The notes under the pieces were generated by a model that was not told the origin of the DNA, searched no databases, and saw only the letters and a list, made by a program, of their open reading frames with translations. DNA of 64,000 bases. It comes from Mailhella sp. GTDB lineage: Bacteria > Desulfobacterota > Desulfovibrionia > Desulfovibrionales > Desulfovibrionaceae. Location: assembly GCA_017408905.1 (NCBI GenBank), contig JAFQTU010000050.1, positions 1 through 64,000 of the forward strand, in the 5' to 3' direction. Positions within the stretch are counted from its first letter, which is position 1. Each line of letters starts with the position of its first letter. The position numbers and the translations under genes were made by a program. This document shows, one piece after another, positions 1 to 64,000 of the stretch.

Positions 1-2147
1 GAACCGTCAGACAGGGGGAACCAGTCCACGCGGCCGTTGGGAGTGGCGGAAACCACCTTACCGAAGGGCACGTGAGAGGTGAAGGGCACGTAGCGAACGT
101 CGTTGTTCATGCCCAGTTCCTTGTTGTACTTACGGGTGAACAGCACGCACATCAGGTCGAGTTCCTTGCCGATGACGTCGACGTAAGGATCGTCGTTGCC
201 GTAGCAGGGGCAGCTCTTGACCATCTGCTGGATGGCTTCGTAGCCGACCCAGTTGGCGTCGATGGCTTCCATGAGTTCAGCCATGGTGATGCGCTTTTCT
301 TCGAACACGAGCTTCTTCACAGCGGCGAGGGAGTCGATCACGGTGCCGAGGCCCATGAATTCGTAGTAGCCGAATTCAGCGCCTTCGGGGATGTGTTCGG
401 AGTGCAGGTCCATGTTGTGCTTCATGCAGAGGTCGTGCATGGCAGAGAGCATGGGAGCAGCGAAGTGGCGAGGACGGGTCTTGTTCACGATCAGCTGCTG
501 GGTGAAGCAGGCGCGCAGGAAGAGCTGATGCTGCTGCTTGTACAGATCGAAGAATTCTTCCCAGGTCTGGCAGGTACGGGGATCAGCAGTGGGGATACCG
601 AGCTGTTCGTCGCCGTACTTCTTCATCTTGCCCTGACGGAGAGCCATTTCGAGAGCGGCACAGAAGTTCACGTAGCAGCCACCGGAGGTGTAGGTGTCGC
701 GGTTGGGCATACGGGTTTCGGTGCAGCCGGACACGGCGTAGTCCAGAGCTTCTTCGAAGGTGCCGCCCTTAGAAGCGTACAGAGGCACAACTTCTTCGTC
801 GTTGCAGAGCTTGGGGAAGCCGGAGCCGTACTTGATGGTTTCGGCCACGTCGTACAGGAATTCGTCGGGAGACAGAGCGTGCACGCGGGCAGCGAGGTCG
901 GGGTAGTGGAGGGGGAACTCACGCTTGGAGCGGAGGAACAGGTGGGACAGCTCGTTGGTGGCGTCCACGCCGTCGCGGGTCTGGCCGCCGACGGTCACAG
1001 CTTCCCAGTGAGAGTAGCCTTCGTTGAAGGCGCCGCCCTGGGGAGAGATGAACATGTCGATGAATTCGGCCATGCCGACGAACATGCATTCCAGAAGTTC
1101 CATGGCGCTTTCTTCGGTGATGATACCGGCTTCCATGTCCTTCTTGTAGTAGGGGTAGAAGTACTGGTCCATACGGCCGTTGGAAACGGTGGTACCGGTC
1201 TTCTGCTCGATACGGGAGAACATCTGGGTGAACCACTGGGACTGCACGGCTTCCTGGAAGGTTTCGGCGGGGTAGGCAGGAACCTTGTAGGCGATTTCAG
1301 CCATCTTTTCGAGCTCGGCCTTGCGGACGGGATCGGTGCATTCAGCGGCAGCGGCCTTGGCGGCGTCGGCATAGCGATGGGCCCAGAGGACGATAGCGTC
1401 GCAGACGATCACGATAGCGTCGAGGAAGGGACGCTTTTCAACGTTGTCGAGGGGGCTGTCGATGTCGAGAGCGGCGATCTTTTCAAGAGCTTCGCGCTTG
1501 ATGTCGAGGAAGCCGCGCTTGATGACCTTCTCGAAGTCCGGCACCCACTGGATGGAGGAGCGGAAGGAGGAGGTTTCGTTCACCACGAAGCGGGAGATGA
1601 GGCCGCCGTCGTCAACGTAGGTGAGCTTGTGCACCCATTCAGGGAGGGAGTTGTTCAGATCTTCATGGTAGGTCTTGCCCTTCCAGTAGGGGGCGATTTC
1701 TTCCATAACGATCTTGGCGTCTTCGGCAGTGATCTTAGCGGGGGACTGCTCACGGGTGGGCAGGTCGCGCACAGCGATGTCGAGGAAGTCGCCGTCGAGT
1801 TCGGGGTAGAGGATACCGTAGCGGCCGTCCTTGGCGGAAGCGCGGCCGAGGAGGAGCTGACCGTCCTGAACGATCACGGAGATGTTCTGGGCGATGTTCA
1901 TGAGGGCCTTGGCCCAGCGGAGAACGAGGGGCTGGCCTTCGGTTTCCTTCATGGACTGGGTGAAGTACAGGGCGCGCTCAACGTCGATGTAAGGAGTCTG
2001 ACCATCGAACTTGGTGATCAGTTCCATCACGCGACGATGGGAGTCATAGTACATGTCTTTTTTGCCCTGCTGGCGGTCGAAGATGCGCTGTTCCTGCGGG
2101 CAATGGCATTCACAGGCTTCGGGATTGAGCATTTCAATTGCACTCAT
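1..2147 (-). CDS. islA: isethionate sulfite-lyase (glycyl radical enzyme), C-terminus outside window
   Basis: This enzyme cleaves the C-S bond of isethionate (2-hydroxyethanesulfonate) to acetaldehyde and sulfite in the cytoplasm, feeding sulfite respiration. The first 715 residues are present; the C-terminal glycyl-radical loop and the activase gene lie to the left of the window. The thiyl-radical motif GCTET gives Cys475 with Glu477. Arg196 and Gln200 (in FRSSIQW), Trp381 and Arg685 (in NNDVRYVPF) sit at a constant +7 offset from the active-site residues I recall for Desulfovibrio IslA (R189, Q193, W374, C468, E470, R678). This separates it from pyruvate formate-lyase (Cys-Cys) and choline lyase (GCVE-type motif). 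The ATG start has an AAGGAG ribosome site 8 bases upstream. A sigma-54 promoter lies about 115 bases upstream. Hydroxypropanesulfonate lyase is the closest alternative and less likely. Confidence 0.9.
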   Translation of the reverse strand, partial: MSAIEMLNPEACECHCPQEQRIFDRQQGKKDMYYDSHRRVMELITKFDGQTPYIDVERALYFTQSMKETEGQPLVLRWAKALMNIAQNISVIVQDGQLLLGRASAKDGRYGILYPELDGDFLDIAVRDLPTREQSPAKITAEDAKIVMEEIAPYWKGKTYHEDLNNSLPEWVHKLTYVDDGGLISRFVVNETSSFRSSIQWVPDFEKVIKRGFLDIKREALEKIAALDIDSPLDNVEKRPFLDAIVIVCDAIVLWAHRYADAAKAAAAECTDPVRKAELEKMAEIAYKVPAYPAETFQEAVQSQWFTQMFSRIEQKTGTTVSNGRMDQYFYPYYKKDMEAGIITEESAMELLECMFVGMAEFIDMFISPQGGAFNEGYSHWEAVTVGGQTRDGVDATNELSHLFLRSKREFPLHYPDLAARVHALSPDEFLYDVAETIKYGSGFPKLCNDEEVVPLYASKGGTFEEALDYAVSGCTETRMPNRDTYTSGGCYVNFCAALEMALRQGKMKKYGDEQLGIPTADPRTCQTWEEFFDLYKQQHQLFLRACFTQQLIVNKTRPRHFAAPMLSAMHDLCMKHNMDLHSEHIPEGAEFGYYEFMGLGTVIDSLAAVKKLVFEEKRITMAELMEAIDANWVGYEAIQQMVKSCPCYGNDDPYVDVIGKELDLMCVLFTRKYNKELGMNNDVRYVPFTSHVPFGKVVSATPNGRVDWFPLSDG

Positions 2148-2271
2148 GGGATCAATTCTCCTTCAAAAGGTTGATATGCGTTTTCCGTGAGAGGGTGGAC
2201 TTTGGCCCTTGCTTCGGCAGGAGCCCGAATCTCGCGGACCCACGGCTTACACTGAAACCTGCTTCTTATAA

Positions 2272-2287
2272 AGCAAGAAGCGTGCCA
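2272..2287 (-). promoter_or_regulatory. sigma-54 (RpoN) promoter of islA
   Basis: Read on the minus strand the site is TGGCACGCTTCTTGCT: a perfect TGGCAC, five bases, then TTGCT, with GG and GC ten bases apart. Transcription would start near 2262, giving a leader of about 115 bases before the islA start at 2147. Such promoters need an enhancer-binding ATPase, so islA is probably induced by substrate through a regulator encoded elsewhere. Confidence 0.8.
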
Positions 2288-2412
2288 AAACAAAAAATGC
2301 CAGAGATTTCACAAAGATGTGCTTTCTCCATACGCCAGACCCGTCTCTTTCGAGAGCGTATGCTTTTTCGAGTGAAAACAAGAGCTTATCACTCTCCAGC
2401 CCTCATGTGCAT

Positions 2413-2431
2413 TTCTGCATATTGTGCAGAA
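2413..2431. promoter_or_regulatory. inverted repeat, candidate enhancer site for the islA activator
   Basis: TTCTGCA, five bases, TGCAGAA: a perfect 7-bp inverted repeat. It lies about 150-170 bases upstream of the predicted islA transcription start, where sigma-54 activators normally bind. It is not followed by a T-run and is not in a gene, so a protein-binding site is more likely than a terminator. Confidence 0.5.
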
Positions 2432-2447
2432 CGGCATATGCGCTGTC

Positions 2448-2457
2448 ATGTGCACAT
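2448..2457. promoter_or_regulatory. palindrome ATGTGCACAT, possible second upstream activator site
   Basis: A perfect 10-bp palindrome 17 bases beyond the 2413-2431 repeat. A related partial copy CATGTGCAT occurs at 2404-2412. The spacing fits paired enhancer-protein dimers, but no regulator gene is in view. Confidence 0.35.
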
Positions 2458-2885
2458 CGACACACCCGACTGCCGATTCCTCAGCAATCACGTATAACTT
2501 ATACCACACTGGCCTTTGAGGCAAGATTGTTCCCCCAACTCCGATGAAAAACTTTTCCTTCAGAGGGGGCGGAACCGCCCTTGGAACAGGCTTCTTTGCC
2601 TGCGGAACTACTCGCTTGTTCCAGAAGGCACGTGACGTTTCCTTTGTAAAGTCAGCACGTTGCTTTTCTGCTTCCTGCAAGGCGCTTCTTCCGGTGCGGC
2701 GCGGGCAGTGTTCTCTAAAATATTTTCCTGTTTTTTCCCTGCCGTTTGCGCGCGACTTCTTTAATATTTTTCCCGCCCGAAGAAGGCGATTTTCAACCCT
2801 CTGCTTTCACTGTTCTTTTTTGCACAGGTTCATCCACCTGCCCTTAAGCGAGCTTGTGAAGACCCCCTTGCCCCTTCTCATTCCC

Positions 2886-2913
2886 TTGCAATTTTGGGCA
2901 CTTTGCTGATAAA
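2886..2913 (+). promoter_or_regulatory. possible sigma-70 promoter for the CoADR-rhodanese gene
   Basis: TTGCAA at 2886-2891, 16 bases, then GATAAA at 2908-2913, about 55 bases upstream of the ATG. Both boxes match four to five of six consensus positions. It faces away from the islA promoter. Confidence 0.4.
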
Positions 2914-2968
2914 GTCCGGGGAGACAGTTCTTCTGCTGAATACACCCAGATTTCTGGAGGTTTTATCT

Positions 2969-4687
2969 ATGTCCCTCAATATCCTTGTTATCGGCGGCGT
3001 GGCCCTCGGCCCCAAAGCCGCCGCTCGCGCCAAGCGCCTCCTTCCCGATGCCAACATCACCCTGATCGACCAGGGCACGTACATCTCCTACGGCGGCTGC
3101 GGCATCCCCTACTTCGTGGGCGGCGACGTGGCCGACATGAACGGCCTGCGCACCACCGTGGCCGGTGTTGTGCGCGATGAAGCCTTCTTCGACGAGCTCA
3201 AGGGCGTGAAGGCCATCTGCCACACCCGCGCCCTTTCCATCGACCGCAAGGCCAAGGCCGTGCTCGTGGAAAACGTGAAGACCGGCGAACAGAGCCAGAT
3301 GCCTTACGACAAGCTGGTCATCGCCACCGGCTCCAGCCCCCGCATCCCTCCCATCCCCGGCACTGACCTGAAGAACGTCACCTCCGTCACCTGCCTCGAG
3401 GCCGCCAAGGCCATTCAGGAACAGTGCGCCGCCCGCCAGATCAGCCATGCCGTCATCATCGGCGCCGGCTTCATCGGCCTCGAAATGGCCGTGGCCCTTG
3501 CCGATATGTGGGGCATCGAAGTCACGGTCATCGAAATGCTGGACCATGTCCTTCCCGCCCAGCTCTGCAGCAACTTCGCCCAGATGGCCAAGAAGGACCT
3601 CGAAGAACTCGGCGTCCATGTGCTCTGCGGCGAATCCGTCAAGGAACTCAAGGGCGACGAGAACGGGGCCGTGTGCCAGGTGGTCACCAATAAGCGCGTC
3701 ATCGACGCCGACCAGGTCATCTTCTCCATCGGCGTCACCCCCAACGACAAGATCGCCCGCGACGCCGGTCTGCTCTGCCACCCCCGCGGCGGCATCATGG
3801 TGAACAGCCATATGCAGACCTCCGATCCCGACATCTACGCCGGCGGCGACGTGGTCGTGATGCGCAACCTCATCTCCGGCGACTTCTCCTTCCTGCCCCT
3901 CGGCTCCATGGCCAACCGTCAGGGCCGCGTCATCGGCACGAACCTCGGCGGCGGTCAGGCCACCTTCGAAGGCGTGGTCGGCTCCTGGTGCGTCAAGCTG
4001 AACGAAATGTACGCTTCCGGCTCCGGCCTCACCCTGCATCAGGCCAAGGCCGCCGGTTTCGATGCCATCGAAGTCAGCGTGGAAGGCGCCGACAAGGCCC
4101 ACTTCTACCCCGGCCACACCAACACCAGCATCAACCTCGTGGTGGATAAAAAGACCCGCCGCGTGCTCGGCGTACAGGGCATGAGCACCGACGGTTCCTC
4201 CGTCAAGGCCCGTACCGACGCCGTGGCCGCCCTGCTCCAGAGCAGCAAGCCCACGCTCAACGAGGTCTCCAACCTTGAAGTCTGCTACGCCCCGCCCTTC
4301 GCCGGCGCTATGGATATCATCAACGCCGCCGCCAACGTGGCCGACAACGTGGTCAGCGGCCTTCACGACGCCATCTCCCCCGATGACTTCGTGAAGCTCT
4401 GGGACGAACGCGCCGACAACAACTACTTCTTCATCGACTTCCGCCCCGCCAAGGCGGGCAAGCCCATCGAAGAACGCCACCCCGGCGAATACCTCTCCCT
4501 GCCGCTCGAGGAATTCAACGAGCGCAAGGGCGAGATCCCCACGGATCGCCCCGTGGCCGTGGTGTGCAACACCGGCACCCGCGCCTTCGAAGCTCAGGTC
4601 AAGATGCGCAGCCTGGGCATCGATTCCGTGAACTCCGCCGGCGGCTTCATCGCCCTGCGCAAGCGCGGCGACGACAGCAAGTTCTAA
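2969..4687 (+). CDS. CoA-disulfide reductase / rhodanese fusion (FAD-dependent, polysulfide or CoA-persulfide reductase type)
   Basis: A 572-residue flavoprotein of the NAD(P)H-dependent CoA-disulfide reductase family with a C-terminal rhodanese domain. Family members reduce CoA disulfide, CoA persulfide or polysulfide. The N-terminal dinucleotide fold starts LVIGGVALGPKAA. The redox cysteine is Cys44 in YGGCGIPYF. A second nucleotide-binding motif, IIGAGFIGLEMA, lies near residues 165-180, and the GGD of the FAD-binding stretch AGGDVVV near 290. The rhodanese loop carries Cys533 in VVCNTGTRAF. I chose the ATG at 2969 because GGAGG ends 8 bases upstream; an upstream in-frame extension lacks a ribosome site. 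A paralogue follows after a terminator. The actual sulfur substrate is inferred. Confidence 0.85.
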   Translation: MSLNILVIGGVALGPKAAARAKRLLPDANITLIDQGTYISYGGCGIPYFVGGDVADMNGLRTTVAGVVRDEAFFDELKGVKAICHTRALSIDRKAKAVLVENVKTGEQSQMPYDKLVIATGSSPRIPPIPGTDLKNVTSVTCLEAAKAIQEQCAARQISHAVIIGAGFIGLEMAVALADMWGIEVTVIEMLDHVLPAQLCSNFAQMAKKDLEELGVHVLCGESVKELKGDENGAVCQVVTNKRVIDADQVIFSIGVTPNDKIARDAGLLCHPRGGIMVNSHMQTSDPDIYAGGDVVVMRNLISGDFSFLPLGSMANRQGRVIGTNLGGGQATFEGVVGSWCVKLNEMYASGSGLTLHQAKAAGFDAIEVSVEGADKAHFYPGHTNTSINLVVDKKTRRVLGVQGMSTDGSSVKARTDAVAALLQSSKPTLNEVSNLEVCYAPPFAGAMDIINAAANVADNVVSGLHDAISPDDFVKLWDERADNNYFFIDFRPAKAGKPIEERHPGEYLSLPLEEFNERKGEIPTDRPVAVVCNTGTRAFEAQVKMRSLGIDSVNSAGGFIALRKRGDDSKF

Positions 4688-4698
4688 TCTGTACCCCG

Positions 4699-4727
4699 GG
4701 GGGAGCGCGGCTCCCCCTTCCTTTCCC
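4699..4727 (+). terminator. rho-independent terminator
   Basis: Stem GGGGGAGC/GCTCCCCC (4699-4706 with 4710-4717) and a three-base loop, followed by a pyrimidine-rich tail, 11 bases after the first CoADR-rhodanese stop. It separates the two paralogues, so they may be transcribed independently or by readthrough. Confidence 0.65.
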
Positions 4728-4824
4728 CAGAACCCCGCGCTTTCCCGGTGCGGGATTCTGTCGTTATTCCTGAGGTACGGCCTGCCATGCCTGCGCCAGC
4801 CTCGGCATACCCTGGAGAATACCC

Positions 4825-6522
4825 ATGCCCCTCAACATCCTCATCATCGGCGGCGTTGCCCTCGGCACAAAAGCCGCCACCCGCGCCAGACGTATCCTGC
4901 CCGACGCCGAGATCACGCTTATCGATCAGGGGACGTATATTTCCTACGGCGGCTGCGGCATCCCCTATTTCGTGGGCGGTGAAGTGCCCAATGTGCGCGG
5001 CCTGCGCACCACCGGGGCCAACGTCATCCGCGACGAGGCCTTCTTCGACGAGCTCAAGGGCGTGAAGGCCATCTGCCACACCCGCGCCCTCTCCATCGAC
5101 CGCAAGGCCAAGACCGTGCTCGTGGAAAACGTGAAGACCGGCGAACAGAGCACCATGTCCTACGATAAGCTGGTCATCGCCACCGGCGCACGCCCCATCA
5201 TCCCGGCCATCCCCGGCACCGACCTGAAGAACGTCACCGCCATCAACGGCCTTGAGCCCGCTATGGCCATCGAAGAACAGTGCGCGGCCCGCCAGATCAA
5301 GAGTGCCGTCATCCTCGGCACCGGCTTCATCGGCCTTGAAATGGGCGTGGCCCTTGCCAAGCGCGGCATCAAGGTCACGGTCATCGGCAACCTGTCCCGC
5401 TTCTGCCGCCCCTTCGCCAAGATGGCCCGCAAGGATCTCGAAGACTTCGGCATCACCGTGGTCAGCGGCGAAAAGGTGCAGGAACTCAAGGGCAGGGACG
5501 GCGCTGTCTGTCAGGTCGTCACCGACAAGCAGGCTATCGACGCCGACCAGGTCATCATTTCCGTGGGCGTGAAGCCCAATGACCAGCTTGCCGCCGACGC
5601 CGGCCTGCTCTGCCACCCCCGCGGCGGCATCATGGTGAACAGCCACATGCAGACCTCCGACCCCGACATCTACGCCGGTGGCGACGTGGTCGTGGTGCGC
5701 AACCTCATCTCCGGCGATTTCATCTATCTGCCCCTCGGCTCTATGGCCAACCGTCAGGGCCGCGTCATCGGCTGCAACCTCGGCGGCCAGCAGTCCGTTT
5801 TCGAAGGCGCTGTAGGCTCCTGGTGCGTGAAGATGAACAAGATGTACGCCTCCGGCGCAGGCCTCACCGTCCAGCAGGCCAAGGCCGCCGGATTCGACGC
5901 CGTGGAAGTCACTATGGAAGGCGTGGACAAGGCCCACTTCTACCCCGATCACGGCGTGGCCAGCATCTGCCTCGTGGTGGACAGGCAGACCCGCCGCGTG
6001 CTCGGCATTCAGGGCATGAGCACCGACGGTTCTTCCATCAAGGCCCGTACCGACGCCGTGGCCGCCCAGATGCAGATAGGCAAGCCCACGCTCAACGACA
6101 TCTCCAACCTCGAAGTCTGCTACTCCCCGCCCTTCGCCGGTGCTATGGACGTCATCAACGCCGCCGCCAACGTGACCGATAACGTGATTAGCGGCCTCCA
6201 CGACTCCATTTCCCCCGATGAATTCGTGAAGCTCTGGGAAGACCGCGCCGAAAACAAATACTACTTCGTGGACATCCGCCCCGCCAAGGCCAGCAAGCCC
6301 ATTGCCGACCGCCATCCCGGCGAATACCTCTCCCTGCCGCTCGAAGAATTCAACGAGCGCAAGGGCGAAGTGCCCACCGACCGCCCCGTGGCCCTCGTCT
6401 GCAACACCGGCACCCGCGCCTACGAAGCCCAGATCAAACTGCGCAACATGGGCATCAGAACCGTGAACAGCGCTGGCGGCTTCCAGGCCCTGCGCAAGCG
6501 CGGCGACGACAAGAAGTTCTAA
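4825..6522 (+). CDS. CoA-disulfide reductase / rhodanese fusion, second paralogue
   Basis: A 565-residue tandem duplicate of the preceding gene, nearly collinear and very similar throughout, so the duplication is probably not ancient. It keeps the FAD/NAD folds, the redox Cys44 in YGGCGIPYF and the rhodanese Cys526 in LVCNTGTRAY. The clearest difference is near residues 175-190. There the first copy has a stretch ending LPAQLCSNF, while this copy is shorter and reads GNLSRFCRPF, right after the NAD-binding motif. This could alter pyridine-nucleotide or substrate preference. The ATG at 4825 follows TGGAGA. A strong terminator closes the unit. Function in sulfane-sulfur reduction is known for the family, not shown here. 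Confidence 0.85.
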   Translation: MPLNILIIGGVALGTKAATRARRILPDAEITLIDQGTYISYGGCGIPYFVGGEVPNVRGLRTTGANVIRDEAFFDELKGVKAICHTRALSIDRKAKTVLVENVKTGEQSTMSYDKLVIATGARPIIPAIPGTDLKNVTAINGLEPAMAIEEQCAARQIKSAVILGTGFIGLEMGVALAKRGIKVTVIGNLSRFCRPFAKMARKDLEDFGITVVSGEKVQELKGRDGAVCQVVTDKQAIDADQVIISVGVKPNDQLAADAGLLCHPRGGIMVNSHMQTSDPDIYAGGDVVVVRNLISGDFIYLPLGSMANRQGRVIGCNLGGQQSVFEGAVGSWCVKMNKMYASGAGLTVQQAKAAGFDAVEVTMEGVDKAHFYPDHGVASICLVVDRQTRRVLGIQGMSTDGSSIKARTDAVAAQMQIGKPTLNDISNLEVCYSPPFAGAMDVINAAANVTDNVISGLHDSISPDEFVKLWEDRAENKYYFVDIRPAKASKPIADRHPGEYLSLPLEEFNERKGEVPTDRPVALVCNTGTRAYEAQIKLRNMGIRTVNSAGGFQALRKRGDDKKF

Positions 6523-6562
6523 ACGGTGCAGGGGAAATTCCCCCTCGCCCCGCTATCCTAAG

Positions 6563-6608
6563 CCCCGTCGGTCCGGACTTTGTCCGGAACCGACGGGGTT
6601 CTGCTTTT
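6563..6608 (+). terminator. strong rho-independent terminator
   Basis: A long stem pairing CCCCGTCGGT..CCGGAC with GTCCGG..ACCGACGGGG around a TTT loop (6563-6598), then TTCTGCTTTT. It ends the CoADR-rhodanese unit. Confidence 0.85.
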
Positions 6609-6638
6609 GCACGGGGAAAGGCTTTCCCATTTGCAGAC

Positions 6639-6667
6639 TTGCGCCTTTCCGCCCTCTGTTGCATATT
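6639..6667 (+). promoter_or_regulatory. probable sigma-70 promoter of waaA
   Basis: TTGCGC at 6639-6644, 17 bases, CATATT at 6662-6667, ending 18 bases before the chosen ATG. Confidence 0.45.
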
Positions 6668-6685
6668 GGGCCGCAGGGGGCTTAT

Positions 6686-8005
6686 ATGGCATCTTCCGTT
6701 TTTTCACGTCCTTTTTTCTTTTTTTACAACCTGCTCTGGCGTGCGGCCCTTCCCTTTCTCAAGCGGAGCCGCAGGCTGGCCGACGGCTGGAACGAGCGCC
6801 TTGTGCCTGAGCACTGGCTCGAGCCCGACTTCCCTGCCGCGCCCGGCGAACCTGCCGCCGATATCTGGCTTCAGGCCGCTTCCGGCGGTGAGGCCCGGCT
6901 TGCCGTGGCCGTCTGTCAGGCGCTGGACAGGGAAAAAGCCTTCCGTGTGCTGGTGGTGACATGGACGCGGCAGGGCCGCGACGTCATCGAAAACGCCATC
7001 CGCCCCCTGAAGGAAAGCCACCCGCTTCTGAAGCTGGCCGTCCGCTTCGCCCCCTTTGACCGCCCCGATATCGTACGCCGTGCGCTCGCTCTGGCAAGGC
7101 CGCGCATCGTCGCCCTGCTCGAGACCGAACTCTGGCCCTCGCTCATGGCCGCCTGCCGCGAACAGGACGTGCCCCTCTACGTGATGAACGGCCGCATCAC
7201 GGCTTCCACGGTCAATTTCGGGCGGCGCTTCTCCTCGCTGATGAAGGCGATAGCCCCCTGCTCCGTACACGCTATTTCAGAAAACGACCGCCGCGGATTT
7301 GCCGCCATCTTCCCCTGCGCAACGCAGACCATGCCGAACATCAAGTTCGACCTTGCCGCTGAACTACTGAAAAAGCCGCTTTCCGACGACGCCTTCCGCG
7401 CGGAAGGCCCGGTCTTCCTCTTCGCCTCGGTCAGGAGCGGCGAGGAGACGCGCCTGCCCGGCCAGTTCTCACGCATTTTTGCCGCGCGCCCCGAAGCCTG
7501 CATCGTGGTCGTCCCCCGCCATCTGCATCGTGTGGAATCGTGGCGCTCCGTCCTCAGCGATCTGGGATTCGCGCCTCTCCTTGTCTCGGAAATGGGAGAA
7601 AAGATCCTGCTTCCTCAAGGGCGCGTTCTCATCTGGGATCGCTTCGGCGACCTGCCCCGGCTCTACGCCTCGGCACAGACCGTTTTCGTGGGCGGCAGCT
7701 TCGGGCAGGGCGGGCAGAATTTCCTCGAATCCCTTGCCGCTGGCCGCGTGCCCTGCATCGGCCCTTCCGCTTCGAACTTCCTCTGGGCCATGAGCGGGGA
7801 AGGAGGGCTCAAAACGCTGGAGCAGTCAGACCTGCTCCACTCCGCCCCCACGCCGCGCGAAGTGATCGATCTCATGGTACGGCAGGCCGAATCCCCCCGG
7901 CCAAGGGCCGCCGTGCGCAAGGAGTTTCAGGACTGGCTCAGTCTCCGGCTCGGCGGAGCCCGCAGAACGGCTTCCGAACTTGAAAAGGCCATGAAGAGCC
8001 GCTGA
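6686..8005 (+). CDS. waaA: 3-deoxy-D-manno-octulosonic acid (Kdo) transferase
   Basis: A 439-residue GT-B glycosyltransferase that adds Kdo from CMP-Kdo to lipid IVA on the cytoplasmic face of the inner membrane. The N-terminal hydrophobic stretch (residues 4-22, FFFFYNLLWRAALPF) is the usual membrane anchor. It is followed by IWLQAASGGEA, the conserved loop that carries the catalytic Glu in this family. The C-terminal Rossmann half has VFVGGSFGQGGQNFLE, the donor-binding glycine-rich stretch with the conserved Gln-Asn. I chose ATG 6686, preceded by a GGGGG purine block; an upstream TTG frame extension is possible but unsupported. It sits directly upstream of kdsC and lpt genes, consistent with LPS core assembly. 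Confidence 0.9.
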   Translation: MASSVFSRPFFFFYNLLWRAALPFLKRSRRLADGWNERLVPEHWLEPDFPAAPGEPAADIWLQAASGGEARLAVAVCQALDREKAFRVLVVTWTRQGRDVIENAIRPLKESHPLLKLAVRFAPFDRPDIVRRALALARPRIVALLETELWPSLMAACREQDVPLYVMNGRITASTVNFGRRFSSLMKAIAPCSVHAISENDRRGFAAIFPCATQTMPNIKFDLAAELLKKPLSDDAFRAEGPVFLFASVRSGEETRLPGQFSRIFAARPEACIVVVPRHLHRVESWRSVLSDLGFAPLLVSEMGEKILLPQGRVLIWDRFGDLPRLYASAQTVFVGGSFGQGGQNFLESLAAGRVPCIGPSASNFLWAMSGEGGLKTLEQSDLLHSAPTPREVIDLMVRQAESPRPRAAVRKEFQDWLSLRLGGARRTASELEKAMKSR

Positions 8006-8062
8006 TGCCGCAACGGGGAGCTTCCCCCGGCATCATCGCCCGCTTGCCGCATTCTCCCGCCT

Positions 8063-8091
8063 TTGACTCCCGGCGCAAAGGCGGCTATAGG
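8063..8091 (+). promoter_or_regulatory. sigma-70 promoter of kdsC-lptCAB
   Basis: TTGACT at 8063-8068, 17 bases, TATAGG at 8086-8091, about 32 bases before the kdsC ATG. Good matches at both boxes with optimal spacing. Confidence 0.6.
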
Positions 8092-8123
8092 AAGGGGTGA
8101 AGCATTTTCACTCCGGAGTTCCC

Positions 8124-8711
8124 ATGCCTATTGAAAATCCTGCCCTTTTTCCCGGCATAGCCGCCGATGAGAACGCATTACGCGATGCGGCCTCCGTTCG
8201 TTTTCTGGTTCTCGACGTTGACGGGGTGTGCACCGACGGAAAACTCTATTTTCAGGAGAACGGACACCCCGTCAAATGCTTCAACGCGCAGGACGGCATC
8301 GGCATCAAGACGGCCATGATGGCGGGCATCGGCATCGGCATCATCACGGGCCGCAACGACCCCTGCGTGCTGGCGCGCATGTCCCAGCTCGGCGTCACGG
8401 AATTCCACGCAGGCTTCGAAGCCAAGCTTCCCAAGCTGGAAAGCATACGCAGGAAGTACGGACTCAAGCCGGAAGAGATGGCCTACATGGGGGACGACTG
8501 GATCGACCTCGCCCCCATGAGAAGCGTGGGTATGCCCATTGCCGTGGCCAACGCCGTGGCGCAGGTGAAAAAGGAAGCCCGCTACATCACTGCGGCGCGG
8601 GGCGGCGAAGGCGCTGTTCGCGAAGCTATCGAATTCCTTCTCAATGCCAGACTTGACGGCAAGAATCCCGCAGACTTCTGGACTGCGGCCACCGGACCGG
8701 CCCGCATATGA
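8124..8711 (+). CDS. kdsC: 3-deoxy-D-manno-octulosonate 8-phosphate phosphatase
   Basis: A 195-residue HAD-superfamily phosphatase without a cap domain. It hydrolyses Kdo-8-phosphate to Kdo before CMP activation. The nucleophile motif LVLDVDGVCTDG (Asp31, Asp33) is typical of KdsC. IITGRN (motif II) and MGDDWIDL (motif IV Asp pair) follow in order. Start ATG 8124 has CCGGAG 5 bases upstream, whereas an in-frame upstream GTG has none. Its stop overlaps the lptC start (ATGA), so the two are translationally coupled. Confidence 0.92.
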   Translation: MPIENPALFPGIAADENALRDAASVRFLVLDVDGVCTDGKLYFQENGHPVKCFNAQDGIGIKTAMMAGIGIGIITGRNDPCVLARMSQLGVTEFHAGFEAKLPKLESIRRKYGLKPEEMAYMGDDWIDLAPMRSVGMPIAVANAVAQVKKEARYITAARGGEGAVREAIEFLLNARLDGKNPADFWTAATGPARI

Positions 8712-9403
8712 ACGCATCCCTTCGCAGAACGCTGGCCCTTGTCGCCGCAGGCCTCATCGTATGGGGCGGCTGGTACGGCTGGATGAGCTGGAAGACGAGC
8801 CAGAGCATCAATGCGCTGAAAGACGTCGTCCGCTCGGCCGACCTCGATACCCTGCTGTCCAACCCGCCGGAAGAGGTGAAGAACAGCGTCGATCTTGCTG
8901 TGCGCGGCCTCGAGCTCTCGCAGGGGCGCGAAGGCCGGAAAAGCTTCGACCTGAAGGCGGAATGGGCCACCCTGAACCAGGATTCCGGCGCCATCACCAT
9001 GCGCGAGCCCGACATCATCTACAGGATGAGCGATGACGAGGGCGGGAAACCGCGCCTCATCTACGCCTCTTCCCGTATAGGGCGCGTCGAAGACGGCAAC
9101 CAGAAAGTCTCCATGTCGGACGACGTGCGCGCCCGGCATGAGGAAAATGTCCTGACCGGCGATCTGGCCGTTTTCCTCAACCCGCTCAACAAGCTGACCT
9201 TTCCCGGTGGAGCCAGACTGGACGGCCCCGAACTTGCAGGCACGTGCAATCGGCTCACATGGGACTTGAATACCAATATCATCATGGGCGATCACGGCGT
9301 TAATATGCGCTGGTATCCCCCTCGGGAAGAAGGCTCTCCCGCAGAACAGCCTGAGACCGATCAACCATCCGATGCCGTCAACGACGCTCAGAAGGCCAAC
9401 TGA
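8708..9403 (+). CDS. lptC: LPS export ABC transporter periplasmic protein LptC
   Basis: A 231-residue bitopic protein. A single N-terminal membrane helix (about residues 7-26, LALVAAGLIVWGGWYGWMSW) is followed by a periplasmic LptC beta-jellyroll, which passes LPS from LptB2FG to LptA. The central region YRMSDDEGGKPRLIYASSRIG and the C-terminal GNRLTWDL-like strand pattern fit the family, which is weakly conserved in sequence. Assignment rests strongly on order: kdsC, this gene, an OstA-domain gene and an ABC ATPase, with overlapping or 1-base junctions. It is slightly longer than E. coli LptC because of a polar C-terminal tail. Confidence 0.82.
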   Translation: MNASLRRTLALVAAGLIVWGGWYGWMSWKTSQSINALKDVVRSADLDTLLSNPPEEVKNSVDLAVRGLELSQGREGRKSFDLKAEWATLNQDSGAITMREPDIIYRMSDDEGGKPRLIYASSRIGRVEDGNQKVSMSDDVRARHEENVLTGDLAVFLNPLNKLTFPGGARLDGPELAGTCNRLTWDLNTNIIMGDHGVNMRWYPPREEGSPAEQPETDQPSDAVNDAQKAN

Positions 9404-9404
9404 T

Positions 9405-9950
9405 ATGAAAAAGATGCTTCCTGCTCTTCTTGCCGCCCTTCTTTTCTCTTCTTCCGCATGGGCGGCCCCCCTGCCCGGCGGGGATTCCGATCTCCCCGTG
9501 GATGTGACGGCCGACTCCATGGAATACAGCGCCGACAAGAACACCGTGGTCTTCCACGGCAAGGTGGAATCCACGCGCGGCGAATTCAAGATGTGGTCCG
9601 AAAAGCTCACCCTTGTGCTGAAAGGCAAGGACAGCAAGGGCGAAAAGCAGGCCGCCAAGAAGAAATCCTCCCCGATGGCGGACTCGGCAGGCGACCTTGA
9701 CCGTGTCATCGCGGAAGAGAACGTCCGCTTCAGGAACGGCGCACAGCACGGCACTTCGCAGAAGGCGACCTACCTTGCCGAGAAGAACATCCTCGTCCTC
9801 GAAGGCGACCCCGTCCTGCATGACGGCGAAAACTCCATCCGAGGCAACGTCATCCGCTACTTCCTGAACGAAAACCGCAGTGTGGTGGAAGGCAGCCCGA
9901 AAAAGCGCGTCCACGCTATCTTCTCCAACGAGAAAAAGGAGAAGAAATAA
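9405..9950 (+). CDS. lptA: LPS transport periplasmic protein LptA
   Basis: A 181-residue secreted OstA-family protein that forms the periplasmic bridge for LPS. The signal peptide MKKMLPALLAALLFSSSAWA ends with a good signal-peptidase I site before APLPG. The OstA domain begins LPVDVTADSMEYSADKNT, with the typical 'V...A..MEY....N.V.F.G.V' pattern, and continues to about residue 160. A lysine-rich linker in mid-domain (GKDSKGEKQAAKKK) is an insertion relative to E. coli LptA. The ATG lies one base after the lptC stop. Confidence 0.88.
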   Translation: MKKMLPALLAALLFSSSAWAAPLPGGDSDLPVDVTADSMEYSADKNTVVFHGKVESTRGEFKMWSEKLTLVLKGKDSKGEKQAAKKKSSPMADSAGDLDRVIAEENVRFRNGAQHGTSQKATYLAEKNILVLEGDPVLHDGENSIRGNVIRYFLNENRSVVEGSPKKRVHAIFSNEKKEKK

Positions 9951-9951
9951 T

Positions 9952-10677
9952 ATGGCCTCCGTCCTTTCCGCCCAGCATCTGCGCAAGCGCTACGGCCAGA
10001 AGGAAGTGGTGCATGAGGTCTCTGTGTCCATGAATCAGGGCGAGATCGTCGGTCTGCTCGGCCCCAACGGCGCGGGCAAGACCACCTCGTTCTACATGAT
10101 AACCGGCATCATCAAGCCTACGGCGGGCGAAGTCACCCTCGACGGGCAGGACATCAGCACATGGCCGCTCTACCGCCGTGCGCGCGTGGGCCTTTCCTAC
10201 CTGCCGCAGGAAAGCTCCATCTTCCGCCGCCTCACCGTGCGCCAGAACCTGCAGATGATCCTTGAGCATACCGAGCTTTCCAAGGCCCAGCAGAAGGAAC
10301 GCGCCGACCAGCTCATGGAGGAATTCGGCCTTACCAGACTCGAAAAGTCCTACGCCTCCTATCTTTCCGGCGGTGAACGCCGCCGCCTCGAGATAGCCCG
10401 CTGCCTGATACGCGAGCCGCTCTTCGTCCTGCTCGACGAACCCTTCGCCGGTATCGACCCCATTGCCGTGGGCGATATCCAGGAGCTCATCCGCGGCCTC
10501 AAGGACAGGGGCATCGGCGTGCTCATCTCCGACCATAACGTGCGCGAGACCCTGTCCATCTGCGACCGGGCCTACCTCATGTTCCAGGGCAACATCATTC
10601 TTTCCGGCACCTCGGAAGAGATCATCAGCAACGAACGCGCCAGAGAAGTCTATCTTGGCGACAGCTTCAGGATCTGA
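9952..10677 (+). CDS. lptB: LPS export ABC transporter ATP-binding protein LptB
   Basis: A 241-residue cytoplasmic ABC ATPase that powers LPS extraction by LptB2FG. Walker A GPNGAGKTT is at 38-46, the Q-loop in LPQESSIFRRLTV, the signature LSGGERRRLEIARCL, Walker B VLLDEPFAGIDP and the H-loop in ISDHNVRETL. ESSIFRRLTV is characteristic of LptB. The start is one base after the lptA stop. In many proteobacteria rpoN and hpf follow lptB; here yajC follows after a 140-bp gap instead. Confidence 0.95.
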   Translation: MASVLSAQHLRKRYGQKEVVHEVSVSMNQGEIVGLLGPNGAGKTTSFYMITGIIKPTAGEVTLDGQDISTWPLYRRARVGLSYLPQESSIFRRLTVRQNLQMILEHTELSKAQQKERADQLMEEFGLTRLEKSYASYLSGGERRRLEIARCLIREPLFVLLDEPFAGIDPIAVGDIQELIRGLKDRGIGVLISDHNVRETLSICDRAYLMFQGNIILSGTSEEIISNERAREVYLGDSFRI

Positions 10678-10710
10678 CAGGCCCGGAACCGCGAAGGCCG
10701 CCCGCTCCCC

Positions 10711-10739
10711 TTGCAGAAAGCCTTCGTAAGACTTAAAGC
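10711..10739 (+). promoter_or_regulatory. possible promoter of yajC-secDF
   Basis: TTGCAG at 10711-10716, 17 bases, TAAAGC at 10734-10739, in the 140-bp gap between lptB and yajC. The -35 is good and the -10 weak. No other candidate in the gap is better. Confidence 0.3.
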
Positions 10740-10817
10740 ATTGCCTAAACAGGCACAAAAGGTTAAGAAGAACCTTCAGCACGCGGAACATCCCGCAAAT
10801 TCAATCCTGGAGACTTT

Positions 10818-11174
10818 ATGCTCACTTCCATCGCTTACGCTGCCGGCAACGCCGGTGGTGCGGCCGCCGCTCAGGGCCCCATGGGCGCTTTCGCCTCCCT
10901 CATGCCCCTCATCCTCATGTTCGCCGTGTTCTACTTCCTGCTGATCCGCCCCCAGCAGAAGCGCAACAAGGAACACAAGGCCATGATCGAATCTCTCGGC
11001 AAGGGCGCCTACATCATGACTTCCTGCGGCTTCCTCGGCCGTATCGTCGATATCGAAGGCGACATCCTCGTGGTCGACCTCGGTGAAACCAAGGTCCGTA
11101 TGCCCCGCAGCTTCGTGAGCGGCACGTACGACCCCAAGACCATCGCCAAGGCCGAAACCGCCGACAAGAAGTAA
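10818..11174 (+). CDS. yajC: preprotein translocase subunit YajC
   Basis: A 118-residue inner-membrane accessory of SecDF. After a short Ala/Gly-rich N-terminus there is one membrane helix (about residues 25-44, FASLMPLILMFAVFYFLLIR), immediately followed by the family hallmark RPQQKRNKEHKAM. A small cytoplasmic beta domain follows (TSCGFLGRIVDIEGDILVVDL). Immediately upstream of secD and secF, as in most bacteria. Ribosome site TGGAG is 7 bases before the ATG. Confidence 0.95.
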   Translation: MLTSIAYAAGNAGGAAAAQGPMGAFASLMPLILMFAVFYFLLIRPQQKRNKEHKAMIESLGKGAYIMTSCGFLGRIVDIEGDILVVDLGETKVRMPRSFVSGTYDPKTIAKAETADKK

Positions 11175-11203
11175 TCCCCGGGAAACTGCTTCCTTCGCCT
11201 CCG

Positions 11204-11240
11204 CGCCCTTCCCTTTGAAGGGCGTGGGGTTTTTGTGTTT
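11204..11240 (+). terminator. terminator or attenuator between yajC and secD
   Basis: Stem CGCCCTTC/GAAGGGCG (11204-11211 with 11217-11224), five-base loop, then a T-rich tail with TTTTT and TTTT. Because secD begins 43 bases later on the same strand, it may reduce rather than block secDF transcription. Confidence 0.6.
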
Positions 11241-11282
11241 TCTCGCCGCAAGATATTTCCCCCTGAACTCAAGGAAACCACA

Positions 11283-12863
11283 ATGAAAGCTCTGCGCTTG
11301 CGCCTTGCCATATCCGTCATGGTTCTGTTTGTGGTAATGGCCTATGCCCTGCCCAACATCCCCTTCATCGGGAGTTCCCCGCTCGGTGCTCTTATGGAAG
11401 ACCGCATCAACCTCGGCCTCGACCTCAAGGGCGGCATGAACCTCACGCTCGGCGTGGACATGGACAAGGCTCTGCAGAACGCGCTCTCCGTCACCGGTCA
11501 GGACGTGCGTGACCGTGCGAACCAGGAAAAGATCACCGTCATGAAGCCCCGCCTCAATGCCGAGGGCAAGCTCGAAGTCGTTCTGCCCCGCGCCGATCAG
11601 GTTGCCGCCTTCGAAGAAATGATGGGCAAATGGTTCCCCAACCTCGTCCAGACCAGCTCCATCCCCAACGCCTCGGGCCGCGTGTACCAGTACGAGCTCT
11701 CCGCCGAACTGCGCCGCCTTACCGAAGAAATGACCATGGAGCAGGTCGTGCGCACCATCCGCAACCGTATCGACCAGTTCGGCGTGGCCGAACCCGATAT
11801 CCGCCGCCAGTCCGACAATCAGGTGCAGGTGCAGCTCCCCGGCATGACCGACGCCGAACGCGCCGTTCAGATCATCGGCCAGACCGCTCACCTCGAATTC
11901 CGCCTCGTGCGCGACGACGTGGACCCCGGCGCGATGATGCTCCCTGCCGGTACGGCCCGCTTCCCGCTCATCCATAAGGGCCGCGACGGTTCCGTGAGCG
12001 AAAGCGTCATCGTGCTCGAATCCGAAGCCCTCATGGGCGGCGAAGACATCACCAACGCCCGCCCCGCCTTCAACGAATTCGGCCAGGCGTACGTTTCCCT
12101 CGAATTCAACGGCCGCGGCGCCAGCAACTTCGAGCGCATCACCGGCGACAATATCAAGAAGCGCATGGCTATCGTGCTGGACGGCAAGGTCTATTCCGCC
12201 CCCACCATCCAGGACCGCATCTCCGGCGGCAAGGCCTCCATCACCGGCGGCTTCACCACCGAAGAAGCGCAGGACCTCGCCATCGTGCTCCGCGCCGGTT
12301 CCCTGCCCACGCCCGTGACCATCCTTGAAGAACGCACTGTCGGCCCGTCCCTCGGCAAGGAATCCATCAACAGCGGCATCAAGGCCTCCCTTGTGGGCGC
12401 GGCGGCCGTCGTCATCATCATGCCTCTGTACTACGGCCTTTCCGGCCTCATTGCCGACGCCATGCTCTGCTTCACCATCATGATCCTCATGGCAGGCATG
12501 ACGCTCTTCGGCGCCACCCTCACCCTGCCCGGCATCGCAGGCGTGGTGCTCACCATCGGCATGTCCGTGGACGCCAACGTGCTCATTTTCGAGCGTATCC
12601 GTGAAGAGCTGAAGAAAGGCCTTTCCGCCTTCGAAGCCGTTCAGGCGGGCTTCAGCCGCGCCAGCGTGTCCATCCTCGACTCGAACCTGACCACGCTCAT
12701 CACGGCTGCCATCCTCTACCAGTTCGGTACCGGCCCCATCCGCGGCTTTGCCGTGACCCTGTCGCTGGGTATCCTTGCCTCCATGTTCACGGCCATCTTC
12801 GTTTCCCGGGCCATCTTCGAGACCTGGATGAAGCGCTCGGCCACCCAGAAACTCAGCGTCTAG
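11283..12863 (+). CDS. secD: protein translocase subunit SecD
   Basis: A 526-residue RND-family membrane protein. With SecF it uses the proton or sodium gradient to pull preproteins across the inner membrane. The first helix is near residues 7-26. The motif LGLDLKGGMNLTLGVD follows, then a large periplasmic P1 domain to about residue 345 (IRNRIDQFGVAEPDIRRQ is the usual conserved core). Five helices from about 365 onward include VVLTIGMSVDANVLIFERIREE, which carries the conserved TM4 Asp used for ion coupling. ATG 11283 is preceded by AAGGAAA; an upstream in-frame start is inside the terminator. Confidence 0.95.
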   Translation: MKALRLRLAISVMVLFVVMAYALPNIPFIGSSPLGALMEDRINLGLDLKGGMNLTLGVDMDKALQNALSVTGQDVRDRANQEKITVMKPRLNAEGKLEVVLPRADQVAAFEEMMGKWFPNLVQTSSIPNASGRVYQYELSAELRRLTEEMTMEQVVRTIRNRIDQFGVAEPDIRRQSDNQVQVQLPGMTDAERAVQIIGQTAHLEFRLVRDDVDPGAMMLPAGTARFPLIHKGRDGSVSESVIVLESEALMGGEDITNARPAFNEFGQAYVSLEFNGRGASNFERITGDNIKKRMAIVLDGKVYSAPTIQDRISGGKASITGGFTTEEAQDLAIVLRAGSLPTPVTILEERTVGPSLGKESINSGIKASLVGAAAVVIIMPLYYGLSGLIADAMLCFTIMILMAGMTLFGATLTLPGIAGVVLTIGMSVDANVLIFERIREELKKGLSAFEAVQAGFSRASVSILDSNLTTLITAAILYQFGTGPIRGFAVTLSLGILASMFTAIFVSRAIFETWMKRSATQKLSV

Positions 12864-12881
12864 GCTCAAGAGAGGTTCCTT

Positions 12882-13997
12882 ATGGGTTTCGCCCTTCTTT
12901 CCCGACAGACCAACATCGACTTTGCGGGCTTCCGCAAGGTGGCCTATGCCATTTCCGCCATCTTCATCGTGGTGGGCATGATAGCCATCCTCTTCAACGG
13001 CGGCCTGCGCTACGGCGTGGACTTTGCCGGCGGCGTTATGGTGCAGGTGCAGTTCGACAGGCCCATTGCCGACGAACAGGTTAAAACCGCCCTTCAGGAT
13101 GTGAACCTGCCCGGCCTCACCGTACAGCAGGTGGGCACGGAAGACCGCGACTACCTCCTGCGCTTCTCCCTGACCCAGGCCGAGAACCAGGACCTGCGCA
13201 ACGATGTTTCCGCCGCCCTCAAGTCCAGCATCCCGGACAATCCTTCCTCCATCCAGCGCCTTGAATCCGTTGGCCCCAAGGTGGGCAACGACCTGCGCAA
13301 CATGGCCATCGAAGCCCTGTTCTACGCCGTTCTGCTCATCACGGTGTACATCTCCGGCCGATTCGAGCATAGCTGGTTCATCGCCGGCGCTATGGCCTTC
13401 GTGCTGTGGGGCGCGGTGTACGGCGCGGGCTACCTTGGCTTCAACCGCCTCATCGGTGTGGGCATCGGCATGGTCATCACGCTGATCTGCTGCTGGAAGC
13501 TGAAGCTGAACTTCGCGCTGGGCGCTATCCTCGCCCTTATGCACGACGTCATGGTGACGCTGGGCATCCTCACCCTCATGGGTGTGGAGATCGACCTCAA
13601 CGTCATCGCCGCCCTGCTCACCCTCGTGGGCTACTCCATCAACGACACCATCGTCGTGTACGACCGTATCCGCGAAAACCTGCGCGCCGTGCCTGCCGAC
13701 CTCGATGTTAAGCCCTCTATGGCCGAGATCATCAACAAGTCCGTAAACCAGACGCTGTCCCGTACCATCATGACTTCCGCCACCACGCTGGTGGCCAGCC
13801 TTGCCCTGTACCTCCTTGGCGGCAGTGTCATCCACGACTTCGCCTTCACCATCACCCTCGGCGTCGTCTTCGGTACGTTCTCTTCCGTCTTCGTCGCCTC
13901 TCCCATCCTCATGGCTTTCGGCAACGTGGATCTCTACCACCAGAAGGCCAACAAGAAGGACGACTACGAACGCCCCGGCGAACACGGCGTGGTGTAG
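12882..13997 (+). CDS. secF: protein translocase subunit SecF
   Basis: A 371-residue partner of SecD. Helix 1 is at about residues 19-38. The family motif GLRYGVDFAGGVMVQVQF follows, then a short periplasmic domain and five helices. LVGYSINDTIVVYDRIREN contains the conserved Asp of the ion-coupling helix. It starts 18 bases after secD and ends at a strong terminator, so yajC-secD-secF is a complete unit. Confidence 0.95.
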   Translation: MGFALLSRQTNIDFAGFRKVAYAISAIFIVVGMIAILFNGGLRYGVDFAGGVMVQVQFDRPIADEQVKTALQDVNLPGLTVQQVGTEDRDYLLRFSLTQAENQDLRNDVSAALKSSIPDNPSSIQRLESVGPKVGNDLRNMAIEALFYAVLLITVYISGRFEHSWFIAGAMAFVLWGAVYGAGYLGFNRLIGVGIGMVITLICCWKLKLNFALGAILALMHDVMVTLGILTLMGVEIDLNVIAALLTLVGYSINDTIVVYDRIRENLRAVPADLDVKPSMAEIINKSVNQTLSRTIMTSATTLVASLALYLLGGSVIHDFAFTITLGVVFGTFSSVFVASPILMAFGNVDLYHQKANKKDDYERPGEHGVV

Positions 13998-14019
13998 TAC
14001 CGCCCCCTCTGCAAACACG

Positions 14020-14055
14020 AAGCCCCTCTGGCAAACGCCGGAGGGGCTTTCTTTT
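14020..14055 (+). terminator. terminator of secDF
   Basis: AAGCCCCTC (14020-14028) pairs with GAGGGGCTT (14041-14049), followed by TCTTTT. It lies between convergent secF and the flavoredoxin gene. Confidence 0.8.
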
Positions 14056-14073
14056 GGCTTTAGGGAAAGGGGC

Positions 14074-14634
14074 TCAGGCCAGCTTCCTGCCGTCGGAGAA
14101 GGCCTTGCCTGCCACTGCGCCCAGCACGCGGTATTCCAGACGGCAGGGGTCATAGACAAGGGGCTGGAGCAGGCCGGCGTCCACCTTGCCGTCTTCCCCA
14201 AGGACGCTTTCGTCCACAGAGACGTTCACGATGCGGCCAACCATGTGATTGGTCTCGATATCGTAGGAGACCAGCTCGCATTCCAGCGCCATAGGCAGTT
14301 CCTCGATGATGGGGGCGTCCACGAACTCGGACCTGCGGGCCGTGAACCCGGCTCTGGCGAACTTGTCGGCCACCTTGTTGCCGGAGGCTATGCCCACGTA
14401 GTCGCATTCCGCAAGCCTGCCGAGCGTGCCCACGCTCACGGTGAAGGCCTTCTTTTCAAGGATGTTCTTCGTGGTCTTGTGGCCTTCGGAAAGGCAGAGG
14501 CCCACCATGTCGTCGGTATGGATGCCGCCCCACGCGGCGTTCATGGCGTTGGGTACGCCGGAAGCGTCATAGGCGGCAACGATGAGGACGGGCATGGGAT
14601 AAAGCCAGGTCTTTACGCCGAAATTTTTTCTCAT
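14074..14634 (-). CDS. flavoredoxin-like FMN-binding split-barrel protein (flavin reductase domain)
   Basis: A 186-residue cytoplasmic flavoprotein of the flavin-reductase-like split-barrel family. In Desulfovibrio such proteins (flavoredoxin) carry electrons and have been linked to thiosulfate reduction. The FMN-binding region runs from LYPMPVLIVAAYDASGVPNAM through TKNILEKKAFTVSVG, the typical pattern of the fold. VADKFARAGFTARRSEFVDAPIIEE and ALECELVSYDIETNHMVGRIV form the C-terminal half. GAGGT precedes the ATG. It follows the ABC ATPase gene by 41 bases on the same strand. The name is a family assignment; partners are not shown by the sequence. Confidence 0.8.
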   Translation of the reverse strand: MRKNFGVKTWLYPMPVLIVAAYDASGVPNAMNAAWGGIHTDDMVGLCLSEGHKTTKNILEKKAFTVSVGTLGRLAECDYVGIASGNKVADKFARAGFTARRSEFVDAPIIEELPMALECELVSYDIETNHMVGRIVNVSVDESVLGEDGKVDAGLLQPLVYDPCRLEYRVLGAVAGKAFSDGRKLA

Positions 14635-14675
14635 GGTTCACCTCGCGGAAATGTTTTAGGAAGAAGTATCGCCTG

Positions 14676-15647
14676 CTACAGCGGGAAATGACAGCGCACG
14701 ACATGCCCCGGCCCGACTTCGACCAGCGGCGGCTCCGCTTCGCGGCACAGCGCCCCGGCATGAGGGCAGCGGGGATGGAAGGCACAGCCGGGGGGCGGGG
14801 ACAGAGGGCTCGGCATCTCGCCGGAAAGCGGCTTCCTTTCCCCACGGCGGGACGGGTCGCGCGAGGGCGCGGCGGCAAGCAGGGCTTCGGTGTAGGGGTG
14901 GGCCGCATGGGCGAAAAGCTCTGCGGCAGAAGCCAGCTCCACGATGCGGCCAAGGTACATGACGGCCACACGGTCGCTCATGAAGCCGATGACGCCAAGG
15001 TCGTGCGAGATAAAGAGGCAGCTCAGGCCCATGCTCTCCTGCATATCCTTGAGCAGGTTGAGGGCCTGCGCCTGCACTGAGGCATCGAGAGCCGAGACGG
15101 GCTCGTCGCAGACGAGGATGTCCGGGCTGGCGATGAGGGCGCGGGCAACGGCGACCCTCTGGCGCTGTCCGCCGGAAAATTCATGGGGATAGCGGTCGAA
15201 ATGCTCTGCCTGCAAGCCGACCCGGGCGAGTATCTCGCAAACGCGGCGGCGCAGTTCCGCCCGCCCGAGAGGCTGCCCCTTGGCCCGGGCGGCCAGCATG
15301 AGCGGCTCGCCTATGCTGCTGCCCACGGTCTGCCGGGGGTCGAGCGAAGAAAAGGGGTCTTGGAACACCATCTGGATGCGGGAGGCGCGCTCCAGCGCCG
15401 TCCAATCCGAAAGATTCCTGCCGCAAAGGCGTATCTCGCCGGAACTGGGCGGAAGAAGGCCGACGGCCATGCGGGCCAGCGTCGATTTGCCGCACCCGGA
15501 TTCCCCCACAAGGCCGAGCGTCTCGCCGGGCATGAGCGAAAGGCTCACTTCGTTCACGGCTCTGACGCTGGCGGGGCGGGGGTCGAACATCCCGCGCCGC
15601 ACGGCGAATTCACGGCTCACGCCTTTCAGTTCCAGCAATGCTTCCAT
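14676..15647 (-). CDS. oligopeptide/dipeptide-type ABC transporter ATP-binding protein (OppF/DppF family)
   Basis: A 323-residue ATPase of the peptide/nickel uptake family. Walker A GESGCGKST is near residues 48-56, the Q-loop in MVFQDPFSSLDP, the signature FSGGQRQRVAVARAL, Walker B ILVCDEPVSALD and the switch His in ISHDLGV. The C-terminal oligopeptide/HPY domain carries the conserved cysteine pattern (GCAFHPRCP, then two more Cys). Normally OppD, two permeases and a binding protein are adjacent; none is within the window, so it is an orphan ATPase here. It is transcribed with the flavoredoxin gene downstream. Substrate unknown. Confidence 0.85.
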   Translation of the reverse strand: MEALLELKGVSREFAVRRGMFDPRPASVRAVNEVSLSLMPGETLGLVGESGCGKSTLARMAVGLLPPSSGEIRLCGRNLSDWTALERASRIQMVFQDPFSSLDPRQTVGSSIGEPLMLAARAKGQPLGRAELRRRVCEILARVGLQAEHFDRYPHEFSGGQRQRVAVARALIASPDILVCDEPVSALDASVQAQALNLLKDMQESMGLSCLFISHDLGVIGFMSDRVAVMYLGRIVELASAAELFAHAAHPYTEALLAAAPSRDPSRRGERKPLSGEMPSPLSPPPGCAFHPRCPHAGALCREAEPPLVEVGPGHVVRCHFPL

Positions 15648-15950
15648 AGCGCTTTCCTTCTTCCCGGCTTCAGCCGGGCGGCCTCTTTTCCCTGAAACTA
15701 TCCCAGCCTTCCTCCATCCGCAAGCATCGGAAGCCGGACCTGCCGGGAAAGATAATTATCTGGACATCCTGCCCTTCCTGTTCTAATGGATGGAACAGGT
15801 CAAACTCCGATGCTTTCGAAAAAAAGTGACAATCCTGCCTTATTCGGCATTTTTTTTGACAAAGTGTAACATCTGCCGGGTTTTGATTGCCCGGCAGGGG
15901 CAGTTCTGCCAAACTTGGGCATCTTTCTGAACTACAAAAGAGTGTGCTTC
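15648..15950. other. 303-bp divergent intergenic region, ABC ATPase / opgG
   Basis: AT-richer than its surroundings. It contains a TTGACA box (15856-15861, plus strand) preceded by a T8 run, though no good -10 follows at normal spacing. It also contains the 8-bp inverted repeat at 15873-15897 listed separately. No open frame here is convincing. Confidence 0.5.
15873..15897. repeat. perfect 8-bp inverted repeat upstream of opgG
   Basis: CTGCCGGG, nine bases, CCCGGCAG, located 54 bases before the opgG ATG and just downstream of a TTGACA box. It is not followed by a T-run on either strand. It could be an operator or a leader hairpin. Confidence 0.4.
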
Positions 15951-17561
15951 ATGCTGAACCGCATCATAGCTTCATTCTGCCTGCTGGCGGCCCTGTGCTT
16001 CCAGCCCCTGTCCGCCTCCGCCGAAGTCCCGGCCTTCACCTTTGCCGACGTACAGGCCAAGGCGCAGGATCTGGCCCGCGCTCCCTATGCCGCCACGCCC
16101 TCCGTGCCGGAATTCCTCACGAAAATGAGCCATGCCGACTGGCATTCCATCCGCTTCCGCCCAGAAAAAGCCGTCTGGTCAGCCGAAGAACTGCCCTTCA
16201 ACATCCAGTTCTTCCACCCCGGCCTCTACTACGACAGGCCCGTGAGCATCCACGTCTTCGACGCGTCTTCCGTCACGCCCGTGAACTTCGATGCGGCCAT
16301 GTTCCAGTATGGTTCCGAGGCCCTTGCGCGCCAGACAGCCGAAGCCAAGGGGCTGGGCTTCGCAGGCTTCCGCCTCCACTATCCGCTGAATCGCCCGGAC
16401 TACAAGGATGAAGTGGCCGTCTTCGTAGGCGCGTCCTATTTCCGCGCTCTGGCCAAGGGCAACCATTACGGCATCTCCTCGCGCGGGCTGGCCCTCGACA
16501 CGGCCTGCGCCCAGGGCGAAGAGTTCCCTTATTTCAAGGAATTCTGGATAGAGCGCCCCTCGGCCACGGCCAAGAACATCACGGTGTACGCGCTCATGGA
16601 CAGCCCCAGCATGGCCGGCGCATACCGCTTCGTCATCACGCCCGGAGCACCCACGGTCATGGACGTGAAATGCGCCCTGTTCGCGCGCAAGGGCGGCCGC
16701 AACTTCGAAAAGATCGGCCTTGCCCCGCTGACCAGCATGTTCTTCTACGGTGAGGAAAAGAACGGCCGCCCCGGCGACTTCCGCCCCGAAGTCCATAATT
16801 CCGACGGCCTGATCTTCGAAAACGGCAAGGACTGGACATGGGTCCCTCTGGACAATCCCAAGCGCCTCAGCGTGACGGCCTTCCCCATGAACAGCCCCCG
16901 CAGTTTCGGCCTGCTCCAGCGCGACAGCGACTTCAAGAGCTATCACGACCTTGCCGCCCGCTACGAAACGCGCCCCTCGCTGTGGGTGAAGCCGGAAGGC
17001 GACTGGGGCAACGGTTCCCTCAATCTAGTGAAGATCCCCACCGAAGACGAGATGCACGACAATATCGTGGTGTTCTGGTGCCCGGACAAGCCGCGCGGGG
17101 AAGCCACGGCCGAACAGCCTGCCCCGGAACTGCCCTACCCCGATATGCTGATATACAACTGGAAGCTGTTCTGGCTTCCGCCCGATGTCGCCCTGCACGA
17201 TCTCGGCACGGCCTCTTCCACCCGTATCTCGACCAGCGGCGACACCATGACCTTCCATGTGGATTTCGAAGGCGGCGTGCTCAAGACTCTCGCCCCCGAC
17301 ACGGGCCTTGCGAGTATCGTGGAACTGCCGGAATACGTTACGCCCCTGGCCAAGAAGCTGATCTACAATCCCGCCACCCACGGCTGGCGCCTGGAATTCA
17401 CCTTCCGCCTGCCCCAGAAGGGCGGGATGCTCGACAAGCTCACGGCCGCGCGCAAGGGGCCGCTCAATCTGCGCTTCAAAGCCTTCCTCAAACAGGGCGA
17501 AAACCTGCCGGACGCCATCACGGAAACGTGGATCTACGACTGGCAGCTCCTCCCCATGTAA
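15951..17561 (+). CDS. opgG: periplasmic glucan biosynthesis protein OpgG (MdoG)
   Basis: A 536-residue periplasmic protein needed for osmoregulated periplasmic glucan synthesis, probably adding or trimming branches on the linear beta-glucan. The signal peptide MLNRIIASFCLLAALCF..SASA is cleaved before EVPAF. The MdoG domain begins FTFADVQAKAQDLARAPY and contains the conserved FAGFRLHYPLNRPDYKDE, SYFRALAKGNHYGISSRGLALDT and EFPYFKEFWIERP. A C-terminal Ig-like part follows, with the usual tryptophan-rich ending. The ATG at 15951 starts the signal peptide; an upstream TTG extension would spoil it. opgH follows 30 bases later. Confidence 0.93.
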   Translation: MLNRIIASFCLLAALCFQPLSASAEVPAFTFADVQAKAQDLARAPYAATPSVPEFLTKMSHADWHSIRFRPEKAVWSAEELPFNIQFFHPGLYYDRPVSIHVFDASSVTPVNFDAAMFQYGSEALARQTAEAKGLGFAGFRLHYPLNRPDYKDEVAVFVGASYFRALAKGNHYGISSRGLALDTACAQGEEFPYFKEFWIERPSATAKNITVYALMDSPSMAGAYRFVITPGAPTVMDVKCALFARKGGRNFEKIGLAPLTSMFFYGEEKNGRPGDFRPEVHNSDGLIFENGKDWTWVPLDNPKRLSVTAFPMNSPRSFGLLQRDSDFKSYHDLAARYETRPSLWVKPEGDWGNGSLNLVKIPTEDEMHDNIVVFWCPDKPRGEATAEQPAPELPYPDMLIYNWKLFWLPPDVALHDLGTASSTRISTSGDTMTFHVDFEGGVLKTLAPDTGLASIVELPEYVTPLAKKLIYNPATHGWRLEFTFRLPQKGGMLDKLTAARKGPLNLRFKAFLKQGENLPDAITETWIYDWQLLPM

Positions 17562-17591
17562 GTTCTGCCCCTGCCAGAAAAAAGGATGCGT

Positions 17592-20054
17592 ATGAACTCC
17601 TATCAGGACAAGGACTTCCGGGTTCGCGACAGAGTACTCCTCTATGCGCGAGGGCTTGACCTGCCGCCTGCGGAAAGTGTTGAAATAGCACTGAAAAGCC
17701 TGGAGCGCTGCCGCAGCGGCCACCCTTCCTACGCGGAAGCGCTGGAAAACCTGCATCTGATACTTGCCGAACGCGGCAAGGAACTCATCCCTTCCGACGA
17801 CAAGCCCCAGCTCTCCTCCACGCCTCCCGTCAAGCGCAGTACCATGCTCCCGGAAGAGCTGGACCGTACCCCCTGGCTGAGCATTTTCAAAAAGACCCTC
17901 AGCCGCCTCTTCCATGTTCTTACTCCGGCGGGGAACCTCCGCGCCTCGTGGAAAGACAGCGCCGAACGCCAGCAGAAGCAGGAAGACTGGGCAAGGGTGG
18001 CCAGCCGCCGCCGTACCCTGCTGATGACGCTTATCCTCGTTCCGGCGGTCATCGGCGCGTTCATCATGTATAATATCCTGCCGGAGCAGGGCATCGAAGC
18101 CGTCAAAGTCACGACTTCCGTGCTGTTCGCCATCCTTTTCGGCTGGATATCCATAGGCTTCTGGATGTGTGCCGCAGGGTGCTGGCAGCTCATGCGCAAG
18201 GTGGACCGCTTCGCGCCGACCGCGGGATGCGAAGCCGTGGACATAGCCGACGACTGCCGCACCGCCATACTCTTCCCCGTGTACAACGAGGACACCCATA
18301 AATACATGGCCGGCATAGCGGCCACATGGCATTCCCTTGTGGCCACCGGCGAAAGCGGCAAGTTCGACATCTTCATCCTCAGCGACTCCACAAGCCCCGA
18401 AGCATGGGTGGCGGAAGAGGAAGCGTGGTATGAATTCTGCCGCCGCGAAGAGGCCTTCGGGCATATCTTCTATCGCCGCCGCCGCAACAATACCAAGCGC
18501 AAGAGCGGCAACGTGGCCGACTTCTGCCGCCGCTGGGGCGCTCACTACCGCTACATGATCGTGTTCGATGCCGACAGCGTGATGAGCGGCCGCACTATAG
18601 TGCGCATGGTGAAATCCATGGAGCTCCACCCCGAAATGGGCATCATGCAGACTCCGCCCCTGGCGGTGAACATGAACAGCCTTGTGGCGCGCGTCCAGCA
18701 GTTCGCCAACCACCTGTACGGGCCTATCTTCGCCACCGGCCTGCATTTCTGGCTGCTTGGCGACGCGCAGTTCTGGGGGCATAACGCCATCATCCGCACC
18801 CAGCCCTTCATCGAGCACTGCGAACTGCCCTCCCTGCCCGGGCGCGGCCCGCTTGCAGGCGACATCATGAGCCACGACTTTGTGGAATCCGCGCTCATGC
18901 GTCGCGCCGGATACGGCGTGTGGCTGGCCTACGACCTTGACGGCTCGTGGGAAGAAAGCCCGCCCACACTCATCGACGAGCTCATCCGCGACCGGCGCTG
19001 GTGTCAGGGCAACCTTCAGCACAGCCGCCTCATCTTCTCCGGCGGCATCTTCCCCACGCACCGCGCCCTGTTCATCAACGGCATCATGTCCTATGCCTCG
19101 GCCCTGCTCTGGTTCTTCTTCCTTGTGTTCAGTTCCGTGCAGGCCGTGAGCGAAGCCTTCATCCCGCCGTCCTACTTCCCGGCCGCGCCCACGCTGTTCC
19201 CGGTGTGGCCTACGTGGTATCCCCAATGGGCACTGCTCCTTCTGGGCAGTACCGGCGTCATGCTCTTCATGCCGAAGATCTTCGCCATCGTGCTTACGGC
19301 ATACCGGGGCGGGGCAAAGCATTTCGGCGGCTTCTTCCGTATGTGCATGAGCGTGCTGGCCGAAGTGCTCATCTCCACCATGCTCGCCCCCATCCGCATG
19401 ATCTTCCACAGCTTCTTCGTAGTGACCACGCTTCTGGGCTGGAAGGTGGGCTGGAACGTGCAGAACCGCGACGATACCGGCACAAGCTGGGAAGACGCCA
19501 TACGCTTCCACTGGTGGGGCACTCTGCTCGGCATAGTGTGGGGCGGCCTGATGTGGCTCATCAATCCCGGCTTCTTCTGGTGGTTCTCCCCCATCGCCTT
19601 CGGTCTGGCCTTTTCCATCCCGCTTTCAGTGTTCACCAGCCGTGTGAGCTGGGGCCTTGCCGCCCGCCGCCTTGGCCTTTTCGTCACGGCCTCCGAACTC
19701 ACGGAAGCCCCGGAACAGGCCGATATGCATACGGAAGCCAAACGCCCGGACCGCTACTGCCCCTTCTTCATCGACGGCGGCCTCGGCTTTACCCGCGCCG
19801 TGGTCATTCCCCGCGTGCACGCCCTCCACGTCGCTCTCATGCGCCGCCGCGTATGGGAACAGTCCTTCAGCGAAGAGCAGGACAAAAAGCGCCGCGCCCT
19901 CCTCGAAAAGGCGCTGGAACTCGGCCCGAAAAAACTCAGCCGTGCGGAGAAATCCGACCTCCTCATGGATCCGCGCCTGCTCCACGAACTGCACCGCCGC
20001 GTGTGGGAACTCCCCCCGGAAAAGGGGCAGGACTGGGGCGTGAACCAGCACTGA
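17592..20054 (+). CDS. opgH: glucans biosynthesis glucosyltransferase OpgH (MdoH)
   Basis: An 820-residue inner-membrane GT2 glucosyltransferase that polymerises the beta-1,2 glucan backbone from UDP-glucose. The soluble N-terminus is followed by two helices (about residues 140-190). The catalytic domain then has LFPVYNED, VFDADSVMSG (the DxD-type pair), SHDFVESALMRRAGY and the product-site motif RDRRWCQGN. About six further helices follow to residue 700 and a polar C-terminus. An ATG two codons earlier directly abuts the AAAAGG ribosome site, so the ATG at 17592 with about 6-base spacing is more likely. Forms an operon with opgG and ends at a terminator. Confidence 0.93.
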   Translation: MNSYQDKDFRVRDRVLLYARGLDLPPAESVEIALKSLERCRSGHPSYAEALENLHLILAERGKELIPSDDKPQLSSTPPVKRSTMLPEELDRTPWLSIFKKTLSRLFHVLTPAGNLRASWKDSAERQQKQEDWARVASRRRTLLMTLILVPAVIGAFIMYNILPEQGIEAVKVTTSVLFAILFGWISIGFWMCAAGCWQLMRKVDRFAPTAGCEAVDIADDCRTAILFPVYNEDTHKYMAGIAATWHSLVATGESGKFDIFILSDSTSPEAWVAEEEAWYEFCRREEAFGHIFYRRRRNNTKRKSGNVADFCRRWGAHYRYMIVFDADSVMSGRTIVRMVKSMELHPEMGIMQTPPLAVNMNSLVARVQQFANHLYGPIFATGLHFWLLGDAQFWGHNAIIRTQPFIEHCELPSLPGRGPLAGDIMSHDFVESALMRRAGYGVWLAYDLDGSWEESPPTLIDELIRDRRWCQGNLQHSRLIFSGGIFPTHRALFINGIMSYASALLWFFFLVFSSVQAVSEAFIPPSYFPAAPTLFPVWPTWYPQWALLLLGSTGVMLFMPKIFAIVLTAYRGGAKHFGGFFRMCMSVLAEVLISTMLAPIRMIFHSFFVVTTLLGWKVGWNVQNRDDTGTSWEDAIRFHWWGTLLGIVWGGLMWLINPGFFWWFSPIAFGLAFSIPLSVFTSRVSWGLAARRLGLFVTASELTEAPEQADMHTEAKRPDRYCPFFIDGGLGFTRAVVIPRVHALHVALMRRRVWEQSFSEEQDKKRRALLEKALELGPKKLSRAEKSDLLMDPRLLHELHRRVWELPPEKGQDWGVNQH

Positions 20055-20106
20055 AGGTGAAGCGGCTCTCCCCGCCGCTGAGATTTCCCCGACAAAAGCA
20101 CGATAG

Positions 20107-20142
20107 AAAAGGCCCGATGCGCAGATGCACCGGGCCTTTTCG
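20107..20142. terminator. bidirectional terminator, opgH / EamA gene
   Basis: AAAAGGCCCG and CGGGCCTTTT (20107-20116 with 20131-20140) flank an inner GC pairing. Flanking A and T runs let it work for both converging units. Confidence 0.8.
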
Positions 20143-20189
20143 CTGTCATCATGTGCGGAAAGAATATCCCGCCCTCTCCGCCTGCGCGC

Positions 20190-21068
20190 CTACTCCGCCT
20201 TCTTTTCAGGCCAGACCACAAGCAGGAGGGTGCTGGCGATGATGAGGGCGATGCCCGTGAACGAGGTGGGGGAAACGGCTTCCCCGAGGATGAGGATACC
20301 CAGCAGGGCCGCGCCCACGGGTTCGGCAAGGCTCAGGGTAGCGGCCGTGGCGGAAGTGACCATCTTGAGGCCGACAATGGTGAAGAAATAGGCCATAGCC
20401 GTGGTGACGACGCCAAGGTGCAGGGTGGCAAGAATGCCGCGCGGGGTCAGCATCCAGCTCAGGTCTTCGGTAAGCATGCCGGGAAGCATGCACACGCCGC
20501 AGATGAGCAGGACGACCGTCATGGCCGTCTCAGCCGGGAAGACTTTGAGGAGCGGCTTCGAGAACGTAAGGGTGAAGCCGTAGCAGGCACCGGCGGCAAG
20601 GGGGAAGAAGAGCGCACCGGGGTTGAAGTCGCCGGTTTTGCCCCAGTTCATGAGTATGAGGCCGGTCACGCCGATGATCGTGGAGATGTACCACTGCTTG
20701 GAAGGGATGACCTTGTAGAAGATAGCACCGAGGATGGCGGCCACCACGGGCGTGAAGCCCATAGCGGCAAGCGTTCCCATAGCCACACCGGCCTGAAGCG
20801 TGCCCTTGAAGAAGCAGAGCTGATACACGCCCACGCCGAACACGGTAAGGAACAGGCATTTCAGATCCCAGCCCCTGCGCACGGGGAGCGTGCCGCGAAT
20901 GGCGCAAAGGCCCAGCAGGAGCAGGCCGCCGAAGAGCATACGGATAGTGCCGATGGCGTAGGAACTGGCGCCGTCGTCCACGATAAGCGCCTGCGTGAAA
21001 CCCGTGGTGCTGAAACACAGCGCACCGATAAGGACGAACAGGCCGCCGACAAGGGAAGAGTTTTTCAT
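20190..21068 (-). CDS. EamA-family (DMT superfamily) transporter
   Basis: A 292-residue membrane protein with ten predicted helices made of two EamA repeats (about residues 8-140 and 150-285). It has the typical GALCFSTTGFTQAL start and a second-repeat ending TSATAATLSLAEPVGAALLGILILGEAVSP, which is strongly characteristic of EamA exporters. Members export amino acids or other small metabolites; nothing here fixes the substrate. It lies 30 bases downstream of the EndoQ-UvrD fusion gene on the same strand and is probably co-transcribed. Confidence 0.85.
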   Translation of the reverse strand: MKNSSLVGGLFVLIGALCFSTTGFTQALIVDDGASSYAIGTIRMLFGGLLLLGLCAIRGTLPVRRGWDLKCLFLTVFGVGVYQLCFFKGTLQAGVAMGTLAAMGFTPVVAAILGAIFYKVIPSKQWYISTIIGVTGLILMNWGKTGDFNPGALFFPLAAGACYGFTLTFSKPLLKVFPAETAMTVVLLICGVCMLPGMLTEDLSWMLTPRGILATLHLGVVTTAMAYFFTIVGLKMVTSATAATLSLAEPVGAALLGILILGEAVSPTSFTGIALIIASTLLLVVWPEKKAE

Positions 21069-21098
21069 GGAAGCGTTTCCTCGGGAAGGAAGAAGGGG

Positions 21099-24000
21099 CT
21101 AGAACAGGCTGAGCTGGCTGGCGGTCTTCTTGGTGTGTTTGGTCAGCTTCACTTCACGGAAGCGGTTCAGGGGCAGGAGCGGCGAAGGCCTGAGCTCCAG
21201 CGTTTTGCCGAAAAGCACGCGCCGGGCCGCCGAGGAAAGGAACACTGCCTCGGACGCGCGCGTGATGCCTACGTAGAGCAAGCGCTCTTCTTCGTCAACC
21301 GAAGGCGGGGCAAAATCGCTGTTTTCCTTGCCAAGCAGGGCGTCCACGCCCCGGAAGGGCAAAAGCCCGTCTTCCGCCGCAGGAATGAAGACCGCTTTGA
21401 ATTCCAAGCCCTTGGAGGCATGAAGGGTCATAAGCTGAACAAGTTCGGCCTGCCCGTGCACCATATCTATCTCGCGCCGGAAGGCCACGAATTCCAGAAG
21501 GCCGGGCCAGCCGCCATGTTCTTTCCACGCATGGCAGAGGCGGCGGAAGGCCGTGGCTTCTCCGAAAAGCGGGTCGAAGACCTCAGTGGAACAGGCAAGC
21601 ACGGCTTCCGGCCCTTGCGCCCAGACGTCATCGGCTATCGCATCCAAGGGGCCGCCCTCGAACAGCGGGCGCTGGGAAGACGGGGCCATAGCCGCAAGAA
21701 GGGGGAAGCGAGACTCGTCGAGGAAGGCGGCTTCCTTCTCGTCATGCTCCTTTTTCCTCAGGAGGCGGGCGGCGGCCTGAAGCATCATATCGACGCGTTC
21801 GTCGGCCCAGAAGGCTTCGGCCTCTGGGGCGGCGCAGGGTATGCCCCGGCGTTCCAGCGCGGCGCGGATGGGCGGGATGAGCGCTTTCAGGCGGCAGAGC
21901 ACGGCTATCTCGCCGGGACTGCACGAGCCGGATTCGAGGTGGCAATGGGCAAGGCTTTCGTGCTGGTCAGCCTGCTGATGGGACGTGCCGCCGATAAGAT
22001 AGGCGATGCGATCGGCTATCCATGCGGCTTCGCGTTCAGCGCTGGGGGCGTCCATCCATTGGAGCGTGGCCGATGCTCCCGTCACGGAGGTGAGCTCGCC
22101 GCATACCCCGCGCCCGGCAAGAGCATCGTGCCCGGCTTCGAGGATGGCCGAGGCCGAGCGGTGGCTTTCGGTCAGACTGAACACTGCAAGTTCGGGCCAG
22201 CGAGAGCGCAGGGCTGTTTCAATGCCCGAATCCGCGCCTCGGAAGCCGTAGATGGACTGATCCGGGTCGCCGATGCCGAAGAAGCCTGAACCGTCGGCAG
22301 GCGTAATGGCTTCCACCAGTGCTTTCTGCAAGGGGGAAAGGTCCTGCACCTCGTCCACAAGGATATGCTCCCACGGCTTGGCCGCGCCGTAATTGCGGCT
22401 TTTCAGGTCGGCCAGCCACGTTTCAGGCAGGTCGGTGTAGTCGGCAAGGCCGCGTTCCTTCTTCCAGCGGCGGTAATTTTCAAGGAGCGGGGCGAGGTCG
22501 TCGGGGACGTTCAGTGTCTCGCGGCCCAGTTCCAGAAGGGAATAGAGGCGGCTGGCCTCCTTCTTGTCCAGTCCGGGATTGGCGGCGTGAAAGGCCTTGC
22601 GCGCGCCTTCCTCCGAAAGCACCACGGGCTGTTCCCCGGGCCAGCGCTTGAGGGCGAGGGCGTGCAGGGTGTCGGTTTCCGGGAGGGCGGGAGAAGTTTC
22701 CCCCTCCGAGGCAAGGGCCGCGCGGAGGCGCTGGCGCATCTCTTCAGCGGCACGGCGCGTGAAGGTGACGGACACGATGGAAGAGGCTGGCACGCCGCTT
22801 TTCAGCAGGCGCACAAGGCGGCCTACCAGCGTACGCGTCTTGCCTGCGCCGGGGCCTGCCAGAACCAGCACCGGGCCGGGGCCTGCCTCAAGGGCGGCGC
22901 GCTGGGCCGGACTGAAGGACTCCGGCAAGAACGAAGGGGCTTTCGCGGCGGGAGCGGCGGCCTTCCGGGGGAATTCAGTCAGCGCTTTGGCGCTTTCTGC
23001 GGACAACGACGTTTTTTTTTGAGCCTCGCCGTCGCAGAAGCCGCAGTCGGCATCAGCTTTCACAGGCTTGCGGCGGACGACAGGCACTTTCGCCAGCAGG
23101 GACGGCGCGTTTTCCGCCTCGTCAAAAAGGCGGATGGTCCCGTATTCGCCGTCGTAGCCACCCTGACGTATGACCTCACCGGCGCGCATACGGCGCACGG
23201 CTTCGCCAAGCTCGGGCCATGTGCGGCCGAGTTCGGCGTGGGGAACGGATTGCAGGATGTCCATTTCAGAGCCGAAGCGCCCCAGAAGGCCAGCATACTT
23301 TTCCTGCACTTTCTTGGACTTGGGGCCGCAATGCAGAAGCTCGCCCACGATTTCCGGCAGGGGGATGAGCGAAGAGAAGTCCTTGCCCGGCTCGGGAGCT
23401 TCGCTTCGGTCGGCAAGGGCCAGTACGCGATGCAGAACGCCCACGGTGAGCGGCTTGCCGCAGACGGGGCAAATGTCGCCGAGCTTCATGCATTCGGCAG
23501 GCTCGAGCATGACGCCGCAGGCCCGATGCCCATCAAGGTGATATTTGCCTTCTTCGGGGAAGAATTCCAGCGTTCCCGCGTAGCTCGTTCCGCCGGGCTT
23601 CTTATGCAGGGCGTCGAAAATGCCGTCGTAGCTGGCCGCGCCCTCGAAAAGCGTGGCTTCGCGGGCGAGGTTCTCGCCGGAATGGGCGTCGGAGCTGGAG
23701 ACCATGAGCAGATGGTCGAGGTGGCTCCAGCACCGGTTCATATCCGGGTCGGAGGAAAGGCCGGTCTCGGCGGCGAAGATGTAGGGCGTAAGATCTTCGA
23801 AACACTCGTCAAGACTGTCGAAGCCGGACTTCGAGCCGAAGAGGGCGAACCACGGCGTCCAGATATGGGCGGGAATCATGTAGGCGCGGGGTATCTCCAG
23901 CACCATCGCCAGCAGGTCTTTCACGTCAAGGCCGAGGATGGGGCGCCCGTCGGACTTCAGGTTTCCTATGGCGTCGAGCTTGGCGCAGAGCCGGTCGGCA

Positions 24001-24365
24001 CTGTCGAGGTCGGGCACATAGACAAGGCTGTGTACCTTGCGCACCTTGCCGTTCTTCTTGTAGATAGAGCTTATCTCGGCTTCCAGCATGAACTGCGGAG
24101 CTTTGAACTCCATGCCGGCAAGCTGGGGTATCTCGCGGGAGAACTCGTCGCGGGAGAGCGGCTTCTTCAGGCGGTAGAGGCCGGTGTTTTCGTCCAGTTC
24201 AAGGCCGTCGCGCAGTTCCTGCCGCCATACCGGGTGCGTGAAGTCGCCGGTGGCAAGCACGTCTATGCCCTTGGCCCCGGCCCATGCCGCAAGGTTCGGA
24301 ATCGTCAGGGCTTTGCTGGTGGCGCGGGAGAAGCGGGAATGGATATGCAGGTCAGCTCGGAACAT
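21099..24365 (-). CDS. EndoQ-like PHP-domain DNA endonuclease fused to UvrD/Rep helicase, with C-terminal beta-clamp motif
   Basis: A 1088-residue, two-enzyme protein. Residues 1 to about 430 match the EndoQ/TIGR00375 family: PHP metal motif DLHIHSRFSRATS (His7, His9), GTG/ATGDFTHP-type loop, IPAHIWTPWFALFGSKSGFDS, SSDAHS (Asp226, His228) and a four-Cys zinc site (Cys283, 292, 299, 302, in GDICPVCGKPLTVGV). Known EndoQ enzymes nick DNA 5-prime of deaminated bases. A linker with CGFC (441-444) leads to a superfamily 1 helicase: Walker A AGPGAGKT (503-510), DEVQD (671-675), GDPDQSIYGFRGAD, LMTLHASKGLEF and LLYVGITRASE. The last five residues, QLSLF, equal the canonical sliding-clamp peptide. 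The gene has its own promoter, and an EamA gene follows. Activity is inferred. Confidence 0.82.
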   Translation of the reverse strand: MFRADLHIHSRFSRATSKALTIPNLAAWAGAKGIDVLATGDFTHPVWRQELRDGLELDENTGLYRLKKPLSRDEFSREIPQLAGMEFKAPQFMLEAEISSIYKKNGKVRKVHSLVYVPDLDSADRLCAKLDAIGNLKSDGRPILGLDVKDLLAMVLEIPRAYMIPAHIWTPWFALFGSKSGFDSLDECFEDLTPYIFAAETGLSSDPDMNRCWSHLDHLLMVSSSDAHSGENLAREATLFEGAASYDGIFDALHKKPGGTSYAGTLEFFPEEGKYHLDGHRACGVMLEPAECMKLGDICPVCGKPLTVGVLHRVLALADRSEAPEPGKDFSSLIPLPEIVGELLHCGPKSKKVQEKYAGLLGRFGSEMDILQSVPHAELGRTWPELGEAVRRMRAGEVIRQGGYDGEYGTIRLFDEAENAPSLLAKVPVVRRKPVKADADCGFCDGEAQKKTSLSAESAKALTEFPRKAAAPAAKAPSFLPESFSPAQRAALEAGPGPVLVLAGPGAGKTRTLVGRLVRLLKSGVPASSIVSVTFTRRAAEEMRQRLRAALASEGETSPALPETDTLHALALKRWPGEQPVVLSEEGARKAFHAANPGLDKKEASRLYSLLELGRETLNVPDDLAPLLENYRRWKKERGLADYTDLPETWLADLKSRNYGAAKPWEHILVDEVQDLSPLQKALVEAITPADGSGFFGIGDPDQSIYGFRGADSGIETALRSRWPELAVFSLTESHRSASAILEAGHDALAGRGVCGELTSVTGASATLQWMDAPSAEREAAWIADRIAYLIGGTSHQQADQHESLAHCHLESGSCSPGEIAVLCRLKALIPPIRAALERRGIPCAAPEAEAFWADERVDMMLQAAARLLRKKEHDEKEAAFLDESRFPLLAAMAPSSQRPLFEGGPLDAIADDVWAQGPEAVLACSTEVFDPLFGEATAFRRLCHAWKEHGGWPGLLEFVAFRREIDMVHGQAELVQLMTLHASKGLEFKAVFIPAAEDGLLPFRGVDALLGKENSDFAPPSVDEEERLLYVGITRASEAVFLSSAARRVLFGKTLELRPSPLLPLNRFREVKLTKHTKKTASQLSLF

Positions 24366-24405
24366 GGCAAACTCACGGGCAGGTAAAGGGCGTGAAAGCT
24401 CTCCC

Positions 24406-24434
24406 GTTATAGCCGGAACTTATTTTCAGTGCAA
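24406..24434 (-). promoter_or_regulatory. sigma-70 promoter of the EndoQ-UvrD gene
   Basis: On the minus strand TTGCAC (24434-24429), 17 bases, TATAAC (24411-24406). The boxes are close to consensus and lie about 40 bases before the ATG at 24365. Confidence 0.6.
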
Positions 24435-24462
24435 TGCGGCCAAAAGGCCGGAGGCGGTAAAA

Positions 24463-25194
24463 ATGAAGGACGCAGTCGATGCCCGTTCAGCGCGCGATGT
24501 CTTCCCCGCAGGGCTGGAACAGCCGGAAGGAAGCTTCCGCTTCAGTTCCGATGCCCTTCTCCTGGCGAAGTTCACGGCAGGGCAGGCCTTGCCGGAAAAC
24601 GCCGTACTGGCCGAACTCGGCACGGGCTGCGGCGTAGTCTCGCTGGCTGTCCTTCTGGAAAAGCCGGACTGGAGAAGTGTGGGGCTGGAGCGCGAAGCCG
24701 TGCTGGCAGAGGCCGCCGAACGCAACGCCGCCGCGCTGGGCCTAGGCGAAGCCTTCCTTCCCCTCTGCGGCGATGTGGCAAGCCGTGACGACCTGCGCCG
24801 GATGCGGGAAGCCCTGAGCAGCGGGACGGATACTTCTGGAAATCTTTCCGGCCCTCCCCTGTTCGACTGCGTGATGAGCAACCCGCCGTGGCGCGTGGAG
24901 AGCGATGGCCGCACGCCGCCTTCCGACCTGCGCCGCCGTGCGCTTTTCGGCACGCCCGAGACCTTCCGGGAATTTTTTTCCGCCGCCGACGCCCTTCTGA
25001 AAACAGGCGGCCTGCTCACCGCTGTGGCCGGGGCAGAACGCAGCGCCGATATGCTGGCCGCCCTGCCCAAACGCCTGCACCCGGAGATTCTGCGCTTCGT
25101 GTTCACGAAGGAAAACGCCCCCGCCGAGTTCGTCCTGCTCATGGCGCGGAAGAACGGCAGGGGAACGCTGAGGGTGGAGAAGGAGTGGAGATAA
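24463..25194 (+). CDS. TrmN6-like tRNA (adenine-N6) methyltransferase, MTS family
   Basis: A 243-residue SAM-dependent methyltransferase. FRFSSDALLLAKF near residue 25 is the N-terminal signature of the YfiC/TrmN6 group, which methylates A37 of tRNA-Val. The SAM loop is ELGTGCGVVSL (51-61) and the catalytic motif NPPW is at 140-143. FTKENAPAEFVLLMARKNGRG closes the domain. GGAGG lies 10 bases before the ATG at 24463. Divergent from the EndoQ-UvrD gene. Family membership is secure; the exact tRNA target is not. Confidence 0.82.
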   Translation: MKDAVDARSARDVFPAGLEQPEGSFRFSSDALLLAKFTAGQALPENAVLAELGTGCGVVSLAVLLEKPDWRSVGLEREAVLAEAAERNAAALGLGEAFLPLCGDVASRDDLRRMREALSSGTDTSGNLSGPPLFDCVMSNPPWRVESDGRTPPSDLRRRALFGTPETFREFFSAADALLKTGGLLTAVAGAERSADMLAALPKRLHPEILRFVFTKENAPAEFVLLMARKNGRGTLRVEKEWR

Positions 25195-25272
25195 AAGTCA
25201 GGCTCCATCTATAAAGGTGTGGGGTCTGTGATATGCGGCGTAAAAAATGATCTTGAAATCCTTGGAGGCTGT

Positions 25273-26130
25273 ATGAAAAAATGGTTTGCTTCTTTTCTTA
25301 TTGCGCTGTGCTGCGTATTCGCCTGTAAGGCAATGACGTTTGCGGCCTTTACAGGCAGAGAGGCAATCAATGTTCTTAAGGCCGAAGCAGAAAATGGAGA
25401 TGCCGATGCTCAGTTTCTGCTTGGCAATAGCTATGCCGAGGGCATACATGGCCTTGAAAAAAATTTTTCGCAGGCGTTCGACTGGTATGAAAAGGCTGCC
25501 TTGCAGGGAAATGCTGCTGCGCAAAATGGTTTAGGAGAGCTGTATTATAAAGGGTATGGTGTTAAACAAAATTATTCAAAAGCAAAGCATTGGTTTGAAA
25601 AAGCCGCCAATCAGGGCGATGTAGAAGCATGGTGTAACTTGGGTGCTATGTATTATAAAGGACACCATGTTCAACAGAATTACCGTAAAGCTAGAGAATT
25701 GTTTAAAAAAGCAGAATTACAAGGCTGTGTAAGAGCTAAGACTTTTTTAGGCAATATTTACTATAAAGGACATGGAGTTAGCAGGGATTACCGTAAGGCC
25801 TTTGGATGGTGGAAAAAGGCGGCTGAGCAGGGAGATGCAAAAGCTAAGTGTAATTTAGGCACAATGTATGCCAATGGACATGGCGTCAGTCAAGATTACT
25901 ATAAGGCGTTTAAATGGATTGAAACTTCAGCGCAACAGGGTTTTATAGAAGCACAGTTTGTTGTTAGTGTTATGTATCTTAAAGGTGAAGGAGTCAGTCA
26001 GAATAACTATAAGGCTTTTGAATGGTGCGAGAAGGCGGCAGAAAAAGGGCATATTGAGGCTCAGGAATTGCTGGGGGGGGCTGTACGAGAAAGGTCAAGG
26101 GGTACGTCAGGATTATCGCAAGGCTCATGA
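25273..26130 (+). CDS. secreted Sel1-repeat protein, truncated by a frameshift at a G8 tract
   Basis: 285 residues as sequenced. MKKWFASFLIALCCVFACKAMTFA is a plausible export signal. Then come six Sel1-like helical repeats of 36 residues (pattern A..LG..Y..G.GV.QNY.KA..W..KAA) and part of a seventh, before the frame is lost in GGGGGGGG at 26073-26080, yielding an unrelated tail RERSRGTSGLSQGS. Removing one G joins it to the next entry to give 490 residues with 12 repeats. The GC content is visibly lower and codons AAA, GAA, TAT commoner than in the neighbours, suggesting acquisition. Sel1 proteins often act as protein-interaction scaffolds; no specific role can be given. GGAGG precedes the ATG. 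Confidence 0.75.
   Translation: MKKWFASFLIALCCVFACKAMTFAAFTGREAINVLKAEAENGDADAQFLLGNSYAEGIHGLEKNFSQAFDWYEKAALQGNAAAQNGLGELYYKGYGVKQNYSKAKHWFEKAANQGDVEAWCNLGAMYYKGHHVQQNYRKARELFKKAELQGCVRAKTFLGNIYYKGHGVSRDYRKAFGWWKKAAEQGDAKAKCNLGTMYANGHGVSQDYYKAFKWIETSAQQGFIEAQFVVSVMYLKGEGVSQNNYKAFEWCEKAAEKGHIEAQELLGGAVRERSRGTSGLSQGS
26073..26080 (+). repeat. poly-G tract (G8) at the frame break
   Basis: Eight consecutive G inside an otherwise AT-leaning gene, exactly where the Sel1 frame is lost. Seven G would restore the repeat pattern on both sides. Such tracts mutate by strand slippage. Confidence 0.9.
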
Positions 26131-26746
26131 ATGGTATGAAAAGGCAGCTAAGGAAGACTCTGCAAGGGCTCAGTTTTCTTTGGGAATAATATATGCTAGT
26201 GGCCGAGGAGTACGGCAGGATTACCAAAAGGCGCGTGAATGGTGGGAAAAATCAGCACAACAATGTTACGCAGACGCACAGTCTGCTTTAGGTCAACTGT
26301 ATCTGCTTGGCACCGGTGTTTGCCAAGATTACCAAAAGGCACGTGAATGGCTTGAAAAAGCTGCCCGGCAGGACAATGCTCCTGCGCAAGCACTTTTGGG
26401 CGTTATGTATCTCAAAGGAGAAGGCTACGGTAAAGATTCAAAGAAGGCGTTCGAATGGATTGAAAAAGCAGCACTGCAGGGACATCCGTATTCGCAAGGT
26501 GTCTTGGGCTCGATGTATCTTTCAGGTCAGGGGGTTAGCAAAGATTACCGTAAAGCCTTTGAATGGTGCGAAAAAGCAGCACAAAATGGCCTTCCCATCG
26601 GCCAGTTTGGGTTAGGCATGATATATGAACTGGGTCTTGGAGTCCGTAAAAATATTTCTGAAGCCAAAGAATGGTATGGCAAGGCCTGTGACAACGGCGA
26701 CCAGAAAGGATGTGACGCTTACGCTCGCCTTAACAGTGGTCGTTGA
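26081..26746 (+). pseudogene. out-of-frame C-terminal part of the Sel1-repeat protein
   Basis: This stretch continues the Sel1 pattern in the +1 frame: LYEKGQGVRQDYRKAHEWYEKAA completes repeat seven, then five more repeats and the end GDQKGCDAYARLNSGR. It has no start codon or ribosome site of its own in the repeat frame; the open frame reaching back to 25958 is out of register with the repeats. It would be expressed only if the G8 tract loses one base or the polymerase or ribosome slips. A sequencing or assembly error is the simplest alternative. Confidence 0.75.
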
Positions 26747-26766
26747 CTCCTTATAAATTTCTATGC

Positions 26767-26820
26767 AACGAGCCTCCGCCCGAATAAAGGGTGGAGGCTC
26801 GTTGTTTTCATCTTTTTTCT
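26767..26820 (+). terminator. terminator of the Sel1 locus
   Basis: AACGAGCCTCC (from 26767) pairs with GGAGGCTCGTT (ending 26803), followed by GTTTT and a T6 run. The convergent methyltransferase gene ends at its 3-prime edge. Confidence 0.85.
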
Positions 26821-28079
26821 TATCTTTCCGACCAGATGAGCCGTTTGTTCTTCACGTTCAGCCTGCCCAGCGGCAGGCCGTTCCAGCGGAGCAGGGCCGT
26901 GCGCGAACCAGCGGGCACGGAGTCCGGCGCGGTGAGGCTCTGCCCGGCAAGCAGGCCTTCGATGACGCGCAGGCCTTCCGGGCCTTCAAGGTCAATATGC
27001 GCGCCCGGGCCTTCGAGGCGGATGCGGGGAGAAAGGCGGATATCGCCGTTCTTGCCGGTCTTGCCCATGTACAGGCCCTGCCAGTGCAGGGAATCGGGGA
27101 GCATGGCCAGCGCCTGCACCGGGAGCGCGTGGAGCGAGCCGCCGAACATGCCTATTTCGGCGTGGACGCGGCGCGGGTCTATGCCCTGTTCGCGGAGCTG
27201 GGCATCGCTCACCACCTCGGCCTGCACCGGGTCGTCGGTATAGGGAACAGGCTCTTCGGCCTTGCCGGGCTTGCGCAGGCGCGCCACGAAGAAGCCCTGC
27301 GTGTCGCCCATCTTGGGGTTCAAGCACCAGACGCCTTCACAGCCCTGCGGAGCCTGAAGGTCGAAATCCGGCAAGTCGCCCAGCGGTTCGAGGATGAGCC
27401 CCAGCTCCTCGCGGGCGAAGAGCACCTGCTTCTCGTTCTCCTCCACGTCCGTGGTGCAGGTGGAATAGACCACCACGCCGCCCGGGCGCAGGAGGCGGTT
27501 CGCCTCGCGCAGGAGCTCCTTCTGCAAACGGATGAGCGGGCCGACCTTGTCGTCCTTCCAGATATCCATGACCTTGGGGTTCTTCTCCACCGTGCCCCAG
27601 CCGGAGCAGGGCGGGTCGAGCTGTATCCAGTCCCACGACTCATCGGGCAGGGGGAGCTTCTCTCCGCTCTGACAGCAGGTGACGACCTGAGAAAGGCCCA
27701 TGACGTGCATATTGCGGCGCAAATTGGCAAGGCGCACCGGCGAGGGCTCGTTGCCCAGCACCATGCCCTTCGGGCCGACGAGCCATGCGAGCTGACTGGT
27801 CTTTGAGCCGGGGCTGGAGCACATATCGAGCACACTGGCCCCCTTGGGCGGGTTCAGCGCGATGGGCGGCAGCATGGAGGCCCTGTCCTGTATGTAGATG
27901 AGGCCAAAGGAAGCCGCCAGCGAAGAGCCCAAAGCCTTGGGGCCGCTGATAAGGCGGCGGGCCGGGGCAAAGAAGGGGTCTTCCTCGAAGACAAAGCCTT
28001 GAAGGCGGAGCATCTCTTCGGCGGCAGGTATCTCTTCGGAAGAACAGGAGAATCGGAAAGAGCGGCGCGGAGTGGTCAT
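26820..28079 (-). CDS. RsmF-like RNA (cytosine-C5) methyltransferase, NOL1/NOP2/Sun family
   Basis: A 419-residue SAM-dependent enzyme that methylates C5 of cytosine in rRNA or tRNA. SAM motif I is LDMCSSPGSKTSQLA (84-98). Motif IV DPPCSGWG has the release Cys158, and motif VI YSTCTT has the nucleophile Cys208, both in the normal family order. The C-terminal half (from about 290) looks like the RNA-binding extension of RsmF/YebU. I prefer ATG 28079 over a GTG nine bases upstream. It is divergent from the FG-GAP gene. RsmB is less likely because no NusB-like domain is present. Confidence 0.85.
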   Translation of the reverse strand: MTTPRRSFRFSCSSEEIPAAEEMLRLQGFVFEEDPFFAPARRLISGPKALGSSLAASFGLIYIQDRASMLPPIALNPPKGASVLDMCSSPGSKTSQLAWLVGPKGMVLGNEPSPVRLANLRRNMHVMGLSQVVTCCQSGEKLPLPDESWDWIQLDPPCSGWGTVEKNPKVMDIWKDDKVGPLIRLQKELLREANRLLRPGGVVVYSTCTTDVEENEKQVLFAREELGLILEPLGDLPDFDLQAPQGCEGVWCLNPKMGDTQGFFVARLRKPGKAEEPVPYTDDPVQAEVVSDAQLREQGIDPRRVHAEIGMFGGSLHALPVQALAMLPDSLHWQGLYMGKTGKNGDIRLSPRIRLEGPGAHIDLEGPEGLRVIEGLLAGQSLTAPDSVPAGSRTALLRWNGLPLGRLNVKNKRLIWSER

Positions 28080-28139
28080 AATCACCAAGAATAGTTTTAG
28101 AATGAGCGTTCTGTTACAAAAAAGTGCGGCCCGTTGCAG

Positions 28140-28168
28140 TTGCCGTTTGGGGCGAGAAAGTGTAGAGT
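28140..28168 (+). promoter_or_regulatory. probable sigma-70 promoter of the FG-GAP gene
   Basis: TTGCCG at 28140-28145, 17 bases, TAGAGT at 28163-28168, 28 bases before the ATG at 28196. Confidence 0.45.
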
Positions 28169-28195
28169 GGCTGGAAATTCTCGAAGGAGTTTTCT

Positions 28196-29851
28196 ATGTC
28201 CAGACGTTTTCTGCCCGCTCTTTGGGCATTTACCCTGCTGTTCCTGCTGATGCAAGCCCCTGCGATGGCGGCATCCTATGTGGTTGCCCCCTTCAAGGTG
28301 AGCGGGCCTCAGGGCTATTCTTATCTTGGACAGGCCGTTCCGTCTATGCTGACTTCGCGCCTTTTCCAGCAGGGAACGTTCGAACCTGCCGCACGTCAGG
28401 ATGCCGCCCTCAAGGAAAAAGCTCCTTCCAGCAAGGACGCCGCCGCTTCCATGGCCAAGAAATACGCCGCCGACTACATCGTGTGGGGCAGCATCACGGT
28501 GATGGGCGACCAGGCAAGCCTTGACGTAAGCGCCCTTTCCCCCAACGGCAAGGTGTGGAAGAAGGCCGCCACCAGCCCCGTGAACGCCCTTATCAGCGGC
28601 CTGCAGAACGTGGCCGACAGCGTGAACATCGAAGTGTTCGGCCGTACCGACGTGGCCCCCGCCGCTGCAGCAGGCGGCCCCGCCTCCCCCAACAGCGCCT
28701 TCATGATGAACGAAACGCACGGCAACGTGAGCACCAGCGGAACCTACCTGAACTCCTCCCTGCGCTATCAGGGCGAAGAAAGCGCCGCCAGCCAGCTCCG
28801 CAGCCAGATGCTCAAGTACGAATGCTTCGGCTCCGAAATCGCAGATATCGACGGCGACGGCAAGAACGAAGTGCTCATGCTCGCCAAGCGTAAGCTCTAT
28901 GCGTACACGTGGAACGGCGAAAAGCGCCTGACCCAGATCGCCGAATATGACCTGCCCGCCGTCATGACCCCTGTCCTCGTGCGCTTCTTCAAGGAAGCCG
29001 ACGGCAAGCGCTATATCATCCTTACCGGCAGTGACGAAAACGACCGTACGGCCTTCTCCGAAGTGCTCACCTTCTCCAACGGCAAGTTCCATACTGCCGT
29101 GAAGTTCATTGACCGCTATCTGAACGTCGTCAACCTGCCGCCCCACTTCAAGCCTGTCCTCATCGGCCAGGACCCCGACCGCAGCAAGACCGTGGGCGGC
29201 AAGGTCTATGAAATGCAGATCGTGGACGGCAGGCTCGTCCGCCGCGGCAACATTGCGAACCTGCCGAAGAACGCCACTGTGTTCAACTTCGCCTGGATCC
29301 CCGCCGCCAACGGCAAGGGCGGCGACCATGTCGTGACCGTGACCGAGACGGAAAATCTGGCCACCTTCAACACTAAGGGCCAGCCCCTTGCCGTCTCTCA
29401 GGACGTGTACTGCGCAGGCACGACCTATATCCTTGGCGACCGCGGCATCGGCGGCCTTTCCGCCCATGAAGACGACGAGATCATGAGCTATGTGCCCATT
29501 CGTCTGGTCGTGGTCGACCTCGACCGCGACGGCCGCTATGAAGTGCTTGCCGTCAAGCCTGTCACTACCGCTGGCAAGCTCTTCACCAACTACCGCACCT
29601 ATCCTCAGGGCGAAGTCCATGCCCTCATCTGGGACGGCATGGCCCTTGACCTTCTGTGGAAGACGCGCCGCATCAAGGGAACCGTGTGCGACGTGACTGT
29701 TGCCGACGTCGATAACAATGGCCGCCTCGACCTCGTGGTTACGGTGAACTCCTTCGGCGGCATCATGAACGGCACGAACACCCGTTGCGCCCTCTTCATC
29801 TATCCTCTGGACACGACGAAGGTTTCCGCAAAGCCCAACTATCAGGAATAA
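28196..29851 (+). CDS. exported FG-GAP/VCBS-repeat beta-propeller protein
   Basis: 551 residues. The signal peptide MSRRFLPALWAFTLLFLLMQAPAMA is cleaved before ASYVV. Residues 27-150 (VVAPFKVSGPQGYSYLGQAVPSM, then DYIVWGSITVMGDQASLDVS) form an alpha/beta domain resembling the N-terminal domains of TolB, LpoB or CsgG-like periplasmic proteins; that likeness is my inference. After a low-complexity linker there are FG-GAP-like blades with calcium-binding loops DIDGDGKNEVLML, DLDRDGRYEVLAV and DVDNNGRLDLVVT. AAGGAG lies 9 bases before the ATG. It is followed at 35 bases by a DUF1844 gene. Function unknown; an envelope or surface structural role is plausible. Confidence 0.75.
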   Translation: MSRRFLPALWAFTLLFLLMQAPAMAASYVVAPFKVSGPQGYSYLGQAVPSMLTSRLFQQGTFEPAARQDAALKEKAPSSKDAAASMAKKYAADYIVWGSITVMGDQASLDVSALSPNGKVWKKAATSPVNALISGLQNVADSVNIEVFGRTDVAPAAAAGGPASPNSAFMMNETHGNVSTSGTYLNSSLRYQGEESAASQLRSQMLKYECFGSEIADIDGDGKNEVLMLAKRKLYAYTWNGEKRLTQIAEYDLPAVMTPVLVRFFKEADGKRYIILTGSDENDRTAFSEVLTFSNGKFHTAVKFIDRYLNVVNLPPHFKPVLIGQDPDRSKTVGGKVYEMQIVDGRLVRRGNIANLPKNATVFNFAWIPAANGKGGDHVVTVTETENLATFNTKGQPLAVSQDVYCAGTTYILGDRGIGGLSAHEDDEIMSYVPIRLVVVDLDRDGRYEVLAVKPVTTAGKLFTNYRTYPQGEVHALIWDGMALDLLWKTRRIKGTVCDVTVADVDNNGRLDLVVTVNSFGGIMNGTNTRCALFIYPLDTTKVSAKPNYQE

Positions 29852-29886
29852 TTCACGCATTGCATAGGCGACCGCAGGAGGTGGCT

Positions 29887-30156
29887 ATGTCGGAAAAGAA
29901 GGAACAGGCTCCGCTGCCGGAAGTAACGTTCTCCACGTTCGTCCTGTCGCTGGCTTCTTCGGCTCTGGTGCATCTGGGCGAAGTGCCCAACCCCGAAACG
30001 GGAAGTACCAGCCGCAACGAGGACTTGGCGCGCAACGCCATCGACCTGCTCACCATGCTGGACGACAAGACCCGTAACGGCCTCACCCCTGACGAAAGCA
30101 AGCTTATGCGTGATGTGCTTTACGAACTGCGCATGAAGTTCGTGGCCCATTCGTAA
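29887..30156 (+). CDS. DUF1844 family protein
   Basis: An 89-residue soluble protein matching the DUF1844 family common in Deltaproteobacteria and related phyla. FSTFVLSLASSALVHLGEVPNP followed by ARNAIDLLTMLDDKTRNGLTPDESKLM is the diagnostic core, and the C-terminal helix LYELRMKFVA is also typical. GGAGG is 6-7 bases before the ATG. It probably shares a transcript with the FG-GAP gene and is closed by a hairpin before argC. No function is known. Confidence 0.85.
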   Translation: MSEKKEQAPLPEVTFSTFVLSLASSALVHLGEVPNPETGSTSRNEDLARNAIDLLTMLDDKTRNGLTPDESKLMRDVLYELRMKFVAHS

Positions 30157-30177
30157 ACTGATCTGATATCACTCAGC

Positions 30178-30204
30178 AGGCCGGAGGAGACTCCGGCCTT
30201 TCTT
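30178..30204 (+). terminator. terminator between the DUF1844 gene and argC
   Basis: AGGCCGGAG/CTCCGGCCT with a GAGA tetraloop (30178-30199), followed by TTCTT. It ends 14 bases before the argC ATG, so argC must start inside or after it, or be read through. Confidence 0.7.
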
Positions 30205-30217
30205 ACATGGAGTCAAC

Positions 30218-31264
30218 ATGATTCGTGCTGGACTTGTCGGCGTGACCGGCTATACCGGGATGGAACTCTCCCGCATCCTTGCTTCCCATCCTTCCATGCG
30301 CCTTGTGGCGGCCACGTCCCGTCAGGACGCCGGCAAGCGCCTGGACAGCATCTATCCCTTCCTTCAGGGCCTTCCCGGGGCCGATGTGGTGCTCATCGAA
30401 CCCGATGCCGCCGAACTGGCCCGCCAGTGCGACGTGGTCTTCCTTGCCGTTCCCCACGGCGTGGCTATGGAGACCGGCGCCGAGCTTTACGACGCCGGTG
30501 TGAAGGTGGTCGATCTTTCCGCCGACTTCCGCCTGCGCGACGCCGACGTGTATGAAGCTTGGTACAAGGAACACACCCGTAAGGACTACCTGCCCAAGGC
30601 CGTCTATGGCCTGCCGGAACTCTACGCCGACGAGGTTCGTGAGGCCCGCCTTGTAGCCAATCCCGGCTGTTACCCCACGGCGTCCATCCTCGGCCTCTAT
30701 GCGGCGCTGAAGAACGGCATCATCCAGCCCGACGACATCGTTATCGACGCCAAGTCCGGCACGACCGGCGCTGGCCGCAAGGCCGCCGTCAGCTCGCTGT
30801 ACTGCGAAGTTGCCGACACCTTCCGCCCCTACAATATCGCTGGCAAGCACCGCCATACCCCCGAAATCGAACAGGAATGCACGGTGGCCGCAGGCGCTCC
30901 CGTGACGGTTTCCTTCAATCCTCACCTTCTGCCCATCAGCCGCGGCATCCTTGCCACCATCTACACCAGGCTGACCAGCCCCCTTTCTCAGGCCGAAGTG
31001 CAGGCCATGTACGAGGACTTCTGGAAGGATAAGCCGTGGGTGCGCGTGCTTCCCGCCGGACGCCTGCCCGAGACCCGCAACGTGCGCGGCACGCTGTTCT
31101 GCGACATCGCCGTCAGCGTGGATCAGCGCACCGGCCGCCTCATCATCACCTCGGCTATCGACAATCTCTGCCGCGGCGCGTCCGGTCAGGCCGTGGCCAA
31201 CGCCAACCTCATGTTCGGCCTGCCTGTAGAGACCGGCCTGAACTTCGCCCCCCTCGTTCCGTAA
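30218..31264 (+). CDS. argC: N-acetyl-gamma-glutamyl-phosphate reductase
   Basis: A 348-residue NADPH-dependent enzyme for the third step of arginine synthesis (N-acetylglutamyl phosphate to the semialdehyde). The nucleotide fold begins RAGLVGVTGYTGMELSRIL. The catalytic cysteine is in VANPGCYPTASIL, near residue 150. SGTTGAGRKA, GKHRHTPEIEQE (with the active-site His) and the C-terminal DNLCRGASGQAVANANLMFGL are all standard. TGGAG precedes the ATG. No other arg genes are adjacent. Confidence 0.96.
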   Translation: MIRAGLVGVTGYTGMELSRILASHPSMRLVAATSRQDAGKRLDSIYPFLQGLPGADVVLIEPDAAELARQCDVVFLAVPHGVAMETGAELYDAGVKVVDLSADFRLRDADVYEAWYKEHTRKDYLPKAVYGLPELYADEVREARLVANPGCYPTASILGLYAALKNGIIQPDDIVIDAKSGTTGAGRKAAVSSLYCEVADTFRPYNIAGKHRHTPEIEQECTVAAGAPVTVSFNPHLLPISRGILATIYTRLTSPLSQAEVQAMYEDFWKDKPWVRVLPAGRLPETRNVRGTLFCDIAVSVDQRTGRLIITSAIDNLCRGASGQAVANANLMFGLPVETGLNFAPLVP

Positions 31265-31302
31265 GAGAACACGGCAAGCTCGCCTGAAAAACGCTGAAAG
31301 AA

Positions 31303-31346
31303 AAGCCCCGCTGGCTTCGGAAAAATTCCGGCCTGCGGGGCTTCTG
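31303..31346. terminator. bidirectional terminator, argC / fba
   Basis: AAGCCCCGC (31303-31311) pairs with GCGGGGCTT (31335-31343), with an inner CGGAA/TTCCG pairing. A-run on the left and T on the right serve both convergent genes. Confidence 0.75.
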
Positions 31347-31363
31347 TTATGCTTGCGCGATGC

Positions 31364-32287
31364 TTAGATCTTGTTGGAAGAGCCGAGCACGTTGCGGATC
31401 TTGCGCTGGACCATGTCCTTCACGGCCTGACGGGCAGGCTTCAGGTAGGAGCGGGGGTCGAAGGCTTCGGGGTTCTCGGCCATGTACTTGCGGATGTTGG
31501 CGGTCATGGCAAGGCGGATGTCGGAGTCGATGTTGATCTTGCACACGCCGGACTTGGCGGCCTGACGGAGCAGGTCTTCGGTCACACCCTTGGCGTCGCC
31601 GAGCTTGGCGCCGTACTGGTTGGCCATAGCCACGAATTCCTGAGGCACGCTGGAAGCGCCGTGCAGGACGAGGGGATAGCCGGGCATCATGTTGGAGATC
31701 TTGTCGAGGCGTTCGAAGTCGAGCTTGGCTTCACCCTTGAACTTGTAGGCGCCGTGGCTGGTGCCGATGGCGATGGCGAGGGAGTCGCAGCCGGAGCGTT
31801 CCACGAATTCCACGGCCTGATCGGGATCGGTGTAGATGCTGCTTTCGGAAACGACGTGTTCTTCCACACCGGCGAGGCGGCCGAGTTCGGCTTCGACCCA
31901 CACGCCGCGGTCATGGGCGTATTCCACGACCTTCTTGGTGATGGCGATGTTTTCTTCGAAAGGCAGGTGAGAGCCGTCGATCATAACGGAGGTGAAGCCG
32001 CCGTCGATGCAGGCCTTGCAGAGTTCGAAGTCGGGGCCGTGGTCAAGATGCACGCAGACGGGGATATCGGCATCTTCAAGGGCGGCTTCCACGAGCTTCA
32101 TGATGTAGTTCTGACCGGCGTACTTGCGAGCACCGGCGGAAACCTGAAGGATCAGGGGAGAGCGCTCTTCGGCGCCGGCTTCCATGATGCCCTGGATGAT
32201 TTCCATGTTGTTCACGTTGAAAGCGCCGATGGCATAGCCTTCCTTGTAGGCGCGGTCGAACATCTCTTTAGGAGTAGTAATAGGCAT
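31364..32287 (-). CDS. fba: class II fructose-bisphosphate aldolase
   Basis: A 307-residue zinc-dependent aldolase that interconverts fructose 1,6-bisphosphate with glyceraldehyde 3-phosphate and dihydroxyacetone phosphate. Zinc and catalytic motifs are VHLDHGPDFELCKACIDGGFTSVMIDGS, VEAELGRLAGVEE, AIAIGTSHGAYKF and LVLHGASSVP, followed by VCKINIDSDIRLAMT for the phosphate site. Typical length for the short class II type. The start at 32287 gives MPITTPKEMFDRAY. It stands alone between converging terminators and a divergent promoter region. Confidence 0.95.
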   Translation of the reverse strand: MPITTPKEMFDRAYKEGYAIGAFNVNNMEIIQGIMEAGAEERSPLILQVSAGARKYAGQNYIMKLVEAALEDADIPVCVHLDHGPDFELCKACIDGGFTSVMIDGSHLPFEENIAITKKVVEYAHDRGVWVEAELGRLAGVEEHVVSESSIYTDPDQAVEFVERSGCDSLAIAIGTSHGAYKFKGEAKLDFERLDKISNMMPGYPLVLHGASSVPQEFVAMANQYGAKLGDAKGVTEDLLRQAAKSGVCKINIDSDIRLAMTANIRKYMAENPEAFDPRSYLKPARQAVKDMVQRKIRNVLGSSNKI

Positions 32288-32551
32288 ATCGTCCCTCCGG
32301 GGAGCGGCTCATGAGAGGCGTGACAGGAGATAGCCTCTCTTTATCTTTTGTTTCTTTTTAGCCGCACTGGTAAATTTTCGCAAGCGATTGAACCGCAGGG
32401 AATTTTCCTTTTTCAGGGGCCGGAGGATTTTTTCGGCAGGCCTCTCCCCTTCCGGGGGCATCCGCACTTTGACTTCTGGCGCTATTTAATCGACAAAGGA
32501 AGAATCTTCCCTGCCATTGAAGGGGGAGTTTCAGAAGAAATCGAGGTAGCT

Positions 32552-33586
32552 ATGCCCGAACATCAGAGTATAAGCGCCATGACGGCTGGCGACGAAATAC
32601 GTTCCGTCTATCTCATCAATCAGGCTTCGCTTCAGCAGTCGCGCAACGGGCCGTACTGGCGGCTGGAATTCAAGGATGCCAGCGGCGTGCTGGAAGCGAA
32701 GATATGGAGCCCCCTCAGCCTTTCCTTCCCGGCTCTCCTTCCCGGGCAGATGGCGGAAGTTTCGGGGCGCACTTCGGTCTATCGGGATCAGCTCCAGCTC
32801 ACGGTGGAAGCCATGCGCGTACTGGACGAGGAAGAAGCCGCCCTTCTTCCCATGGAGAACTATCTGCCTTCCAGCGAACGCCCTGCCGCCGATATGCTGG
32901 CCGACATCGAAGCCCTCTGCGACGAGGTCTTCACCCATAAGCCGTGGAAGAAGTTCGTGCGCTCCGTGTTCAGCGACAAGCGCCTGCGCCCCCTGCTCCT
33001 GCGCGCACCGGCGGCCAAATCCATGCACCATGCCTATGCGGGCGGCCTGCTCGAGCACCTGCTTTCCGTGGCCGGGCTCTGTATGCGCATGGCCGACCAT
33101 TACCCCGATATGGACAGGCAGGCCCTGCTGGCAGGCGCGCTCCTGCACGACATAGGCAAGCTGGACGAACTGAGCGGGCCGCTGGCTACGGATTATACCG
33201 ACGAGGGGCGCTTCCTCGGGCATATCGCGCAGGGCCTCATCATGCTGGAGCCTTTCCTGCAGAAATCCGGCCTTGAGCCGGAGCTGGCCATGCACTTCAA
33301 GCATCTGGTGGCCAGCCATCACGGCGAACGCGAATTCGGGGCCATAGCCGTCCCGGCTTCACCCGAAGCGTTTGCCCTGCACTTTGCCGACAATATGGAC
33401 GCCAAGGTGAACCAGTGCCGCAACGTGGTTCCGGCTCAGGAAGAAGGCGTGGCGTGGAGCCCCTACCAGAGCCTGCTGGGCCGCCACCTCTGCCGCCCTG
33501 CCCGCACGCCTGCCCCGGCGGAAGCGCCAGAGGAAAAACGCAGAAAGAAAATAGAAAAGGACGAGAGACAATGTTCCTTACTATAG
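32552..33586 (+). CDS. OB-fold / HD-domain phosphohydrolase, YhaM-like 3'-5' exoribonuclease family
   Basis: 344 residues. An OB-type nucleic-acid-binding domain occupies residues 15-90 (VYLINQASLQQSRNGPYWRLEFKDASG). An HD domain follows: HHAYAGGLLEHLLSVAGLC (His160, His169), then LLHDIGKLDEL with His199-Asp200, and a later Asp in LHFADNMDAK. This is the architecture of YhaM/CbfA exonucleases. A charged Lys-rich C-terminus follows. ATG 32552 has CGAGGT in front; the open frame upstream to 32348 has no start with a ribosome site. The last 16 bases overlap tmk, so the two are coupled. Confidence 0.8.
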   Translation: MPEHQSISAMTAGDEIRSVYLINQASLQQSRNGPYWRLEFKDASGVLEAKIWSPLSLSFPALLPGQMAEVSGRTSVYRDQLQLTVEAMRVLDEEEAALLPMENYLPSSERPAADMLADIEALCDEVFTHKPWKKFVRSVFSDKRLRPLLLRAPAAKSMHHAYAGGLLEHLLSVAGLCMRMADHYPDMDRQALLAGALLHDIGKLDELSGPLATDYTDEGRFLGHIAQGLIMLEPFLQKSGLEPELAMHFKHLVASHHGEREFGAIAVPASPEAFALHFADNMDAKVNQCRNVVPAQEEGVAWSPYQSLLGRHLCRPARTPAPAEAPEEKRRKKIEKDERQCSLL

Positions 33587-34197
33587 AAGGCATAGAGGGC
33601 GCAGGCAAAAGCACCTTCATCGGGCTTTTGGAAGACGAACTGGTGAAGCGCGGCGTGGACTTCCTGCGCACCCGCGAACCCGGGGGCTGTGCGCTGGGCC
33701 GCCAGATACGCCCGCTTCTGCTGGACGCTTCACAGAAAGTCTCCGACAGGGCCGAACTCTTCCTCTTTCTGGCCGACCGCGCCCAGCACGTGGCCGACAC
33801 CATACGCCCGGCCCTTGAACGCGGGCAGTGGGTGATATGCGACCGCTACGCCGATTCCACCATAGCGTATCAGGGCTACGGGCGCGGCATGGATCCTGAA
33901 GAGCTTCAGAAGCTCAACGACTACGCCACGGGCGGACTCTGGCCCGACATCACCTTTCTGCTCGACCTTCCTGCCGAAGTCGGCCTTGGGCGCGCCCTGG
34001 CCCGCAACGGGCGCGAAGGGCTCACGCAGAGCGAAGGGCGATTCGAGGCCGAGGCTCTGGCCTTCCATCAGCGCATCCGTGAAGGCTTTCTTGCCCGGGC
34101 GGCCCGCTGGCCCCAGCGCTTCCGCGTACTGGACGCCGCGCAGACGCCAGACGCCATTGTGGCGCAGGCCATGAAACACCTTGAGCCGTACCTGTAG
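33571..34197 (+). CDS. tmk: thymidylate kinase
   Basis: A 208-residue kinase making dTDP from dTMP. P-loop IEGIEGAGKST is at 5-15, the DR(Y/E) motif in CDRYADSTIAYQGYGRG, and the lid in ARNGREGLTQSEGRFE. RTREPGG, the conserved dTMP-binding loop, is near residue 35. It overlaps the end of the OB/HD gene by 16 bases and starts at an ATG after GAGAGA. Full length for the family. Confidence 0.96.
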   Translation: MFLTIEGIEGAGKSTFIGLLEDELVKRGVDFLRTREPGGCALGRQIRPLLLDASQKVSDRAELFLFLADRAQHVADTIRPALERGQWVICDRYADSTIAYQGYGRGMDPEELQKLNDYATGGLWPDITFLLDLPAEVGLGRALARNGREGLTQSEGRFEAEALAFHQRIREGFLARAARWPQRFRVLDAAQTPDAIVAQAMKHLEPYL

Positions 34198-34202
34198 AAC
34201 GC

Positions 34203-34240
34203 AAGAAGCCGCCTTTCAGAACGAAGGGCGGCTTCTTTGT
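34203..34240. terminator. bidirectional terminator, tmk / TPR gene
   Basis: An 11-bp perfect stem, AAGAAGCCGCC (34203-34213) with GGCGGCTTCTT (34227-34237), sits between the converging tmk and TPR genes. Confidence 0.8.
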
Positions 34241-34257
34241 CTCTTGTATGCGGTCTG

Positions 34258-34734
34258 CTAGCGGCAGGCGCAGCAGGTCTTGGGTTTGGAAAGCGCATCC
34301 ACGCAGACGGCCAGATTCCTCTTGTAGCCTTCCACGTCATGCCCGTTGGTGTTGCCGCATTTCTCGAAGGTCTCGATAGCGGCGGACAGCATATCGATGG
34401 CTTCTTCAAACTGGCCGTGCGCGGCAAGGGCCGTGCCAAGGTTGCCGTAGCAAAACGCCGTTTCCGGGTGATCGCCCAGCAGTTTCTTCCGCAGGGCAAG
34501 CGCTTTGCGATGCCATTCGATGCCTTCTTCAGGGCGGTTGGTCTCTTCGCAGATGCGGCCGAGATTGTTCAGGCAGGTGGAAACAGGCAGAGATTCAGGG
34601 CCCATTTCCTTTTCCCAGATGGCTTTGGCTTCGAGGGTGAGCTTTTCAGCTTCCAGAAGCTCGCCCTGAGAGTAGGCGGCCCAGGAACGGGCAAAAAGCT
34701 GACGGGCCTGTTCAAGAGCAGTCGGATTTTCCAT
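34258..34734 (-). CDS. small tetratricopeptide-repeat protein
   Basis: A 158-residue soluble protein with about three TPR units of the kinesin-light-chain-like (TPR_12) type: SQGELLEAEKLTLEAKAIWEK, CLNNLGRICEETNRPEEGIEWHRKALALRKKLLG and CYGNLGTALAAHGQFEEAIDMLSAAIETFEKCG. It ends in a Cys-rich tail KTCCACR. It starts 3 bases after the stop of the DUF4037 gene, so it is the downstream partner in a two-gene operon. A protein-interaction role is likely; partner unknown. Confidence 0.75.
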   Translation of the reverse strand: MENPTALEQARQLFARSWAAYSQGELLEAEKLTLEAKAIWEKEMGPESLPVSTCLNNLGRICEETNRPEEGIEWHRKALALRKKLLGDHPETAFCYGNLGTALAAHGQFEEAIDMLSAAIETFEKCGNTNGHDVEGYKRNLAVCVDALSKPKTCCACR

Positions 34735-34737
34735 GGG

Positions 34738-35682
34738 TCAGTCCTCCATTACGTTGAGTCTGCGGACTTCAGGGTCGTTTACGTTTCTCTGTACAGAAGG
34801 GCCGAGGGGCCAGAGCCAGCTCCCCGGTTCGGCGGTCAGTCCCTGCCTGCGCAGTTCGTCTGCCACGGATGCGCACAGCGCTTCAACGGCCTCCACGGCA
34901 GGGACGGCTCTATCCGGCTCGTCCCATGCGGTATGCGCAAGCGTTTGCAGGGTCTCCGCGGTCTCGCGCCCCAGCAGGGGCAGGCTTTTCGCCATGCGGG
35001 CGGCCCATTTGTAAAAGGGCATGAAGCGGCGATTCAGCAGGAAGGCCATGGAAAGCGCGGCTTCCGAAAAACGGGCCGCGGCCAGCATGGCCGTCACGGT
35101 TTCTTCCCTCTGCAAGGCGCGGGCCAGATTGTACTGACCGGCCTGCGCCATGACCATACAGCGGGCGGCTATCTTCTTCAGGCGTATGTCTTCAGGATAA
35201 TAGGCAAGAAGGGCGTCACGGAACGCCGTGAATTCCCCGCTTCCATCCATGAAGACGGCCCCGTTGGTGCAGGAACAGAGATGATATTCCGGAATGGCCC
35301 GCCACTCCTGCCATGTGGAAGGCACGCGGTCGATACCGAGGAAGCGGCGATAGAAGCCGCGCAGGGGCAGAGGGCCGACACGCCCCATGCGAAGCTGGGG
35401 AGCCATGCGCACGGGATGCCCTTCGAAAGAGGCGGGAAGAAGGGCCAGTGCCTTTTCGATGCGTTCACGTTCCGACGCAAAAAGCGCATCGGGTATCCAG
35501 AGGCAGAAGGCCGCGCCCCAGTCGTGATCGCGCGAGATGGCGTCGTCAAATCCCAGACATTCCGAGCCCTCCCCCACCAGACCGGCGGCAGAGCAGGCCA
35601 TGATGTCGGGGATATGTTCGTTCAGTGTGGGCAGAGAGGCCTGAAAGAAGCGCCCGACAAGAGCGAGGCCGTTTTCCGTCAT
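34738..35682 (-). CDS. DUF4037 family protein (nucleotidyltransferase-like)
   Basis: 314 residues. AGLVGEGSECLGFDDAISRDHDWGAAFCLW (residues 34-63) is the hallmark of DUF4037. Its GS..C..DD..S.DHDW pattern resembles the acidic metal site of nucleotidyltransferase-fold proteins. TWQEWRAIPEYHL and AYYPEDIRLKKIAARCMVMAQAGQYNLARAL are further conserved blocks. I chose ATG 35682, which has GAGGA five bases upstream, over an ATG seven codons earlier. It is first in an operon with the TPR gene. No function is established. Confidence 0.78.
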   Translation of the reverse strand: MTENGLALVGRFFQASLPTLNEHIPDIMACSAAGLVGEGSECLGFDDAISRDHDWGAAFCLWIPDALFASERERIEKALALLPASFEGHPVRMAPQLRMGRVGPLPLRGFYRRFLGIDRVPSTWQEWRAIPEYHLCSCTNGAVFMDGSGEFTAFRDALLAYYPEDIRLKKIAARCMVMAQAGQYNLARALQREETVTAMLAAARFSEAALSMAFLLNRRFMPFYKWAARMAKSLPLLGRETAETLQTLAHTAWDEPDRAVPAVEAVEALCASVADELRRQGLTAEPGSWLWPLGPSVQRNVNDPEVRRLNVMED

Positions 35683-35724
35683 GCTATCCTCGGTATGCGG
35701 CACGGCAGGCGTGCCGGGAAACGA

Positions 35725-35746
35725 AAAGGCCGGAAGCCCGGCCTTT
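35725..35746 (-). terminator. terminator of the Rrf2/GlcG-like unit
   Basis: AAAGGCCGG/CCGGCCTTT around AAGC. Read on the minus strand it ends in CCTTTTCG, just after the GlcG-like stop and before the DUF4037 start. Confidence 0.65.
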
Positions 35747-35769
35747 CTGTTGAAAAAGCGGCGTTGAGG

Positions 35770-36171
35770 TCAGCGGGAAAGGAATTCCCGTATTTTCAGG
35801 GCAATGACCTCGTCTTCTTCGGGAAGGCGCCCGCTCACGCCGATACCGGCGAGCACTGCGCCGTTTTCATCGAGCAGGGGAACACCTCCCTGCATGGCGG
35901 TCATACCGGGATCCATGAAGTGATCCAGCGTGCGCTGTTCGTTGATGAGGCGCTGGTGCAGGGCCTTGGTACTGCATCCCATACGGGCGCAGGTATAGGC
36001 CTTGCCTATGGCCATGTGCTCGATATGTACTCTGGCCCCGGGCTGGCGCAGAAGGGCAAGGAGCGCGAGGTCAGGCCCGGTGAGCGCAACGCAGACAGGC
36101 TTGCCCGGCCCGGCAAGCTCATCGAGAGCCAGCATGAGCTGTTTGGTACGTGCGTAGAGTATGGAATCCAT
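35770..36171 (-). CDS. GlcG/HbpS-like (haem-degrading domain, DUF336) protein
   Basis: A 133-residue single-domain protein of the GlcG/HbpS fold. MAIGKAYTCARMG and MQGGVPLLDENGAVLAGIGVSGRLPEEDEVIA are the two signature blocks. Members bind haem or small ligands, or are accessory proteins of uncertain role. The start at 36171 is set by AAGGAGG six bases upstream; an ATG 12 codons earlier lies in the rrf2 3-prime region without a ribosome site. It follows the Rrf2 gene by 32 bases, so it is probably co-transcribed and controlled by that regulator. Confidence 0.78.
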   Translation of the reverse strand: MDSILYARTKQLMLALDELAGPGKPVCVALTGPDLALLALLRQPGARVHIEHMAIGKAYTCARMGCSTKALHQRLINEQRTLDHFMDPGMTAMQGGVPLLDENGAVLAGIGVSGRLPEEDEVIALKIREFLSR

Positions 36172-36203
36172 CAGGTCCTCCTTCCGCAGGGAGCAGGCTG
36201 GAG

Positions 36204-36638
36204 TCATTCCGGCCTGTCAGAGGAACAGGGCGGGCAGTCGCGGGCGAGGTCCTGCAAGGTAACGCTGTCGGCATAGCCGTCAATGCATTCTCCCATACCG
36301 CGCCAGAATTCGACGGAAGGGCAGCTCTCGCGGAAGGCGCAGTTCTTGCCTGCCGGGTCGAGACATTCCACAGGAGCGAGACTGCCTTCTATGGCGCGCA
36401 GGACCTGACCGGCCGTGCATCGGGCAGGCTCAAGGGCCAGCCTGTAGCCGCCCTGACTGCCGCGCTCGCTCCTGACGAGCCCGGCGCGGGAAAGCGGCAC
36501 GATGATCTGCTCAAGGTATTTAAGGCTTATGCTCTGCTTTTCCGCAATGTATTTCAGCGGGATGCACTGCGTCTGCGGGTGGCGGGCAAGCTCTATCATC
36601 ACTCTGAGGGCATAGCGGCTTTTCGTGAAGAACTTCAT
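36204..36638 (-). CDS. Rrf2-family transcriptional regulator with Fe-S cluster cysteines
   Basis: A 144-residue winged-helix repressor. The N-terminal MKFFTKSRYALRVMIELARHP and RGSQGGYRLA (wing) are classical Rrf2/IscR. Three cysteines, Cys92, Cys100 and Cys106 (VECLDPAGKNCAFRESCPSV), lie where IscR binds its iron-sulfur cluster, so it can probably sense Fe-S or redox status. AGGAG precedes the ATG. It is first of a two-gene unit with a GlcG-like gene. No isc genes are adjacent, so a sulfur or redox regulator other than IscR is possible. Confidence 0.85.
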   Translation of the reverse strand: MKFFTKSRYALRVMIELARHPQTQCIPLKYIAEKQSISLKYLEQIIVPLSRAGLVRSERGSQGGYRLALEPARCTAGQVLRAIEGSLAPVECLDPAGKNCAFRESCPSVEFWRGMGECIDGYADSVTLQDLARDCPPCSSDRPE

Positions 36639-36674
36639 GGAGTCGCTCCTTCGGTGTATGGTTGAGCCAGTGAT

Positions 36675-36704
36675 ATCATACTTTTTGACATATATCTATA
36701 GCAA
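36675..36704 (-). promoter_or_regulatory. sigma-70 promoter of the Rrf2 gene
   Basis: On the minus strand TTGCTA (36704-36699), 18 bases, TATGAT (36680-36675), 37 bases before the ATG. The AT-rich spacer and the TGATATCA palindrome next to the -10 could hold an autoregulatory site. Confidence 0.5.
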
Positions 36705-36807
36705 AAGTAGGAATTAAAAAACTTGCAATTTCTTTCAGGCCCTTGCCGGGTATGCTGGGCCGTGGTATTTTTGAGCTGTCTTTCCCCGTGAACGAATGGA
36801 GGTTTCC

Positions 36808-37530
36808 ATGTCCATACTTGATATCCTGAGAAGTGAAGCCCTTGGCGGCGCCCTGCAGACCCTTACCCGCGAAGCGCGCAGCGCGGCCTCTTCCGTGAGC
36901 AAGAGCACCCCCGGCGGCGTTGGCGGCCTGCTGGGCGCAGGCGTACTTGGCGCTCTGCTGGGCAAAACGGCTTCCAGCGACGTTGTGAAGAATGCCGCCC
37001 TTGTCGGCGTGGGCGCTGTTGCCTGGAATTTCTATCAGAAATGGTCGCAGAGCCGCGGCCAGCAGGAACCTGCTCAGGCCCAGCCTGCCGGATGGGGTTC
37101 CGCTCCGCAGGCCGGGCAGTGGCAGAGCCAGACGCCTATGGTCATGCAGCTCGATCCTACGGCCATGCTCGTGATGCGCGCCATGATATTTGCCGCCCGT
37201 GCCGACGGCAATGTGGACGCCCTTGAACAGCAGCGTATCGACACCATCCTGCAAAATATGCTTCAGGGGCAGGACGCCAGCACGCACATCCAGGCCCTGC
37301 AGGCCGAAATGCTGGACCCGCGCCGCATTGCCGCCGATGTGCAGTCTGCCGAACAGGCTGAAGATATCTACCGACTGTCCTGCGTGGTCATCGACATCGA
37401 CCACTTCATGGAGCGCAGTTATCTCGATGCGCTGGGCACGGCCCTCGGCATCGACGCCGCCCGCCGCAGTGAACTGGAAGCCGACGCTTCCCAGGGCCGC
37501 CAGCAGCTCGCGGCGGCCGCACAGGCATAG
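36808..37530 (+). CDS. DUF533 / YebE-like protein (TerB-fold C-terminal domain)
   Basis: 240 residues. A glycine-rich segment, GGVGGLLGAGVLGALLGK, then VVKNAALVGVGAVAWNFYQKW forms a likely membrane-associated region near 35-80. A Gln/Pro-rich linker follows, then a helical domain from about 115: MLVMRAMIFAARADGNVDALEQQRIDTIL, the TerB/DUF533 pattern of an acidic 'AADG.ID..E...I' helix pair. GGAGG sets the start at 36808. It is monocistronic, divergent from the Rrf2 gene. Function unknown. Confidence 0.82.
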   Translation: MSILDILRSEALGGALQTLTREARSAASSVSKSTPGGVGGLLGAGVLGALLGKTASSDVVKNAALVGVGAVAWNFYQKWSQSRGQQEPAQAQPAGWGSAPQAGQWQSQTPMVMQLDPTAMLVMRAMIFAARADGNVDALEQQRIDTILQNMLQGQDASTHIQALQAEMLDPRRIAADVQSAEQAEDIYRLSCVVIDIDHFMERSYLDALGTALGIDAARRSELEADASQGRQQLAAAAQA

Positions 37531-37533
37531 GGT

Positions 37534-38934
37534 TCACTCCTGATGACGAAAGCCCCCTCGTTCCGGCGAGGGGGCTTTTCTCTTGCCCGGCGCCCATGCG
37601 CGGCGGCGTAAGCGCCAGTAAAAACACGCCCAGATGCTGTTCACCAGTATCCAGCCAAGCCCGGTGAGCAGGGCCACGGCATCAAGGCCGAACCGGCTGA
37701 TGAAAACCCACGAAAGCACGGCGCGCAGGGTGATATGGGTGCACGTCCCCAGAAGCGTGACGGAAACACGGCCCACACCGTCGAAATACCCGGCGAAGCT
37801 GTTGCCTGTGAAGTTCAGGAGATAGAAGAAGGCCACGATCTTCAGGTAGCTGACCGCACTGTCGAAGGCCGGGCCGGAGCTTTCGCTCAGGAGCAGGGCC
37901 GAGGCCCACTCCGCAGAGAGCCAGAGCGTGAGGGAAGAAACGATGCCCATGCCGCCGAAGAGCAGGAGGCTTTTCCAGAAACAGCGCCGCACGCGGGCAT
38001 GATTCCCCGCACCGAAGTTCTGCGCCGTGGCCACCGAAGTGGCGGACGCGCCGCTGTCGCCAAAGGAATTGGCAAAGGCCTCGATGCGCGTGGTGGCCGT
38101 GTACGCCGAGATAACAGCCGTGCCCATGGAATTCACCGCGCCCTGTACGGCCAGCTTGCCTATGTACAGGCCCGTCTGCTGCAAGCCGGTGACAAGGCCG
38201 AAATGCGCGGTCTTTTTCAGAAGGGGCAGGTGCAGGCCCCAGTTTTCCCGCCTGAACATAAGCTCGGGAAGGGCCATGCGCAGATAGAGGAAACACAGCA
38301 GGGCCGAAGCTGTCTGGGCAAGGAGCGTGGCCCATGCCGCACCTTCCACGCCCCAGCCGAACCGGGCCACGAAAAGGATGTCCAGTCCGAGATTGAGGCA
38401 GACCGTCAGGGCAAGGATGCCGAGTGCGGCGTTCACCTGCCCGGCCGCACGGAACAGGGCGCAGTAGAAATTGTAGATGAAGGAAGCCGGAAGGGAAAGC
38501 AGGACGATGCGCAGATACGAGCCGGTAAGGCCGAAGATATCGTCCGGCGTCTGGAGGAGCGCAAGCACAGGGCCAGTTCCAGCCGCGCCGAGTGCTCCCG
38601 CCGCTGTCGAGAACAGCACTCCCGCACTCAGCGCGATGAAGTGTTCCTTGCGGAAGGTCTCCATGTCTTTTGCGCCGTAGATCTGGGCAAGGAGAACGGA
38701 AATGCCGATACAGGCCCCGACAATGGCGAAGAGGAACAGGTTCATCACCGCACCGGCCACGCCGATAGCCGCGAATTCCTCCAGCCCAGCGTACCGCGCC
38801 ACCACGAAGGCGTCAATGGTATTATAGAGCTGTTGAAGGATATTGCCTGCGATAAGGGGGATGGCAAGGCGCGCCAGATGAAGGGTGATGCTTCCCCGGG
38901 TCAGGTCGCAATGGTGCTTGTGGGCGGCGTTCAT
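37534..38934 (-). CDS. MATE-family multidrug/cation antiporter
   Basis: A 466-residue inner-membrane protein with 12 predicted helices in two MatE repeats. The N-terminus LARLAIPLIAGNILQQLYNTIDAFVVARYAG is diagnostic, as are ILALTVCLNLGLDILFVARFGWGVEGAAWAT and the second-repeat start LLKKTAHFGLVTGLQQTGLYIG. Members expel cationic compounds in exchange for sodium ions or protons. ATG 38934 follows AGGAAG; the upstream open frame to 39198 crosses the LysR gene. A divergent LysR gene and shared operator-like repeats suggest control by that regulator. Confidence 0.88.
   Translation of the reverse strand: MNAAHKHHCDLTRGSITLHLARLAIPLIAGNILQQLYNTIDAFVVARYAGLEEFAAIGVAGAVMNLFLFAIVGACIGISVLLAQIYGAKDMETFRKEHFIALSAGVLFSTAAGALGAAGTGPVLALLQTPDDIFGLTGSYLRIVLLSLPASFIYNFYCALFRAAGQVNAALGILALTVCLNLGLDILFVARFGWGVEGAAWATLLAQTASALLCFLYLRMALPELMFRRENWGLHLPLLKKTAHFGLVTGLQQTGLYIGKLAVQGAVNSMGTAVISAYTATTRIEAFANSFGDSGASATSVATAQNFGAGNHARVRRCFWKSLLLFGGMGIVSSLTLWLSAEWASALLLSESSGPAFDSAVSYLKIVAFFYLLNFTGNSFAGYFDGVGRVSVTLLGTCTHITLRAVLSWVFISRFGLDAVALLTGLGWILVNSIWACFYWRLRRRAWAPGKRKAPSPERGGFRHQE
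37549..37580. terminator. bidirectional terminator, DUF533 / MATE genes
   Basis: AAAGCCCCCTCG (37549-37560) pairs with CGAGGGGGCTTT (37567-37578). It overlaps the last codons of the MATE gene, which ends at 37534. Confidence 0.8.
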
Positions 38935-38983
38935 GGTCTTCCTGCCGAAAAGGTCTTGACGCCATGATGATGCGGCCCCATTA

Positions 38984-39035
38984 TCCTTGTGTAAAGCGAG
39001 AATAAGGAACAGTGTCCTTGATGAATACGCAAGGA
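38984..39035. promoter_or_regulatory. operator-like TCCTT/AAGGA half-sites between the MATE and LysR genes
   Basis: Half-sites TCCTT at 38984, AAGGA at 39004, TCCTTG at 39015 and CAAGGA at 39030. The last two form a perfect 6-bp inverted repeat with a 9-bp spacer, the size of a LysR-type recognition site. It lies 8 bases before the LysR ATG, suited to autorepression and divergent control. Confidence 0.5.
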
Positions 39036-39042
39036 ATGGCCT

Positions 39043-39912
39043 ATGGAGCTTGAAAAATGCCAGGCACTTATCTGCGTTCTGGAACTGGGGAGCCTTTCGG
39101 CCGCCGCAGAACGCCTGCACTACACGGCATCGGGCATGAGTCGCATGATGGCCGCGCTGGAAAACGAACTGGGCTTCCCTCTCCTCATCCGGCGGCATGA
39201 GGGCGTGATACCCACGCCGGAATGTGAAGCCCTCCTGCCTGCTCTGCGGGAATTCATCGCGCGCGGTACAGACTGCCTCCAGCAGGCGGCCCGCATACGG
39301 GGGCTGGAGGTGGGAACCGTGACCGTCGGCACGGCCTACAGCGCCTTCTACGATGCGCTTTCCGAAGTCATCGCCGAGTTTCGTCAGGCCTATCCCGGTG
39401 TCGTCGTCCAGCTTGCGGGGGGCTACAGTTCACAGCTTGCCGAGATGCTGGAGAAGAGGCAGGTCGATCTTTGCGTCATCAGCCGCCGCGAGGGGGATTT
39501 CCGCTGGGAACCCCTGTGCGAAGACGAGCTGGTGGCGTGGCTTCCTGCCGATCACCCCTTTGCAGGGCAAAGTGAAGTCCCGGCTTCGCTGTTCCGTTCG
39601 GAGCCGTATATCGAGATATTCCCGGGGCTGGACAGCGACAACGCCCGCTTTTTCCGGGAATGCCGCCTGCGCCCCCATACGCAGTTCACCACGACGGACA
39701 GCCATTCCGCCTGCGCTATGGTGGAAGCCGGGCTGGGCGTGGCGCTGAACAATGCCCTGAACAGCGCCGGGCGCGGGCCGCGCCTGAAGGTACTGCCCGT
39801 CAGCCCGAGGCGAAGCGTGGAGATAGGCCTTGCCGTGCGGCGCGACGCCTCCCCCGCTGTGGAGAAGTTCGCCCGGCGCGTATCGGCGCGCCTGAGGGCC
39901 GACCTATGCTGA
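39043..39912 (+). CDS. LysR-family transcriptional regulator
   Basis: 289 residues. The winged helix-turn-helix is at the N-terminus (LICVLELGSLSAAAERLHYTASGMSRMMAALENELGFPLLIRR, residues about 9-51). The effector-binding domain runs from about 90 (GTVTVGTAYSAFYDALSEVIAEF) to the end, with VQLAGGYSSQLAEMLEKRQVDLCVIS. LysR proteins typically control the divergently transcribed neighbour, here the MATE exporter. The inducer cannot be told from sequence. Confidence 0.9.
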   Translation: MELEKCQALICVLELGSLSAAAERLHYTASGMSRMMAALENELGFPLLIRRHEGVIPTPECEALLPALREFIARGTDCLQQAARIRGLEVGTVTVGTAYSAFYDALSEVIAEFRQAYPGVVVQLAGGYSSQLAEMLEKRQVDLCVISRREGDFRWEPLCEDELVAWLPADHPFAGQSEVPASLFRSEPYIEIFPGLDSDNARFFRECRLRPHTQFTTTDSHSACAMVEAGLGVALNNALNSAGRGPRLKVLPVSPRRSVEIGLAVRRDASPAVEKFARRVSARLRADLC

Positions 39913-39985
39913 TACGCATAGTGGCAGATTTTGGAAAAACGGGCTATGATAGCCCCCACAATTCCTGAAACACGAGGATACTCTT

Positions 39986-40612
39986 ATGGATAGACCGGAA
40001 CTTATCGAATCCGTATGCAAATACGAATGGGACATGTTTTCTGCCGTGAACAATAACGGCGGCAAGGCAAGCTGCCAGAACGACGAAGCCTTCTTCAAGA
40101 AGATGCGCGTCTGCCAGTTCGCCGGCTGGAGCGACGATATGCTCGCCTCCTACCTTGTCGATCTGGTGGAAGCCGCCGCTATCGAGCGCAACCTGCCCAT
40201 GGAAAAATACGCCTGGATGATGGAAAGGACGCATCCCGCCGAATTCGAGCAGATACGCCCCAGCCTGCCTGAACTGAGCGCCGAACAGCTCCAGCTCATC
40301 GGCCAGCTCGTGCAGGTGCAGGTGGCTATGGAAGCCGAGGTGGACAAGGCCTATCCCTATATGCGCGCCAACGGCCGCCCCCTGCGCAAAGAGAACGACA
40401 CCCCCTTCGTGACCTCCTTCGAAACGTATCTTGAAGGCGAACTGAAGACCTATTCCATGGACACGCTTCAGGCCTATGCCCACCACATAGCCGACCTTTA
40501 CGATCAGGGCGGCAACCTCGCCCTCATGGTGGCCGAAGCCACGGCCAAGGCCTACGGCTTCGAATCTCTCGACGCCTTCGAGGAATTCGCCAAGCGCAAG
40601 GCCGGTGCGTAA
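39986..40612 (+). CDS. DUF4125 family protein
   Basis: A 208-residue soluble, mostly helical protein. LIESVCKYEWDMFSAVNNNGGKASCQND is the diagnostic start of DUF4125, followed by FFKKMRVCQFAGWSDDMLASYLVDLVEA and the late block SFETYLEGELKTYSMDTLQAYAHHIADL. In other genomes I recall DUF4125 near DUF4037 and TPR genes; the DUF4037-TPR pair is 4.3 kb away here. It is monocistronic with a terminator. Function unknown. Confidence 0.8.
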   Translation: MDRPELIESVCKYEWDMFSAVNNNGGKASCQNDEAFFKKMRVCQFAGWSDDMLASYLVDLVEAAAIERNLPMEKYAWMMERTHPAEFEQIRPSLPELSAEQLQLIGQLVQVQVAMEAEVDKAYPYMRANGRPLRKENDTPFVTSFETYLEGELKTYSMDTLQAYAHHIADLYDQGGNLALMVAEATAKAYGFESLDAFEEFAKRKAGA

Positions 40613-40634
40613 AAGCCTCCAGATAGACTGAAAG

Positions 40635-40672
40635 AAAAGCCTGACCGTCTCAGCGACAGTCAGGCTTTTCTT
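40635..40672. terminator. bidirectional terminator, DUF4125 / alcohol dehydrogenase genes
   Basis: AAAAGCCTGAC (40635-40645) pairs with GTCAGGCTTTT (40659-40669), with A and T runs on opposite flanks. Confidence 0.85.
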
Positions 40673-40698
40673 ATGGCAAATCGGAAAATTTCCGCAGC

Positions 40699-41877
40699 TT
40701 ACAGCGCCATTTTGAAGATCTCGACGATATCCTCGGCATGGAGCTTCTTGACCTTCCCGGCAGGCCCGTGAAGCCCGGCAATGCATTTTTCCGCCATTTC
40801 CTGCATCTGTGCCTCTGTGGGCTCTATGCCGAGTTCGCGGATGGAGGTAGGCATATTGATGGCGCGGCAGAAATCCTCAAAGGCCTCGATGCCTTCAAGG
40901 GCCATCTCCTCATCGGTACCGGCCCCGCTCAGCTGCATGACGTGCTGGGCGAAGCGCACGAAGCGCTCGGGATGCTCGCGGGAAACGTAGCGCGCCCAGC
41001 CGCCCCAGACGGCCGAAAGCCCGGCTCCGTGCGCCACGTCGAACAGGCCGCTGAGTTCATGCTCTATCTTGTGCGGGGCCCAGTCGCCGCCATCGGAACC
41101 ACAGCCGGTAAGGCCGTTGTGCGAGAGCGCCCCCGCCCACATGACCTCGGCGCGGGATTCGTAATTCTGCGGGTCGTCGCGCAGGATAAGGGCATGTTTC
41201 ATCACCGTGCGCATGAGCGAGGCGGCGATGCGGTCGGTCAGCTCCATGCCGCCCGAGGCATAGAACCAGCGCTCCATGGTGTGCATGAGGATATCCACAC
41301 AGCCGCAGGCCGTCTGATAGTCAGGCAGGGTCATGGTGAGCGCGGGGTCCATAATGGCGAAGCGCGGGCGCGAAGTCTCGCTGGTACAGCCCAGCTTGCG
41401 CCAGCCGTCTTCCGCCGTGATGACGCAGGAAGAGCTCATTTCACTGCCCGTCGCCGCTATGGTCAGGATAACGCCGATGGGCGTGCAGGCCGTGACTTTA
41501 CGTTTGCGCTCGAAAAGCTCCCACACGTCACCGCCGGAACCTATGCCGTAGCCGATGGCCTTGGCAGAGTCGATGACGCTTCCACCGCCGACGGCAAGGA
41601 TGAAGTCCACGCCTTCTTCCCGGCCCAGCTCCACGCCCTTGTACACGAGCGAAAGCCGGGGATTAGGAACAACGCCCCCGAGTTCGACCCAGCCCACACC
41701 TTCTGCCTTCAGCGCATCACGCACGCGCTGGAGCAGGCCGGACGCTTCCGCGCTTCTGCCGCCATAGTGGAGAAGGACCTTGCGGCATCCCTGCTCCCGC
41801 AGGAGCGCACCAAGCTTGGATTCCGCATTGCGGCCGAACACGACTTTCGTGGGAGTGTGGAAAGTAAAATCGTTCAT
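40699..41877 (-). CDS. iron-containing alcohol dehydrogenase (YqhD/butanol dehydrogenase type)
   Basis: A 392-residue cytoplasmic NAD(P)H-dependent aldehyde reductase. The start NDFTFHTPTKVVFGRNAE and the cofactor loop FILAVGGGSVIDSAKAI mark the YqhD/BDH branch of group III alcohol dehydrogenases. Metal ligands match the family spacing: Asp195 and His199 (VDILMHTMERWF), His269 and His283. These enzymes reduce short aldehydes such as butanal or methylglyoxal. A role in removing acetaldehyde from isethionate cleavage is possible but not shown. Sulfoacetaldehyde reductase of Bilophila is also an iron-type dehydrogenase, but I see nothing that supports that identity here. Confidence 0.85.
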   Translation of the reverse strand: MNDFTFHTPTKVVFGRNAESKLGALLREQGCRKVLLHYGGRSAEASGLLQRVRDALKAEGVGWVELGGVVPNPRLSLVYKGVELGREEGVDFILAVGGGSVIDSAKAIGYGIGSGGDVWELFERKRKVTACTPIGVILTIAATGSEMSSSCVITAEDGWRKLGCTSETSRPRFAIMDPALTMTLPDYQTACGCVDILMHTMERWFYASGGMELTDRIAASLMRTVMKHALILRDDPQNYESRAEVMWAGALSHNGLTGCGSDGGDWAPHKIEHELSGLFDVAHGAGLSAVWGGWARYVSREHPERFVRFAQHVMQLSGAGTDEEMALEGIEAFEDFCRAINMPTSIRELGIEPTEAQMQEMAEKCIAGLHGPAGKVKKLHAEDIVEIFKMAL

Positions 41878-41886
41878 TGCTTCCCC

Positions 41887-41923
41887 TTCAAAAAGAGGAA
41901 AGGCCGCCAGAAAACCGGCGGCC
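41887..41923 (-). terminator. terminator of the skp-lpxD-fabZ-lpxA operon
   Basis: On the minus strand GGCCGCC (41923-41917) pairs with GGCGGCC (41908-41902), followed by TTTCCTCTTTTT. It is 12 bases after the lpxA stop. Confidence 0.75.
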
Positions 41924-41934
41924 CTTCCTTCGTA

Positions 41935-42744
41935 TCACATCATGTTCTTCTTACGTTCATCACCGGGCAGGATGCCGCGCTTGCTCTCGCGCACGAAGTC
42001 GAGGAAGTGCTTTATCTCAGGCAGATGGCCGTATTCCGCTTCAAGCTGCATCAGGGCGTCGGGGCGCGGGATACCGGAATACCAGATCATGCGGTACGCC
42101 TGCTTGAAGGCCGAAAGCAGTTCCATAGAGCCCTTGGCGCGGCGCAGGCCCACGATGTTGGGCGACTGCACCGTGGCATGGTTGCCCACGGCCAGCATCC
42201 ACGGCGGAAGGTCCTGCGTAAGGCCGGCCATGCCGCCGAGGAAGGCATGCGTACCCACGCGCACGAACTGGTGCACCGCGGCCAGGCCGCCGATGATGGC
42301 GTTGTCTTCCACTACCACATGGCCTGCCAGCGTGGCATTGTTGGACATCACGATATTGCTGCCGACCACACAGTCATGGGCAACGTGAGTGTACGCCATG
42401 AACAGGTTGTTGTCACCGATGCGGGTAACATTGTTCCCGTCCTCGGTACCGCGATGCATGGTAGCGAACTCGCGTATGCTGTTCTTGTTGCCGATGATGA
42501 GCTGGGTCACTTCGCCATGGAATTTCAGATCCTGGGGTTCCCCGCCTACAGCGGCATAGGAATGGACATGGTTGTCCTCGCCCATTGTGGTGTAGCGCTT
42601 GATGGACGCAAAGGCATCTATGCGGGTACGGGCTCCGATAACGACGTCATCCTCGATGACGACGCAAGGGCCGATGACGACATCTTCCCCGATTTGAGCC
42701 GAGGGAGCCACGAACGCTGTAGGATGGATCTGAGGGGCTGCCAT
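41935..42744 (-). CDS. lpxA: acyl-ACP--UDP-N-acetylglucosamine O-acyltransferase
   Basis: A 269-residue left-handed beta-helix acyltransferase, first committed step of lipid A synthesis. Hexapeptide repeats run from IHPTAFVAPSAQIGEDVVIGP to about residue 190. The catalytic His lies in the FMAYTHVAHDCVVG segment (near 122-126). GGLAAVHQFVRVGTHAFLGG and LPPWMLAVGNHA are LpxA-specific. It is the last gene of the skp operon, 2 bases after fabZ. No lpxI or lpxB follows in the window. Confidence 0.96.
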   Translation of the reverse strand: MAAPQIHPTAFVAPSAQIGEDVVIGPCVVIEDDVVIGARTRIDAFASIKRYTTMGEDNHVHSYAAVGGEPQDLKFHGEVTQLIIGNKNSIREFATMHRGTEDGNNVTRIGDNNLFMAYTHVAHDCVVGSNIVMSNNATLAGHVVVEDNAIIGGLAAVHQFVRVGTHAFLGGMAGLTQDLPPWMLAVGNHATVQSPNIVGLRRAKGSMELLSAFKQAYRMIWYSGIPRPDALMQLEAEYGHLPEIKHFLDFVRESKRGILPGDERKKNMM

Positions 42745-42746
42745 AA

Positions 42747-43214
42747 CTAGAATTTCTCCTTGGAAAGGGCCGAGGCCGTAAGGGTAGCTTCACAGGCAAG
42801 CTTACCGTCCACATAGGCTTTGGCTTCCATTTTCCAGATATTCATCTTGTGGACAAGGTTGGTACATTCGAGCACCAGCTTGTCGCCGGGGCGAACAGGA
42901 GCACGGAAGCGGGCTTTTTCGATGCCTGCGAACAAATAGACCTGACCGTCAGGGTTCTCCCTGAACTGCGGGAAGGAGTGCACCACAAGTATCACGCCAG
43001 CCTGAGCCAGAGCTTCGATGATGAGCACGCCGGGCATGACAGGCACGCCGGGGAAATGCCCCTGGAAGAAAGGCTCATTGAAAGTCAGGTTCTTATAGGC
43101 CTTCACGCTTTCGCCGGGAACCATTTCGGTCACGCGGTCAACCAGCAGGAAGGGGTAGCGGTGGGGCAGGATCTTCAGGATCTCTGCGATGTCGAGGGTG
43201 AGGATTTCGCTCAT
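42747..43214 (-). CDS. fabZ: 3-hydroxyacyl-[acyl-carrier-protein] dehydratase FabZ
   Basis: A 155-residue hot-dog-fold dehydratase of fatty-acid elongation, supplying acyl-ACP next to the lipid A acyltransferases. [17 protein letters not shown] contains the catalytic His. [30 protein letters not shown] includes the catalytic Glu helix, and [14 protein letters not shown] is also conserved. The gene sits between lpxD and lpxA, with a 117-bp gap to lpxD that contains a hairpin. Confidence 0.96.
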
Positions 43215-43299
43215 GGGTACTTTGCCTTTGTCGGTTATGGTGAGGCCACGCCCGCTCCATGCGATTCCGGCAGAGATACGTTGCCTGATCGCGCGGGCC

Positions 43300-43323
43300 T
43301 GCGGCAGAGCTTCCCCTGCCGCA
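43300..43323. other. hairpin in the lpxD-fabZ gap
   Basis: TGCGGCAG (43300-43307) pairs with CTGCCGCA (43316-43323), an 8-bp perfect stem without a T-run. It could be an mRNA processing or stabilising structure in the unusually long 117-bp gap inside the operon. Confidence 0.35.
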
Positions 43324-43331
43324 CGGCCGGA

Positions 43332-44432
43332 TTACCGAAGGTGCATCACCGACAGCCAGCGATTCCACAGCGCCACGAGGGAGCGGTCGGTCTTGCTGAC
43401 CGTGATGGGCTTATGGCCCATTTCCTTTTCAAGGCGGGCCACACGTTTGAAGAGTTCAGGAAGCTTGGGCATGAGGGTAGCGTTGCGCAGGTAGGTATTA
43501 TAGTCCACCGTGGGGGAACCGCCCACGACCTGCCCTTCCGCAATATCCTTGGCCACACCGGCCTGAGGACCGATGGTGGAATTGCTTCCGATGTGCAGAT
43601 GGCCGGACACACCGGCCTGACCGGCCATAGTGACATTGTCGCCAACGTGCGTAGAGCCGGAAATGCCCACCTGAGATACGATGAGGCAGTCCTTGCCGAT
43701 GCGCACGTTATGGCCGACCTGCACAAGGTTGTCGATGCAGGTTCCGTCGCCCACAAGGGTCGTGCTGAGGGCGGCGCGGTCGATGGCGGCATTGGCGCCG
43801 ATCTCGACCTTGTTGCCGAGTTCGACGTGGCCTATCTGGGGAACCTTCTTGATGCCTTCACCCGTACGCGCGAAGCCGAAGCCTTCCGCACCGAGCACAG
43901 CGCCGGGCTGTATCACACAGCCATTGCCCAGAACCGTACCGGCCATGAGCACGACATTGGGATAGAGCACACATCCGTCGCCCAGCACGCAGTCCTCTCC
44001 AATATAGCAGCCGGGGAAAATGGTGCATCCCTTGCCGAGCACGGCGCGGGGCGCGACATAGCAGAACGGATAGACGCTGCAGCCTTCACCAAGCTGGGCG
44101 TCCGGGCTTACGCAGGCCATGTGGCTCACACCGCTGAAGCTGCCCTGCGGGCGGGCGAACAGCGTAAGGGCCTGGGCGAACATCGGATAGGGGTTATCCG
44201 TCACCAGAGCACGGGCCACCTCGTCCTTGTGATCGGGCTTCACGATGACCGCACCGGCCTTGGTGCTGGCAAGCTGAGACGCATACTTGGGGTTGGCAAG
44301 GAAGCTGAGCTCGGAAGGCCCGGCTTCTTCCAGCGTATTGATGCCGGTGATAACGATATCGTCTTCAGGGCTTTTGAGTTCGAGCTGCAGGCCGAGGCGT
44401 GCGGCGATCTCGGAAAGCTTGTACGAAGGCAT
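43332..44432 (-). CDS. lpxD: UDP-3-O-(3-hydroxyacyl)glucosamine N-acyltransferase
   Basis: A 366-residue acyltransferase for the third lipid A step. The N-terminal uridine-binding domain is [18 protein letters not shown] to about residue 100. Then comes a long hexapeptide beta-helix (for example [26 protein letters not shown]) with [26 protein letters not shown], where the conserved His acts as base. The C-terminal helical part ends [15 protein letters not shown]. It starts 14 bases downstream of skp. Confidence 0.96.
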
Positions 44433-44446
44433 CCGTCTCTCCTTTG

Positions 44447-45004
44447 TTACTTCACGGAGTCGAGCTTGAACTTGCCGCCCTTGGACTTCCAGATCTTGTT
44501 CACTTCTTCGATGAGTTCATCGGTCACATCGTTGGCGGTGGTGTAGAACATGACCACAGTACCGTCCACGATCATATCGTAGCCGTTCTTCTTGGCATAG
44601 CTTTCGCAGGCGGCGCGGAGCACTTCGTTGAGCTGGGAATTGATGGCCTGCTGAACGCGGGAAAGGCGCTGGGTGTAGGCAGTGCCCTTGGTGTCCAGTT
44701 CCTGAGCCTGCTTCTGGATCTTCTGGGCGCGCTCGTTGCGGGCCTTCTCGGAAAGAGCGGCGGCCTGCTTGCGCAGATCTTCGGCCTGCTTGTTGAGGGC
44801 GGCACCCTGCTTTTCAAGCTGTTCGCGTTCCTTGCTGAACATGGCAGTGAGCTGCTTTTCAGCTTCCTTGCCGGGAACGCTCTGGTTGGAAAGGCGCATG
44901 GGGTTGGCCACGCCGATCTTGCCGGCGGCCTCGGCCTGGGAAGGCATGACCGCGGCGGCGCAGAAGAAGGCCATGACCAGAGCAATAACAGTACGACGAA
45001 GCAT
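44447..45004 (-). CDS. skp: periplasmic chaperone Skp/OmpH
   Basis: A 185-residue secreted chaperone for outer-membrane proteins. The signal peptide [26 protein letters not shown] precedes [12 protein letters not shown]. The middle (about residues 55-140) is a long charged coiled coil ([20 protein letters not shown] and onward), the tentacle of the Skp trimer. The C-terminal strand region, [22 protein letters not shown], is typical. TAAGGAG sets the start at 45004. bamA, often upstream, is absent; skp is the first gene here. Confidence 0.92.
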
Positions 45005-45132
45005 AACGGAACTCCTTAAAAGGAAATTTTTACGAAAAATCGCTATGCCTGCAAAAGCATAGACAACATTCAAGGTTACTCTTGAGAGCCGGAGGGCGTC
45101 AAGAATGATTTAGGAAAGTCCCCTGAAAATAC

Positions 45133-45693
45133 CTACAGAGAGGCCAGTTTTTCCAGCACGCGGCGGGCGCTTTCCACCGCCCCTATGCCGCTCGTGGGAA
45201 CGGAAAGGGTGGCATAGCGGCGGTACAGCTCCTCGCGTTCGCGGAACAGGTCTTCCACAGTCTGCCCCGGGGCTATGGCAAGGCCGCGGTCAGGGTTGCG
45301 GGCTATGCGCTCGAGGATGATATTCAGCGGCACGTCAAGATAGACGACAGGCCCCAGCGAGGCCAGATGCTCCATGGTGCGCTGGCGGTAGATGACACTG
45401 CCGCCCGTGGAAATGACGGTGCGGGTAAAGCGCAGGTCGCACACGATGTCGGCCTCCATGTCGATGAAGGCCTCCTTGGTCATGGAGTCGGTCACGGCCT
45501 GCAGGGGAGCGCCGAAGGCGGCCTCGATGATATGGTCGCTGTCGGCAAAGGCCCAGCCCAGCGAACGGGCCACAAGGCGGCCCAGCGTGGTTTTTCCGGC
45601 CCCGGCCATGCCTATCAGGGTGATGCAGCTTTCCTCGGGCAGGTTAGGCAGGCTGAAGGGTTCGGCCTGTTCGGGAATCCTGATATTGCTCAT
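45133..45693 (-). CDS. shikimate-kinase-fold small-molecule kinase with altered substrate site
   Basis: A 186-residue P-loop kinase that a database would call shikimate kinase. Walker A GMAGAGKTT is at 28-36, the acidic pair Asp51 and Asp53 is in FADSDHIIE, and the lid and adenine side, EREELYRRYATL, is kept. However, the shikimate-binding Arg of the usual F-R-x-x-E motif is replaced (AFIDME, 75-80), and the usual GGG loop reads STGGSV (95-100). ATP binding is therefore secure but the acceptor is doubtful; homoserine or another small alcohol is possible. GGAGA precedes ATG 45693. It lies downstream of rpsI after a terminator. Confidence 0.75.
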   Translation of the reverse strand: MSNIRIPEQAEPFSLPNLPEESCITLIGMAGAGKTTLGRLVARSLGWAFADSDHIIEAAFGAPLQAVTDSMTKEAFIDMEADIVCDLRFTRTVISTGGSVIYRQRTMEHLASLGPVVYLDVPLNIILERIARNPDRGLAIAPGQTVEDLFREREELYRRYATLSVPTSGIGAVESARRVLEKLASL

Positions 45694-45824
45694 GTATTCT
45701 CCGCATACGTTCTGAACGCGTTTTTCGTCTTTCCCGGCCGGAAATCCGATAACAGCACAATTTCCCGGCACATCCTTTGAATATACGCCGCCGGGGGCCG
45801 GATTGCAATTATCCGCAGGGTACG

Positions 45825-45858
45825 AAAAAGCCCTGCCGGGCGAACCAGACAGGGCTTT
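45825..45858 (-). terminator. terminator of rplM-rpsI
   Basis: On the minus strand AAAGCCCTG (45858-45850) pairs with CAGGGCTTTTT (45835-45825), ending in a T5 run, 22 bases after the rpsI stop. Confidence 0.85.
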
Positions 45859-45879
45859 GAACACGCTTGTATCGTAAGA

Positions 45880-46269
45880 TTAGCGCTTGGAGTACTGGAA
45901 GCGGGCGCGGGCAGCGGCCAGACCGTACTTCTTACGTTCCTTCTTACGGGCGTCGCGGGTGAGGAAGCCGGCCTTCTTCAGAGCGGGGCGCAGAGCGGCG
46001 TCGTTCTGGAGGAGGGCGCGGGCGATGCCGAGGCGAACAGCTTCGGCCTGACCGGCGAGGCCACCGCCGCACACGTTGACCTTGATGTCGAACTGTTCAG
46101 CGGTCTTGGTGAGAGCAAGAGGCTGACGGACGATCATCTGCAGGGTCTTGCGGGGGAAGTACTGTTCCATGGGGCGACCGTTGATTTCGATCATGCCGGA
46201 ACCAGTGTAAAGGCGAGTACGGGCAATAGCGGTCTTGCGGCGGCCGGTGCCATAATCAAAGTTAGCCAT
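45880..46269 (-). CDS. rpsI: 30S ribosomal protein S9
   Basis: 129 residues. [23 protein letters not shown] at the N-terminus and the C-terminal [24 protein letters not shown] are the universal S9 signatures; the terminal SKR tail reaches the P-site t[28 protein letters not shown] is also standard. It is 10 bases downstream of rplM, as in nearly all bacteria. Confidence 0.98.
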
Positions 46270-46279
46270 GGCTTACTCC

Positions 46280-46708
46280 TTAGAAAGACAGAGGCTTGGG
46301 AGCCTGAGCGGTGTGGGGATGTTCGGCGCCGACGTAAATCTTCAGCTTCTTCAGCATGGCGCGGCCGAGACGATTCTTGGGGAGCATGCCGCGAACGGCC
46401 TTGCGGAGCACTTCTTCAGGCTTTTCGGCCAGCATCTTTTCGAGGCTGACTTCCTTCAGGCCGCCGACCCAGCCGGAATGGCGATAGTAGCGCTTGTCCT
46501 GCAGCTTGGTGCCGGTCACGCGGATCTTTTCGCAGTTGACCACAACGATGAAGTCACCGTTGTCCATGTGAGGGGCAAATTCGGGCTTGTGCTTGCCGCG
46601 GAGGCGATGGGCGATCTGAGTGGCGAGACGGCCGAGGATCTGGTCCTGAGCGTCAACCACATACCACTGGCGATCGATGTCGGCCGGCTTCGGGCTGAAA
46701 GTTTTCAT
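46280..46708 (-). CDS. rplM: 50S ribosomal protein L13
   Basis: 142 residues. [29 protein letters not shown], the [17 protein letters not shown] strand and [26 protein letters not shown] are conserved L13 blocks. AGGAGAT fixes the start at 46708; an in-frame ATG 18 codons upstream lies in the leader. The transcript leader appears long (up to about 190 bases) and contains a stable hairpin. L13 is known in E. coli to repress its own operon through the leader, so this region may be an autoregulatory site. Confidence 0.98.
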
Positions 46709-46869
46709 GAAAATATCTCCTGTTCCGTGCTGGACGGAACTGCATGAGTGTGCTAGTCGCAAAAAAGCTTCCCTTCAAAGGAAAGCGCATTCCTCGTTAA
46801 CCTCGTTCCTTGCGGCTCGGGAACCGACAGCATTCAGTCTGCAACGGGGAGCTGACTTGAACGCGCCTT

Positions 46870-46895
46870 GGGAGCGGCTACCAGACCGCCGTCCC
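46870..46895 (-). promoter_or_regulatory. hairpin in the rplM-rpsI leader
   Basis: On the minus strand GGGA..GCGG and CCGC-TCCC (46895-46870) close a loop TCTGGTAG with a 2-base bulge. It is upstream of rplM in the predicted leader, and is a candidate L13 autoregulatory structure. Confidence 0.35.
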
Positions 46896-46911
46896 TCGCC
46901 AGAACGCTCGA

Positions 46912-46927
46912 AGCAAGGTTTTTGCCA
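46912..46927 (-). promoter_or_regulatory. sigma-54-like element upstream of rplM
   Basis: Minus strand TGGCAAAAACCTTGCT: GG and GC ten bases apart, only the sixth base of TGGCAC differs. Ribosomal-protein operons are not normally RpoN-dependent, so it could be a chance match. Confidence 0.25.
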
Positions 46928-46961
46928 CAAAATTAAATATTAAGCAAGTGAGTTTAAGGCC

Positions 46962-48215
46962 ATGCGCAGCATAAGAAAAAGCCTTCTTCAATTCATTTTT
47001 TCCGGAGCGGACATGCGGCGCTGGAACGACAAGCTGCGCCACACCGAACTTTTCGAACTCGACAAGCAGGCCCATAAGATGATCGTGGCCTTCCTGCTCT
47101 GGCAGCAGAACACGAAAGACCTGCCGCCCGACGAACAGCGCCGCATAGGCCTTGAAGTCATCGAAGGCGGGATATTCGATTATTTCTACAGGCTTATCAT
47201 CACCGACATCAAGCCGCCCGTCTTCTATCGCATCAAGGCCAACAAAGAGCATTACGCCCAGCTCACCGACTGGGTGCTCAAGGAGCTTGAACCCCGCATA
47301 CGCCCGCTGGACGAGGATTTCTGGCAGCGCCTTGTCGCCTATCACAAAAATCCTGAACACTCCTTCGGCGCACTTTCCCGGCGCATCCTCAGCGCCGCGC
47401 ACCTCTACGCCTCGCGCTGGGAGTTCAGCCTTATCGAGCCGCTGAATTTCTTCGATGAGGAAATGAAGGAGATCGGCCCTTCCTTTAATAAGAGCCTGCT
47501 CGAACTCAACGACGTGGCCGGGGTGAACGAACTCGTCGCCGTGCCTCCTGCCACGGCACTGGCCCGCATGGCCAACCTCTCGGGCCAGCTCCGCTTCCAG
47601 ATACGCTGGGCGCAGACGCCGCGCGTGCCCGCCACATCCGTGCTGGGGCATATGTTCATCGTGGCCGTCTATGCCTACCTGTTCAGCCTCTACCTCGGGG
47701 CCTGCGACCAGCGGCGCATCAACGACTTCTACTGCGGCCTATTCCACGACCTCGCCGAACTGCTCACCCGCGACATCATCACGCCGGTGAAGCGCTCCGT
47801 GGCTGAACTTCCCAAGATACTGCACCAGTACGAAGCCGAGGAACTGCACCGCAAGATACTCGACCCGCTGGAGCAGGAAGGCTACGGGCATATCCGCGAA
47901 CGCCTGGCCTACTACCTCGGCCTTGAGACCCATTCCGAGTTCAACGACACCTGCTGCTGTGCCGAAGGCGTCCGTAAGCTCGACGGCTTCGACGACCTGC
48001 ACTCCGCATGGAACAGCAACGAATGCGATCCCAAGGACGGGCGGCTCCTCAAGGCCTGCGACATCCTCGCCGCCTTCATCGAGGCCTACAGCTCCATCCA
48101 TAACGGCATCGGTTCGCCCCAGCTCTACGAGGCTATGGCCCGGATGCGCCGCGAAACCAGCCAGCTCCGATTCGGCTCCTTCAGCCTTGCCACCCTTCTG
48201 GCGGACTTCGACTGA
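46962..48215 (+). CDS. HD-domain phosphohydrolase (YfbR-like)
   Basis: A 417-residue soluble protein. Its central region has an HD metal site: VLGHMFIVAVYAYLFSL (His230), then YCGLFHDLAELLTRDI with His262-Asp263 and Asp271, and a later Asp in LKACDILAAFIEAYSS (near 370). The FHDLAE...RD.I.P.K pattern resembles YfbR/HD_3 nucleotidases, which hydrolyse dNMPs. The first 190 residues are helical and not recognised. The start at 46962 has TAAGG nearby but weak. Monocistronic, divergent from rplM. Substrate unknown. Confidence 0.72.
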   Translation: MRSIRKSLLQFIFSGADMRRWNDKLRHTELFELDKQAHKMIVAFLLWQQNTKDLPPDEQRRIGLEVIEGGIFDYFYRLIITDIKPPVFYRIKANKEHYAQLTDWVLKELEPRIRPLDEDFWQRLVAYHKNPEHSFGALSRRILSAAHLYASRWEFSLIEPLNFFDEEMKEIGPSFNKSLLELNDVAGVNELVAVPPATALARMANLSGQLRFQIRWAQTPRVPATSVLGHMFIVAVYAYLFSLYLGACDQRRINDFYCGLFHDLAELLTRDIITPVKRSVAELPKILHQYEAEELHRKILDPLEQEGYGHIRERLAYYLGLETHSEFNDTCCCAEGVRKLDGFDDLHSAWNSNECDPKDGRLLKACDILAAFIEAYSSIHNGIGSPQLYEAMARMRRETSQLRFGSFSLATLLADFD

Positions 48216-48277
48216 AAAAGCTCATATCCGCCTCACCTCGGCGGGTTCCATACAAGCGGAAGCCCAAGCTTAAACAA

Positions 48278-48312
48278 AGAAGGCTCCGAACGAAGCCGGA
48301 GCCTTCCAATAT
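48278..48312 (+). terminator. terminator of the HD-domain gene
   Basis: AAGGCTCCG (48280-48288) pairs with CGGAGCCTT (48297-48305), with A-rich left and modest T-containing right flank. Confidence 0.6.
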
Positions 48313-48346
48313 TCCCTGCCCTCACATACTTTTCGGGAGGGAGCGC

Positions 48347-48382
48347 GAGGGAGGTGCTTTTCTTAGAAAAGCAGCCTCCCTC
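48347..48382 (-). terminator. hairpin terminator after def
   Basis: GAGGGAGG (48347-48354) pairs with CCTCCCTC (48375-48382). Inside, GCTTTTC and GAAAAGC extend the stem. Long and stable, 10 bases after the def stop, but without a classical T-run on the minus strand. Confidence 0.6.
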
Positions 48383-48391
48383 GCAATCTTT

Positions 48392-48901
48392 CTATCTAAC
48401 TTTCTTCATCTTCTTGTCGTACATCGAGCGCTTGAGGTAGCTGATGTGGTCGATGAAGAGCTTGCCGTCGAGGTGGTCGGTCTCGTGCTGCATACAGGCG
48501 CTGAAGTAGCCTTCGCCTTCGATGCGCACGGTATTGCCGTTGAGGTCGAGGCCTTCGAGGGCCACGCGGCGGGGGCGCTTAACCTTGGAGCGCAGTTCCG
48601 GCACGGAAAGGCAGCCTTCGTTCTCTTCGGAGAGCTTGGGGTCGATGACCGTCACCACGGGGTTGATGAACACGCGGAAGTCCTGAGGCAGGTCGGGGTC
48701 GTTATCGGCAAGGGAAACGTCGATGATGACCACGCGCTTGAGTACGCCGATCTGGGGAGCGGCAATACCCACGCCGCCCACGGTCTTCAGGGTATCGAGC
48801 ATATCCTGAGCAAGGGCGCGGATCTCGTCGTTGATCTCGGCGACAGGCTCGGACTTCTTGCCGAGCAGAGGATGGGGGTACTGGAGAACGGGACGCAGCA
48901 T
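48392..48901 (-). CDS. def: peptide deformylase
   Basis: A 169-residue metalloenzyme that removes the N-formyl group from new proteins. All three motifs are present: GVGIAAPQIG near 43, EGCLSVPE near 94 (metal Cys) and QHETDHLDGKLF near 139 (two metal His and catalytic Glu). Final gene of the hisS-aspS-def unit, starting 3 bases after the aspS stop. A long hairpin follows it. Confidence 0.97.
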   Translation of the reverse strand: MLRPVLQYPHPLLGKKSEPVAEINDEIRALAQDMLDTLKTVGGVGIAAPQIGVLKRVVIIDVSLADNDPDLPQDFRVFINPVVTVIDPKLSEENEGCLSVPELRSKVKRPRRVALEGLDLNGNTVRIEGEGYFSACMQHETDHLDGKLFIDHISYLKRSMYDKKMKKVR

Positions 48902-48904
48902 GTC

Positions 48905-50764
48905 TTACTCCGCAGGAGTTTCGGCAGGAGCGGCGGCCTTTTCGCGCAGGCGGATGCCGAGCTCGCGCAGCTGCTTGTTGTCCACGGGCGAGGGAGCCTC
49001 GGTAAGCAGGCAGCTGGCCTTCTGGTTCTTGGGGAAGGCGATGACGTCGCGGATGGACGAAGCGCCGGTGAGCAGCATGGCCACACGGTCGAGGCCGAAA
49101 GCGATGCCGCCGTGGGGAGGAGTGCCGTAGTCCAGAGCCTGGATGAAGTAACCGAACTGGGCCTTGGCGGATTCTTCGGTGAAGCCGAGGCCTTCGAACA
49201 TACGGGTCTGGTCGTTGGGGTTATGGATACGGATGGAGCCGCCGCCGATCTCGTTGCCGTTCAGCACCATGTCGTACGCACGGGCCTTGGCCTTGGCAGG
49301 ATCGGTGAGCATGATGTCGTAGCTTTCGTCCTGAGCGGCGGTGAAGGGATGGTGGCAGGCCACCCAGCGGTTTTCTTCTTCGCTGAATTCGAAGAGCGGG
49401 AAGTCGGTCACCCAGAGCAGGTTCCAGGTGTTCTCGGGGATGAGGCCGAGCTTGTGGCCGAGCTTCACGCGCAGGCCGGCAAGGGCGTTGTTCACAAGGC
49501 CGGGTTCGCCAGCCTGGAAGAACACGATGTCGCCGGGTTCAAGGCCGCAGGCGGCCACAAGACCGGCGCGTTCTTCTTCGGACAGGAACTTGGCAATGGG
49601 GGACTGCCATTCGTTTTCGTGGATCTTGATCCAGGCAAGGCCCATAGCGCCGAAGCCCTTCACGTAATCGGTGAGCTCGTCGATCTCCTTACGGGTCATG
49701 GTGCCGCCAGCAGGCACACGCATGGCCTTGACGAGCTGGGCGGAGGCGAAAAGCTTGAAGGCGGAACCGCGCACGATGTCGGTCACGTCCTTGAGCTTGA
49801 GGTCGAAGCGGGTATCGGGCTTGTCGCAGCCGTAGTCGCGCATGGCTTCTTCGTAAGGCATGCGGGGGATGGGCAGCTGGATATCCACACCGAGGGATTC
49901 CTTGAACACGCGGGCCATGAGGCCTTCGGCCATGCCCATCACCTGCTCTTCGTCCACGAAGCTCATTTCGATGTCCACCTGCGTGAATTCAGGCTGGCGG
50001 TCGGCGCGCAGGTCTTCGTCGCGGAAGCAGCGGGCCACCTGATAGTAGCGGTCCACACCGCTCATCATGAGCATCTGCTTGAACTGCTGGGGGGACTGAG
50101 GAAGGGCGTAGAATTCGCCGGGGTTCATGCGGCTGGGCACGAGGAAGTCGCGGGCGCCTTCAGGAGTGGACTTGGTGAGGACAGGCGTTTCGACTTCAAG
50201 GAAGTCCAGCTCGTTCAGGTAGTTGCGGCAGGCCTGCACGATGGCGTGGCGGGTGCGCAGGTTCCTGGCCATGCTGGGGCGGCGCAGGTCGAGGTAGCGG
50301 TACTGCATACGCAGGCCTTCGGCGCAGTCGGTACGGTCTTCCACGAGGAAGGGAGGCGTCTTGGCGGTGTTGAGCAGCTTCCATTCCAGCACCACGACTT
50401 CGATCTCGCCGGTGTGCAGGTTGGGGTTGGCCATGCCTTCGGGGCGGGGACGCACACGGCCCTTGATGGCCATCACGTATTCACTGCGGATGACATGGGC
50501 TTCGGCATGGGCTTCGGGGGCCACTTCGGGGCTGAACACCACCTGAGTGAGGCCGTCGCGGTCGCGCAGGTCAACGAAGATAAGGCCGCCGTGGTCGCGG
50601 CGGTACTGCACCCAGCCCATCAGGCACACGGTCTCACCATTATTGGCGATGGTAAGATCATTGCAGCTGTGGCTGCGCCGCCAGTCGCCCAGCGGCTTGA
50701 TGAAGCGGGCATGTTCTTTCTGGACATCGACGACGGTCTTTTCCGTCTCAACAAACTGGCTCAT
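48905..50764 (-). CDS. aspS: aspartate--tRNA ligase
   Basis: A 619-residue class IIb synthetase. The N-terminal OB anticodon domain contains VCLMGWVQYRRDHGGLIFVDLRDRDGLTQVVF. Motif 2 is QVARCFRDEDLRADRQPEFTQVDIEMSF. The bacterial GAD insertion lies around 300-410, and motif 3 is in GIAFGLDRVAMLLTGA near the end. The first ATG abuts the GAGGT ribosome site; the second, at 50764, has correct spacing and is chosen. Gene order hisS-aspS-def is tight (13 and 3 bases). Whether it also charges tRNA-Asn cannot be judged here. Confidence 0.97.
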   Translation of the reverse strand: MSQFVETEKTVVDVQKEHARFIKPLGDWRRSHSCNDLTIANNGETVCLMGWVQYRRDHGGLIFVDLRDRDGLTQVVFSPEVAPEAHAEAHVIRSEYVMAIKGRVRPRPEGMANPNLHTGEIEVVVLEWKLLNTAKTPPFLVEDRTDCAEGLRMQYRYLDLRRPSMARNLRTRHAIVQACRNYLNELDFLEVETPVLTKSTPEGARDFLVPSRMNPGEFYALPQSPQQFKQMLMMSGVDRYYQVARCFRDEDLRADRQPEFTQVDIEMSFVDEEQVMGMAEGLMARVFKESLGVDIQLPIPRMPYEEAMRDYGCDKPDTRFDLKLKDVTDIVRGSAFKLFASAQLVKAMRVPAGGTMTRKEIDELTDYVKGFGAMGLAWIKIHENEWQSPIAKFLSEEERAGLVAACGLEPGDIVFFQAGEPGLVNNALAGLRVKLGHKLGLIPENTWNLLWVTDFPLFEFSEEENRWVACHHPFTAAQDESYDIMLTDPAKAKARAYDMVLNGNEIGGGSIRIHNPNDQTRMFEGLGFTEESAKAQFGYFIQALDYGTPPHGGIAFGLDRVAMLLTGASSIRDVIAFPKNQKASCLLTEAPSPVDNKQLRELGIRLREKAAAPAETPAE

Positions 50765-50777
50765 TACCATTACCTCT

Positions 50778-52031
50778 TTATGCTATGGTCAGGCATCCGG
50801 CCGCTTCGCCCGCAGGCACTTCGCGCTGTTCGCCGGATTCCATGTTTTTGACGATGACAGTACCAGCGGCAAGTTCGTTGGTACCGATGATAAGGGTGAA
50901 GCGGGCATTGGACTTGCCCGCCTGACGCATGGTGGCCTTCATGCTGCGGCTTTCGTAGCCCATAGTTCCGGCAAAACCGGCACGGCGCAGGCTCTGGGCA
51001 AGGCCGAAGGCGGCGTCGCGGCAGGTATCGTCGAGCACGGCCACGTAGAAATCGGGGCGCACTTCGGGCAGTTCGCGGCCTTCGAGCAGAAGGGCGAGGC
51101 GCTCCATGCCGCAGGCGAAGCCGATGCCGGGCACGGCAGGGCCGCCGAGCTGTTCCACAAGGCCGTCGTAACGGCCGCCGCCAGCCACGGACCCCTGAGA
51201 GCCTATCTCGTTGGAGACCACTTCCCACGTGGTGCGGGTATAGTAGTCGAGGCCGCGCACAAGGCGGTGGTTGATCTGGTAGGGCACGCCTTCGGCATCG
51301 AGGTGGCGGAGCACGGCGTCGAAGTGGGCCTTGCAGTCCGGGCATTCGTTCTCGAGGATGACGGGAGCGGCCGCCGTGAGCTCCTTGCAGGTGGGGACTT
51401 TGCAGTCCAGCACGCGCAGGGGATTGGTTTCCATGCGGCGCTTGCAGTCGGGGCAGAGCTTGTCCTGATCGAGGGCGGCAAGCCAGTCATGCAAGGTCTT
51501 GCGGTACTGCGGGCGGCAGGAAGCACAGCCGAGGGAGTTGATCTGCAGGGTGAGGTTCTTCAGGCCCAGCTTGCCGAGGAATTCCATCATCATGCAGATG
51601 ATCTCGGCGTCGGCTTCCGGCTCCTTGGGGCCGAGGCATTCGCAGTTGATCTGATGGAACTGGCGCATACGGCCCTTCTGGGGGCGTTCGTGACGGAACA
51701 TGGGGCCGATGGTGAAGAACTTGCTCACGGCTTCGCGGGCATGCACGCCGTTTTCGATGTAGGCGCGCATGACGCCTGCCGTGGCTTCGGGGCGCAGGGT
51801 CATGGAGCGGCCCTTGCTGTCCTGTATGCAGTACATTTCCTTCTGCACCACGTCGGTCTCGGTACCGATACCGCGGCAGAAAAGGTCGGTATATTCCATG
51901 AGGGGGGTGCGAAGTTCACCGAAACCGTAGCGGGGGAACACCTCGCGGGCCGTAGCCTCCATCATTTCGAAAAGGCGGGAAGAATCCTGAAAATGATCGG
52001 CAAAGCCCTTGATAGCCTGAATCTGTGCCAT
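50778..52031 (-). CDS. hisS: histidine--tRNA ligase
   Basis: A 417-residue class IIa synthetase. TLRPEATAGVMRAYIENGV and FRHERPQKGRMRQFHQINCE (motif 2) define the catalytic core. RGLDYYTRTTWEV is the histidine-specific HisA loop, and GGGRYDGLVEQLGGPAVPGIGFACGMERL is motif 3. The C-terminal anticodon domain starts near 325. A cysteine-rich insertion (CASCRPQ, CPDCKRR, CKVPTCKE) is typical of this branch. TGGAGT sets the ATG at 52031. First gene of the unit, with a clear promoter. Confidence 0.97.
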   Translation of the reverse strand: MAQIQAIKGFADHFQDSSRLFEMMEATAREVFPRYGFGELRTPLMEYTDLFCRGIGTETDVVQKEMYCIQDSKGRSMTLRPEATAGVMRAYIENGVHAREAVSKFFTIGPMFRHERPQKGRMRQFHQINCECLGPKEPEADAEIICMMMEFLGKLGLKNLTLQINSLGCASCRPQYRKTLHDWLAALDQDKLCPDCKRRMETNPLRVLDCKVPTCKELTAAAPVILENECPDCKAHFDAVLRHLDAEGVPYQINHRLVRGLDYYTRTTWEVVSNEIGSQGSVAGGGRYDGLVEQLGGPAVPGIGFACGMERLALLLEGRELPEVRPDFYVAVLDDTCRDAAFGLAQSLRRAGFAGTMGYESRSMKATMRQAGKSNARFTLIIGTNELAAGTVIVKNMESGEQREVPAGEAAGCLTIA

Positions 52032-52063
52032 GACTGACTCCAGCAAAATTGAAATAGCAAATC

Positions 52064-52092
52064 AGAGTAGGCCGATTTCCGCCCATTGTCAA
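52064..52092 (-). promoter_or_regulatory. sigma-70 promoter of hisS-aspS-def
   Basis: On the minus strand TTGACA (52092-52087), 17 bases, TACTCT (52069-52064), 32 bases upstream of the hisS ATG. The -35 is perfect. Confidence 0.7.
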
Positions 52093-52185
52093 AGTCTTCA
52101 AGGCCGCTGGAAGGCGAAGTTGCCCCGGAAAGAGAATCTTTTTGCCGGATGGGCGCTTTCCTTGGATTTGCATCCCTGTGATTCA

Positions 52186-52214
52186 TTGCGAAGGCTGGGG
52201 AAAAATGGCACAAT
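52186..52214 (+). promoter_or_regulatory. possible sigma-70 promoter of the kefB-dprA-xerC unit
   Basis: TTGCGA at 52186-52191, 17 bases, CACAAT at 52209-52214, about 100 bases before the antiporter ATG. Confidence 0.4.
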
Positions 52215-52315
52215 ATCCCAGTTTTTGCGCTTTGCCGCCCTGCCAGATTTTCCATCAGGCCCGCACCGGAAAGCATCCCGCTGATTTTGACCCGACTGCC
52301 GCCTCAGGTTCCGCC

Positions 52316-54346
52316 ATGGAAGAACTTATCCTGCGAGAGATATCCGTCCTTTTCCTTCTCTCCATCGTCGTCGTCCTTGTCTGCCACCGCTTCCGCCTCC
52401 CTTCCATCGTGGGCTTTCTGCTCACCGGCGTGCTCTGCGGCCCTTCCGCCCTCGGCCTCATCCCCAACAAGGAAGTGGTGGACCTTATGGCCGAAGTGGG
52501 CGTGGCCTTCCTCATGTTCACCATCGGCATGGAGCTTTCCGGCAAGGAGCTGGTGCGCATGAAGCGGCCGCTCCTGCTTGGCGGTACGGCGCAGGTCGTC
52601 CTCACGATGGCCGCCGTGTTCGGCCTTACCTTCTGGTGGAGCGGTATGCGCCTCGGGCTGGTGTACGGCTGTATGGTCACGCTTTCGTCCACGGCCATCG
52701 TGCTCAGTCTGCTCCAGCAGAAGGCGCAGATGGACTCCCCGCAGGGCCGCACCTGCCTTGCCGTGCTGATCTTTCAGGACCTTGCCATCGTCCCTATGGT
52801 GCTCATGCTCCCGCTTCTGAGCGGCGGGCTCGATGTCGATATGCATTCCATGGCCTTTGCCGCCGGCAAGGGCGTTGCCACTATCTGCGGCATCCTGCTC
52901 TTCGGCAAGTTCGTCCTGCCCAGGCTCATGTTCAGCGTGGTCCGCTCCAGAAGCCGCGAACTCATGCTGATGACCACGCTGGGCCTCTGCCTCACCGTGG
53001 CGCTCATCACCTATATGATAGGCCTTTCGCTGGCCCTCGGCGCGTTCCTTGCGGGCCTCATGCTGGCGGAATCGGAATACAGCCTGAACACGCTGGAGAC
53101 CATGCTTCCCTTCAAGGAAGTGTTTTCCAGCATCTTCTTCATGTCCGTGGGCATGCTGCTCGACGTGCAGTTCTTCGTAACCCATATCCCGGTCATCCTC
53201 GCTGTCGCTTCGGCCATCATCGCAGTGAAGATACTGATGACCATGCCTGCCGTGCTGGCCCTGAACTATTCCCTGCGCACGGCCCTGCTGGTGGCCTTCA
53301 GCCTTGCCCAGGTGGGTGAATTCTCCTTCGTGCTGGCCAAGTCCGCCCTTGGCCTCGGCCTGCTCGACGACAGCTCCTATCAGGTCTTCCTTGCCTCCAG
53401 CATTTTCACCATGGTGCTCACGCCCCTGCTCATCGGCGCGGCTCCGTCTGCGGCAAAGCTGTTCCTCTGCCGCTGGGGGCTTTCCAAGGACTGCCCCGAC
53501 AGCAGCCAGCCCTCGCCCGATGAAGCCGACATGGAAGAGGCGAACGAAGGCGGCATCATACGCGACGGCCGCCTGCTCAAGGACCACCTCATCATCATCG
53601 GCTTCGGCATAGGCGGCAAGATCATGGCCCGGGGCGCAAAGGCCTGCGGCATCCCCTATGTCATCTCCGAAATGAACCCCGACACCGTGGCCCGCTACCG
53701 CGACAGCGAACCCATACGCCACGGCGACGCCTCCTTCCCTCTGGTCCTCGAGCACCTCGGCGTAGCCACGGCCCGCGCCCTCACCCTGCTCATCTCCGAT
53801 CCGGCAGGCGGCCGGGGCATCATCGCCAACGCCCGAGCCATGAACCCTTCGCTTTACATCATCGTGCGCACGCGCTACCTCGGCAATATCGACCATTACC
53901 GCGAGCTGGGCGCGGATGAAGTCATCCCCGAAGAATTCGAGACCTCGCTGGAAGTCTTTGCCCGCGTGCTGAACCGCTATCTCGTGCCCCGTCAGGATAT
54001 CGACCGCTACGTCACCGCCATACGCCGCGAAAACTACGGCATGGCCCGCCGCCTCGACATGGGCGGCTCCATCATGCAGAGCCTGCCTGACCTTCAGCTC
54101 ACGGCGCTGACCGTGGAAGAAGGCTCCCCTCTGGCAGGAAAGACCCTTGGTGAAGCAGCCCTGCGCCGCGAACACAGCGTTACCGTAGCCGGCCTGCGCC
54201 GCAGCGAAGAGATAGACCAGAGCCCCAACGCCAATACCCTGATGCTCCCCGGCGACATCGTGTACCTGCTTGCCACGCAGGAAGCCATCAATGCCGCCGC
54301 CGGGCTCTTCCTCAGGGAAGAGACAGCCGAAACCAAGGAAGACTGA
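52316..54346 (+). CDS. KefB/CPA2-type cation:proton antiporter with TrkA (RCK) domains
   Basis: 676 residues. Residues 1 to about 385 form a 12- to 13-helix CPA2 exchanger (LPSIVGFLLTGVLCGPSALGLIPN near 27-50; LSSTAIVLSLL; VLIFQDLAIVPMVLMLP with the ion-binding Asp). A TrkA-N/RCK domain begins LLKDHLIIIGFGIGGKIMARGAKA and would bind NAD(H) or a nucleotide. A TrkA-C domain (LTALTVEEGSPLAGKTLGEAALR) ends the protein. These antiporters handle potassium or sodium and gate on ligand binding. ATG 52316 is the first in-frame start before the first helix. Its stop overlaps dprA by TGATG. Confidence 0.88.
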   Translation: MEELILREISVLFLLSIVVVLVCHRFRLPSIVGFLLTGVLCGPSALGLIPNKEVVDLMAEVGVAFLMFTIGMELSGKELVRMKRPLLLGGTAQVVLTMAAVFGLTFWWSGMRLGLVYGCMVTLSSTAIVLSLLQQKAQMDSPQGRTCLAVLIFQDLAIVPMVLMLPLLSGGLDVDMHSMAFAAGKGVATICGILLFGKFVLPRLMFSVVRSRSRELMLMTTLGLCLTVALITYMIGLSLALGAFLAGLMLAESEYSLNTLETMLPFKEVFSSIFFMSVGMLLDVQFFVTHIPVILAVASAIIAVKILMTMPAVLALNYSLRTALLVAFSLAQVGEFSFVLAKSALGLGLLDDSSYQVFLASSIFTMVLTPLLIGAAPSAAKLFLCRWGLSKDCPDSSQPSPDEADMEEANEGGIIRDGRLLKDHLIIIGFGIGGKIMARGAKACGIPYVISEMNPDTVARYRDSEPIRHGDASFPLVLEHLGVATARALTLLISDPAGGRGIIANARAMNPSLYIIVRTRYLGNIDHYRELGADEVIPEEFETSLEVFARVLNRYLVPRQDIDRYVTAIRRENYGMARRLDMGGSIMQSLPDLQLTALTVEEGSPLAGKTLGEAALRREHSVTVAGLRRSEEIDQSPNANTLMLPGDIVYLLATQEAINAAAGLFLREETAETKED

Positions 54347-55638
54347 TGCCGGACAGCCTCGCCAGAACTGCCGTTCTGCCGCCCCCTGCGGCGCACTGCC
54401 CTTCCGCGCTGGAAGCGCTGGATGAGGACGGGCGCAGGGAATACTGGGCGGCTCTGGCCTTGCGCTGGACAAGGGACCTGAGTTCGCTGGACGCCGCAAA
54501 ACTGCTCCGGCATTTCGGTTCGGCCTATGCCGCACTTCAAAACATCCCGCACTGGCCCGACGCCGGTGTGCCCCTGCGGAAAGCCGCGCATTACCGCGAT
54601 GAAAGCTGGCGAAAAAAAGCCCGGCCGGAATGGGAGTCGGCCAGAACGCTGAAAGGCCGCATCGTCCTCTGGACCGACAGGCATTACCCGGCACAGCTCA
54701 AAGAAGTGGATGCCGCCCCTGCCCTCCTCTATGCCGTGGGCGATCTTTCCCTGCTCAACGCTCCCTGCGTGGCCATCGTCGGTTCCCGCAAATGTTCTCA
54801 GACCGCTCAGGACTTCGCCGATATCATCGCTGAAGACCTTTCGAAGGCTGGCGTGACCGTGGTCTCCGGCCTTGCCTTCGGCATAGACGGAAGGGCCCAG
54901 CGCTCCGCCCTTCGCGGCACGGGGCGCACCATCGCCGTTCTGGGCGGCGGTGTGGATGTCCCCTACCCTGCCACGCACACCGAACTTTTCGGCAAGGTGG
55001 CGGAATCCGGCCTCCTTGTCAGCGAATTTCCCCCCGGCATGAAGCCCCGGGCTGGATTCTTCCCGGTGCGCAACCGTATCATCAGCGGCCTTTCGCTGGG
55101 CGTGCTGGTCGTGGAAGCCCTGAGCGAGAAAAGCGGCAGTCTCATCACAGCCAGACTTGCCGCCGAACAGGGGCGCAACGTCTATGTGCCTGCGCCAGAC
55201 GCCTTGCACGGTCTTTACGCGGAAGGCACGAAAAAACTGCTCATGGACGGAGCCTTCCCCATCTACAGGGCCGACGATCTCCTTGCCGACCTCATGCCAC
55301 ATCTGCGGCAGGCGCTGAACGCCATGCCTTCGCCGAAGCGCATCCTTGAAAAAGAAACGCCTGTGCCTCCTGCTTCTTCTGCGCCCTGCCCTGCCGAGCC
55401 TGAACGAGAACACCGTCCCACACTTTCTGAACGCCCCCTGCCCTCTCCGGGGAACGACGAGGACGCCCTTCTCGCCTTGCTCCATGCCGCGCCGCTCTGC
55501 CCGGACGACCTGCTCCTTGCCCTGCAGGAAAACGACGGAAGCTGGAATGCGCCGCGTATGCTCTCCGCCCTTATGATGCTGGAAGTCAAAGGGCAGGTAC
55601 GCCGCCTTGCCGATTCCCGCTACGAGGTGCGCCCGTGA
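54346..55638 (+). CDS. dprA: DNA-processing protein DprA (Smf)
   Basis: A 430-residue protein that binds single-stranded DNA and loads RecA during uptake of foreign DNA. An N-terminal SAM-like region to about 95 precedes the Rossmann core: CVAIVGSRKCSQTAQ, GVTVVSGLAFGIDGRAQRSAL, VLGGGVDVPYP and GFFPVRNRIISGLSLGVLVVEA, all diagnostic. A proline-rich linker (about 330-370) leads to a C-terminal winged-helix DprA domain. It overlaps both the antiporter and the xerC starts. Common even in bacteria not known to be competent. Confidence 0.95.
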   Translation: MPDSLARTAVLPPPAAHCPSALEALDEDGRREYWAALALRWTRDLSSLDAAKLLRHFGSAYAALQNIPHWPDAGVPLRKAAHYRDESWRKKARPEWESARTLKGRIVLWTDRHYPAQLKEVDAAPALLYAVGDLSLLNAPCVAIVGSRKCSQTAQDFADIIAEDLSKAGVTVVSGLAFGIDGRAQRSALRGTGRTIAVLGGGVDVPYPATHTELFGKVAESGLLVSEFPPGMKPRAGFFPVRNRIISGLSLGVLVVEALSEKSGSLITARLAAEQGRNVYVPAPDALHGLYAEGTKKLLMDGAFPIYRADDLLADLMPHLRQALNAMPSPKRILEKETPVPPASSAPCPAEPEREHRPTLSERPLPSPGNDEDALLALLHAAPLCPDDLLLALQENDGSWNAPRMLSALMMLEVKGQVRRLADSRYEVRP

Positions 55639-56597
55639 GACGCATCGAAGCCATAGCCGCCCAGCTTCCCGACAATGCCAGACTCTTTCTGGCATGGCTG
55701 GAATATCAGAAGGGCGCTTCGGAAGCCACGGTGGAGGCGTATGCGCAGGATATCCTGGACTTCGAGCAGTATCTGGACGAATTCGGAGTTTCGCTTGCCG
55801 CTCCTGCGGATATCGACAAGCAGATGGTGCAGGGCTTCACGGCGCATCTGTTCCGCAAGGGCATAGCCCCCAGCTCCCGCGCGCGCAAGCTGTCCGCCCT
55901 GCGGACGCTCTTCCGCCATCTCCAGCGCCTGCACAAGATAGAGGCCGACCCTGCGGCAGGCGTACGCAATCCCAAGCAGGATCAGCGCCACCCCGCCATG
56001 CTCAATGTCGATCAGATGTTCACCCTGCTGGCCGAAGCCGGGGAGGACGCAAGCGCCCCTGCCACGGTCTCCAGCCCTGAAGAGGTCATGGCCCTGCGGG
56101 ACAAGGCCCTGCTGGAACTGCTCTACGGTTCGGGCCTGCGCATCTCGGAAGCGCTCGACCTTGATGTGGACGACATTCGCCCCGGCTCTGCGGCCCTGCT
56201 CGTCATGGGTAAGGGCTCGAAACAGCGGCGGATACTTCTCAGCGATACCTGTATGGCCGCCCTTGCCCGGTGGATGGCCGCCCGGGAGCAGGTTCCGCCC
56301 CAGCACGGCGAACAGGCCGTTTTTCTTGGCAGACGCGGCAAAAGGCTGGACCGCAGGCAGGCGGCCCGCATCCTTGACGAACACGCCAAGCTGGCAGGCA
56401 TCCCCCAGCACGTTTCGCCGCACGATATGCGCCATTCCTTTGCCACGCATATGCTGGAAAGCGGGGCCGACCTGCGCGCCGTTCAGGAGCTTCTCGGCCA
56501 CAGCCGCATCTCCACCACCCAGCGCTACACGCATCTTGACCTCAACGCCCTCACCCGCATCTACGACGCCGCACACCCCCTTTCCCGCAAAAAGTAA
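55635..56597 (+). CDS. xerC: tyrosine recombinase XerC/XerD
   Basis: A 320-residue site-specific recombinase that resolves chromosome dimers at dif. The N-terminal SAM-like core-binding domain (LFLAWLEYQKGASEATVEAYAQDILDFEQYL) is followed by a catalytic domain with Arg in YGSGLRISEALDL, Lys in GKGSKQRRI, HDMRHSFATHML (His and Arg), GHSRISTTQRYTH (His and the nucleophile Tyr). It starts with GTG overlapping the dprA stop (GTGA). XerC and XerD cannot be separated with certainty; linkage to dprA favours XerC. Confidence 0.9.
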   Translation: MRRIEAIAAQLPDNARLFLAWLEYQKGASEATVEAYAQDILDFEQYLDEFGVSLAAPADIDKQMVQGFTAHLFRKGIAPSSRARKLSALRTLFRHLQRLHKIEADPAAGVRNPKQDQRHPAMLNVDQMFTLLAEAGEDASAPATVSSPEEVMALRDKALLELLYGSGLRISEALDLDVDDIRPGSAALLVMGKGSKQRRILLSDTCMAALARWMAAREQVPPQHGEQAVFLGRRGKRLDRRQAARILDEHAKLAGIPQHVSPHDMRHSFATHMLESGADLRAVQELLGHSRISTTQRYTHLDLNALTRIYDAAHPLSRKK

Positions 56598-56645
56598 ACG
56601 CCTGCACGTTTCCGCACAGGCGCTTACGGGGACTATGATTTTTTG
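56594..56645. terminator. probable terminator between xerC and apbE
   Basis: GTAA-CGCCTG and CAGGCG-TTAC (56594-56604 with 56617-56627) form a stem that includes the xerC stop codon. A T6 run follows about ten bases later. Converging genes share it. Confidence 0.45.
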
Positions 56646-56653
56646 CTGAAGGC

Positions 56654-57613
56654 TCAGGCCCAGCGGCTGGAACGATGCACGCTTCCGTCAGGCATGATGA
56701 GGCAGCAGGCCGTGTGCGGCATACGCTCGATGAAGGCCATAGGTTCTGCCATGACGCAGAGCGCCGTGGCCAGAGCGTCGGCTTCCATCGCCGTGGGGGC
56801 GATGACCGTCGCGCTCACGGGGCGGATGCCCGTACGGCCCAGCGGGTCGATCAGGTGGCTGGTTCCCCGGGCGGCGGATTCGTAATTGCCGGAAGTCGCC
56901 ATAGCCTGCCCCTTCAGGGCGCAGACAGCGGGATAGGCGGTCTTGCCTTCGTACTTGCCGGGGTTCTCCACGGCCACCTTCCACGGCTTTCCGGCCTTGG
57001 AGCCGTGGGCAACGATGTCGCCGCCGGCATTGATGAGGAAATCGCGCACACCGGCACGGAGCAGATGCTTGGTGCCCAGATCGGCAATGTAGCCCTTGGC
57101 GATGCCGTCAAGGCTCATCTTCATGCCGGAGCGTTCAAAGCGGACGGAGGAACCGTCGATGCGCACACGCCCCATGCCCACCAGAGCGCGGGCTTCCTTC
57201 GCGTCGGCCCCGCTGTTCATGGCTTCCAGCATGGGGAGCACCGTGGGGTCGAAGGCTCCGGCTGTGCGCTGATGGATGCGCGAGGCGGCAAGGATGACTT
57301 CCGTGGCTTCGGCGGGCATATCGCGGAGCGCTCCGGCCGTATTGAGCTGGCCGAGGGCGGAAGCGCTGTCGAAGCGGGTAAGCAGGGCTTCGGCACGGGC
57401 CATAGCGCTGAACGCGCCAGCCACAGCTTCGGCCGCGCGGCTCTCGCCGAGCCCATAGGTCGTTACCGAAACGAAAGTCCCCATCATAAGGCGGGTATCG
57501 GTGTGCAGGGCAGTCTTCATGCCGCCCTGCATGGAGGCAAAGGCAGGGAAGGGAACAGCGGCCAGCACGGCAGCTCCGGCGAGCTGTTTGAGGAAGGAAC
57601 GGCGGTCGATCAT
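56654..57613 (-). CDS. apbE: FAD:protein FMN transferase ApbE
   Basis: A 319-residue exported flavin transferase that attaches FMN to threonine in RnfG and RnfD. The start MIDRRSFLKQLAGAAVLAAVPFPAFA has a twin-Arg-like motif and hydrophobic core, so it is exported. FVSVTTYG, GAFDPTVLPM, MKMSLDGIAKGYIAD, FLINAGGDIVAHG and TSHLIDPLGRTGI (metal site) are ApbE landmarks. GAGGT sets the start at 57613. It is the last gene of the Rnf operon, where its substrates are encoded. Confidence 0.94.
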   Translation of the reverse strand: MIDRRSFLKQLAGAAVLAAVPFPAFASMQGGMKTALHTDTRLMMGTFVSVTTYGLGESRAAEAVAGAFSAMARAEALLTRFDSASALGQLNTAGALRDMPAEATEVILAASRIHQRTAGAFDPTVLPMLEAMNSGADAKEARALVGMGRVRIDGSSVRFERSGMKMSLDGIAKGYIADLGTKHLLRAGVRDFLINAGGDIVAHGSKAGKPWKVAVENPGKYEGKTAYPAVCALKGQAMATSGNYESAARGTSHLIDPLGRTGIRPVSATVIAPTAMEADALATALCVMAEPMAFIERMPHTACCLIMPDGSVHRSSRWA

Positions 57614-57635
57614 ACGTACCTCTATGACGTGTGCC

Positions 57636-58508
57636 TTAGGCGGCAGGCTGGCTGTTTTCCTGAGCGGGAGCCTCGGCGGCAGGAGCGGCCTCAGCAGGCA
57701 GGGACACATGGCGGAGATGGATGATGTGGCGGGGGCATCCCTTGGCGCAGGCCTGATCGCAGTCGCCTTCGTAGTTGAGGCAGGCCATGTGGTCGATGAC
57801 GATCTTGTCGCCCTGCATGGAAATAGCCTTGGCCGGGCAGAGCTTCACACACTTGGAGCAGTGGATGCAGCCCACGGAGCAGACGTCCATGACGGCCTTG
57901 CCCTTATCCTGCGTGGAGCAGGAAATGGCGACCTTGGCGCGCTTGGGGATGAGCTCGAGCACGCCGCGGGGGCAGGCCTTCACGCAGGAGCCGCAGCCCG
58001 TGCAGACCTGAGAGTTCACCTTGGCCACACCGTCGGCAAGGTAGATGCCGTCGAAGGAGCAGACCTTCACGCAGTCGCCGAAGCCGAGGCAGGAATACGT
58101 GCACTGGTCGGCGCCACGATGCAGGGCGGCCACGGCGGCACAGGTGGAAATGCCCTGATAGTCGAAGCGGCGCTGGACCTTGCCGTGGTTCTTGTCACAG
58201 CGGCGGTACACGCGCAGGGGTTCCATTTCTGCCGTGAGCTTGCCGGTGAGTTCGCCGATGGCGGCGGCGCACTGGGGGCCGCCCACCACGCAGAGGTTGG
58301 GGGAAACGGAATCGTCGTTCACCACGGCCACGGCATAGCCTTCACAGCCGGCGTAGCCGCAGCCGCCGCAGTTGGCACCGGGCAGGGTCTCGCAGATCTG
58401 TTCCACACGGGGATCTTCCGGAACCGCGAACACTTTCGACGCCATAGCCAGAAGGGCCGCAGCCACGAGCCCAAGGCCGGTCAATGCTATTACAGAGGTA
58501 AGGACCAT
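57636..58508 (-). CDS. rnfB: Rnf complex ferredoxin subunit RnfB
   Basis: A 290-residue iron-sulfur subunit, entry point for electrons from ferredoxin. An N-terminal membrane helix (about 4-27) precedes the cluster motif CETLPGANCGGCGYAGC (Cys39, 47, 50, 55). Several ferredoxin-type 4Fe-4S motifs follow, including CSFDG/CTGCGSCVKACP, CSVGCIHCSKCVKLCP and CDQACAKGCP. The C-terminus is an Ala/Glu/Pro tail. It lies between rnfA and apbE. Confidence 0.95.
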   Translation of the reverse strand: MVLTSVIALTGLGLVAAALLAMASKVFAVPEDPRVEQICETLPGANCGGCGYAGCEGYAVAVVNDDSVSPNLCVVGGPQCAAAIGELTGKLTAEMEPLRVYRRCDKNHGKVQRRFDYQGISTCAAVAALHRGADQCTYSCLGFGDCVKVCSFDGIYLADGVAKVNSQVCTGCGSCVKACPRGVLELIPKRAKVAISCSTQDKGKAVMDVCSVGCIHCSKCVKLCPAKAISMQGDKIVIDHMACLNYEGDCDQACAKGCPRHIIHLRHVSLPAEAAPAAEAPAQENSQPAA

Positions 58509-58551
58509 ATTTCTTTCCTTGTATCCTGAAAGCGTTTAGAGGACGTACGGC

Positions 58552-59124
58552 TTAGACCATGCCCTTGAAGGCCATGAAGGTAAGGGCCATGATGCCGGCC
58601 ATGAGCAGGGCGATGGGGGTTCCCTGCATGGCCTTGGGCACGCGGCAGGTCTCAAGGCGTTCGCGCACACCGGCCATGAGGATCAGGGCCAGCAGGAAGC
58701 CTGCACCGGTGGCGAAGGCGTAGATAAGGGAGTCGATCAGGCCGAGCTCGTCGCGCTGGACCATGAGGGTGACGCCCATCACGCAGCAGTTGGTGGTGAT
58801 GAGGGGCAGGAAGATGCCCAGCGAGGCGTACAGCGGGGGAATGGCCTTCTTGAGGAACATTTCCACGAACTGCACCAGCGCGGCGATGATAAGGATGAAG
58901 GCCAGCGTCTGCAGGTAGCCGAGGCCGAAGGGGTTGAGCAGATACTTCTGCGCCACCCAGGTGAACATGGTGGCCATGACCGTTACGAAGATAACGGCCG
59001 AGCCCATGCCGATGGCCACGCCTTTTTCCTTGGAACAGCCCACGTAGGGGCACTGGCCAAGGTTCTGCGACAGAACGATGTTATTGACAAATATAGCGGA
59101 AACAAACACTTCGAAGATGCTCAT
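58552..59124 (-). CDS. rnfA: Rnf complex membrane subunit RnfA
   Basis: A 190-residue protein with six membrane helices, homologous to NqrE. FVSAIFVNNIVLSQNLGQCPYVGCSKEKG and GIFLPLITTNCCVMGVTLM carry the paired cysteines that, with RnfE, bind a membrane-embedded iron-sulfur cluster. LLALILMAGVRERLE is also conserved. Correct length and order in the operon (E-A-B). Confidence 0.96.
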   Translation of the reverse strand: MSIFEVFVSAIFVNNIVLSQNLGQCPYVGCSKEKGVAIGMGSAVIFVTVMATMFTWVAQKYLLNPFGLGYLQTLAFILIIAALVQFVEMFLKKAIPPLYASLGIFLPLITTNCCVMGVTLMVQRDELGLIDSLIYAFATGAGFLLALILMAGVRERLETCRVPKAMQGTPIALLMAGIMALTFMAFKGMV

Positions 59125-59168
59125 CAGAGTTCTCCTGTATTCCTTTGCATCGTAGCCGGGCCAGAGGC

Positions 59169-59867
59169 TCAGCCCTTGTTCTGGCCGCTGGAGCAGCCGG
59201 GGCAGGCACCGCCGCAGCTAGGCATCTGCGAGGCATGGAGAAGAACGAAGGGAGTGGACTCGTTCCTTCTCTTGATCTGCCAATGGGTCATGAAGTTCAT
59301 CAGGGCGAGGATGAGGCCAAGGCAGATGAACGCGCCGGGAGCTTCGACCATGATGGTGAAGGGCTCGAAGCCTTCCCACATGATGAACTTGCCGAACAGC
59401 GTGCCCGCGCCCAGAAGTTCACGGATGGCGCCGAGGAAGGTCAGCGACATGGTGAAGCCGAGGCCCATGCCGATACCGTCGGCAATGGCCAGATGCACAG
59501 GGTTCTTGGAGGCGAAGGCTTCCGCGCGGCCAAGGATGATACAGTTCACCACGATGAGCGGCACGAAGATGCCGAGCTGGAGATACAAAGGATAGACATA
59601 GGCCTGCATGAGCAGTTCCACGGCCACCACCAGCGTGGCGGAAATAGTGATGAAGCAGGCGATGCGCACCTTCTTGGGGATGAAATTACGCACGGCGGAA
59701 ATGATGGCATTGGAAAGCACGAGCACGAAGAGCACGGCTATGCCCATGCCGAGGCCGTTCTCGGCATTCTTGGTTACGGCCAGTACGGGGCAGAGGCCCA
59801 GCATCACGCGGAAGGGAGGGATCTCTCTCCACAGGCCCTTGGTCAGTTCCTGAATAAAGCGCTGCAT
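59169..59867 (-). CDS. rnfE: Rnf complex membrane subunit RnfE
   Basis: A 232-residue partner of RnfA (NqrD homologue) with six helices. FRVMLGLCPVLAVTKNAENGLGMG and LGIFVPLIVVNCIILGRAEAFASKN hold the conserved Cys residues for the shared cluster. ADGIGMGLGFTMSLTFLGAIRELLG is diagnostic. The C-terminal tail, CGGACPGCSSGQNKG, is an extra Cys-rich extension. AAGGAG fixes the start at 59867; the upstream extension overlaps rnfG. Confidence 0.95.
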   Translation of the reverse strand: MQRFIQELTKGLWREIPPFRVMLGLCPVLAVTKNAENGLGMGIAVLFVLVLSNAIISAVRNFIPKKVRIACFITISATLVVAVELLMQAYVYPLYLQLGIFVPLIVVNCIILGRAEAFASKNPVHLAIADGIGMGLGFTMSLTFLGAIRELLGAGTLFGKFIMWEGFEPFTIMVEAPGAFICLGLILALMNFMTHWQIKRRNESTPFVLLHASQMPSCGGACPGCSSGQNKG

Positions 59868-59877
59868 GAGAACTCCT

Positions 59878-60453
59878 TTACTTCCACGTCTCCAGCAGGA
59901 GAGGCTTGATTTCCTGATAGATGGCCACCGCGTTGGACACGGCAAGCATAGCGCCCACACTGGACACGGTAGCGCCGGAAATGGCGTCGATCTCGCCGCC
60001 GTCGGCCTTGAGCTTCACAGGGAGCTTCTTATCGGGGAACTGGTTCAGGAAGTCGGGTTCGGAAAGGCGCGTACCGATACCGGCGGTTTCCTTCATGGTG
60101 GTCATGCCGATGCCGGCAAGGGTATCCTGATGGACATTGAAGCCCACGGCCACGCCGATGTCGCCGCCGTAGCCCTTGCCGAAGGCCTCGATGGCCACTC
60201 CGTAGAGCTTGCCGCCCTTCTTAGCAGGGAACACGTTGACCTTGCGGCCGTCCTTCAGGGTGAAGGCCTTGCGGTCTTCGATGGGGGAATTCTCCGCCCC
60301 CTTGAAGACTTCGAGGATGGCGGGGCCCTGCACGAAGGTGAGCACCTGGCTCTCGATCTGGGTGGCCGTGCTCATCTTAAGGTAGGAGAGGCTGAAACCG
60401 GCAAGGCCGCACAGCAGGCCCAGCACAGCTATCATCTGGATCATGCTTTTCAT
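59878..60453 (-). CDS. rnfG: Rnf complex flavoprotein RnfG
   Basis: A 191-residue subunit with one N-terminal membrane helix (about 5-26) and a periplasmic FMN-binding domain. The flavinylation site SGATVSS is at 159-165, with Thr162 the likely covalent attachment point made by ApbE. GYGGDIGVAVGFN and GMTTMKETAGIGTRL are the usual core. Its ATG overlaps the rnfD stop by one base (TAATG). Confidence 0.94.
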   Translation of the reverse strand: MKSMIQMIAVLGLLCGLAGFSLSYLKMSTATQIESQVLTFVQGPAILEVFKGAENSPIEDRKAFTLKDGRKVNVFPAKKGGKLYGVAIEAFGKGYGGDIGVAVGFNVHQDTLAGIGMTTMKETAGIGTRLSEPDFLNQFPDKKLPVKLKADGGEIDAISGATVSSVGAMLAVSNAVAIYQEIKPLLLETWK

Positions 60454-61421
60454 TACTTGTCCCCCTTCTTCCAGCCGAAGGGCCGAGTGACGACGAGGCC
60501 GAACATGGGTGCGAGCAGATTGATGAGCATCACGGCAAAGGGAGCACCGTCGGTATAGATGCCGAAGATGCGGATGATGACCACCAGCGCGCCGCCGGTA
60601 AGGCCGTAAAGGCACATGGGAAGGCGGCGGTGCGGGGAGCAGGAATCCTCAGTGGCAAGGAAGAAGGCCGCCAGCACGGTAGTGCCGCTGCAAAGGTGGA
60701 ACAGGGGGCCGGCATAGCGGGCCGAATCGGCGAACTGGAAGCAGGCGGCGGTGACGGCCACGCCCAGCAGGAAGCAGAGCGGCACTTCCCAGCGGATGAC
60801 GCCGCGCAGGATGATGAACAGGCCGCCAAGGCAGAGCAGGCCTACCTGTGCCGCGCCAAGGCCGCCGAGCTGGAGGCCGAGGAGCAGATCGGCATAGGAC
60901 ATATCGGCCACAGCGGCCGGGCCGAACTGCTTGAGGCGGAGAAGCGGGTCGCAAAGGTCGGTGAGCAGGATAGTGGAAGTCGCGTCCATGTAGGTGGGGA
61001 AGGACACGAAGATCAGCGCCCAGCCCACGAGCACGGCGCTCACGGGGTTGGTTCCGTAGCCGCCGAAGGCCATGCGGCCAAGGCACATGGCACAGCCCAC
61101 GCCGATGACCACCAGCCACCACGGAGCCGCGGCGGGCAGGAGGAAGGCGAAGAGCACGCCCAGCACGGCGGCAGTGCCGTCGCTCTGGGAGGGCTTCTGC
61201 CCCATAGCCTTCTGGCAGAGGAATTCGCAGGCCATAGCCGTGAACACGGAAAGGGCGACGACGCGGATGGCGGGGATGCCCCATATGGCGAAGGCCGCAA
61301 GCATGGCCGGAGCAAGGGCTATCAGCGTGTAGATGCTGTTGCCGCGTATGGTGCGGCCGCAGTGCCAGAACGGCGGAACGCTGATGGCAACCATGATATC
61401 GTTATTGGCAGATTTGCTCAT
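60453..61421 (-). CDS. rnfD: Rnf complex membrane flavoprotein RnfD
   Basis: A 322-residue membrane subunit (NqrB homologue) with about ten helices. It carries a second covalent FMN; the attachment region here reads HLCSGTTVLAAFFLATEDSCSP, close to the usual S-G-x-T site. GRMAFGGYGTNPVSAVLVGWALIFVSFP and IYTDGAPFAVMLINLLAPMF are conserved. It follows rnfC by 43 bases and overlaps rnfG by one. Confidence 0.94.
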   Translation of the reverse strand: MSKSANNDIMVAISVPPFWHCGRTIRGNSIYTLIALAPAMLAAFAIWGIPAIRVVALSVFTAMACEFLCQKAMGQKPSQSDGTAAVLGVLFAFLLPAAAPWWLVVIGVGCAMCLGRMAFGGYGTNPVSAVLVGWALIFVSFPTYMDATSTILLTDLCDPLLRLKQFGPAAVADMSYADLLLGLQLGGLGAAQVGLLCLGGLFIILRGVIRWEVPLCFLLGVAVTAACFQFADSARYAGPLFHLCSGTTVLAAFFLATEDSCSPHRRLPMCLYGLTGGALVVIIRIFGIYTDGAPFAVMLINLLAPMFGLVVTRPFGWKKGDK

Positions 61422-61464
61422 ATCGGTTCTCGTTGAGAGCTTGTTATCGTGAAGGAGGAAGGCC

Positions 61465-62703
61465 TCAGTCCTTGCTGACAGGGACTATGGGGGTGAGCTT
61501 GGCCATTGCCTCTTCCTGACGCAGCTTGCTCACGGCAAGGCGTATGTACTGGAGCACGGGGCGGCGGGCAATGCACACGTAACTGCACAGGCCGCAGTCC
61601 ACGCAGAGGTGGAAGTTCTCCTTCCGCGACATGCCGTACTTGTTGAATTCGGCGTAGCGGCTGAGCATGCGCGGGTCGATGCGGGTGGGGCACACCAGCA
61701 TGCACGCGCCGCAGTTCACGCAGATGCTGTCGCCTTCCATCGGGGGGATGGTCCCCTTGCGGACGACGAAGAAGCCCTGCGTGCCCTTGGTGATGCTTCG
61801 GTCGAGCTGGTCGAGGCTTTCGCCGCGCAGGGGGCCGCCGCGCAGGATGGTGTCGCCATTCTTCAGGGTGACGTTAGTGTACTCTATAAGGTCGCCCACG
61901 ATACTGCCGTTGGCAACGAGGTAGTTCGCCCTGTGCTCGTCCACGCTCACAGTGATAACAGTCTCCATGAGCGGCAGGCCGGTGAGGGCCACGCGGCCGA
62001 GGCTCCACACGTTATGGATACCCACGGCGGCCCAGCCTTCCGGGTTTTCCTTCTTGGTGATCTGCTTGATGAGCAGTTCGGAAATACTGTTGGGGTATTC
62101 CGGCTCCACCTCGACGATGCGGACCCCGTCCACCTTCACTTCACCGCCCTTGGGTACGGCGAGGATGATCTCTTCGGCGCGGCCGAAGCGGCGCATGAGC
62201 TCGATGCCGGCCTTTATCTCGTCAACGTATTCCACGAGCATATCTTCGGCCCAGGTGATGTTCGGTTCGGGGTTCAGGCCGTTGACCACGAGAGTCTTTG
62301 TGCGCTGACCGAGGGAACGGGTGTTCACACCGAGCTTCTTCACGGCAAGGACAAGGTCTTCGCCGCGCAGGTCACTGTCCAGAAGTTCCACACGTTCCAC
62401 TTCGGGGAAGGCAGAGGCGTCCACCTTATCGTCGGGCAGAACGTCGATGAAAATGCTTCGGACGTTGATATCGGAAATGACGCCGTAGACCGGGGCGTGC
62501 AGGTCGCCCTTTTCGAGCGAGGGGTGTTCGGCAAGGAGCATACCGGGGTAGACCGGCGTTTTCTTCTTGATATCGGGGAGCAGAGTGAACTGTTCGCGGT
62601 TCAGGCGAAGCTTCTTAGGCTTGAAGCCTTCGCGGAAGCGGCAGATATTGCCGTAGACAAGGCGGAAGCGGGGATCGCTGAGGATATTGAATCTTCTTTT
62701 CAT
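61465..62703 (-). CDS. rnfC: Rnf complex NADH-binding subunit RnfC
   Basis: A 412-residue peripheral subunit that oxidises or reduces NAD. The N-terminal barrel-sandwich region (PDIKKKTPVYPGMLLAEHPSL, GDLHAPVYGVISDI) precedes the NADH/FMN-binding fold (TLVVNGLNPEPN, EIILAVPKGGEV). Two 4Fe-4S motifs follow: CVNCGACMLVCP and CVDCGLCSYVC. It is shorter than gammaproteobacterial RnfC, lacking the long C-terminal repeat tail. I chose ATG 62703, which starts MKRRFNIL, just after the cytochrome stop. Confidence 0.94.
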   Translation of the reverse strand: MKRRFNILSDPRFRLVYGNICRFREGFKPKKLRLNREQFTLLPDIKKKTPVYPGMLLAEHPSLEKGDLHAPVYGVISDINVRSIFIDVLPDDKVDASAFPEVERVELLDSDLRGEDLVLAVKKLGVNTRSLGQRTKTLVVNGLNPEPNITWAEDMLVEYVDEIKAGIELMRRFGRAEEIILAVPKGGEVKVDGVRIVEVEPEYPNSISELLIKQITKKENPEGWAAVGIHNVWSLGRVALTGLPLMETVITVSVDEHRANYLVANGSIVGDLIEYTNVTLKNGDTILRGGPLRGESLDQLDRSITKGTQGFFVVRKGTIPPMEGDSICVNCGACMLVCPTRIDPRMLSRYAEFNKYGMSRKENFHLCVDCGLCSYVCIARRPVLQYIRLAVSKLRQEEAMAKLTPIVPVSKD

Positions 62704-62714
62704 GGTATTCCGCC

Positions 62715-63461
62715 TTACTTCATGTGGCACTGGGCGCAGGCGTCCACGGGGCCGCCCTTTTCCTTATGACAGCCGATGCACTGGCCGTGATAGGCGGCCA
62801 TACTGCCCGGGACAAGCTTCTTGGGTTCCTCTTCGTGGCAGGTGGCGCAGGAAACATAGGCGCTCTTGATGCTCTTGCCGGCAAGGAACTGTTCTCTGGC
62901 GTTCACGGTGTCGTGGCACACAAGGCAGTTCTTGGCATCGCCCTTCATTTCGCGGCTGTGACAGTCCACGCACTGGGCATGGCCGGCATCCTTGGCGGAA
63001 AGGCTGGCCTTGGCGGCCTCTGCGGCCTTGGCTTCGAAGTAGCCTTCATCCACGTAGCTGGCGTGCGCCTTGCGGTCCCATTCCTTCACCGGGAAGGCGG
63101 AAACGTGGTGGCAGGTGGCGCAGGCAAGCTGGTCCTTGCTCATGTTCTGGTGAGCCGTCTTGAAGTCGCCGCCGAAGTCGACGCCGTGGCAGGATTTGCA
63201 CGACATCTTGAACGACGTCATGGTCCTGTCGTGGCAGGCGTTGCAGCTGTCGGCGTCCTTGGGCGCAAAGGCTTCGTGATGACACTGAGCGCAGGTCAGG
63301 CCGTATTTTTCCATGTGCGTCTTATGATCGAAGACCACGCGGCCACCGACGTTGGGCATGAGCACTCTGCCCGGCAGGACTTCTTTTTCCTGCGGGACAA
63401 GATAGCCGCCGATAGACAGGGCAAGAAGGACCCCCATCAGACCATATACGAGTTTTCCCAC
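62715..63461 (-). CDS. Rnf-associated periplasmic multiheme cytochrome c (nine CXXCH)
   Basis: 248 residues. One N-terminal signal anchor (GKLVYGLMGVLLALSIGGYL) is followed by a class III type cytochrome with nine CXXCH haem sites: CAQCH, CNACH, CKSCH, CATCH, CVDCH, CLVCH, CATCH, CIGCH, CAQCH. It is first in the Rnf operon, as in Desulfovibrio, where it is thought to link periplasmic cytochrome c3 to Rnf. The GTG at 63461 has a strong GAGGAGGG site 4-5 bases upstream and is preferred over an ATG ten codons earlier with none. Desulfovibrio relatives are described with ten haems, so the count is worth checking. Confidence 0.88.
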   Translation of the reverse strand: MGKLVYGLMGVLLALSIGGYLVPQEKEVLPGRVLMPNVGGRVVFDHKTHMEKYGLTCAQCHHEAFAPKDADSCNACHDRTMTSFKMSCKSCHGVDFGGDFKTAHQNMSKDQLACATCHHVSAFPVKEWDRKAHASYVDEGYFEAKAAEAAKASLSAKDAGHAQCVDCHSREMKGDAKNCLVCHDTVNAREQFLAGKSIKSAYVSCATCHEEEPKKLVPGSMAAYHGQCIGCHKEKGGPVDACAQCHMK

Positions 63462-63503
63462 AATTCCCTCCTCGTACTCGATACGGAGCATAGAATGCCG
63501 TCA

Positions 63504-63532
63504 GTATAATAGAGCCCTGTAAAATCTCAAGA
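63504..63532 (-). promoter_or_regulatory. probable sigma-70 promoter of the Rnf operon
   Basis: Minus strand TCTTGA (63532-63527), 17 bases, TTATAC (63509-63504), about 43 bases before the GTG start. The -10 is good and the -35 moderate. Repeats at 63576-63639 lie just upstream. Confidence 0.45.
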
Positions 63533-63575
63533 TATCAGCGGAATTTTTTTGATAAAAATAAAAATCACAATACAA

Positions 63576-63639
63576 GTCAGCAAAGGTTGAACTGTTTAAA
63601 CAAACAATTTTCGCCCCCTTCTGCTGACTGTTTAACCAA
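63576..63639. promoter_or_regulatory. paired repeats upstream of the Rnf promoter, candidate operator
   Basis: ACTGTTTAA-CAA occurs twice in direct orientation (63591-63603 and 63627-63639), 36 bases apart. The first copy contains the palindrome GTTTAAAC. GTCAGC near 63577 is also inverted as GCTGAC at 63624. The spacing of more than three helical turns suggests two protein-binding sites. Confidence 0.45.
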
Positions 63640-63725
63640 TTTAGAAATATCTGCCTGCAATCACAGAAAAAGGCAGGAGTCCCCTTTCCATCGGAGAAAA
63701 GACAGGGGCGATTTTTGAAATGAAG

Positions 63726-63809
63726 GCGGCCCGTCGAAGACTTTGAACCTTTCTTCACAATCTTCCAAGTCTCTGCGATTTTCCATGCGTCCTCAACTCG
63801 CCGGGCCGC
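63726..63809. ncRNA. nested inverted repeats, candidate structured RNA
   Basis: GCGGCCCG (63726-63733) pairs with CGGGCCGC (63802-63809). Inside, AGACTT (63738-63743) pairs with AAGTCT (63767-63772). The two nested stems would fold an 84-base element. No known RNA family is recognised, and the strand is undetermined. Confidence 0.25.
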
Positions 63810-63869
63810 ATCATGCACGCCCTTCCCCTCGGCGCGCCGTTTCCTTTTTAATGCCCCGAATTTAAGCCG

Positions 63870-63898
63870 TTGCGCATCCGGCCAAGAAAGGCTAGACT
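63870..63898 (+). promoter_or_regulatory. sigma-70 promoter of coaX
   Basis: TTGCGC at 63870-63875, 17 bases, TAGACT at 63893-63898, 32 bases before the chosen ATG. Confidence 0.5.
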
Positions 63899-63930
63899 TT
63901 TGTGTCTGTAGAATGAAAGGCGGTGCGCTC

Positions 63931-64000
63931 ATGTCTGAAAACCTCCTCCTTGTCGATATCGGCAATACCTGCATCAAGCTGGTCTTTGCCCGCCCCGATG
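63931..64000 (+). CDS. coaX: type III pantothenate kinase, N-terminus only
   Basis: Only the first 23 residues are in the window: MSENLLLVDIGNTCIKLVFA. LLVDIGNT.IK is the phosphate-1 motif of the ASKHA-fold type III pantothenate kinases, which start coenzyme A synthesis. AGGCGG precedes the ATG at 63931; an in-frame ATG six codons earlier (63913) is possible. The remainder lies to the right of the window, so the call rests on this motif alone. Confidence 0.7.
   Translation, partial: MSENLLLVDIGNTCIKLVFARPD

Follow-up and report, generated by a model that had tools for sequence, protein, structure and literature searches.

A bacterial fusion of an EndoQ-type nuclease and a UvrD/Rep-like helicase ending in a beta-clamp-binding motif: a candidate enzyme for glycosylase-free repair of deaminated bases

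The window analyzed here, a 64,000-nucleotide stretch of Mailhella sp. DNA (contig JAFQTU010000050.1, positions 1 to 64,000), contains on its minus strand, at positions 21099-24365, a single uninterrupted reading frame that runs from ATG to stop and encodes 1,088 amino acids; the plus-strand reading of the same interval is interrupted by a stop. The encoded protein is made up of an EndoQ-type nuclease, a linker, a UvrD/Rep-like helicase and a short C-terminal tail, and the following features were assigned.

21099-24365, minus strand: EndoQ-UvrD/Rep fusion gene, 1088 amino acids plus stop (open reading frame; homologues with the same architecture).
23115-24365, minus strand: EndoQ-type nuclease part, residues 1-420 in the structure comparison (phmmer to PfuEndoQ, TIGR00375, Foldseek, VIA-align, invariant catalytic and pocket residues).
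23460-23528, minus strand: zinc site, residues 280-302, with ligands H280, C283, C299 and C302 (alignment to Pfu).
22947-23105, minus strand: flexible linker, residues 421-473 (pLDDT below 50).
21135-22934, minus strand: UvrD/Rep-like superfamily 1A helicase, residues 478-1077 (Pfam PF00580 and PF13361; Foldseek and VIA-align; motifs).
22836-22859, minus strand: Walker A (motif I) AGPGAGKT, residues 503-510 (invariant A503, G504, P505, G506, G508, K509 and T510).
22341-22355, minus strand: motif II (Walker B) DEVQD, residues 671-675 (invariant D671, E672 and D675).
21102-21116, minus strand: C-terminal beta-clamp-binding motif QLSLF, residues 1084-1088, in a disordered tail (homologue tails compared with shuffled tails; pLDDT below 50).

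An AlphaFold model of the fusion protein, computed with an alignment of 39 window and locus sequences, had a mean pLDDT of 85, with values below 50 only at residues 421-473 and 1078-1088. Its pTM of 0.56 is expected, since the two domains sit on a flexible linker. An earlier note on this DNA had proposed that an EndoQ-type nuclease and a superfamily 1 helicase are joined in one polypeptide, and sequence, residue and fold evidence agree on this; the HxH, IPAHIWTP and SKSGFDS blocks that it listed were all found in the protein. The fusion is genuine, and chance and artefact are ruled out because 57 of the 59 relatives, and homologues in other phyla, keep the whole architecture. The adjoining genes encode an MTS methyltransferase and an EamA transporter. 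By eye, a long plus-strand open reading frame near the fusion gene (17586-20054) resembles a glucan glucosyltransferase of the MdoH/OpgH type, and two overlapping plus-strand frames at 25219-26746 both show Sel1-type repeats and may represent one frameshifted repeat protein.

Residues 4-417 matched PfuEndoQ (PDB 5zb8) with an E value of 2e-42 in a phmmer search. In the profile search that the earlier note had suggested, the N-terminal part matched TIGR00375 over the full length of the model (E value, 5e-41), with a score of 141 bits against a curated cut-off of 326.6. The best score in the phylum sample was 211 bits, and none of its genomes exceeded the cut-off. Because it scores below the equivalog cut-off, the nuclease is described here as an EndoQ-type homologue and not as a strict TIGR00375 equivalog. 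In the AlphaFold model, residues 1-420 superimposed on PfuEndoQ with a Foldseek TMt of 0.88 and a VIA-align Z score of 45.7 (rmsd, 2.3; 383 residues), and the dU-DNA complex of PfuEndoQ (7k30) was also matched; identity over the structure-aligned region was about 32%. The nine metal and catalytic positions of the Pfu enzyme (H8, H10, D42, E76, H84, H139, E167, D193 and H195) correspond in the alignment to H7, H9, D41, E97, H112, H167, E200, D226 and H228, and eight of these do not vary among 40 fused proteins, the exception being D226, present in 39. Replacement of Pfu E76, H84 or H139 by alanine abolishes activity, and thymine and adenine are kept out of the base-selecting pocket by H139, G169 and S171 (reviewed in PMC8307549). 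The pocket residues of the fusion, H167, G202 and S204, are identical to these and the same in all 40 fused proteins.

The zinc site was present as well, with H280, C283, C299 and C302 aligned to Pfu C249, C252, C268 and C271 and invariant in the 40 fused and 12 stand-alone sequences. A site formed by Cys283, 292, 299 and 302 had previously been proposed; Cys283, 299 and 302 stand, whereas the Cys292 position holds Thr or Ser in most homologues and is no conserved ligand, the true one being His280. Placement of this domain in another PHP family lacking the EndoQ zinc site, the outcome that the earlier note had set against its own reading, was not borne out, as the domain matches EndoQ and carries the four-ligand site. 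Compared with characterized endonucleases Q (PfuEndoQ, TkoEndoQ, MacEndoQ and BpuEndoQ), the fusion shares the whole N-terminal part, the PHP metal site, the pocket residues, the zinc domain and a C-terminal clamp or PIP motif. It differs in its first zinc ligand and in its TIGR00375 score below the cut-off; furthermore, the known enzymes are stand-alone proteins, whereas here a helicase lies between nuclease and clamp motif. A bacterial member, EndoQ of B. pumilus, nicks at uracil, hypoxanthine and AP sites (PMC6202378, PMC8438529), and by analogy with such relatives the fusion is expected to cut 5' of the same kinds of lesion. The nuclease could instead have shifted to other damage, so that the fusion would repair, for example, oxidized or ring-reduced pyrimidines, or nothing but AP sites. 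PfuEndoQ does cut at 5-hydroxy- and dihydropyrimidines too (PMC8307549), and the identity of about 32% to it and the Cys-to-His change at the zinc site would fit such a shift. However, every catalytic and discriminating pocket residue known from Pfu is identical, and His is the first zinc ligand in all 12 stand-alone bacterial relatives examined, so we consider a shifted lesion quite improbable.

In the second part of the protein, profile searches of the kind the earlier note had called for matched the UvrD-helicase and UvrD_C domains (Pfam PF00580 and PF13361) to residues 486-1046. Residues from about 478 to 1077 of the model also resembled UvrD, Rep and PcrA in Foldseek and in VIA-align (Z scores of about 38 to 39.4), and all seven superfamily 1A motifs (I, Ia, II, III, IV, V and VI) were found, in line with the earlier description of a helicase with all main motifs. 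The fused motor thus has the fold and motifs of UvrD, Rep and PcrA; unlike them, it is joined to a nuclease, and it scores far under the cut-offs of their NCBIfam equivalog models (151 to 161 bits against 911 to 1144). The genome also encodes a separate canonical UvrD and separate RecD2-like helicases, so the fused motor comes on top of these and does not replace them. A UvrD-type motor covalently linked to a nuclease is likewise present in the AddA/RecB helicase-nucleases. In those enzymes, the nuclease is of the PD-(D/E)XK type and lies at the C terminus, whereas the nuclease of the fusion is of the PHP/EndoQ type, lies at the N terminus and would be expected to perform lesion-specific nicking rather than resection. 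Two candidate peculiarities of the helicase part were rejected: a GGxSHxxxD insert was dropped as a family signature, its strict pattern being present in only 19 of 119 sequences, and a shrunken 2B domain was ruled out, the stretch from motif III to motif V spanning 286 residues against 294 in the organism's own UvrD.

The protein ends in ASQLSLF, and its last five residues fit the QLxLF type of beta-clamp-binding motif. This canonical motif, judged from the sequence of the tail, had been overlooked in the earlier note. Among the 39 fused proteins of the phylum, 21 carried a strict Q[LM]x[LM]F pattern within their last 15 residues (0.02 expected from shuffled tails), as did 50 of the 77 from the genome scan (0.06 expected), and the pattern occurred only twice in the 121,761 residues of the protein bodies; some members of the order have imperfect C-terminal clamp motifs. 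With a looser pattern, a clamp-like end was present in 13 of 14 proteins comprising the stand-alone EndoQs of the phylum and two EndoQs from split operons. In 39 of 114 homologues, although not in the window protein, a Q..LF motif directly follows the EndoQ domain, at the point where a stand-alone protein would end. We read this motif as a probable trace of the fusion event, and it possibly serves as a second clamp site. In archaeal EndoQ, the equivalent PIP box binds PCNA with a KD of 55 nM, and PCNA stimulates nicking (PMC4858679). The clamp motif as such is not new: motifs of this kind were described in bacterial homologues of EndoQ, among them those of Bacillus and Desulfovibrio, by Shiraishi et al. 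in 2016 (PMC4858679). Since the conserved C-terminal motif points to partnership with the sliding clamp, the "self-contained" pathway of the earlier note is too strong a description, and the fusion would still depend on polymerase, flap nuclease and ligase.

Of the 59 genomes from the window's order and family, 57 had an EndoQ match. The best-matching frames were 929 to 1406 amino acids long; the single exception, of 686, lies at the end of a contig. Across the phylum, 255 of 395 genomes, from many families, carried a homologue, either stand-alone (about 430 amino acids) or fused (about 950 to 1170). A scan of 85,000 species genomes gave at least 591 relatives, of which the best 80 were examined. 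In 78 of them, a single frame held both the EndoQ and the Walker A motifs, and the fusion was present in about 18 bacterial phyla by our own tally from record titles and NCBI ranks. The same 80 included Actinomycetota (Saccharopolyspora, Micromonospora, Frankia and Rhodococcus rhodnii), Planctomycetota, Chloroflexota, Bacteroidota, Bacillota (Moorella stamsii), Gemmatimonadota, Elusimicrobiota, Gastranaerophilales, Binatota, Geobacter and others; contigs from metagenome-assembled genomes can be mis-binned, and cultured isolates were also among the relatives. The fusion is therefore not confined to Desulfovibrionales, a point that the earlier note had raised for checking, and these counts do not support its picture of EndoQ as a stand-alone enzyme found mainly in archaea and a few bacteria. 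In the remaining two of the best 80, EndoQ and a UvrD-type helicase are encoded by adjacent genes separated by 3 and 75 bases, respectively, and both genes of each pair have a clamp-like motif of their own at the end.

L128:4995-8231 (Nitrospirae): unfused pair, EndoQ then UvrD-type helicase.
L174:4992-7904 (Omnitrophota): unfused pair, EndoQ then UvrD-type helicase.

In a tree of the EndoQ domain, the fused proteins form one clade (SH-aLRT, 99%) with one split form inside it, and on the neighboring branch lie the split operon of Nitrospirae and one stand-alone EndoQ without an adjoining helicase gene. The simplest reading of these sequences is that a stand-alone enzyme would have given rise to a gene pair, then to one fusion and, rarely, to a renewed split; the root is uncertain because the Pfu outgroup branch is long. 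Pairwise distances of the EndoQ and helicase parts covary (Spearman, 0.60; Mantel P value, 0.002), a pattern that a common species history would produce as well. Mean identity was 56% in the EndoQ part and 36% in the helicase part.

This distribution bears on the proposal that the fusion is an anti-phage or anti-plasmid nuclease directed against uracil- or hypoxanthine-rich foreign DNA, with the helicase giving processivity. A role of this kind has been suggested for Bacillus EndoQ (PMC8307549), and the helicase part, as a UvrD relative, matches models of the Gabija protein GajB. These matches reflect generic UvrD similarity, and membership of the Gabija (GajAB) system was rejected, as no OLD-family GajA partner is adjacent. 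Searches of phages, viral contigs and PHROGs found no relative of the fusion, and the matches listed from a plasmid search were helicase-only. A defense role is further opposed by the near-universal, vertical conservation of the fusion in the order, by adjoining genes that include neither an OLD nuclease nor another defense gene and by a clamp motif that fits housekeeping, and we regard it as very unlikely.

The repair setting of the window genome, which is 97.8% complete, was then considered. Profile searches of this genome gave no match to UDG (PF03167), EndoV (PF04493) or Nfo (TIGR00587), and the fusion is thus the only recognized lesion-specific uracil initiator found in it. An ExoIII-type enzyme is encoded, and by analogy with Mth212 this homologue could act on uracil too. 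The Mth212-type uridine endonuclease pathway resembles that proposed here in its glycosylase-free incision 5' of uracil; it differs in operating without a helicase, and the folds are unrelated. No UDG was found in 44 of the 59 genomes of the order, and no EndoV in 58; UDG is missing from all 17 genomes of the window's family in the phylum sample, whereas it is present in 352 of the other 378 genomes of the phylum sample. Complementarity between fusion and UDG across the phylum was tried as a rule and rejected, EndoQ being commoner outside the window's family in genomes with UDG (233 of 352) than in those without it (5 of 26). Among genomes of other groups with the fusion or gene pair, UDG is present in 45 of 46, and the fusion is therefore not a general substitute for it. 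The UDG-poor setting is a fact of this lineage and not a general rule; within Desulfovibrionales, the fusion probably ranks among the main enzymes that start the repair of uracil and hypoxanthine.

What we observed is a single polypeptide whose catalytic, pocket and helicase motifs are intact and whose folds match, with a conserved clamp motif and an architecture that forms a single clade across phyla. The reading that we favor, with a probability of roughly 0.66, is that the fusion is a clamp-tethered enzyme for glycosylase-free repair of deaminated bases, of the nucleotide-incision type. Support for it comes from the EndoQ match in sequence and fold over the whole domain, the invariance of the pocket and catalytic residues, the intact motifs, a clamp motif far above chance, the occurrence of EndoQ and helicase as adjacent genes, the single clade of fused EndoQ domains, the covarying distances of the two parts, the lack of UDG, EndoV and Nfo matches in the window genome alongside a separate UvrD and the activity of the B. 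pumilus enzyme. Against it stand the TIGR00375 score under the cut-off, the coexistence with UDG outside Desulfovibrionales, the imperfect clamp motifs of some order members and the ExoIII homologue. In this model, the QLSLF tail would bind the beta clamp and bring the protein to replicated or repaired DNA, where the EndoQ part would flip a deaminated base (uracil, hypoxanthine, probably xanthine) or an AP site into its pocket and hydrolyze the phosphodiester 5' of the lesion to leave a 3'-OH. The helicase part, which by family would move 3' to 5', may then load on the intact strand at the nick and travel downstream, lifting the lesion-bearing strand as a 5' flap. A polymerase would extend the 3'-OH, a flap nuclease would cut and a ligase would seal, and the clamp motif would keep the enzyme where polymerase and ligase dock too. 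Mismatch repair follows a similar logic of nick, clamp and UvrD. Clamp binding and helicase polarity are assigned by analogy with characterized relatives, whereas we infer the direction of loading at the nick, and the coupling of nicking to unwinding is our best model, drawn from the design of the protein.

The helicase might also act before the nick, opening or scanning the DNA of forks, R-loops or single-stranded stretches and handing deaminated bases to the nuclease, with Pol I or UvrD removing the strand afterwards. EndoQ does act on both single-stranded and duplex DNA (PMC8307549), the separate canonical UvrD could remove strands, and many stand-alone EndoQs function without a fused helicase. 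Crystal structures, however, show EndoQ flipping its target from duplex DNA by itself, so that it requires no prior unwinding (PMC8307549), and a helicase step after the EndoQ nick has already been proposed as a model, on other grounds (PMC4357722). We therefore hold this order of events to be unlikely and retain the clamp-tethered repair model, in which unwinding follows the nick.

EndoQ, UvrD-type helicases and the clamp motif were each already known, and Desulfovibrio EndoQ homologues and their clamp motifs were noted in 2015 and 2016; figure 9A of PMC4357722 lists lengths for Desulfovibrio homologues. Nothing on the helicase fusion itself, on its occurrence in about 18 phyla, on the intermediate gene pair or on the UDG-poor setting turned up in our literature search, which covered few subscription journals. 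Events after the EndoQ nick have been stated as unknown (PMC8438529), and a protein that carries nuclease, helicase and clamp motif on a single chain opens the step after the nick to direct testing. The picture of EndoQ also shifts, from an enzyme of archaea and a few bacteria to a repair enzyme common among bacteria, and Desulfovibrionales stand out as an order whose uracil repair may proceed largely without UDG. The broader view, that Desulfovibrionales largely lost the uracil-glycosylase route, that one clamp-bound nuclease-helicase removes both uracil and hypoxanthine and that this constitutes an unrecognized repair system in many phyla, is tentative, and we would give it a little under an even chance.

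Across the fusion loci, no general conserved neighborhood was found. In several Desulfobacterota (L131:1-1751, L145:1-3350, L126, L127, L136 and L069), the clamp gene dnaN and gyrB lie within a few kilobases of the fusion, in opposite orientation. We also observed dnaN near the fusion of a member of Gastranaerophilales (L147). Between dnaN and the fusion in four loci (L131:3742-4881, L126, L127 and L145) lies a conserved gene pair, one gene without a Pfam match and the other with a weak match to RdgC.
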